Positions 1 to 30,791 of a stretch of DNA of 30,791 nt are shown here, piece by piece (the stretch's first letter is position 1; each line of letters opens with the position of its first letter). The stretch covers positions 1 to 30,791 of the forward strand of contig PHAM01000018.1 in assembly GCA_002841685.1 (NCBI GenBank), given 5' to 3'. Under the pieces are notes generated by a model. It saw only the letters and a program-made list of their open reading frames with translations, was not told the origin of the DNA and did not search any database. The stretch comes from Elusimicrobia bacterium HGW-Elusimicrobia-2. GTDB taxonomy: Bacteria > CG03. The position numbers and the translations under genes are program-made.

Positions 1-167
1 TCCCATCTCCCGCTTTTATTAAAAGGGAATCGAAGCCGACTTGAGCGCGTCCTGTGGACGATAGTGAGCGCAGCGAACGGCAGCGAAAGCGGCCGGCTTA
101 GAAGGAGCCGCGAGAGCGGCGGATGAGAAGGATTCCCATCTCCCGCTTTTATTAAAAGGGAATCGAA
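1..167. repeat. Two copies of a 34-bp structured repeat 133 bp apart
   Basis: An identical 34-bp stretch occurs at 1-34 and 134-167. The complete second copy, with three extra flanking bases (131-164), begins GATTCCC and ends GGGAATC, a perfect 7-bp inverted repeat. Inside it CTTTT-ATT-AAAAG can form a second, nested hairpin. The 99 bp between copies is GC-rich and contains a further potential pairing (AAGCCG near 34-39 with CGGCTT near 95-100). The first copy is cut by the window edge, so more copies may lie upstream. No ORF or recognisable tRNA is seen here. It could be a dispersed intergenic palindromic element. Confidence 0.7.
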
Positions 168-173
168 ACTGAA

Positions 174-192
174 AGCCCGCCGCAGGCGGGCT
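174..192. other. GC-rich perfect hairpin upstream of tRNA-Thr
   Basis: AGCCCGCC (174-181), loop GCA, then GGCGGGCT (185-192) make a perfect 8-bp stem with a 3-nt loop, flanked on both sides by CTGAAAG. There is no following T-run, so it is not a standard intrinsic terminator. It may be a processing or pausing element, or the end of the repeat unit to its left. It lies 13 nt before the tRNA-Thr 5' end. Confidence 0.55.
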
Positions 193-205
193 GAAAGTTC
201 CTGTC

Positions 206-278
206 GCCTGGGTAGCTCAGTTGGTAGAGCACTTCCTTGGTAAGGACGAGGTCACGGGTTCAATTCCCGTCCCAGGCT
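206..278 (+). tRNA. tRNA-Thr (anticodon GGT)
   Basis: A full cloverleaf is visible: acceptor GCCTGGG pairs with CCCAGGC (271-277), D arm GCTC/GAGC, anticodon loop TTGGTAA with GGT at 239-241, T arm ACGGG-TTCAATT-CCCGT, discriminator T278. CCA is not encoded. The anticodon stem CTTCC/GGACG has one U.C mismatch at standard pair 28:42, which is unusual for an otherwise perfect tRNA. The gene heads a tRNA-Thr, rpmG, tRNA-Trp cluster common in bacteria. Confidence 0.95.
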
Positions 279-319
279 TAATATTTTTTGAATAAGTTGA
301 AGAGAAAAAAAGAGGTAAA

Positions 320-484
320 ATGGCTGTAGATTTAATGACGATAGCTTTGCGCTGTTCCGAATGCAAAATGAAGAATTATTTTTTCAGGAAGAACAAGAAA
401 AAAAAAGGCGCCGAAAAGCTTGAATTAAAAAAATATTGCTCAACCTGCAAAAAGCACACAGTGCACAAGCAGGCGAAAGTTTAG
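320..484 (+). CDS. rpmG: 50S ribosomal protein L33
   Basis: A 54-residue protein, the normal size for L33, a small component of the large ribosomal subunit. It begins [16 protein letters not shown] and carries two CxxC pairs (CSEC and CSTC), the zinc-ribbon form of L33, in a lysine-rich chain. A Shine-Dalgarno GAGGT lies 4 nt upstream of the ATG. The gene sits between tRNA-Thr and tRNA-Trp, the usual bacterial position just before secE-nusG, although secE is not present here. Its TAG stop (482-484) shares its last two bases with the first two bases of tRNA-Trp, so tRNA processing would cut the mRNA within the stop codon. Confidence 0.95.
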
Positions 485-556
485 GCCCGTAGCACAACTG
501 GCTAGTGCGCCGGTCTCCAAAACCGGAGGTTGAAGGTTCAAGTCCTTCCGGGCCTG
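483..556 (+). tRNA. tRNA-Trp (anticodon CCA)
   Basis: The acceptor AGGCCCG (483-489) pairs with CGGGCCT (549-555), discriminator G556. D stem GCAC/GTGC, anticodon stem CCGGT/ACCGG with loop CTCCAAA (anticodon CCA), and T arm GAAGG-TTCAAGT-CCTTC are all present. CCA is not encoded. The 5' end overlaps the rpmG stop codon by two bases. Confidence 0.95.
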
Positions 557-567
557 AAAAAATCCCG

Positions 568-1233
568 TTAACAGCAGGACCGGAGTTCTTGGCGGCGCTT
601 AATCATCAGCGTCCTCGCGGCCTTTTCGGCATTGAGCGTTTTCGCTATTTTCAATTTTGTATCAGTCTGTTTATTGATAAAATCTTCCAGCCAGATGATG
701 CCGCCGATTTCAACTGGCGCATCTTCCATTTTTGACAGCATGTGCCTGTAAAATTCCAGCTGGATGGAATATTTCTCGAGTTTGCCGGAATTCATCGTGC
801 GGCCCGTTTTTATGTCCCAAATAACATAGCGGCCGGATTGTTTTTCGATTATGTCTATTGTGCCGGCTATAAGAAGTTCTTCGTCGTGCACGATCGTTTC
901 CGACAGGAGCTCTCCTTTGAAATTTAACTCGGAGAACTGATTGACGGCGGCCAGCATGCTTTCATCTTCCGGCTTTTTGCGGTGCTTGATATAATTTTCT
1001 ATGGAAGAATGTACCTCGCAACCGGTCTGCGTTATTTTATCCCAGAAAGTCAGCACCTCGTCTTTTGTCCAGCCGTAATATCTGCTGTTGCGGTATCGTC
1101 TAACTCGGTCAGCTATTGTTTCGGCGTCAAATGGCTCAAAATTCTGTGAGATCAGCTGTGTGACGCTTATATAGTCATTGCCGTTCTCATCGCGATAACT
1201 GTGGTCTTCCTCGGTAAAAGTTATTTTTGCCAT
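568..1233 (-). CDS. PD-(D/E)XK (RecB/Cas4-like) nuclease-family protein
   Basis: A 221-residue protein with the ordered motifs of RecB-type PD-(D/E)XK nucleases: GCEVH (His75), SE at 111-112, GTID (Asp127), DIKTG (Asp140, Lys142) and QLEFY (Gln158, Tyr162). This family cleaves DNA in recombination, phage replication and CRISPR adaptation. No helicase domain or four-Cys Fe-S cluster is seen, so it resembles a stand-alone phage-type exonuclease more than Cas4. The start chosen is the ATG at 1233, which follows a strong GGAGGGGGG ribosome site; an in-frame ATG at 1281 lies upstream of that site and inside the promoter. The gene converges on tRNA-Trp where secE would be expected, which hints at insertion next to a tRNA. 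Substrate and biological role are unknown. Confidence 0.75.
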   Translation of the reverse strand: MAKITFTEEDHSYRDENGNDYISVTQLISQNFEPFDAETIADRVRRYRNSRYYGWTKDEVLTFWDKITQTGCEVHSSIENYIKHRKKPEDESMLAAVNQFSELNFKGELLSETIVHDEELLIAGTIDIIEKQSGRYVIWDIKTGRTMNSGKLEKYSIQLEFYRHMLSKMEDAPVEIGGIIWLEDFINKQTDTKLKIAKTLNAEKAARTLMIKRRQELRSCC

Positions 1234-1261
1234 TTTCCCCCCCCCTCCAATATAGAACTTT

Positions 1262-1292
1262 ATTATAGCAAATCCCGTCAAAACAGGCTCAA
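1262..1292 (-). promoter_or_regulatory. Extended -10 promoter for the nuclease-like gene
   Basis: On the minus strand TGC-TATAAT (extended -10; hexamer at 1262-1267) precedes the ATG at 1233. A weak -35 TTGAGC (1287-1292) lies 19 bp upstream. The predicted transcript start near 1255 gives a leader of about 22 nt containing the Shine-Dalgarno. It is arranged back to back with the plus-strand promoter at 1328. Confidence 0.6.
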
Positions 1293-1327
1293 GTAAGTAT
1301 CAAAGCCAACCCCTGTCGCCGTTTTTA

Positions 1328-1356
1328 TTGACAGCGTCAAAGCAAGTTTGTATAAA
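1328..1356 (+). promoter_or_regulatory. Sigma-70 promoter for the OMP-def-fmt operon
   Basis: TTGACA (1328-1333), a 17-bp spacer and TATAAA (1351-1356) closely match the sigma-70 consensus. Transcription would start near 1363, leaving a leader of about 95 nt before the ATG at 1458. That leader holds the long hairpin at 1379-1420. Confidence 0.75.
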
Positions 1357-1378
1357 TTTCCCATAGGCCCGGACGCGT

Positions 1379-1420
1379 CAGACGGTTTCCGAGCTTGTCC
1401 GGAAATGAAAGCGCCGTCTG
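1379..1420 (+). promoter_or_regulatory. Interrupted stem-loop in the 5' leader
   Basis: CAGACGG (1379-1385) pairs with CCGTCTG (1414-1420), and the adjoining TTTCCG (1386-1391) pairs with CGGAAA (1400-1405). Together they make a 13-bp stem with a one-sided internal bulge and an 8-nt loop. It lies between the promoter and the start codon. There is no T-run, so attenuation by termination is not indicated; a protein-binding or mRNA-stability role is possible. Confidence 0.5.
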
Positions 1421-1457
1421 CGGAAAGCAATTATGGATTTTAAAGGATAAAAACAGA

Positions 1458-2084
1458 ATGTCAAGAATACAAAAACTCATCAGATACGCGCTGCCGGCGC
1501 TTGTGTTTGTGAGCCGCTCTTTCGCGCAGGACCCCCTTTCTCCTTCCTGCGAAACCAACCTTTCTCCCGTACAGGCCGGGATTGTCATGCAATGGGAGAA
1601 TTATTCGAGGAGCGCTTTCGGCAATGATTTCAGGAGCGGGAAATATTTTGTAAGAGTCCGGAAATATTCCTTTCCTTATCTCTACGGCATAAAGGTCGGA
1701 AGAGAGAATGTTTTTGAACCGTCTTCTCTATCGCTGGGCGCGATCGGCGCTGAATTTTCTTATGTGTTTGTGGAAGACAGCATAATAACCCCGACTCTTA
1801 TGACGGGGGGAGAGGTGGTTTATTCCAGGAATTTTGACAACCGCGCGGTTTCGCTCGCCTCTCTGCACGCCCTCTTTTCCAAAGAAATCAATAAAGTAAT
1901 GCCTTATTTCGGGCCGGAACTCAAATATGTGAGGTTAAAAGATGGCGTTTTTTCCGACGATGCGTTGAAGCTGAATTTTATTCTGGGGGTCAAGTTTTAC
2001 ACCTATCCGGGAACGAGCTACGGCATAAATTTTTCGCTTGGCTCGCTCGGCGGCTGGGGCGTTTATCTGAACAACTCATGGTAG
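1458..2084 (+). CDS. Exported outer-membrane beta-barrel-like protein
   Basis: A 208-residue protein of unknown function. Residues 1-24 form a signal peptide: a basic start (MSRIQKLIR), a hydrophobic core and an AQ-type cleavage region after FA. The mature part is rich in alternating aromatic and hydrophobic strands, with Gly/Tyr/Phe patterns (YGIKVG, GAEFSYVFV, FILGVKFY), and the chain ends in Trp, as outer-membrane barrels often end in an aromatic residue. The ATG at 1458 is preferred because it starts the signal peptide; an upstream in-frame ATG at 1395 would prepend hydrophilic residues and lies within the leader hairpin. It overlaps def by 7 nt, so translation is probably coupled, although a functional link to formyl-Met processing is not obvious. 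Confidence 0.7.
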   Translation: MSRIQKLIRYALPALVFVSRSFAQDPLSPSCETNLSPVQAGIVMQWENYSRSAFGNDFRSGKYFVRVRKYSFPYLYGIKVGRENVFEPSSLSLGAIGAEFSYVFVEDSIITPTLMTGGEVVYSRNFDNRAVSLASLHALFSKEINKVMPYFGPELKYVRLKDGVFSDDALKLNFILGVKFYTYPGTSYGINFSLGSLGGWGVYLNNSW

Positions 2085-2578
2085 AGCAAATAACAATATA
2101 CGGCGACCCGGTGTTGAGGGAGCGCGCGGAGGAGATAAAGAATGTGGGTGATCTCGTGAGAAACATGCTGCGTGATATGGCTGAGACCATGGCCGAAAAC
2201 GCCGGCATAGGTCTTGCCGCTCCCCAGGTGGGGATAGCACTGCGTGCGGCGGTGATCAACACGACCGGCAGAGAGAAGGATCTTATCTGTGTCGTTAATC
2301 CTGTTATAGAGGCATCGTCGGGAAAAGCCCTTATAAAGGAAGGCTGCCTCAGTATTCCCGGAATCTTTGAAAATGTGAAAAGGCCCGCGTTTGTCAGGGT
2401 GAGGGCCATGGATATTGACGGCAATGAGCGTATAATCGAGACCGGAGGTATGGATGCACGCGTCCTTCAGCACGAAATAGACCATCTGGACGGCATTCTC
2501 TTCACGGACAGAATACCGGTCTACAGAAAAATTTTTATCTGCAAAGCCCTTAGAAGACTCAAAGCCGGACGGAAATAA
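2078..2578 (+). CDS. def: Peptide deformylase
   Basis: A 166-residue enzyme that removes the N-terminal formyl group from nascent proteins at the ribosome exit. All three family motifs are intact: GIGLAAPQ (43-50), EGCLS with metal ligand Cys90, and QHEIDH with ligands His132 and His136 and catalytic Glu133. Length is typical. The start overlaps the end of the preceding outer-membrane-like gene, and fmt begins 12 nt downstream, the classic def-fmt pairing that places formylation and deformylation in one operon. Confidence 0.97.
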   Translation: MVEQITIYGDPVLRERAEEIKNVGDLVRNMLRDMAETMAENAGIGLAAPQVGIALRAAVINTTGREKDLICVVNPVIEASSGKALIKEGCLSIPGIFENVKRPAFVRVRAMDIDGNERIIETGGMDARVLQHEIDHLDGILFTDRIPVYRKIFICKALRRLKAGRK

Positions 2579-2590
2579 GGCACTCGGCTA

Positions 2591-3481
2591 ATGAGAATCA
2601 TTCTTTTTTCCACATCTGATGATTTTATCCGGAATCTTCCCCGCGTTCTGCTTGATGCCGGCAGCGTCGTGCCGGCTGTTGTCACCGGTTCCGGAACGGA
2701 AGTCCCTCTTCTTCCCGGGATTAAAAATCTCCGCCCCGGAGATGTCAATTCCCGGGAGTTTATAGAAGAACTGAAAAGTTTTCATCCCGATCTGTTTGTC
2801 GTCGTTTCATTCGGCCGGATATTTTCGGAAGATTTTCTCGCCGTGCCGGAACTCGGCGCCGTTAATATACATTTTTCTCTTCTGCCCGCATACAGGGGCG
2901 CCGCGCCTATCGAGTGGGCTGTTTTCAACGGCGAAAAAAGAACGGGTATCACGGTTTTTAAAATATGCAGGGAGCTCGATGCGGGGGATATTATAAACGC
3001 GAAAAGTTTTGATATCGCCGAGGGCGAGTCCGCGCCCTCTCTTTACAGCCGTCTGGCAAAAGCTTCCCCTGATGTCATAAGAGAAAGTATCCGTTTGGTA
3101 GAGGAACCGGCTTTCAGGCCTTCTCCTCAAGAAGGGTTGGCCAGCTTTGCCCGGAGACTTGAAAAAAAAGACGGCCTGGTGGATTTCAGAAAAGACAGCG
3201 CGGAGCTGATATACAGAAAGGTTCTGGCTTTTTCGGGAAAAATAAATATCACATCGATTATTCGCGGCGAGAGCGTCATTATCAAAGAGGCGCGGGTCCT
3301 TGAAAACGCTGTTTCCGGCGCTCCGGGAACAGTGCTTTCTCTTGAGAAGGACAACGGCTTCTCGGTCAACTGCGCGTCGGGCGCGCTTCTGATCACTTCG
3401 GTTCAGCCCGCCGGTAAAAAACGGATGAGCGGATGGGAATTTGTCCTTGGCCGGCGCCTTTCGCCCGGCGATCAGATATAA
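2591..3481 (+). CDS. fmt: Methionyl-tRNA formyltransferase
   Basis: A 296-residue enzyme that formylates initiator Met-tRNA with 10-formyl-tetrahydrofolate. Catalytic residues are present: Asn92 and His94 in VNIHFSLLPAYRGAAPI and Asp130 in ELDAGD. The C-terminal OB-like domain ends with the usual QPAGKKRMSGWEF stretch. Two oddities stand out. The loop after the first strand, which in the E. coli enzyme carries a basic RxxxRGKK-type segment contacting the tRNA acceptor, is nearly absent (VVTGSGTEVPLLP), which accounts for the short length. The usual HGSLLP or HASLLP is HFSLLP. The gene ends 1 nt before the convergent hemW. Confidence 0.95.
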   Translation: MRIILFSTSDDFIRNLPRVLLDAGSVVPAVVTGSGTEVPLLPGIKNLRPGDVNSREFIEELKSFHPDLFVVVSFGRIFSEDFLAVPELGAVNIHFSLLPAYRGAAPIEWAVFNGEKRTGITVFKICRELDAGDIINAKSFDIAEGESAPSLYSRLAKASPDVIRESIRLVEEPAFRPSPQEGLASFARRLEKKDGLVDFRKDSAELIYRKVLAFSGKINITSIIRGESVIIKEARVLENAVSGAPGTVLSLEKDNGFSVNCASGALLITSVQPAGKKRMSGWEFVLGRRLSPGDQI

Positions 3482-3482
3482 A

Positions 3483-4523
3483 TCAGAGTTCGGGGATGAC
3501 GGAATTTGAGATCAGCCAGCCTTTTTCGGTGAAGACCGTCTTAGCGGCGGTTTTTTTCAGCCAGCCGCGGGCTATGTATTTATCATGTTTTTTTCTATAG
3601 GAAACGCCTTCAAGCGTCCGGAGAGCGAGGAACTTCCTCTCAAAATGGATTTTTTCCTTAGTTAATTTTTCTTCTGATTTTTTCGCGGGATTAAGCAAAT
3701 AGTCTGTCATCTCCGCTCCGGTGAGGCGACTGTTCCCGCAGGATGAGACCGCCCCCGCGCCAAGCCCCGCCCATGAACGGCCTTTCCAGTAATTGAGGTT
3801 GTGAAGGGATTGCCTGCTTTTACGGGCGAAGCTGGATATTTCATAATGCCCGTATCCGGCCTTTTTCAATTCTCCGCATAGCGTTCCGTACATGGACTCT
3901 GTTATTCTATCTTCCGGCGGCGCTTCTTTCAGAATTCCAGGCCTTCCGGAGGGGGGCGTGTAAATATAGGCCGAGATGTGTTCTGGCGAAAGGGCTATTA
4001 TTTTTTTAAGTGTGCGGGCGAAGGTTTTTTCATCCTGTCCGGGGAAGGCGTAGATGATGTCCGTGTTGATGTTGTCAAATCCGGCCTTACGTGCGGCGCG
4101 GAAAAGTTCTTCCGCATCCTCCGGCGAATGTTCTCTTCGGGCTTTTTTCAAAAGCACCGCGTCAAGGAACTGTATCCCGATGGAAAGGCGGTTTACGCCG
4201 TTGTCGCGCAGAAAGGCCAAAAGCTCTTTTGTCGCCGAGCGCGGATTCAGCTCCACTGTCGTTTCGCAGTTTTCGGCAAAGCTGAAATGCCGTCTCAGAA
4301 TGTCAAAGAGAAGCGTGAATTCTTCGCTCGTGAAGACGGAAGGCGTCCCCCCGCCGATATATAGGGTTTTGATCTTTCCGCAAAGGGCTTTGAAATAAAG
4401 AGCGTCCTTTTTCAGCGCCCGGATGTAGGCGGCCTTGAGAGAAAGATCCGTCTGTGAATAGAAATCGCAGTAGGAGCATCGCCTGCGGCAGAAGGGCAGA
4501 TGAATATAAAGTGAGCGGATCAT
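3483..4523 (-). CDS. hemW: Radical SAM heme chaperone HemW-like protein
   Basis: A 346-residue radical-SAM protein. The cluster motif is C12-x3-C16-x2-C19 followed directly by Asp-Phe, the HemW-type pattern rather than the HemN CxxCxC pattern. Further family motifs are YIGGGTPS, TVELNPR, NRLSIGIQF and NTDIIYAFPGQ, with a shortened C-terminal HemN_C-like end. HemW delivers heme to acceptor proteins; older annotations call it coproporphyrinogen III oxidase. It is slightly shorter than the usual 375-390 residues. No Shine-Dalgarno is evident before the ATG. It probably shares a transcript with tRNA-Thr(CGT), 60 nt upstream. No heme biosynthesis genes are nearby. Confidence 0.9.
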   Translation of the reverse strand: MIRSLYIHLPFCRRRCSYCDFYSQTDLSLKAAYIRALKKDALYFKALCGKIKTLYIGGGTPSVFTSEEFTLLFDILRRHFSFAENCETTVELNPRSATKELLAFLRDNGVNRLSIGIQFLDAVLLKKARREHSPEDAEELFRAARKAGFDNINTDIIYAFPGQDEKTFARTLKKIIALSPEHISAYIYTPPSGRPGILKEAPPEDRITESMYGTLCGELKKAGYGHYEISSFARKSRQSLHNLNYWKGRSWAGLGAGAVSSCGNSRLTGAEMTDYLLNPAKKSEEKLTKEKIHFERKFLALRTLEGVSYRKKHDKYIARGWLKKTAAKTVFTEKGWLISNSVIPEL

Positions 4524-4549
4524 TTTTTTAATGAGGATGGTTTTTCAAT

Positions 4550-4685
4550 TAGGAACCGTCCCCATTGACCGTAACGTTAAAAAGCCCGAGAGCGGAATCG
4601 AACCGCTGACCTGCTCATTACGAGTGAGCTGCTCTACCAGCTGAGCTACCCGGGCGTTAATCAGTTAATAGGAACCGTCCCCATT
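4550..4685. repeat. 17-bp direct repeat flanking tRNA-Thr(CGT)
   Basis: TAGGAACCGTCCCCATT occurs at 4550-4566 and again at 4669-4685, one copy on each side of the tRNA gene. The motif contains GGAACCGTCCCC, a string I recall as common in intergenic repeats of several uncultured bacterial lineages (memory, unchecked). It is too long to be chance and could be a REP-like element or the scar of an insertion. Confidence 0.75.
4583..4655 (-). tRNA. tRNA-Thr (anticodon CGT)
   Basis: Read on the minus strand: acceptor GCCCGGG pairs with CTCGGGC (one G-U pair), D stem GCTC/GAGC, anticodon stem GCTCA/TGAGC with loop CTCGTAA (anticodon CGT), T arm AGCGG-TTCGATT-CCGCT, discriminator T. CCA is not encoded. 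It is the second Thr isoacceptor in the window and shares the T discriminator with the first. It lies just upstream of hemW on the same strand. Confidence 0.95.
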
Positions 4686-4696
4686 AATGCGGCTCA

Positions 4697-4728
4697 TTAA
4701 CACAAATTATAATTTTTGCTATTATAAT
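4697..4728 (+). promoter_or_regulatory. Promoter giving an apparently leaderless start at 4734
   Basis: TATAAT at 4723-4728 is followed 5 nt later by the ATG at 4734, so transcription would begin at about the A of the start codon. No Shine-Dalgarno-like purine run precedes the ATG. A TTAACA at 4697-4702 is a possible -35, but its 20-bp spacer is long. A second TATAAT at 4708-4713 could serve as an alternative -10 with a short leader. Confidence 0.55.
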
Positions 4729-4734
4729 TTGCAA
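4706..4734 (-). promoter_or_regulatory. Promoter for tRNA-Thr(CGT)-hemW
   Basis: On the minus strand a -35 TTGCAA (4729-4734), a 17-bp spacer and a perfect -10 TATAAT (4706-4711) drive transcription toward tRNA-Thr from about 4699. It interleaves with the plus-strand promoter: the plus -10 lies in the minus spacer, and the minus -35 reaches the first base of the downstream start codon. Confidence 0.6.
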
Positions 4735-5165
4735 TGACTAAAACAGATAAGATATGGCTTGTGACGGCGCTTCCTCTTTTCGCGCTCATGATCGTGATAA
4801 TGGCGAGGGTGTTTTCCTATGACAGAAGTGTGGCGGGAAGCAGGGCGCTCAAAACCGATAAATACAGCATAGCGCTGGAGGGCGGGGAATTCATAGGTTT
4901 CTGGAGGAATTTCTATAAAATAAAGAAGGAGTCCCCTGATAAAGCTCTGTCCATAAGGATTGTCTCGCCGGAAGACATGATGTACGCCATGGTAAATTTT
5001 GAAATAAAGGGGATCGACCCATCAAGGGCTCAATTGTCCGGCGCGGCCTTTTCGGAAATAGATAAATTCTTCAACACGATAAAATTCACTATCAGGGCGG
5101 GAAGCAGAAAGGACATCTCCTTGAGGATACAGGAACAGGCGCCTCCCGCGCGGCGGGACGGATGA
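4734..5165 (+). CDS. Membrane-anchored protein of unknown function
   Basis: A 143-residue protein not recognised. One hydrophobic segment at about residues 8-28 (IWLVTALPLFALMIVIMARV) should anchor it in the inner membrane. The remaining 110 or so residues form a charged, probably extracytoplasmic domain with alternating beta and alpha character and no clear catalytic motif. It is the first gene of the long operon and appears to be translated from a leaderless message. Its TGA overlaps the start of the DUF151 gene (ATGA), which indicates translational coupling. Codon use matches its neighbours. Confidence 0.75.
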   Translation: MTKTDKIWLVTALPLFALMIVIMARVFSYDRSVAGSRALKTDKYSIALEGGEFIGFWRNFYKIKKESPDKALSIRIVSPEDMMYAMVNFEIKGIDPSRAQLSGAAFSEIDKFFNTIKFTIRAGSRKDISLRIQEQAPPARRDG

Positions 5166-5638
5166 AAGAAGTTGAGGTAATGAGAGTTTTTTTTGATTTT
5201 GTCTCGGCTTCCGCCATGGTTATACTGATCACTAAGGATAAGAGCAGGGTGATGCCGATCTGGATAGGGGTTTTTGAGGCGCAGGCCATCCAGAGCGCGC
5301 TGGACGGAGAGTCTTTTAAAAGGCCGATGACGCACGATCTTTTGAAAAATGTCATAAACGCGTCCGGCGGCAGGGTGGATTATATCCTTATTTCCGAGGT
5401 TGTTGACAACACTTTCTACAGCAGCATATACATCGCGCGCGCCGGCTCTCAGACGGAAATTGACGCGCGGCCCTCCGACTCGCTCTGTATCGCCGTTAAA
5501 ACCGGCGCTAAAGTATATGTCGCGGATCCATTATATGATAAATTCGAAGAGCGGGAAGTTTTTGAAAAAAAGCTTAAAAGCGATTTTTACAGCATGTTCC
5601 TTGAGAGCGTAAACAAGGATGAATTGAGGAAAGCCTGA
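5162..5638 (+). CDS. Bifunctional nuclease (DUF151/BFN) family protein
   Basis: A 158-residue protein of the DUF151 family, whose plant member BFN was reported to have RNase and DNase activity; the bacterial role is poorly known. Family marks include VMPIWIGVFEAQAI near residues 34-47, the RPMTHDLL motif, a YSSIYI strand and ARPSDSLCIAVKTGA, all in the expected order. Length is typical for the compact bacterial form. The start overlaps the previous gene's stop. The next gene, coaD, begins 10 nt after its stop. Confidence 0.9.
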   Translation: MKEVEVMRVFFDFVSASAMVILITKDKSRVMPIWIGVFEAQAIQSALDGESFKRPMTHDLLKNVINASGGRVDYILISEVVDNTFYSSIYIARAGSQTEIDARPSDSLCIAVKTGAKVYVADPLYDKFEEREVFEKKLKSDFYSMFLESVNKDELRKA

Positions 5639-5648
5639 ATTTGAGATC

Positions 5649-6155
5649 ATGAAAAAAACAAAATTAAAAAGCGGAAAGATAAGAGCTGTTTATCCGGGCA
5701 GTTTTGACCCCGTGACCAGGGGTCATATAGATGTGGCAAAGCGCGCGATATCGGTTTTTGACGAAGTGGTGATAGCCGTTATAAACAATCCTTCCAAAAA
5801 AACCCGTTTCAGCGTAGCGGAGAGAATTTCCATGCTGAAAAAATCCCTTGTCCGCGAGGGCCTTGGAAAGGTGAAAGTCGATTCTTTTGAAGGCCTTCTG
5901 GTTCATTATATGAAAACGATCAAAGCCGGTATCATAGTCAGGGGCCTGCGGGCCGTGAGCGATTTTGAGTATGAATTCCAGATGGCGCTAATGAACAGGG
6001 CGCTTGCCCCGGATATCGAGACCGTTTTTTTCATGACTGACGCCAAATATGCTTATTTGAGCTCGTCCATTGTCAAAGAAGTCGCATCCCTCGGCGGCGA
6101 TGTGTCTTCCGCCGTTCCTCCGTCCGCCGCTGCCCAACTTAAGAAGAACAGATGA
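5649..6155 (+). CDS. coaD: Phosphopantetheine adenylyltransferase
   Basis: A 168-residue enzyme of coenzyme A synthesis that transfers AMP from ATP to 4'-phosphopantetheine. The nucleotidyltransferase motif is YPGSFDPVTRGHID, with TxGH ending at His26. IIVRGLRAVSDFEYEFQMAL and YAYLSSSIVKEVA are the usual substrate and ATP regions. A short lysine-rich N-terminal extension (KKTKLKSGK) precedes the first strand. The end overlaps cstA by ATGA. Confidence 0.96.
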   Translation: MKKTKLKSGKIRAVYPGSFDPVTRGHIDVAKRAISVFDEVVIAVINNPSKKTRFSVAERISMLKKSLVREGLGKVKVDSFEGLLVHYMKTIKAGIIVRGLRAVSDFEYEFQMALMNRALAPDIETVFFMTDAKYAYLSSSIVKEVASLGGDVSSAVPPSAAAQLKKNR

Positions 6156-7795
6156 ATTCCGCTTTTATCTCCCTGATGTCTCTGGTTTTTTTCGCTGCGG
6201 GGTATAGATACTACGCCGTGAAGATGAGGCGCGTCTGGAAAATTTCAAAGGATAATATCACGCCCGCTCACGCAAAATATAACGGAATGGATTTTGTGCC
6301 GGCCCGAAACTGGTTTTTTCTGTTCGGCCATCATTTTTCGTCCATTGCCGGCGCGGGCCCCATACTCGGGCCCGTCATCGCCTGCGCTATATGGGGCTGG
6401 CTTCCGGCGCTGATATGGGTTGTGCTGGGTTCCATATTCATAGGCGGCCCGCATGATTTTTCGGCGCTGATGCTATCCGTCAGAAACGGCGGATCTTCCA
6501 TAGCGGATGTGTCGGAAGAGCTTCTGGGGAAAACGGCGCGGTTTTTTTTCTCTGTTTTTCTTCTGCTGGCGCTTGTTCTCATCATCGCGGTTTTCGCCAT
6601 AGTCACGGCAAAAACGCTTATCGCCACTCCGCAGATAGTCATTCCGACCTTCGGGCTCATCTTCACGGCGGTGCTGACGGGGCTGATGCTCTACAGGTGG
6701 AAGACAAACGCCGTTCTGTCCACTCTTATGGGACTCGCGCTGATGGTACTTCTTGTGGCGGCGGGTCAGAGATACCCGGTCGGGTTGAACTGCGCCGATC
6801 CCCTGCGTTTGTGGACGCTGATCCTTCTCATTTATGCCGGCGCCGCCTCGATACTGCCGGTTAATATTCTGCTGCAGCCGAGAGACTATCTTTCCTCGTA
6901 TTTGCTGTTCGCGGGGCTGATCATCGGTTATGCCGGAATTTTTATTTCCCGGCCTGTCATCAATGCCCCCGCGTTTGTTTCCTTCACTTCGGTTCAGGGT
7001 TTTGTCTGGCCGACGATTTGTATCTTCATAGCCTGCGGCGCAATATCGGGTTTCCATTCTCTTGTGGCGTCGGGCACAACTTCAAAGCAAATATCCGACG
7101 AGAGGAGCGCTTTCAGGATCGGTTACGGCGCAATGATCCTTGAGGGCGTTTTGGCGGTTTTGGCGATCCTGGCTGTAACGGCAGGCCTCAAATGGAACGG
7201 CCCCGGTTCCTATCCCGCAATGGTCTCCGGCGGTGACTGGATAGGCGTTTTTTCCGCGGGATTCGGCAATATAACCCGGCCGGTTATCGGTAAATGGGGA
7301 TCTTTTTTCGCCGTGATAATGCTGAATGCTTTTGTGATGACGACGCTCGATTCGGCCACGAGGATAACCAGATATATCGGCCAGGAGCTGTTCGGGGATT
7401 CCCTGAAAATAAAACTTTTCAAAAATAATTTTGTGATCACCGCCGTCATTCTTATGGCGGCGTGGTGGTTTTCTACCGGGCCGCAGGCGAGGATATGGCC
7501 GCTTTTCGGCGCGTCAAATCAGCTGATAGCGGCGCTGGGCCTTCTTGTCGTGTCGGCGTATCTGTTCACAAAGAAAATGCCTTCTGCTCATGCCGTTTTA
7601 CCCGGCGTTTTTATGCTCGTGACGACAGTGACGGCCCTTGTGTTTGAGATGATTAAAAATTACGGTGAGAATAAATTCCTTTTTATTCTCGCGCTGCTTT
7701 TACTGGCCATGGCGGTTTTTATGATAATCGCCGCGGGGAAGCGGATGGCGCTCTTAAAAAACCGAGAGGATAATATTATCCCGGGGGAGAAATAA
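6152..7795 (+). CDS. cstA: Carbon starvation protein CstA-family transporter
   Basis: A 547-residue polytopic inner-membrane protein of the CstA family, whose members take up peptides or pyruvate under carbon limitation. The signature GHHFSSIAGAGPILGPV (near residue 59) and the IGGPHDF motif near residue 98 are clear, followed by a dozen or more hydrophobic segments. It is the compact form; E. coli CstA has about 700 residues. The start overlaps the coaD stop and the end shares one base with the PhoH gene (TAATG). Substrate cannot be told from sequence. Regulation by starvation is known for E. coli, but no CRP site or CsrA-like leader is seen here because the gene is internal to an operon. 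Confidence 0.93.
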   Translation: MNSAFISLMSLVFFAAGYRYYAVKMRRVWKISKDNITPAHAKYNGMDFVPARNWFFLFGHHFSSIAGAGPILGPVIACAIWGWLPALIWVVLGSIFIGGPHDFSALMLSVRNGGSSIADVSEELLGKTARFFFSVFLLLALVLIIAVFAIVTAKTLIATPQIVIPTFGLIFTAVLTGLMLYRWKTNAVLSTLMGLALMVLLVAAGQRYPVGLNCADPLRLWTLILLIYAGAASILPVNILLQPRDYLSSYLLFAGLIIGYAGIFISRPVINAPAFVSFTSVQGFVWPTICIFIACGAISGFHSLVASGTTSKQISDERSAFRIGYGAMILEGVLAVLAILAVTAGLKWNGPGSYPAMVSGGDWIGVFSAGFGNITRPVIGKWGSFFAVIMLNAFVMTTLDSATRITRYIGQELFGDSLKIKLFKNNFVITAVILMAAWWFSTGPQARIWPLFGASNQLIAALGLLVVSAYLFTKKMPSAHAVLPGVFMLVTTVTALVFEMIKNYGENKFLFILALLLLAMAVFMIIAAGKRMALLKNREDNIIPGEK

Positions 7796-9099
7796 TGATT
7801 AAAAATTTTGTTCTTGACACCAATGTTCTGATCCACGATCCGGCGAGTATTTTTTCGTTCGGCGACAACAATGTCATCCTTCCCATCACCGTCATAGAGG
7901 AGCTGGACGGTTTGAAGAAGTTCCATGACGAGAGGGGCAAGAGCGCCCGTAGCGCATCCCGCCGCATTGACGGGCTGAGGAAAAGGGGTTCTCTCGTCCA
8001 GGGAGTTAAGAGCAGGGAGGGCGGCACCGTGAAGGTGCTGATAGGCTCCGGAGAAAAACTGCCTGATTCTTTCGCCTCAAAAGCCGATAACACTATCCTT
8101 TCTTTCGCTGTGCACCTTAACAAAACGGCGGGCGGCGTTGTTTTTATCTCAAAAGACATAAATATGAGGATAAAGGCTCAGGTCCTCGGTCTTGAGACCG
8201 AGGATTATGATACGATGAAAGTCAATTTTTCGGAGCTCTATAACGGCTGGCGGGAAATTGAAATGAGCCCGGAAGGAATAAATAAATTTTATTCGGACGG
8301 CGTGATCGTACCGGAGGGCGAATTCCTGGAGAACGAGTATCTGATAATGAAGAATGCCGCCGACCCCAAACAGACAGCCCTGGCGAGATTCAAGAAAGGC
8401 AAGGCGGTGAAGCTCCTTCAGCCCAAGAGCATGCTCTGGGGGGTGAAGCCGCTCAATGTGCAGCAGACTTTCGCGATAGAAAGTCTTATGGACGACAAAA
8501 TAAAACTTGTGGCTTTCATAGGTATCGCCGGAACGGGAAAAACACTGCTGGCGCTCGCGGGCGGTTTGTCAAAAGTTTTTGATGACAACGCCTACCGGAA
8601 GCTCCTGATTTCCCGGCCTGTCATAGCGATGGGTAAGGATATAGGTTATCTCCCGGGTACTAAAGAAGAAAAGCTCGCGCCGTGGATGAGGGCTATTTAC
8701 GATAATCTGGAATTTCTTGTTTCCGCCTCCGGCAAAGGCGAAATGGGAGGAGAAGACCTTGAATCGCAGGTGGACTGGCTTTTTTCCTCGGGGAAAATAG
8801 AGGTGGAGGCTCTGACCTACATAAGAGGCCGGAGCATTCCCAAACAATTTATGATCGTTGACGAAGCGCAGAATCTCACGCCTCACGAGCTGAAGACTAT
8901 TGTTTCCCGCGCGGGCGAGGATACAAAAATAGTGCTGACCGGAGATCCTTACCAGATCGACAATCCTTATCTTGACGCCTCTTCTAACGGGCTGACATAC
9001 ATCATAGAAAGATTCAAGGGGCAGGAGGTGTTCTCCAGCATGACTTTTGTGACATCCGAACGGAGCCCCCTGGCGAGGCTTGCCGCCGAATTGCTGTGA
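7795..9099 (+). CDS. PIN domain plus PhoH-like ATPase (PhoH2/YlaK type)
   Basis: A 434-residue protein joining an N-terminal PIN RNase domain to a PhoH ATPase domain. PIN acidic residues are visible: Asp8 in LDTNVLIHD, Glu35-Glu36 in VIEEL, Asp in KADNTI and Asp in SKDINMR. The ATPase has Walker A GIAGTGKT (243-250) and Walker B MIVDEAQN (Asp356, Glu357), then LTGDPYQID. Homologous PhoH2 proteins act as ATP-dependent RNA-unwinding and cutting enzymes, sometimes as toxins paired with an antitoxin. Here no antitoxin-sized gene precedes it, and it sits inside a housekeeping operon between cstA and a PHP phosphoesterase, so RNA quality control is the more likely role (inference). Confidence 0.93.
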   Translation: MIKNFVLDTNVLIHDPASIFSFGDNNVILPITVIEELDGLKKFHDERGKSARSASRRIDGLRKRGSLVQGVKSREGGTVKVLIGSGEKLPDSFASKADNTILSFAVHLNKTAGGVVFISKDINMRIKAQVLGLETEDYDTMKVNFSELYNGWREIEMSPEGINKFYSDGVIVPEGEFLENEYLIMKNAADPKQTALARFKKGKAVKLLQPKSMLWGVKPLNVQQTFAIESLMDDKIKLVAFIGIAGTGKTLLALAGGLSKVFDDNAYRKLLISRPVIAMGKDIGYLPGTKEEKLAPWMRAIYDNLEFLVSASGKGEMGGEDLESQVDWLFSSGKIEVEALTYIRGRSIPKQFMIVDEAQNLTPHELKTIVSRAGEDTKIVLTGDPYQIDNPYLDASSNGLTYIIERFKGQEVFSSMTFVTSERSPLARLAAELL

Positions 9100-10007
9100 G
9101 TGCGGCCAACGAAGCAAACGCGGAGGCTCTCCGCAAACAGATGCGTGTGGACCTTCATCTGCACACCTATTTCTCCGACGGTTTTTACAGCCCTGAAGAA
9201 CTGATAAGAAGAGCGTGTCTGCGTCAGCTCAGCGCCATCGCCCTCACCGATCATGACACGACAGATGGTGTGGAGAGGGCTGTTCTGGCCGGGGCCCGTT
9301 ACGGTGTGGAGGTGATCCCCGCCATTGAGCTTTCAACGCAGGGCTTCAGCGACAAGCATGACGAGATACATATATTGGGTTATTACATAAACTGGAGAAC
9401 GGTTTATTTCCAGAAGAAACTTTCGCTTTTCCGCGGCGCCCGTCTTAAAAGGGCTCATGTGATCTGCGATAAACTCAACGGTCTGGGGATTCCCATAGAC
9501 AGAAAGGTCATTTTTGAAATGGAGGGCCGCGGGAGCGTCGGAAGAATACATATAGCGAAAGCTCTTGTGGCGGGAGGCTATGTCAAGGACATAGATGACG
9601 CTTTTCAAAAATACCTGATCAGGGGCCGGCCGGCTTTCGCGCAGCGTTTGAAGCTTCTTCCCGAAGAGGCGATCGATATGATAATCAGTATCGGCGGGAT
9701 CCCGGTGCTCGCGCACCCGAAATTCGGCGTTCCCACAAAAAAAATCGCGCAGTATCTCGTCAAAAAAGGCCTTAAAGGCATAGAGGTTTATTATCCGGGG
9801 CTGACGCCTGCGGAAATTCAGAAATACAGGTCCTGGGCGGAAGAAATGGGTCTTCTCGTCACGGGCGGATCCGATTGCCACGGCGAACTTCCGGGCCGCC
9901 CGGAGTCTATAGGCCGTCAGTACGTGCCCTATATGTCGGTGGTGAAGATGAAAGAGTTTAAATACATGATGATGAGGAAGAATATGGGGCTATTTGAAGA
10001 AGTATGA
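9096..10007 (+). CDS. PHP-domain phosphoesterase (TrpH/RNase AM-like)
   Basis: A 303-residue PHP protein. Metal-binding motifs are in order: HLHTYFSDG (His21, His23), ALTDHDT, an EIH in DEIHILGYY, LAHPKF and GGSDCHGE. The best-studied relative, E. coli TrpH (RNase AM), hydrolyses 3',5'-nucleoside bisphosphates and trims RNA 5' ends; another relative is the Chromobacterium cyclic-phosphate PHP enzyme. The start given is GTG at 9096, overlapping the PhoH stop; an ATG at 9141, just before the HLHT strand, is an equally plausible start and would give 288 residues. The stop overlaps the next gene by ATGA. Next to PIN-PhoH, it suggests RNA or nucleotide turnover. Confidence 0.9.
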   Translation: MSAANEANAEALRKQMRVDLHLHTYFSDGFYSPEELIRRACLRQLSAIALTDHDTTDGVERAVLAGARYGVEVIPAIELSTQGFSDKHDEIHILGYYINWRTVYFQKKLSLFRGARLKRAHVICDKLNGLGIPIDRKVIFEMEGRGSVGRIHIAKALVAGGYVKDIDDAFQKYLIRGRPAFAQRLKLLPEEAIDMIISIGGIPVLAHPKFGVPTKKIAQYLVKKGLKGIEVYYPGLTPAEIQKYRSWAEEMGLLVTGGSDCHGELPGRPESIGRQYVPYMSVVKMKEFKYMMMRKNMGLFEEV

Positions 10008-11299
10008 CTACAGAAAAATTTTACAAAGAATATTACGGCAGTCCCGTGATAAGGGGTGTGATAAAGGGGCAGTTCAATGACGCCGCTTTTGCCGTCGGCA
10101 GCGGCCCTTTTCTAAAAAATCAGAAATGGCATTTCCCCGTGAAGATCTCGCCGGTATCCGCCCTGGACGAATTTATGGCCGAGGGGCTTGATATTTACAG
10201 GCCGGCTGTTTCCACGGGCGAAGCTTTTTATATATTCTGGGATCTTGAATACTATAACAAAAAACAGAGGTCATATATTTACAGGCATCAGCGGAAAGTT
10301 TTTTCATGGATGGAGCCCTTTATAAAAGATATAAGCTCCCTGCTTGACGGCTACGGCATCAATTATATCCTCGACACCACCGCGTCGGGTTATCACTACT
10401 GGATGAAGATCTCAAAAAAATCGGCTATCTTCAGAGCGCTCGCGGAAGAGGGTTTCATAACTGACAGCCTGAGGGAAAAATACTCCATGGTTGTGCCCGG
10501 TGATATAAAGCGCTCAAAACCCGTACCGGAAGAAGACGGCCGGGTCTACGACTGCGCGGGAAAACTGCTTGAATATCTTACACAAAAAATAAGAAAAGAG
10601 ATGCCGCGCGCGAAAGACGGGATAGACATGACAATTTCAGATTCGCCTCCTGTCGCCGGCGTCCGCCACGACGGTTTTTCATCGGACATAACGCAGTACG
10701 CGCACCCGCTATTCATGAGGGTGTTCCGGGTTATAGCGTCTTTACATCAGAAGAACGTACTCTACTATGGAGGAAGATTGCCCGCCGTGGACATAGTCAG
10801 GAGAAAAAACATGTCTATGTCAAAAGTGCTCGACTGTATGTGGGACGCGGGGAAAGCTGTAAGCCTTTTTCGCGATTTCTCCCCCGCGCTTGATTATTCG
10901 GATAAAGGTTTTTTGAAACTTTTCAGAGAGTACAAAAAAAGTGTGACGGGAAAATTGCACAGGGAGTTTGAGAACGCCGCGCCGGAGAAATTACACATCG
11001 ACGATGAGCCGGAAAAGATCAGAAAATATTTTGCCCCGAAAAAGGCCAACCCTTCTTTGCTGGAGCCCTCGGTTCTGCAGGGAATAATAGACCATTATTC
11101 GGCGCTCGGCGCCGGAAAACTCAAGGGCGCCCTCAAGATCATAGGCGAGTATTATAACGATCCGTCGTACCGCTGGTATAACAAAGAGCGTTTTACGGGG
11201 ATAGACTGGATAAAGTATGACGCCGAGCAGGCCGCGCATTTCTGGGGCCGGGTTTATTTCACGCAGTTTAAGCTGGACGGGAAGGTGAAAAATGGATAA
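10004..11299 (+). CDS. Uncharacterised protein with possible archaeo-eukaryotic primase motifs
   Basis: A 431-residue protein not matched to a named bacterial family. Three motifs match, in order, the catalytic pattern of archaeo-eukaryotic primases (AEP/PrimPol): a hydrophobic strand ending in Asp80-Leu-Glu82 (FYIFWDLEYY), then Ser128-Gly-Tyr-His131 (TASGYHYW), then Ile-Asp208 with Asp213 and Arg221 (GIDMTISD...VAGVRH), resembling the PriS ID..VT.D....R stretch. The C-terminal third (YKKSVTG onward) is charged and mainly helical, with no visible zinc motif. The start overlaps the PHP gene by ATGA, and the last codons overlap clpC by 8 nt. The primase reading is inference from motif order and spacing; a non-catalytic or unrelated alpha/beta protein remains possible. 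Base use matches its neighbours. Confidence 0.5.
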   Translation: MTTEKFYKEYYGSPVIRGVIKGQFNDAAFAVGSGPFLKNQKWHFPVKISPVSALDEFMAEGLDIYRPAVSTGEAFYIFWDLEYYNKKQRSYIYRHQRKVFSWMEPFIKDISSLLDGYGINYILDTTASGYHYWMKISKKSAIFRALAEEGFITDSLREKYSMVVPGDIKRSKPVPEEDGRVYDCAGKLLEYLTQKIRKEMPRAKDGIDMTISDSPPVAGVRHDGFSSDITQYAHPLFMRVFRVIASLHQKNVLYYGGRLPAVDIVRRKNMSMSKVLDCMWDAGKAVSLFRDFSPALDYSDKGFLKLFREYKKSVTGKLHREFENAAPEKLHIDDEPEKIRKYFAPKKANPSLLEPSVLQGIIDHYSALGAGKLKGALKIIGEYYNDPSYRWYNKERFTGIDWIKYDAEQAAHFWGRVYFTQFKLDGKVKNG

Positions 11300-13751
11300 C
11301 AGGTTTACGAAAAGGGCCCAGCGGGTGCTGGCCAACGCTGACAGGGCCGCGAAAGACATGAATCATTCCTATATAGGGAGTGAGCATGTGCTCATGGGAC
11401 TTCTGATGCTCAGCGACGGAATAGCCGTGCAGATCCTCTCGGCGTTGGGCGTCAAAGCTGAGGATATGATCAGGGATATAAAGAACCTTCTGGGTGAGGG
11501 AGACAATCTTATACGGCTGGGGCCAATTCCTTTTTCTCCGCGTGCCAAAAGGATAATAAACGGCGCATCCGTTGAGGCCAAGGCCCTGGGCCAGCCCTTC
11601 GTGGGCACCGAGCACATACTCCTGGCGGTGCTCGGCGAGGCCAGCGGCATCGCCGCGCAGGTTCTCAGATCTGCGGGTGTTTCCTACGAAGCGGTGATGG
11701 ATTACCTGAAAGAAGCCCCCGATACCGGAGAAATTTTTTCTCCTTCTCCGGAAAAAAATACGGCTTTTTCGCCGCCGGTCAAAACGCCGCTCCTCAATAA
11801 ATTCAGCAGGGATCTCACAAAAGCCGCGCGTGACGGCGAGCTGGATCCCGTAGTGGGAAGGGAAAAAGAGGTGTCGAGGGTCATACAGATACTCTGCCGC
11901 CGCACCAAAAACAATCCGGTTCTCATCGGTGATCCGGGCGTCGGGAAAACGGCTGTCGTGGAGGGCATAGCCCAGCACATCGTCAGCGAGAGCGTGCCGG
12001 AGATAATTCACGGCAAGAGGGTGGTGTCTCTTGATATGGGCTCTATTGTCGCCGGCACCAAATACAGAGGCGAGTTTGAGGACAGGATGAGAAAACTGCT
12101 GGATGAGATAAAAAAAGAAAAAGGGCAGATAATACTTTTTATAGACGAGCTCCATCTTGTCGTGGGCAGCGGCTCCGCGGAAGGCGCGCCGATGGATGCC
12201 GCGAATATGCTCAAGCCCCTTCTTGCCCGGGGTGAGCTGCAGTGCATCGGGGCCACAACGCTGAATGAATACAGAAAATACATAGAGAAAGACGCGGCTC
12301 TGGCCCGGCGCTTTCAGCCGGTTATGCTCGACGCTCCGACGGTGGAGGAGACGATTGAGATATTGAAAGGCCTCAGGGATAAATACGAGGCCTATCACGG
12401 CGTCCGTTACAGCGATGAGGCGCTTCAGGCGGCCGCGCAGCTTTCGGACAGGTATATAACCGACAGGTTCCTGCCGGACAAGGCCATTGACCTTGTGGAT
12501 GAGGCAGGCAGCGAGATCAGGATAAAAAAATCGGAGCGATCCCCTGAATTCATGGCATTGCAGAAAACGCTCAAGGGAATACGCTCGGAAAAAGCCGAGG
12601 CCATATCGGGCCAGGAATTTGAGAAAGCCGCGCAGTTAAAAAGAGAGGAAACCCGCATTGCGGACGAGCTCAAAGAACTAAAAGAAGCAAGCAAGGGAGA
12701 TAAAACAGTCACAGAGGTGACCGCCGAGGACATGGCGCGGATTGTGGCGGGCGTGACGGGCATACCTGTTTTTAAGCTGACGGAAAAAGAATCCCAGCGG
12801 CTTTTAAATATGGAGAAGGAGCTTCACAAGGACATTGTTTCCCAGGATGAGGCCATTAGCGTTGTTTCCAGGGCTCTGCGCCGGGCGCGGACGGGTTTAC
12901 ATGAATCCGGCCGGCCGATAGGTTCGTTTATTTTTCTGGGCCCGACGGGAGTGGGCAAGACGTATCTGGCGCAATGCCTGGCGAAGTTCCTCTTTGGCGA
13001 CGAGGATTCCGTTGTAAGGGTGGATATGTCCGAGTATATGGAACGGCACAGCGTCTCGCGCCTCGTGGGGGCGCCTCCCGGTTATGTGGGTTATGACGAA
13101 GGCGGCCTTTTGACAGGCCTTGTGCGCCGCAAGCCGTATTCGGTCATTCTGCTGGATGAGATAGAGAAGGCGCATCCCGATGTGTTCAATATACTTCTTC
13201 AGATAATGGATTCGGGTTTTCTGACGGATTCGCTCGGACACAGGGTGAATTTTAAAAATACCGTTTTGATCATGACGAGTAATCTGGGGGTTAAAAGTGC
13301 CGGCGAAAACAGGAGTATGGGTTTCGCCGAAAAGAGCGGGTATGATTTCAAGGAAATGGAAAATGAGATAAAAGAAGAGCTGAAAAAATATTTCCGGCCG
13401 GAATTTCTCAATAGGATAGACGCCGCAGTCGTGTTCAGGCATCTCTCAAAAGAGGATGTCCTGAAAATCGTGGATATGCTGCTTGCGCGATTGAAAAAGC
13501 GTCTTGATGAGAAAAATATCAGCGTTGAATTTGATGAAAAAACGAAAGAGTTCCTTGCCGAAAAAGGTTTTGATAAATCCCTCGGCGCGCGTCTCTTGAA
13601 AAGAACGATACAGGATATTGTTGAGGACCCCCTCTCGGAGCGGATATTATCATCAGGGCTCTCCATCGGAGCGAAAGTAAAAGCCGTGGTAAAAGACGGT
13701 AAAATAGATTTTGTGCCCATCTCGCCGGAAAAGACAAATACCGGGGGCTGA
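11292..13751 (+). CDS. clpC: ATP-dependent Clp protease ATPase subunit ClpC
   Basis: An 819-residue Hsp100 unfoldase that feeds proteins to ClpP. Domain order is textbook: a double Clp_N repeat (about 1-145), AAA module 1 with Walker A GDPGVGKT (213-220), a short middle region with a UVR motif ([11 protein letters not shown], about 440-465) typical of ClpC rather than ClpB, AAA module 2 with Walker A GPTGVGKT (550-557), and a C-terminal D2-small domain. GGGAAGG-type purines precede the ATG. It is the last gene of the operon and ends 5 nt from the convergent ndk. No clpP, mcsA, mcsB or ctsR is nearby, so its adaptor system is elsewhere or absent. Confidence 0.97.
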
Positions 13752-13756
13752 CTTAA

Positions 13757-14257
13757 TTACGCCCAGACGAGCGTTTTTGTGACCTTTTCTTCCGTCTCTA
13801 CCGGATAGATGCGGTAAACCAGTTCTTCGGGTTTGAACCAGAGCTTGATCTCTCTTTCCGCTTCCTCGGGAGATGATGACGCGTGTATTATATTTTCGAA
13901 AAGGCCCTTTGTGGTGATCCTGCCGTATGATCCGCGTATTGAGGTCGGGTCGGCTGATTCGGGGTTTGTGCCGCCGCATATATTACGCACGAGAGTTATG
14001 GCGTTGTCCCCGTGATAAACCAGAGCGAGGACTTTTTTTCTACCGTGGAGATTGCCCATAAGGTAATCGAGCAATTCGTCAAAAAAGGGTTTGTCTTTCA
14101 TGTGGCAGTAATGTTCGCCCGCCAGTTCCCGGGTCACGCAGACGGCTTTTGCCGCGGCGATCTCCAGTTTTGCCTCGGAGAGGCGCGTGAGAATATTTCC
14201 TGTGAGGGATTTCTTCAGCCCGTCCGGTTTAATAATCACCAATGTTTGTTCAGCCAT
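13757..14257 (-). CDS. ndk: Nucleoside diphosphate kinase
   Basis: A 166-residue enzyme that equilibrates NDPs and NTPs through a phospho-histidine. It opens MAEQTLVIIKPDGLKK and has the IRGSYG motif and the catalytic His125 in ENIIHASSS. Standard bacterial Ndk has about 140 residues; this one carries an insertion around residues 65-75 (YLMGNLHGRKK) and a C-terminal tail (about 142-166). The ATG at 14257 is chosen because the canonical first strand begins there; an in-frame extension to 14332 adds non-conserved residues. No strong Shine-Dalgarno is visible. It is a single minus-strand gene between two plus-strand operons. Confidence 0.95.
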   Translation of the reverse strand: MAEQTLVIIKPDGLKKSLTGNILTRLSEAKLEIAAAKAVCVTRELAGEHYCHMKDKPFFDELLDYLMGNLHGRKKVLALVYHGDNAITLVRNICGGTNPESADPTSIRGSYGRITTKGLFENIIHASSSPEEAEREIKLWFKPEELVYRIYPVETEEKVTKTLVWA

Positions 14258-14267
14258 AATCAACAGC

Positions 14268-14296
14268 AGAGTAGTAAATAACCTCATAAAAATCAA
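14268..14296 (-). promoter_or_regulatory. Weak candidate promoter for ndk
   Basis: On the minus strand TTGATT (14291-14296), 17 bp, then TACTCT (14268-14273), which matches the -10 consensus poorly. If used, the message would start only a few bases before the ATG at 14257, giving a nearly leaderless transcript. Confidence 0.3.
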
Positions 14297-14333
14297 GGGC
14301 CGGCGATTTCCCGCTTGTGTGATAAATATCAAC

Positions 14334-14363
14334 TTGCATTAAAACCCGTTTCTTGTATATAAT
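14334..14363 (+). promoter_or_regulatory. Sigma-70 promoter with apparently leaderless PilZ-gene start
   Basis: TTGCAT (14334-14339), an 18-bp spacer and a perfect TATAAT (14358-14363) precede the ATG at 14370 by only 6 nt, so transcription should begin at or next to the start codon. No ribosome-binding purine run is present. It drives the six-gene PilZ to pilT operon. Confidence 0.7.
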
Positions 14364-14369
14364 TTGACT

Positions 14370-14708
14370 ATGGGCATAAAGCAATCGCATAGAAAACATG
14401 ACAGAATAAAAGATACCCTGCTTCTGGACGTGTATAAGCCGGGCGCTTTTCAGCCGGCCTGCCGGGCTTGTCTGGCGGATATCAGCGCGGGAGGCGCCGG
14501 GCTGGAATCCACATACCGGTTTAACCTCGGAGACAGGATAAACCTTGTTTTCAAAATGGAAGATGATAAAGAATATGTGATAGACGCCGTTGTCAGGAGA
14601 GTGTCCCGTTCCACGGGGACTTTTTCTTATGGGGTTGAATTTATCGCCGAGGGTTTTTTCAGGCGCTGGGCTCTGAAAAAGTTCGTCAAAAAACTTCTTA
14701 ACTCCTGA
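14370..14708 (+). CDS. PilZ-domain (c-di-GMP binding) protein
   Basis: A 112-residue single-domain protein. The two PilZ c-di-GMP binding motifs are present: RxxxR as Arg8-KHD-Arg12 near the N-terminus, and DxSxxG as Asp37-I-Ser39-AG-Gly42. The remainder forms the expected beta-barrel with the GVEF strand near the end, plus a basic C-terminal helix (KKFVKKLL). The ATG at 14370 is taken as the start; a TTG two codons earlier (14364) would overlap the -10 region. It leads an operon that ends with pilT, so it may link c-di-GMP to pilus retraction or to glycogen metabolism (inference). The HIT gene follows with no gap. Confidence 0.88.
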   Translation: MGIKQSHRKHDRIKDTLLLDVYKPGAFQPACRACLADISAGGAGLESTYRFNLGDRINLVFKMEDDKEYVIDAVVRRVSRSTGTFSYGVEFIAEGFFRRWALKKFVKKLLNS

Positions 14709-15182
14709 ATGAAATATTTAGCGGCGCCGTGGAGAGACAAATATTTTGACATGAAACAGGACGGGTGTATTTTCTGCAAGGCTGTCAAGGCGAAAAAAGA
14801 CAGCGAAAATTTTGTTGTCATGAGGGGCGAGAAATGCTTTCTCATGCTGAATCTTTTCCCTTACACAAACGCTCATGTAATGGCCGCGCCCTACAGGCAC
14901 ACGGGGGATGTGACGAAGCTCAGCGCCGAGGAAACCTCGGAGATGGCCGCAATGGTCGTTAAAGCGGTTACCGCGATGAAAAAACTTTTTCATTGCGAAG
15001 GTTTTAACATAGGCGTGAATCAGGGCGCCGCCGCCGGGGCGGGTTTCGCGTCTCACATACACACGCACATAGTCGGGCGCTGGAAGGGAGATACCAATTT
15101 TATGACAACTCTTGCCGCCACGCGCGTGACGCCCTCGTCGCCGGAAAAAATATATAAGATGCTCAAAAGGGAGCTGGCGTAG
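14709..15182 (+). CDS. HIT-family nucleotide hydrolase/phosphorylase
   Basis: A 157-residue histidine-triad protein. The active-site triad is H116-I-H118-T-H120-IV, preceded by GAGF and followed by GRWKGDTNFM. A zinc CxxC (Cys20, Cys23) near the N-terminus places it with bacterial diadenosine-tetraphosphate phosphorylase-like HIT proteins. The likely role is breakdown of Ap4A or related adenylated nucleotides. The ATG immediately follows the PilZ gene's TGA, and glgA starts 3 nt after its stop. Confidence 0.93.
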   Translation: MKYLAAPWRDKYFDMKQDGCIFCKAVKAKKDSENFVVMRGEKCFLMLNLFPYTNAHVMAAPYRHTGDVTKLSAEETSEMAAMVVKAVTAMKKLFHCEGFNIGVNQGAAAGAGFASHIHTHIVGRWKGDTNFMTTLAATRVTPSSPEKIYKMLKRELA

Positions 15183-15185
15183 ATC

Positions 15186-16628
15186 ATGGAAGTCGTTTTT
15201 CTCTCATCCGAGGTGGTGCCTTTCGCCAAAACCGGCGGCCTCGCCGATGTGGGAAGGGCTCTTCCCGACGCGCTTGCGGCGGCGGGGATCAAAGTCAATG
15301 TTTTTATGCCGCTGTACGGGGTTGTCGAGTCTAAAAAGGCGGGGATCAAAAAAATTAAAAAACTTTCTCTGCGATTCGGCGGCAGAACGTACGCGTATGA
15401 GGTCTGCGGAAAAGAAGAAAAAGGCGTGAATTTTTATTTTATAAAACAGAAAATTTTTTTTGACCGCGAGGGGATCTACGGTTCTTTAAGCGGCGATTAT
15501 CCGGACAATGCCTCGCGTTTCATTTTTTTCCAGAAAGCTGTCCTCCATTCTCTGAAAAGTTTAAAGATAAAAGCCGATGTTATACATCTGAACGACTGGC
15601 AAACAGCTCTTGTGCCGAAATTCCTTTCAAACGGGCAATCGCGCGTGCCGACTGTGCTCACGGTGCACAATCTCGCGTATCAGGGCGAATACGACGCGAA
15701 ATCAGCGAAGTACGCCGGGCTTAAAAAGAGCGAGATGCTTTACGGCAGCAGGTTCAACAGCCTCGCCTACGGTATCAGCGGCGCAACCGCGGTTACAACG
15801 GTGAGCCCCACATACGCTAAAGAAATGAAGACGAAAAAGTTCGGCTGCGGCCTGGAATATTTTCTGAAAAAAAGAGGCCCTTATTTCAAAGGCATATTGA
15901 ACGGCCTTGATTACGGCCTTTGGAATCCCTCTTCTGACAAGGCGATAGCCGCATCTTACAGCGCTACTTCTCCTGAGGGCAAAGAAAAATGCAAGAAAGC
16001 TCTGCAGAAGGAAATGGGCCTTCCTCAAACTGACGCGATGCTTGTCAGCTTTGTGGGGCGTCTGGCCATGCAGAAGGGCATGGATATAATGGTGCCGGCC
16101 CTTCAAAGATTGATCTCCGGCAAAATACAGTTTGTTATGCTCGGAACAGGGGATGTCCATTATCATCGTGTTTTAAGCGTGCTGGCAAAGCGCTTTCCTA
16201 AAAATTTCGCTCTGCGCCTTGATTTTGACGACGATATGGCTCACAGGATCTACGCGGGAAGTGATCTGTTCCTTATGCCGTCGCAGTATGAGCCCTGCGG
16301 CCTGGGGCAGATGATAGCTTTTTCATACGGCGCCGTTCCTGTCGTCAACAAAGTGGGCGGGCTCATGGACACGGTATCCGAATATTCTCTCCACAGGAAA
16401 ACGGGCACGGGTTTTCTGCTCGAGGATTACAGTTCAGCCGCTCTTGAAAAGGCTCTGCGCAAAGCCATGGGGATTTATGGGAAGCGCTCCAGATTCAGGG
16501 AATTGTCCGCGCGCTGCATGAGACAGAGATTTTCGTGGCAAAAATCCGCTTTAAAATATATACGGCTGTATAACAAACTCATAGACGAGTCCGGCGCCCC
16601 GCCACTGCGGCCGCTGAGGAAACCATAG
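15186..16628 (+). CDS. glgA: Glycogen (starch) synthase, GT5 family
   Basis: A 480-residue ADP-glucose-dependent glycogen synthase. The N-terminal KTGGLADV (Lys15) binds ADP-glucose. The C-terminal Rossmann half has SFVGRLAMQKGMD and the SQYEPCGLGQMIAFSYG nucleotide-sugar motif. Length is typical. It catalyses elongation of alpha-1,4-glucan. No branching enzyme, ADP-glucose pyrophosphorylase or phosphorylase gene lies in the window, so the rest of the pathway is elsewhere. It starts 3 nt after the HIT gene and ends 2 nt before the TIM-barrel gene. Confidence 0.96.
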   Translation: MEVVFLSSEVVPFAKTGGLADVGRALPDALAAAGIKVNVFMPLYGVVESKKAGIKKIKKLSLRFGGRTYAYEVCGKEEKGVNFYFIKQKIFFDREGIYGSLSGDYPDNASRFIFFQKAVLHSLKSLKIKADVIHLNDWQTALVPKFLSNGQSRVPTVLTVHNLAYQGEYDAKSAKYAGLKKSEMLYGSRFNSLAYGISGATAVTTVSPTYAKEMKTKKFGCGLEYFLKKRGPYFKGILNGLDYGLWNPSSDKAIAASYSATSPEGKEKCKKALQKEMGLPQTDAMLVSFVGRLAMQKGMDIMVPALQRLISGKIQFVMLGTGDVHYHRVLSVLAKRFPKNFALRLDFDDDMAHRIYAGSDLFLMPSQYEPCGLGQMIAFSYGAVPVVNKVGGLMDTVSEYSLHRKTGTGFLLEDYSSAALEKALRKAMGIYGKRSRFRELSARCMRQRFSWQKSALKYIRLYNKLIDESGAPPLRPLRKP

Positions 16629-16630
16629 AA

Positions 16631-17476
16631 ATGGAAATAGGTATATCCACAGGGCTTTTTTATCACAAGGATATTTTCCCCTGCCTTGATAAGTTCGCCC
16701 GGGCCGGTTTCCAGAATATAGAGATCTGGGCCGGAGCGGGAGATTGGGGGAAAAACACCCATTTTGATTATAACGACGAAGATGTGCTGGTAAAGATCAA
16801 GACTATGGCGTCTCTTAAAAAAATGAATATATGTTCCGTGAACGCGCCTTTCAGCGGTAATCTTGATATTTCCTCTGTTGATGAGATACAGAGGAGCATA
16901 GCTGTGAGCGAAATAAAAAAAGCCGTTGTGCTTTGCGAATTTTTCAAAGCGGGGTATCTCGTCGTTCATCCGGCGGTTAAGGCGCTGCCGCTGACGGACA
17001 GGGCTTTTGTGGAAAAGAAAATCAGCCAGGTAAAAAAAAGCCTGGCCGATATCCTTGACAACGCCATGCTCCACGGGGTGAAGATCGCCTGCGAAAACCC
17101 CTCCCCGAATCTTCTGGGGGGCTGGGCGCAGGACCTCATGGAAATAATAAAGGATTTTCCCAAAGAGCACATGGGGATATGTCTTGATACCGGCCACGCG
17201 AACCTGATAGAGCCGCCGGATCAATATCTTGAGAAAATGGCGCCGCGCCTGATGGCGCTGCATGTGTCGGATAATTCCGGAGATTATTCCTCCCATCTTC
17301 CTCCGGGTGACGGTAAAATAGACTGGAAGAAATTCGCCGCGGCGCTGCATAAATGCGGTTTTAAGGGTGTGTTTATGCTGGAGATTCTCGGCGCCGCGAG
17401 GTTTTCGGATCCCGCGAAGGTGTTGAAAAAAGCCTTTGATAACGCGTCGGAAATCGTGAGAAAGGGGGATATGTGA
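16631..17476 (+). CDS. Xylose-isomerase-like TIM-barrel (sugar phosphate isomerase/epimerase) protein
   Basis: A 281-residue protein of the AP-endonuclease-2/xylose-isomerase-like superfamily. Metal-binding residues are in the expected places: Glu155 in CENPSPN, Asp186 and His189 in CLDTGHANL, His211 in LHVSDN, and Glu251 in MLEI. The PPGDGKIDW stretch is also typical. The family includes hydroxypyruvate isomerases, tagatose epimerases and endonuclease IV; the exact substrate cannot be set. Adjacency to glgA suggests a carbohydrate role (inference). The stop overlaps the next gene's GTG start. Confidence 0.9.
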   Translation: MEIGISTGLFYHKDIFPCLDKFARAGFQNIEIWAGAGDWGKNTHFDYNDEDVLVKIKTMASLKKMNICSVNAPFSGNLDISSVDEIQRSIAVSEIKKAVVLCEFFKAGYLVVHPAVKALPLTDRAFVEKKISQVKKSLADILDNAMLHGVKIACENPSPNLLGGWAQDLMEIIKDFPKEHMGICLDTGHANLIEPPDQYLEKMAPRLMALHVSDNSGDYSSHLPPGDGKIDWKKFAAALHKCGFKGVFMLEILGAARFSDPAKVLKKAFDNASEIVRKGDM

Positions 17477-17958
17477 AGATAGGGATAATGTCGGATTCGC
17501 ATGAAAATATGCCGGCGATATCCGAGGCCGTGAAAATCTTTAACCTCGAGAAGGTGGAGAAGGTTTTTCACGCCGGAGATATGATCTCCCCCATAACGCA
17601 TGCCGAATTCAGAAAACTCAAATGTCCCATGATAGCCGTTTTCGGCAACAATGACGGCGAGAGGGCATACCTCAGGGAGAAATTCAGGGGGCTGGCGGAA
17701 TTTTATGATTTTTACAGCGGCGACTGCGGCGGACGAAGGGTATTCATGGTACATGTGCCGGATTTTGTTGAGGATATAGCGTCTAAAGGCAATTATGACA
17801 TTGTCATATACGGACACACGCACAAAACCGACATAAGAAAGTCGGGCGGGGCGCTGATAATCAATCCCGGCGAATGCGGTTCATGGCTTCTGGGAAAAAA
17901 ATCCGTGGTTATACTTGAAACAGAGGATTTATCCCACAGGCTGATAGATTTGAGTTAG
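17473..17958 (+). CDS. YfcE/MJ0936-type metallophosphoesterase
   Basis: A 161-residue calcineurin-like phosphodiesterase. Dinuclear metal ligands are present: Asp8 and His10 in MSDSH, Asp36 in AGD, Asn60 in GNND, His in VHVPD, and His115/His117 in GHTHKTD. The NPGECG close is typical of the small YfcE family, which cleaves simple phosphodiesters in vitro. The start is GTG at 17473, overlapping the previous TGA, with AAAGGGGG as a ribosome site. Its physiological substrate is unknown. Confidence 0.93.
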   Translation: MKIGIMSDSHENMPAISEAVKIFNLEKVEKVFHAGDMISPITHAEFRKLKCPMIAVFGNNDGERAYLREKFRGLAEFYDFYSGDCGGRRVFMVHVPDFVEDIASKGNYDIVIYGHTHKTDIRKSGGALIINPGECGSWLLGKKSVVILETEDLSHRLIDLS

Positions 17959-17974
17959 AGGGAGGTTTGGCTTT

Positions 17975-19114
17975 ATGGATATGATTGACATTCTGACGGC
18001 GGCGGTTAAGATGGGGGTTTCCGATATTCATGTTGTGCCGAAAAAACCCGTGATGGTCAGGAAAAACGGCGCCATGATCCCACTTCCTGAATATCAGGAC
18101 ACGCCTCTTTCGGGAGATGATACAAAAACGCTTATATACGGAATGCTCCTCGACGATCAGAAGAGCCAGTTTGAGGAGCACCACGAGCTGGACTGCTCTT
18201 TTCAGATAGAAAATATCAGCCGCTTCCGGGTCAATGTTCTCATGCAGAAAGACGGCGTCGCCGGGGTGTTGAGAGTAATATCTTCGGCAATACCGTCTCC
18301 GGAAGCGCTCGCCTTCACGCCGGCCATGATGGAATGTATGAAATATCCCAGGGGCATGGTGCTCGTCACAGGGCCCACGGGTTCGGGTAAATCCACGACT
18401 CTCGCGGCGATGCTCGAGACGATCAATAAGGAAAGGAAGGATCACATCCTCACCATAGAAGACCCGATAGAATTCGTCTATCAGTCAAAGGGCTGCGTTT
18501 TTACCCAGAGGGAGGTGGGCGCCCACACCAACAGTTTCACGAGCGCCCTGCGGGCGGCGCTGAGGGAAGACCCCGATATCGTTCTCGTCGGGGAAATGCG
18601 GGACCTTGAAACAATAGGCGCGGCTCTGACCATAGCCGAAACCGGCCATCTTGTTTTCGGGACACTTCACACCACAGATGCCCCCCAGACGGTTGACAGG
18701 ATCATAGACGTTTTCCCCTCCCACCAGCAGGCTCAGGTCAGGACACAGCTGTCGGTGACGCTAAAAGCCGTGATAACGCAGCAGCTCCTGCCGACGCCCG
18801 ACGGAAAAGGCCGCGTGGCCGCCAGAGAGATCCTCATCGTTACCCCCGCCGTGGCCAACCTCATAAGAGACGGTAAAACCCATCTCATTTACGGCGCTCT
18901 TGAGACCGGAATGAAATTCGGCATGATATCCATGGACAAAGCCCTCGCCCAGCTCGTAAAGGCGGGAAAAGTAACCAAGGAGGCGGCGCTGGCGAAATCC
19001 GGCAACCCGGAAATGATGAATCAGTATATCGCCTCCCTTGGACGGGCTCCCGGCGGTATGTCAGGAGGTATGCCCGGCGCCGGCGGCGCCGGACCCTCCA
19101 AAAGGCCGTTCTGA
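17975..19114 (+). CDS. pilT: Type IV pilus retraction ATPase PilT
   Basis: A 379-residue hexameric ATPase that powers pilus retraction. Walker A GPTGSGKST spans residues 133-141, followed by the Asp box (TIEDPIEF), the Walker B region (DPDIVLVGEMRDLET) and the His box (TGHLVFGTLHTTDA), all typical of PilT/PilU rather than PilB. It ends in a Gly/Met/Pro-rich tail (about 363-379) that may be flexible. GGAGG at 17961-17965 gives a clear ribosome site 9 nt from the ATG. It is the last gene of the PilZ operon; no pilB, pilC or pilin genes are present in the window. Confidence 0.97.
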   Translation: MDMIDILTAAVKMGVSDIHVVPKKPVMVRKNGAMIPLPEYQDTPLSGDDTKTLIYGMLLDDQKSQFEEHHELDCSFQIENISRFRVNVLMQKDGVAGVLRVISSAIPSPEALAFTPAMMECMKYPRGMVLVTGPTGSGKSTTLAAMLETINKERKDHILTIEDPIEFVYQSKGCVFTQREVGAHTNSFTSALRAALREDPDIVLVGEMRDLETIGAALTIAETGHLVFGTLHTTDAPQTVDRIIDVFPSHQQAQVRTQLSVTLKAVITQQLLPTPDGKGRVAAREILIVTPAVANLIRDGKTHLIYGALETGMKFGMISMDKALAQLVKAGKVTKEAALAKSGNPEMMNQYIASLGRAPGGMSGGMPGAGGAGPSKRPF

Positions 19115-19470
19115 ATATGCGCTCCTCCGTGTTAAATAATTTTTTGAGCAGACATTTATTACGCTTCATCCGCAGTCCAGTTAGGCGAGTTGTTAGAGTA
19201 GTTAGGAGTGATAATACTGATTATGTCTGAAATTATTGGGAAATTAGGTAATAATTTGGGCCTAAAAGAGGTGTTGCGCTGTAAGGTGTATAGGACAATA
19301 CGATTTCCCCGACGATAGTATCCTTGCTGGAAGATACGTCGTTGGGAGGATGGGGAATATTTTGATATAACGAATTTTAAATACAATATGGGGGAGCAAA
19401 TGATGAGGAATATAAAAGTGAATTCAATTTTCAAGAAGATTCAAAAACACAATATCCCCGGAGGAACAAT
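19115..19470. other. AT-rich intergenic region between pilT and the NHL gene
   Basis: This 356-bp stretch marks the compositional border. No terminator hairpin with a T-run is seen after pilT. A weak promoter-like pair, TTGGGA (19342-19347) and TATAAC (19366-19371) with an 18-bp spacer, could drive the NHL and giant genes. A minus-strand frame (19159-19434) is open but has no ribosome site or family resemblance. A short plus-strand ORF at its right end is listed separately. Nothing else is recognised. Confidence 0.5.
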
Positions 19471-19474
19471 ATGA
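19400..19474 (+). CDS. Possible 24-residue leader peptide
   Basis: An ATG at 19400 follows GGGGGAG by a normal ribosome-site spacing and opens a 24-codon frame (MMRNIKVNSIFKKIQK...) ending in TGA at 19472-19474. That stop overlaps the ATG of the NHL gene as ATGA. The peptide is basic and has no known motif. An in-frame ATG at 19388 would give 28 residues. Overlap and spacing suggest translational coupling, but the NHL gene also has its own GGAGG, so the small ORF may not be used. Confidence 0.35.
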   Translation: MMRNIKVNSIFKKIQKHNIPGGTI

Positions 19475-20514
19475 AAAAATATTTAGCTCTCAAGGGATTT
19501 CAAAACAATAAAATAAAAATCATTCTCATCGCCCTATCCTTTTTCATTCTGATAATACCGGCTTTGGCTGAAAAATCATCCCCGCAAACAGGAGCAGAAC
19601 AATATGAAGTATATGTTCCGACAGTAGTCATTCAAGCAAAATGGGGAACAAAAGCGGGTGAATTTGGGTACAAAATAGTTCCTGCCCACGGAGAAGTCCT
19701 TCATGGTAAAGAAAAATCGAAAATTATTGTAGGCCCTACTTGTATATCTGTAAATGAAAACGGTGAAATATATGTATTGGACACGGTAAACAAAAGAGTT
19801 CTGAAGTATGACAAACAGGGGGAATTTATAGATGCAATCAATCTCGAATTACCCGAAGATATTATTTACGATAATTATGCTTTTCAAGAGATGTACATTG
19901 GCAAGAACGGACATATATACCTCCGCTATACGATTAGCATTGGATCTTGGTTTATATTTAATAGAAAAGGCCATCTCGTTAAAAGGATTATAGATAAAAA
20001 ATCTGCTGAGACAACTATGATAATGTTTCAAAATGCGAAAAAAGATATAGCCGACGCTAAAAATGATGTTTATGGAAAGTATGCTCCTGATAAGAAGAAA
20101 GAGGAGTTAAAATGGCAGGAAAAACGGATAAAAAAATATGAAGATATTTATGCGGATTCAAAAACAGTATTATTGGATTGGTATGCTGAAGGAAAGATGT
20201 TTAGAACTAATTTGCAAGGTAATATTTATCTAGGTGAGAATCATAAAATTAATTATGGAAATATTAAAAAAATGACAAAAAAACAAATTGCAAATATCCA
20301 AACAGAAACGCTTTCTGAAAAATATAAAAAAATACGAAAACGGATAAAGCCACTTCCATTTAAATCGGATGATGGAAAAGAAATTACATTATACGACGGA
20401 TTAACAGGGGAAGAATTTGTAACTAACGCAGGGGATATTTACAAAATAGTAAGAAGTTTTAACCCCAATAATTTTTCTACTGTCAAAATAATAAAATGGA
20501 CGAGAAAAAAATGA
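19471..20514 (+). CDS. Exported NHL-repeat (beta-propeller-like) protein
   Basis: A 347-residue secreted protein. A long basic N-terminus is followed by a hydrophobic signal core (about 18-32) and an ALA-type cleavage site before EKSSP. At least one clear NHL-like blade is seen at about 85-125 (ISVNENGEIYVLDTVNKRV and KYDKQGEF), with weaker blades on both sides (GKNGHIYLRY, LQGNIYLGE, AGDIYKIV). A lysine-rich helical insertion lies near 185-225. NHL propellers bind proteins or carbohydrates; no enzyme motif is seen. The ribosome site GGAGG precedes the ATG. The gene is strongly AT-rich compared with pilT, and its TGA overlaps the start of the giant gene by ATGA, so the two are probably made together. 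Confidence 0.8.
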   Translation: MKKYLALKGFQNNKIKIILIALSFFILIIPALAEKSSPQTGAEQYEVYVPTVVIQAKWGTKAGEFGYKIVPAHGEVLHGKEKSKIIVGPTCISVNENGEIYVLDTVNKRVLKYDKQGEFIDAINLELPEDIIYDNYAFQEMYIGKNGHIYLRYTISIGSWFIFNRKGHLVKRIIDKKSAETTMIMFQNAKKDIADAKNDVYGKYAPDKKKEELKWQEKRIKKYEDIYADSKTVLLDWYAEGKMFRTNLQGNIYLGENHKINYGNIKKMTKKQIANIQTETLSEKYKKIRKRIKPLPFKSDDGKEITLYDGLTGEEFVTNAGDIYKIVRSFNPNNFSTVKIIKWTRKK

Positions 20515-23500
20515 AAAGGAGTTTTTCTTTTTTACTACCATTAATTATTTGTAATTCAACGGTTTTTGCAATGAATTATGGACAAGCCATAGTAACTAAA
20601 GCTAATAGTGCAATTGGAAAACCTTATTCCACTGGAAATCCACCTAATGAAACTCCTTGGCCTTGTTCTGGCGGGCATTTTGATTTTTCAAATTGGACAA
20701 CAGCTACGGGATTTGATTGTTCAGGCTTAGTAAGTTGGGCAGCAGATTTACGACGAAGGTATCTTACCTCTGATCTGGTTGGCGGTACATTTAGCATAAG
20801 ACCATGTCCAACTTGGGATACTTTACAGGCGGGTGATTTATTATACACAAGCGGAGTAGCAGAAACTGGGTTCCCAGACCCACATATAATGATTTATAAA
20901 AGTCGCGTAGGGAATGAAATAAAAATTATTCACGCGGGTAGTGGTGGAGTGCAAGAAAAAGATTACAATATATCCTTATTAGAAAATACGTGGCAATTCA
21001 ATCCGTATAGATTAAAAAATGACATCATAAATCCGGATATTGTATTATCAGGATTTGAAGATGGAAAAATTTACAATACTGCTGTAACAGTTTCGTATCA
21101 AGTCACTGATAACATAGACGCTGTTCCCTGCGGAAAGTTTTACGTAAACGATGAACTAATTATCCATGAGAAAACTGGAAATAAGACATTTTCTGAAGAA
21201 GGCATTTATACTATAAAAATCATCGGTGAAGATTGGGCAAAGAATACATCTCCGGATACTCTGCACGAATTCATAATAGCGACAAGCAGCTCGACAACGG
21301 ATAGCGAGTTTGAGGGTGGTGAGTTTAATCTGGCATATCTTAATGGCGACGGCTATATAAGGACGGGGAGATGCTGGGAGAAGACATGGGGAGCTTTATC
21401 ATCTACCGGCGTCTGCCGTTACGAGATTCCTCCCGAAGAGTGGAACTGGGACTATCCTGATTCGACTGTGGCGGAGATGGATATATGCGTAAAGCTGGAC
21501 GAGAGCGGAATAGTGACGTATAGTAAAATACTAAGCAGTCCGCAAAAACAGTTACGGCTATATAACAATCCTACCAGTTGGTATAGTAACGCACGTCGTC
21601 AACAAGTCCTGCTGCCGAGCTGGGTGAATCCGGAGTTTCGCGAAGTGTGGGTAAACGGGGAGCAGTGGCCGGAGTTTACGGATTTGGCAGAGTATGAAGA
21701 GGCTATTCTGTGGGGCGACCACAAGGGATATTACTGGGATGTTCAAAGCGGAGCTCCGGATATAGTGGTGTATTTGAATTTGTCGTCGGTTTATTATGAA
21801 TCTTCAATAAATACGCTGGAAATCAAATATAAAAGCCCTGTGGGCGGGGAAGACGGGGCTTTCAGGTTCGGCTATGGGGGGTATAGCGTGAGGATTTTGC
21901 CCTATTCCATACGATTGTTGGCGAATGATATTCAGGTAGGGAGCAGGGTGACGAACACATTTTATGATGGCTTTAATACGTTTAAACTAAAGGCAACTCC
22001 TGCGCTGGAAATTGTTGACTGGGACTGGTGGAACATTTCTTTGGACTGGGGCGACCAGCAGAACATACTTGGGGGGACATCGCGGACAGGCGGATACTGG
22101 TTTGACGAGGCGCGGTTTGGTTTCGAAAACGGGGGTGCGTCGTATTCAATAACCGGAGCAAAATATAAGCTGATGATACAAACAACAACTACGGGAAGTT
22201 ATATATCAAAAGTAATTGACACGAAGGAAGGTTCGGAGTGGGAGACGATAAGCTGGGATGCCGAAGTCCCCGCGGGATGCGTGGTGAAGCTCCAGACGCG
22301 GACGGGGATAACGCCGAACACGGACGGTATTTGGAGCGGCTGGTCCGGTTATTATACGCAATCGGGAAACAGTATAACTTCGCCGTCGGGAAGATACATA
22401 CAGTATAGAGTTACTCTGAATTCAAGTGACCCGAAGATAAGTCCTTTGATGAAGTCGGTAGACATAGATTATCACAGAGACTATGTGCCGCCTTCGGTGA
22501 TAGAGGGCATAACCGGCGAGGGCGGCGACGGCTTTATAAATCTCGCGTGGAATGGCAGTCCTGATATCGACACGGCGGGATACAATATATATAGGGCGGC
22601 CTCGCCAAGAGAAAAAATAAACACGGAGCTTGTAACTGATTTATTTTACAAAGATATGGGAGTTACGAACGGACAGACTTATAGTTATTGGATAACTGCC
22701 TTGGATATAAACGGAAATGAGAGCGATTTCCAGAGCGAGTCGGTTGTTATAACTGCGGGAGATGGTACGCCGCCTATAACAGAGATAACAATTGGAGAAC
22801 CTTTCGAATATCCTAATGGTGAATCTTTAATGGTTCAAACTTTTGAAGGAATAGGAGGATGTTCAATTCCGGCATGGACAGGAGTACCTGGATGGGGACG
22901 TCCAACGATTAGTTTTGATCGTATTCCATATCAGAGTGCTGGGTATATGACTGTTATCTTTACTCCCGAACCGGTAATCGAAGAGAGACAGAATGAACCC
23001 GGCGATTTGCCGTATCCTATCCGAGTTGGGATTTCTTTGGATGAAAGCGATGGCACAAATTTTATTATCAGAGAAGGAGATTGGATAGAGTTAAATTATA
23101 ATGGAAACGAAACTGTAAAAATATTTTTTCCATATATGGAATTGGATTCGTATGCTATATTCCACATTGTAGATGGTGTATATATTGGCGAAGAATCTAA
23201 TCCATCTGCTCATTCTTCTGAATGCGTATACCCGTCACAGGACGGTTCAACATACAGAGATGTTGAATTAACTCAAATAGCATATCCTTCGCCTAACATC
23301 ATTCTGAATATATTTAGTGAAACACCAATATCTTTGGCAGCAATCGATTCCGGTTCGGAAGTGGCGCGGATAGAATATAAAATTGACGAGGGTGCATGGC
23401 AAGTTTATAATTCCGCATTTACTCTTGGGGATATTGCGGAGGGGGAGTACATAATATATTATCGTTCCACTGACAATTTCGATAATATTGAAATAGCAAA

Positions 23501-26500
23501 ATCGAAGAGAGTTATGTTAAAAACGGCACCGCCGCTGGAGGCAATAACGGATTTAACGTCAAAATCAAGAGAAAATATTACATTAACATGGACGGCAGTT
23601 GGTTCTGATGGCACAGAAGGGACAGCGAGCGGATATATATTAAAATATTCAACGAAATCGATAAATAGTGAAGCGGATTTTGTAAGCGCTGCGGTTTATC
23701 CTCAAGGCTGGACTCCGCTTCCATCGGGAAGTAAGGAGACGAAGGTACTGACGGATTTTGAAATAGGCAAAAGATATTATTTTGCTATAACAGCAATTAA
23801 TTATTCCAGTAAAGCTTCAGAAATCTCAAATGTTTGCTCCGGCGTTGCCGGGAATGTACGTTATGTGTCTTTATCCGGCAGTGATGAGAATGACGGGCTT
23901 ACCAAAGACCAGCCATTAGCGACGATACAGAAGGCGGTGGATTCAGCGGCGCAGGGCACAAAGGTTGTTATAACGGAGGGCACTTATTACGATCAAACAG
24001 TCGATATATCCACAAGCATAACATCCGGCAATCCGATCTCTATACATGGCAGCGGCGAAGTAATACTTGACGGCGGGGGTGTACAGCTTGACGCGTTTTA
24101 TGGAGAAGGGGTTAGTAATCTGGAAATAAGCGACATCAAATTCAAGGGCTATACGCAAGCGGCTATTAATATTATATCCTCAGGTGGTACAGAGGATATA
24201 ATAAACCACAATATAAAAATCTCAAGCTGTACTTTTTATGAGCTTCAGGATACGGCTATTAAATTTTCAGGGGTGTCGAGTTTCACTGTCGCCGGTAATA
24301 TTTTTGAGATGGACGAATATAAAATTGCGATGTTTCCGCTGTATGCGATGAAAGATGTTACCATAGAAAACAATATATGCCGCAGATCGGTTTTTATAAA
24401 AACTTATCCGTCTTCATATGGGGTTCGGGGGGATGGATATGTGCTTGGTAAATTCGTGATAAAAAATAATATCATCAATAATCTGAATATTGGGGTGAAC
24501 TGGTTATTCGTTTACGATTACGAAGCGGGCAGCGGCATATCTATTGAAGGCAATACCATAATATGCGAAAGCGATGAATATGATGATACCGGAATATGTA
24601 TAGGGTGTGACGGCGCCGGAGAGGTCTCAATAAAGGATAATTACATAATAAATACATCACGGGATGCAATGAACGAAGGCACAGGGATTAAAGTTAGTGC
24701 TGCGGCAGGGATGATGTACGGAGAAATAAAACGGAATACGGTGGATAATTTTAAATTTGGCATTTGTAATTATTTTTCCAATGTCGCTATTTTAAACAAT
24801 ACTGTCATTAATTGTTCAAATGGTATAACGGCTAAGGGTACTATGTATACGAATTATCAGGCGGAAGTAAGAAATAATATCGTCTCGAGCTATGAATTGA
24901 AAACAGGAACGGGTATTGTGGCGTACGGCAATTCGGCGGATCGCACAGATGTTTTGATGTGTAATCTCGTAAATAACTATAGTGTACCGGTTGATACTTT
25001 TTTGATAACGAATGTGAGTATGGTCAGTGGTGACCCCGGATTTGTTGATGGCGGATTGGGAGATTGCAGATTGACGGCAACTTCTCCCTGCATAAATGCG
25101 GGCGATCCATCGCCCGAGTACAATGACCCCGACGGGACGAGGTGCGATATTGGGGCATATTATTACGGTTATGAATACCCCGCTCCTGAACCTGGATTTA
25201 ACACAAGAGCCGGGGGGAATGTTATAGTGGATTTGGATCCTTACGCGAAGGTGAGTTTCCCGTATGTTTACGAACAGGGCAACACGCAGGCGGTCGAAAC
25301 GGCAATTCCTACTATTGCTAATTATAAAGTTGTGCCTGAAAATACAGGGTACAATATAACAACATCAGCAAGTTTTGAAGGGTATATAACCGTTGGCATA
25401 AAATATCCTGACGAAATAACAGGAGGCAAGGAAAATAATTTAAAACTTCTGCATCAGGACGGAACGGAATGGATTGATATTACTTTTGCCAGAGACACGG
25501 GGAACAATATAATTTACGGCAAAGTAGCGAATTTGTCTTTATTCTGTGTCGCTTATGGGGACATCCTTCCGCCGAGGACATCATTATCGGCTGGTGAACC
25601 GAGTTATGTTGACACTCAAACTATTTATATAACAGACGCAACGACTTTTACGTTAGCGGCAGTGGATGATTTACTTAATGTCGGTGATGAAAGCGGGTTG
25701 GGCGTCGCTGAAATCCGATATAGGATAGGCGATAATCCGTGGCAGGTTTATACTGGAACTTTGTCTGTTGCGGGGGAAGGCAGTCGTGTAATTGCTTATT
25801 ACAGTGTTGACAATATGGGAAATACCGAAATTTTGAAGACGTCAAATATTGTTGTTGATAATTCACCGCCGGAGATCGGCAGTTTTGTCGCCGAACCGCT
25901 GTATTTCAGTCCCAACGGCGACGGGATTAAAGACTCAGTAAATATCACGGCGGCATTATCCGAGTACGCTGATTGGACGGTGACAATAAAAAATTCAAAC
26001 GCCACGGTCGTAAAGACTCTCACGGGAAACGGAGAGGAAACTTCAGGAATAAGCGCGTTATGGTCGCCTTCGGGACTTGCGGAAGGTGATTACAGCATCA
26101 ATATTGCGGTGACAGACAGGCTGGGTAATTATACAGGGGAGTTTCAGGAGAATTTCAATACCTTGTCTGACAATTTATGGACTCAGGGGCATAGCTCGGG
26201 GTTATCTTCGTATTCAATTTCGGCAAACGGCTGGCTGAATCTTACGGCGGCGGCGAGTATAAGCGGCCAATACGGCGCGGTGTATGCCGTGTCAAAAGAA
26301 TCAAAGGATTTGACTGAAGGAATTGAGTTCAATGTAAGGATGAGGGTTCCGACAGACCAGAACGGTCATTTAGGCAAGGATTTTAGAAATGAGTTTTATT
26401 TATTGCCGGCAGATTTATCCGGCACTGACACACATCTGCATGCGTACAGTAATTGGCTGAGGGTTGCCGCAAAGGTTGATGAGGATAATGTGAACCCGAA

Positions 26501-29500
26501 CAGCTCGACTCATTTTGGGGTTCACTGGATGGTACAGAGGAGAGTCAACGGAAGTTTAGGAACCATTTACACTTCATACTCAGAAAGGGACAATCCTGAA
26601 ATAAATTTTCCCGCAAATATGCTTGAATCTGAGTGGAAAATCAGGATTAACGATTCCGGTTATATCTCAATATGGCTGAATGACGTCGATGGCAATCCTG
26701 TTTTAGTGGAAGACAACGCATATCAGATACATTTTAGCAGCGCTCATCTCTACGCGGCAAACAGGACAGAAATATCCAATGAGCAGTTTACGGTTTCGTA
26801 TGATTATATAAAGGTGAGTGACGGATTAAAAGGGTGGGTAAGAGTTGATTTAACAAAGCCCGAAAGTGCGGTATTGTTGCCGGGACACAACAAATATTAT
26901 AATCAGATCAGTTCTTTTATCGGCACAACTCAAGACAATATGAAATTAGAAAAAGTTTATGTTCAAGTTTTGAATCAAAATGAGAAGTTATACTGGAACT
27001 CCTTAATACCGGAGTGGACAACAACTTCCGTATGGAACGATGTTGAATTCAGTAGTAGAGCATGGATTTTAACGGCTCCGGAGCTGACAAACAACACGAC
27101 ATATCTCGTTAGTTCAAAGGCGGAAGATTCAGCGGGGAACACGGAGAGTGAGGGTGAGGCAGGTTTTGTGAATGCTCATTCATTTGTTTTTGACAATGAG
27201 CCGCCGCAGATAACAATTGTTTCACCGAAAGCGGGGGAAGTTTATATTGCGGAAAAATCCACAATCAAAATTGATTTTAGTGTAACGGATGCGGGTCCGC
27301 ACACGAAGCAGGCATACCTGAAACTGGTAGAAAGTTCGCAGACAGGGGCGATAATAGGGACAATGGTAACGGTAAATAATGGTGACGAATTAGAACCTCG
27401 TGATTTGCCGTATTATGGGTTTTATACATTAACAGTGGAAGCGGAAGACTGGGCAGGGCATAAGTCATCGTCGGAAACCGCAAAGTTTGAGGTGATATGG
27501 GATATTCTGCCTCCAAGAACAGAGATAGGGGTTAGCGGGGAGAGGATAGAGATTGGCGGGAAGGAGTATGTGGCATCTGAAACGAGTTTTGCATTGACTG
27601 CAGTTGATGATTTAGTTGAAGTTGGAGACGAGATTGGTCTCGGGGTGAATAAGACACAATTTAAAATTAAAAATGAAAACTTGAATATTGAAACTGATTG
27701 GCTTGAATACAGAAACGCATTTTCATTTTCTTCTCTGATTACGGAGTACGGATTACTGATTGCTTTTTCCGATGGAAAATACACAATTGACTATTACAGT
27801 GTTGATGTGATAGGTAATGCGGAACTGATACAGTCAGCGACATATTATCTTGACAGCACCGCTCCGGATGCGCCAATAGAACTGGTGGCGGATGGTTTAT
27901 CCCCGAGTCCGTGGAAAAACAGTACAACTTATACCATATCATGGGCGGATCCCGATGCTTTTTCGGGCATAGCAGGCGCGTATTACAAACTGCGCCAGTC
28001 CCCTGCAACCGCTATTGACGGGACTTTTGTAATCCCGGCGATGATAGAGGATAAGAACTGGCTGGCGAACTGGCATTTTGACAGTTGGGATGATACTGTT
28101 TTCACACCTGCCGGCTGGTCAGGAAGCCATGCAAGTTTGAATTGGAACAAGTCGGAAGATTCATTGCTGGGCGAATATTCCTGCAGGGTTACTGCGTCTG
28201 CCCGCAGGGCTTTAAGGCAATGGGGTTTGACAATGAATAAGTGGACAGAATACCATGCCCGGGTGTTGGTGAAAGGAAAAGGGAAAATAAATCTGGGGAT
28301 AAAGTACCCTGCTTCAACATATGTATATTATGGTGGTTGGCAAGATATAGATACTGATAACTGGGTTGCAGTAAATGTGTCCCGGAAGCCAACAAACACT
28401 GGTGCTGACGGCGGGATAGTGATAATGACCGAAAGTATAGATGGTGAAATATTATTTGGTGCAGCCTGGTTTAGCAATGAAGAACCGCCGTCCGACTGGC
28501 CGCATCCGACGACTTATGATAAATTTACTGCTTCTTTTGATGAACTTGAGGAAGGAGAAAATACCCTGTATGTGTGGTTTGAGGACAATGTGGGAAATGT
28601 CTCTCACGAGAACAGCTCAACGGTAAAATTAAGGTATGATATAACCCCGCCTGCAATATCAATTGTATCTCCCGTAGCAGAAGAAAAATTCTATGCTATT
28701 GTTTCTACAATAACGGTAAATTACATTGTTAGTGATAATCTTGACCTCGCACCTCAGCACACAGCATGTTTGAGAAATCTTCAAACAGGGACATCGTTTT
28801 ATTTATACCCCGGACAGCAAATTGAACCGCTGAACATCGATGCGGGTTTCTGGGAGTTATGTATTAAAGCGAAAGACCATGCAGGGAATATGGCAGAGTC
28901 ATCTGGTGGGCCATTTGAGGTGATTCGCGATATTTTGCCTCCGAGAACAGAGATAGTGGTTAGCGGGGAGCGGTTTGCGGTTAGTGAAAAGGAGTATGTG
29001 ACGTCAAAGACGAGTTTTAGTTTAACAGCGGTTGATGATCTGATAGAGGTAGTTGATGGGGCAGGATTGGGAGTAAAACAAATCAGATATCAGATAAGGA
29101 ATACGGGATACAAGATATACGAAAGCACTTTTTATATAACAGGTACAGATGGAATCTACAGGGTAGATTATCTCAGTGAGGATGTGATTGGGAATACAGA
29201 ATTGACAAAGACGGCCACATATTATCTTGACAATACAGCACCTGAGACAGCATTAAGTATAGGCACACCGCAGTATACAGAGGAAGGGAAGATTTATATA
29301 TCAGAGGAAACAGGGATAACGCTATCGGCGATTGACCCTGTAATAGAAGAAACAGCGTCGGGAGTTCAATATACGGAGTACAGGATAGGCGGTGCCGGCT
29401 GGCAAACATATTCAACGCCATTTACATTAACAGCAAGCATCAGGTTAGTGGAATACAGGAGTATTGACAATGTTGAGAACACGGAAGAGATAAAGAGCAT

Positions 29501-30791
29501 AATGCTTTATGTTGATAACACACCGCCGGTGACAGCGATAGCAATGGAAGGGACTAGATACGCAAACGAGGACGGGCTTTATGTGACGTCGGCGACGACA
29601 TTTACGCTTACGGCGGATGATCTCATTGTTGAGGAAGTGGCGTCGGGGGTAATGGAAACAAAATACCGGATTTTAAGCAGCACGGGAGTTTATGATGACT
29701 GGCGGATATGTGAGCCAATCAATATTATCGGCCCCGACGGTATTTACAAAATAGAGCATTACAGCGTTGATAATTTGCTGAACACAGAAATCGTCAAATC
29801 AATAACGGTGAAGCTGGATAATACCCAGCCGGAGACGGAAATCATCGCAAGCGCGCCGCAGTATGTTTCGGAGGGTGAAATTTACATTTCACCGCAAACG
29901 CAGATAGAATTGATTGCGCTTGACCCGCTCATAAATGAGGTAGCCGTTGGGGTGGAAACGGTAAAATACAGAATAGACAACAGCGACTGGAAGATTTGCA
30001 CGGGAACATTTACACTGACAGAGGGAGTGAGGACTGTTGAGTATTATGCCTATGATCATCTGAAGAACACAGAGGAAATCAAAACGCGGATGTATCATGT
30101 TGACGGCACGCCGCCGATGAGTTCTATCAGCGCGGCAGAGCCGCGCTTTGAGGCCTTCGGTTTAACAATGATAACGCCTGAGACGCAGATAGGCCTGACG
30201 GCGAATGACCCTGAAGTAAGCGCCGTCGCCAGCGGAGTGAACCGTATAGAATACAGAATAGACCCGTCAACGGTTACGCAAACGCTGTGGGAAGTTTATA
30301 CGGGCACATTTACTTTGGCGGAAGGGGCTCATATTGTTGAATACAGAAGCGTTGATAATGTCAGCAACACGGAAACCGTAAAAGAAGCGGTTTACACGGT
30401 GACTTATATAAGCGAATATGCCGCCTACGGCGAAGACGGGGTAAAGGTGAGCGGACAGGGAGAGATTTTCGGAAATGTGAGGTCAAACGGCGAGGTGAAA
30501 GTCGCGGGACAGGCAATGATAGCTGGAGACGCGTCGGGTGAGACGGTTGAACTTGACGGAACAGAAGCAAAGATAACAGGGGAAATAACAGAAAGTTCGG
30601 AAAAAATAAATCCGTGGTGCATAGACCTTGACGCGATAAAAGAAAGAGTCGCGGAAAACAATGATAACGATAAATTGAATTTGAAGGACGGGAAACTGCA
30701 GATCAATTCAAATAAGACAGTGACGATAACGAGCGGCACATATTATCTGAGCGGGATAAATGTGACGGCGAAAGCGAAGCTCAACATAGAA
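20511..30791 (+). CDS. Giant exported NlpC/P60 multidomain surface protein (partial, 3' end beyond window)
   Basis: The frame is open from the ATG at 20511 to the last base, at least 3,427 residues. Order of parts: signal peptide (1-20, ending VFA); NlpC/P60 peptidase (about 22-165) with Cys70 in GFDCSGLV, His125 in DPHIMIY and His141 in IIHAG; Ig-like and unassigned beta domains; FN3 (about 660-752); OmpL47-like module (936-1003); FN3 (1006-1110); right-handed parallel beta-helix (1116-1551, opening VRYVSLSGSDENDG); OmpL47-like (1688-1789); FlgD-type Ig with SPNGDG at 1800; a jelly-roll-like region; Ig and OmpL47 modules (2334-2450); a carbohydrate-binding-like insertion (about 2515-2665); five OmpL47 modules in a row (2810-3298); then a bactofilin-like beta region. 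It is likely cell-surface or secreted, acting on peptidoglycan through NlpC and on glycans or other cells through the repeats (inference). It is coupled to the NHL gene by ATGA. Confidence 0.88.
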   Translation, partial: MKRSFSFLLPLIICNSTVFAMNYGQAIVTKANSAIGKPYSTGNPPNETPWPCSGGHFDFSNWTTATGFDCSGLVSWAADLRRRYLTSDLVGGTFSIRPCPTWDTLQAGDLLYTSGVAETGFPDPHIMIYKSRVGNEIKIIHAGSGGVQEKDYNISLLENTWQFNPYRLKNDIINPDIVLSGFEDGKIYNTAVTVSYQVTDNIDAVPCGKFYVNDELIIHEKTGNKTFSEEGIYTIKIIGEDWAKNTSPDTLHEFIIATSSSTTDSEFEGGEFNLAYLNGDGYIRTGRCWEKTWGALSSTGVCRYEIPPEEWNWDYPDSTVAEMDICVKLDESGIVTYSKILSSPQKQLRLYNNPTSWYSNARRQQVLLPSWVNPEFREVWVNGEQWPEFTDLAEYEEAILWGDHKGYYWDVQSGAPDIVVYLNLSSVYYESSINTLEIKYKSPVGGEDGAFRFGYGGYSVRILPYSIRLLANDIQVGSRVTNTFYDGFNTFKLKATPALEIVDWDWWNISLDWGDQQNILGGTSRTGGYWFDEARFGFENGGASYSITGAKYKLMIQTTTTGSYISKVIDTKEGSEWETISWDAEVPAGCVVKLQTRTGITPNTDGIWSGWSGYYTQSGNSITSPSGRYIQYRVTLNSSDPKISPLMKSVDIDYHRDYVPPSVIEGITGEGGDGFINLAWNGSPDIDTAGYNIYRAASPREKINTELVTDLFYKDMGVTNGQTYSYWITALDINGNESDFQSESVVITAGDGTPPITEITIGEPFEYPNGESLMVQTFEGIGGCSIPAWTGVPGWGRPTISFDRIPYQSAGYMTVIFTPEPVIEERQNEPGDLPYPIRVGISLDESDGTNFIIREGDWIELNYNGNETVKIFFPYMELDSYAIFHIVDGVYIGEESNPSAHSSECVYPSQDGSTYRDVELTQIAYPSPNIILNIFSETPISLAAIDSGSEVARIEYKIDEGAWQVYNSAFTLGDIAEGEYIIYYRSTDNFDNIEIAKSKRVMLKTAPPLEAITDLTSKSRENITLTWTAVGSDGTEGTASGYILKYSTKSINSEADFVSAAVYPQGWTPLPSGSKETKVLTDFEIGKRYYFAITAINYSSKASEISNVCSGVAGNVRYVSLSGSDENDGLTKDQPLATIQKAVDSAAQGTKVVITEGTYYDQTVDISTSITSGNPISIHGSGEVILDGGGVQLDAFYGEGVSNLEISDIKFKGYTQAAINIISSGGTEDIINHNIKISSCTFYELQDTAIKFSGVSSFTVAGNIFEMDEYKIAMFPLYAMKDVTIENNICRRSVFIKTYPSSYGVRGDGYVLGKFVIKNNIINNLNIGVNWLFVYDYEAGSGISIEGNTIICESDEYDDTGICIGCDGAGEVSIKDNYIINTSRDAMNEGTGIKVSAAAGMMYGEIKRNTVDNFKFGICNYFSNVAILNNTVINCSNGITAKGTMYTNYQAEVRNNIVSSYELKTGTGIVAYGNSADRTDVLMCNLVNNYSVPVDTFLITNVSMVSGDPGFVDGGLGDCRLTATSPCINAGDPSPEYNDPDGTRCDIGAYYYGYEYPAPEPGFNTRAGGNVIVDLDPYAKVSFPYVYEQGNTQAVETAIPTIANYKVVPENTGYNITTSASFEGYITVGIKYPDEITGGKENNLKLLHQDGTEWIDITFARDTGNNIIYGKVANLSLFCVAYGDILPPRTSLSAGEPSYVDTQTIYITDATTFTLAAVDDLLNVGDESGLGVAEIRYRIGDNPWQVYTGTLSVAGEGSRVIAYYSVDNMGNTEILKTSNIVVDNSPPEIGSFVAEPLYFSPNGDGIKDSVNITAALSEYADWTVTIKNSNATVVKTLTGNGEETSGISALWSPSGLAEGDYSINIAVTDRLGNYTGEFQENFNTLSDNLWTQGHSSGLSSYSISANGWLNLTAAASISGQYGAVYAVSKESKDLTEGIEFNVRMRVPTDQNGHLGKDFRNEFYLLPADLSGTDTHLHAYSNWLRVAAKVDEDNVNPNSSTHFGVHWMVQRRVNGSLGTIYTSYSERDNPEINFPANMLESEWKIRINDSGYISIWLNDVDGNPVLVEDNAYQIHFSSAHLYAANRTEISNEQFTVSYDYIKVSDGLKGWVRVDLTKPESAVLLPGHNKYYNQISSFIGTTQDNMKLEKVYVQVLNQNEKLYWNSLIPEWTTTSVWNDVEFSSRAWILTAPELTNNTTYLVSSKAEDSAGNTESEGEAGFVNAHSFVFDNEPPQITIVSPKAGEVYIAEKSTIKIDFSVTDAGPHTKQAYLKLVESSQTGAIIGTMVTVNNGDELEPRDLPYYGFYTLTVEAEDWAGHKSSSETAKFEVIWDILPPRTEIGVSGERIEIGGKEYVASETSFALTAVDDLVEVGDEIGLGVNKTQFKIKNENLNIETDWLEYRNAFSFSSLITEYGLLIAFSDGKYTIDYYSVDVIGNAELIQSATYYLDSTAPDAPIELVADGLSPSPWKNSTTYTISWADPDAFSGIAGAYYKLRQSPATAIDGTFVIPAMIEDKNWLANWHFDSWDDTVFTPAGWSGSHASLNWNKSEDSLLGEYSCRVTASARRALRQWGLTMNKWTEYHARVLVKGKGKINLGIKYPASTYVYYGGWQDIDTDNWVAVNVSRKPTNTGADGGIVIMTESIDGEILFGAAWFSNEEPPSDWPHPTTYDKFTASFDELEEGENTLYVWFEDNVGNVSHENSSTVKLRYDITPPAISIVSPVAEEKFYAIVSTITVNYIVSDNLDLAPQHTACLRNLQTGTSFYLYPGQQIEPLNIDAGFWELCIKAKDHAGNMAESSGGPFEVIRDILPPRTEIVVSGERFAVSEKEYVTSKTSFSLTAVDDLIEVVDGAGLGVKQIRYQIRNTGYKIYESTFYITGTDGIYRVDYLSEDVIGNTELTKTATYYLDNTAPETALSIGTPQYTEEGKIYISEETGITLSAIDPVIEETASGVQYTEYRIGGAGWQTYSTPFTLTASIRLVEYRSIDNVENTEEIKSIMLYVDNTPPVTAIAMEGTRYANEDGLYVTSATTFTLTADDLIVEEVASGVMETKYRILSSTGVYDDWRICEPINIIGPDGIYKIEHYSVDNLLNTEIVKSITVKLDNTQPETEIIASAPQYVSEGEIYISPQTQIELIALDPLINEVAVGVETVKYRIDNSDWKICTGTFTLTEGVRTVEYYAYDHLKNTEEIKTRMYHVDGTPPMSSISAAEPRFEAFGLTMITPETQIGLTANDPEVSAVASGVNRIEYRIDPSTVTQTLWEVYTGTFTLAEGAHIVEYRSVDNVSNTETVKEAVYTVTYISEYAAYGEDGVKVSGQGEIFGNVRSNGEVKVAGQAMIAGDASGETVELDGTEAKITGEITESSEKINPWCIDLDAIKERVAENNDNDKLNLKDGKLQINSNKTVTITSGTYYLSGINVTAKAKLNIE
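23856..25170 (+). other. Parallel beta-helix domain within the giant protein
   Basis: Residues 1116-1551 begin with the YVSLSGSDENDGLT...ATIQKAV entry typical of pectate-lyase-like right-handed beta-helices. Repeated coils with N-N pairs follow (KNNIINN, EGNTI, KDNYI, KRNTV, LNNTV, RNNIV). The domain closes with CINAGDP and CDIGAYYYG, the usual end of this type of domain. Such folds bind or cleave polysaccharides; no catalytic set is asserted. Confidence 0.75.
28935..30405 (+). repeat. Five tandem OmpL47-type modules
   Basis: Five consecutive modules of about 95-100 residues share the same frame: a PPxT entry, a YVTS or YISE strand, TFTLTAxD, an EYRI...W.xY core, and VEYRSVDNxxNTE before the next entry. 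Successive units begin near 28935, 29247, 29529, 29829 and 30108. The underlying DNA is diverged enough that these are old duplications. They would form an extended stalk on the exported protein. Confidence 0.75.

Follow-up and report, generated by a model that had tools for sequence, protein, structure and literature searches.

A giant open reading frame with an NlpC/P60 head and a predicted type IX sorting domain in an Elusimicrobia-type bacterium

The DNA analysed here (the window, 30,791 nt in full) is the whole of contig C58 in a genome of 1.78 Mb assembled into 94 contigs. Its right-hand part is taken up by a single frame that runs without a stop codon to the end of the window, either from ATG 20496 (3432 codons) or from ATG 20511 (3427 codons); the initial annotation had described a frame open for more than 10 kb and leaving the window, and so it is. 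At the base composition of the region, a stop-free run of this length is expected by chance with a probability of ~1e-101 (log10 P about -101); the giant open frame is real and not a chance occurrence. ATG 20511 is the likelier start, since it overlaps the stop codon of the upstream gene (20512-20514) and a signal-peptide-like stretch begins there. Two residue numberings are in use, one from ATG 20511 (the start taken by the initial annotation) and one from ATG 20496. The features of the locus, with matches in a species of the same genus (G003) where they apply, are as follows.

17975..19114, + strand: pilT1, left border of the NHL-giant-PorV block (pilT2 lies on contig C10); T2SSE match; adjacent to pilT2 in G003 and in G001
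19471..20514, + strand: NHL-repeat-like gene overlapping the start of the giant; PF01436 24.5 bits, cut-off 20
20511..30791, continuing on C10 (L003:79-696), + strand: giant gene, predicted T9SS cargo; open frame, exact 78-nt in-frame overlap, gene order in relatives
20511..20570, + strand: signal-peptide-like N-terminus (MKRSFSFLLPLIICNSTVFA), read by eye from the sequence
20571..21035, + strand: NlpC/P60 domain with Cys 20718-20720, His 20883-20885 and His 20931-20933; PF00877 25.1 bits; triad invariant in G003; profile matches LytE and other NlpC/P60 structures
21282..22475, + strand: module of aa 263-660 with no Pfam match, its last third recurring in other large proteins; 69% identical in G003
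22488..22766, + strand: FN3-like module (aa 665-757), by eye, conserved in G003
23310..23519, + strand: OmpL47 unit 1 (partial); in-house profile 64.9 bits; NCBIfam
23529..23849, + strand: FN3 domain; PF00041 24.8 bits, cut-off 25
23853..25175, + strand: right-handed beta-helix region; PF14592 22.7 bits and PF07602 19.2 bits, both just below cut-off
25569..25859, + strand: OmpL47 unit 2; in-house profile 107.8 bits
25896..26141, + strand: internal Ig domain like FlgD_ig / Big_13 / CHU_C; PF19077, best stretch aa 1829-1880; 87% identical in G003
27510..27854, + strand: OmpL47 unit 3; in-house profile 80.1 bits
28938..30401, + strand: OmpL47 units 4-8, five in tandem; in-house profile 93-110 bits each
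30423..30791, + strand: start of a bactofilin-like repeat region; Bactofilin 13.6-15.9 bits, below cut-off; continues on C10 as DUF7305
C10 (L003:430-693): T9SS type A sorting domain; PF18962 (Por_Secre_tail) 30.3 bits, cut-off 27

The final 78 nt of C58 are identical to the initial 78 nt of contig C10, which is their sole other match in the genome. The junction is in frame and places the stop codon of the giant at C10:696, 618 nt beyond the window, with the sorting domain at the C-terminus; the true end, which the annotation proposed to seek in downstream sequence, was thus located. The complete protein after the join has 3,632 aa (from ATG 20511) or 3,637 aa (from ATG 20496), encoded by a gene of 10.9 kb.

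Gene order in relatives independently supports the C58-C10 join. In G003, genes of C58 (HIT, glycogen synthase, pilT1) and genes of C10 (pilT2, the CRP-like gene and the next gene) lie on one contig, with pilT1 and pilT2 adjacent. G001 has the same gene order as G003 from the TIM-barrel and phosphoesterase genes onward, and there also pilT1 adjoins pilT2. An assembly artefact fusing separate genes, which the annotation had named as a finding that would undo its reading, might be suspected given that the gene spans a contig end and that repeats such as OmpL47 can mislead assemblers. We rejected this explanation as extremely improbable: the homologue in sister species G003 keeps the same module order over ~2,080 residues of its N-terminal half in one frame, the genes flanking the giant on C58 and C10 are neighbours in G003 and G001, and no tandem DNA repeats were found. 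As a separate observation, pilT2 of G001 (L174:2453-3572) is in two pieces, apparently through a frameshift or a sequencing error.

The NHL-like gene upstream has a possible counterpart in G003, where a gene with a similar end precedes the giant; the similarity of the ends is only suggestive and not significant (E 0.09). The GC content is 32% in the NHL-like gene and 37% in the head of the giant, low in comparison with 56% in pilT1; this fits acquisition from elsewhere. Two further genes of the window may be recorded: a 431-aa ORF without a Pfam match between the PHP-domain gene and the ClpC-like gene (10004-11299), and a gene on the minus strand (568-1281) with a weak Cas4/RecB-nuclease-like match below cut-offs.

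The head of the protein, at about residues 26-180 (numbered from 20496), had been annotated as an NlpC/P60 peptidase at the N-terminus of a giant surface protein. This assignment held up: PF00877 scores 25.1 bits when the domain is scanned alone, above the cut-off of 23, and 19.2 bits within the whole protein. The proposed triad Cys70/His125/His141 (from 20511), equivalent to C75/H130/H146 (from 20496), is present, and all three residues are invariant in G003, while the head as a whole is only ~35-37% identical between the two giants. A two-sequence profile (window and G003) finds NlpC/P60 structures in PDB; where it aligns with the catalytic domain of Bacillus subtilis LytE, the matched region takes in the Cys, the first His and, within the IHAGS..GVQ segment, the second His. 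The AlphaFold2 model of the head from the single sequence has a pLDDT of 32, too low to speak for or against a papain-like fold. Judged from these sequence comparisons, the head is probably an NlpC/P60 (C40) peptidase with a complete, conserved Cys-His-His site, an assignment that the profile match and the invariant triad support.

No other PF00877 match is present in the genome. At the sensitivity of our profile, the head was not found in 59 of the 61 genomes searched, G001 and G002 included, and it is present in two species of the genus; a back-translated peptide scan of genome contigs with the N-terminal 755 aa as query returned no relatives. As the genome's sole NlpC/P60 domain, and one that this profile does not find in most relatives, the head does not look like a housekeeping enzyme.

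Beyond the head, most of the protein is stalk. The OmpL47, Ig, FN3, beta-helix and FlgD-Ig modules of the initial annotation were all recovered by domain scans; its 'CBM-like' module, aa 263-660, matches no Pfam family, and the part at aa 563-657 was found in contigs C69 and C66 of the same genome as well as in other genomes. OmpL47 is matched by NCBIfam NF047446 (289.2 bits, cut-off 40), with eight units counted by an in-house profile built from the giant's own repeats. PF19077 reaches 38.8 bits for the whole protein (cut-off 27); the scores of Big_13, Big_5, Big_3_3, FN3, beta-helix and FlgD/CHU_C-like Ig are ordinary to weak. A repeat region is indeed present where a bactofilin-like one had been noted; with Bactofilin below cut-off and a DUF7305 match of 44.7 bits in the continuation on C10, 'DUF7305-type' describes it better.

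The last 80-90 residues of the giant make up the sorting domain. The second model for this domain, TIGR04183, scores 21.7 bits, just under its cut-off of 23. The conserved end motif PNP...GVY...GK.AVI is found also in three other large proteins of the genome (on contigs C48, C5 and C27) and in a C25-peptidase-like protein of G003. The gene that follows overlaps the end of the giant by four bases and belongs to the PorV/PorQ family (NF033709, 139 bits, cut-off 90); it falls below the cut-off of the narrower PorV model. Two other large proteins with sorting domains (2,151 and 2,642 aa; L177:3226-10940 and L178:2200-14000) are likewise encoded beside or near PorV-family genes, such a gene being directly beside the C5 cargo and a few genes away from the C27 cargo. 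This arrangement suggests cargo-PorV pairs. Searches of PDB by phmmer with the sorting domain alone and with PorV alone gave nothing useful.

The genome encodes an SprA/Sov-like protein of 1,713 aa, which matches TIGR04189 with E 8.5e-44 and 149 bits, below the curated cut-off of 200 bits. A profile of 13 SprA-like proteins from the phylum has a single meaningful target in PDB, SprA of Flavobacterium johnsoniae (6h3i/6h3j; 3.6e-23). Scanning named genomes turned up 150 SprA-like loci; the best 80 of these are mostly in Elusimicrobia-titled records. Matches to the sorting domain were found in 15 of the 15 phylum relatives searched. For PorU, the candidates are C25-type proteins matching the catalytic part at ~47-56 bits, far under the cut-off of 420. 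The search for the GldM/PorM motor gave no match in any genome, control genomes being equally silent. As a side observation, the SprA/Sov-like translocon genes (L042:2995-8133 and L072-L151) are widespread in Elusimicrobia-titled genomes, as judged from the best 80 of the 150 loci.

With the tag, the PorV-family neighbour and the SprA-like protein as its basis, export of the giant in two steps, Sec followed by a T9SS-like route, is a well-supported prediction. The TIGR04183 score (21.7 against 23), the SprA-like score (149 against 200) and the PorU candidate far below cut-off weaken the assignment to T9SS. In a survey of 2016, no group other than Bacteroidetes was found to have T9SS (PMC4793230); more recent papers confine the system to the Fibrobacteres-Bacteroidetes-Chlorobi group (PMC11205867, PMC12421860). 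In the literature searched, the coverage of which is incomplete, we found no description of T9SS in Elusimicrobia; database annotations may already name it. The annotation did not recognise the giant as a described family. By its C-terminus the protein is predicted to be a T9SS type A cargo, a known class; what stands apart is the lineage, in which the reviews consulted place no T9SS.

A second giant is encoded in the same genome on contig C69 (G000:C69:4970-23592; L067, L069), with a frame of at least 6,207 aa inside which the contig ends; this contig end overlaps no other contig. Its N-terminus consists of a signal-like sequence followed by an M23 peptidase (35 bits, cut-off 28.7), in which the HxxxD and HxH motifs are intact as judged by eye. 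Its OmpL47 units, whether full or partial, number 16, and parts of its sequence are shared at the DNA level with the giant of the window. Two unrelated peptidoglycan-peptidase folds thus appear, by their domain matches, at the same position on two giants with the same stalk modules. A smaller relative of the C69 giant's head occurs in G007 (contig C40).

The annotation proposed to look for the same architecture in related genomes. The G003 homologue, whose frame is open over no fewer than 3379 aa, follows the same order of modules through its first 2,080 residues, minus one block of ~250 aa, and has a dN/dS of ~0.3 against the window's giant (dS is near saturation). Its C-terminal half differs from that of the window's giant and includes NHL-like repeats, and the head is lacking in most of the genomes, as given above. 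The end of the contig carrying the G003 giant has only an 84% match elsewhere. Between the two giants, identity rises from 49% in the beta-helix to 69% in the 263-660 module and 87% in the FlgD-like part; for the genes beside the locus, this genome and G003 share 94-98% identity.

In G003, the cassette is gone from the gap between pilT1 and pilT2, where the last 35 nt of the PorV gene are left (L173:6918-6952 vs L003:1612-1646); no such PorV remnant lies between pilT1 and pilT2 in G001 and G002. We read the 35-nt remnant as a deletion scar of the cassette. A fresh insertion in the present genome was rejected as the origin of the difference, because the remnant points to loss in G003. The simplest reading is that the cassette was gained in the ancestor of this species and G003, as the remnant in G003 and its absence from G001 and G002 indicate, and was then lost at this site in G003, with a related cassette residing elsewhere in that genome. 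The G003 assembly may contain a strain mixture. Species that are 94-98% identical in the neighbouring genes have gained, lost and reshuffled this cassette.

How such a protein might work can be outlined. It would cross the inner membrane by Sec; its C-terminal domain would then be recognised, with PorV taking part, and passed through the SprA-like channel, after which the protein would stay on, or be released from, the outer surface. The order of the domains would place the head at the tip of a long extracellular arm, of the order of 100 nm if extended, to which the beta modules would lend reach and adhesion. From that position the D,L-endopeptidase-like head could cut the peptidoglycan of other cells on contact, be they competitors, prey or wall debris. 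We infer that the walls cut are those of other cells because a head outside the outer membrane cannot reach the producer's own peptidoglycan, is not conserved in the manner of a housekeeping enzyme and turns over fast. The chances that the protein is a weapon-like surface arm of this kind, exported by T9SS and holding out a peptidoglycan endopeptidase towards other cells, are in our estimate about even. The second giant with an M23 head on the same stalk modules and the fast turnover of head and stalk between species support this reading. Against it, the outer membrane of Gram-negative neighbours would shield their walls. A role in predation, adhesion or envelope attack, as put forward in the initial annotation, is compatible with everything found; attack on neighbouring cells is our inference.

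The usual substrate of NlpC/P60 enzymes is the cell's own wall, and the protein might accordingly be taken for a long periplasmic housekeeping hydrolase. This reading was rejected as highly unlikely: the protein bears a C-terminal T9SS sorting domain and has a PorV partner, and its head is missing from nearly all genomes searched, sister species included. An adhesin or surface-coat protein, in which the head would process, crosslink or anchor the producer's own exported material or would only bind, is a possibility we entertain with some doubt. Most of the protein is an adhesin-type stalk, no other part is conserved as poorly as the head (37% identity), OmpL47 has been described in surface proteins of Leptospira (PMC2698987) and giant ORFs of Omnitrophota have been read as adhesion proteins (PMC10066038); yet G003 retains the complete catalytic triad at this low identity, and the second giant carries, at the same place, an intact peptidase of another kind directed at the same class of target.

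Still less probable, in our estimate, is a scavenging enzyme whose arm digests the walls of dead cells or a peptide-rich polymer as food, with live cells left alone. Secreted hydrolases are common among T9SS cargos (PMC11205867), and the beta-helix region bears a weak likeness to the folds of polysaccharide-binding proteins or lyases. However, a 3,600-residue arm and fast turnover between species exceed what digestion needs, and no linked uptake or degradation genes were seen beside the giant gene.

Returning to the weapon-like surface arm, its parts (the C40 peptidase, OmpL47 and the type A sorting domain) are known; their combination, together with T9SS-like machinery in an Elusimicrobia-type lineage, appears to be undescribed in the literature searched. 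As a tentative and rather speculative generalization, Elusimicrobia-type bacteria may have, beyond the phyla in which T9SS is described, a working T9SS-like export system that displays interchangeable giant arms with NlpC/P60 or M23 tips, contact-dependent weapons that are gained, lost and recombined. If this is true, type IX-like secretion would extend to the Elusimicrobia lineage, and the question of what giant surface proteins of uncultured bacteria do would receive a concrete enzyme. The locus also presents a case in which the difference between close genomes is sharp for a single surface weapon or adhesin, the neighbouring genes being near-identical.

Several known systems can be set beside the giant. 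With LytE of B. subtilis (NlpC/P60, C40) it shares the GFDCSG motif, two His at matching positions and the IHAGS..GVQ segment; unlike LytE, its head is low in overall similarity, is fused to a 3,400-residue stalk and is accompanied by no recognised LysM or SH3 wall-binding domains. OmpL47 of Leptospira is represented by the eight OmpL47-type units, but it lacks the peptidase head, the beta-helix and the T9SS sorting domain, and is not an orthologue. Omnitrophota (Velamenicoccus and its relatives) have giant ORFs for which a role in adhesion or predation has been discussed (PMC10066038), and which are similar in encoding very large modular surface proteins in small genomes of an uncultured lineage; the present gene, at 10.9 kb, is shorter than the >20 kb by which those ORFs were defined (PMC10066038) and differs in its T9SS tag and recognisable peptidase head. 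The 'grappling hooks' of ixotrophy in predatory Bacteroidota are T9SS-associated extracellular proteins with a part in predation (PMC11205867); the likeness here is in the proposed mode of action alone and does not come from sequence comparison. T9SS type A systems differ in that PorU is only weakly recognisable here and the motor genes were not matched by a search that was silent in controls as well. From the cargos of those systems the giant is set apart by its origin in an Elusimicrobia-type lineage outside Fibrobacteres-Bacteroidetes-Chlorobi, its size and its NlpC/P60 head; it resembles them in the sorting domain with the PNP...GVY...GK.AVI end, the signal-like N-terminus, the PorV-family partner gene and the SprA-like translocon.
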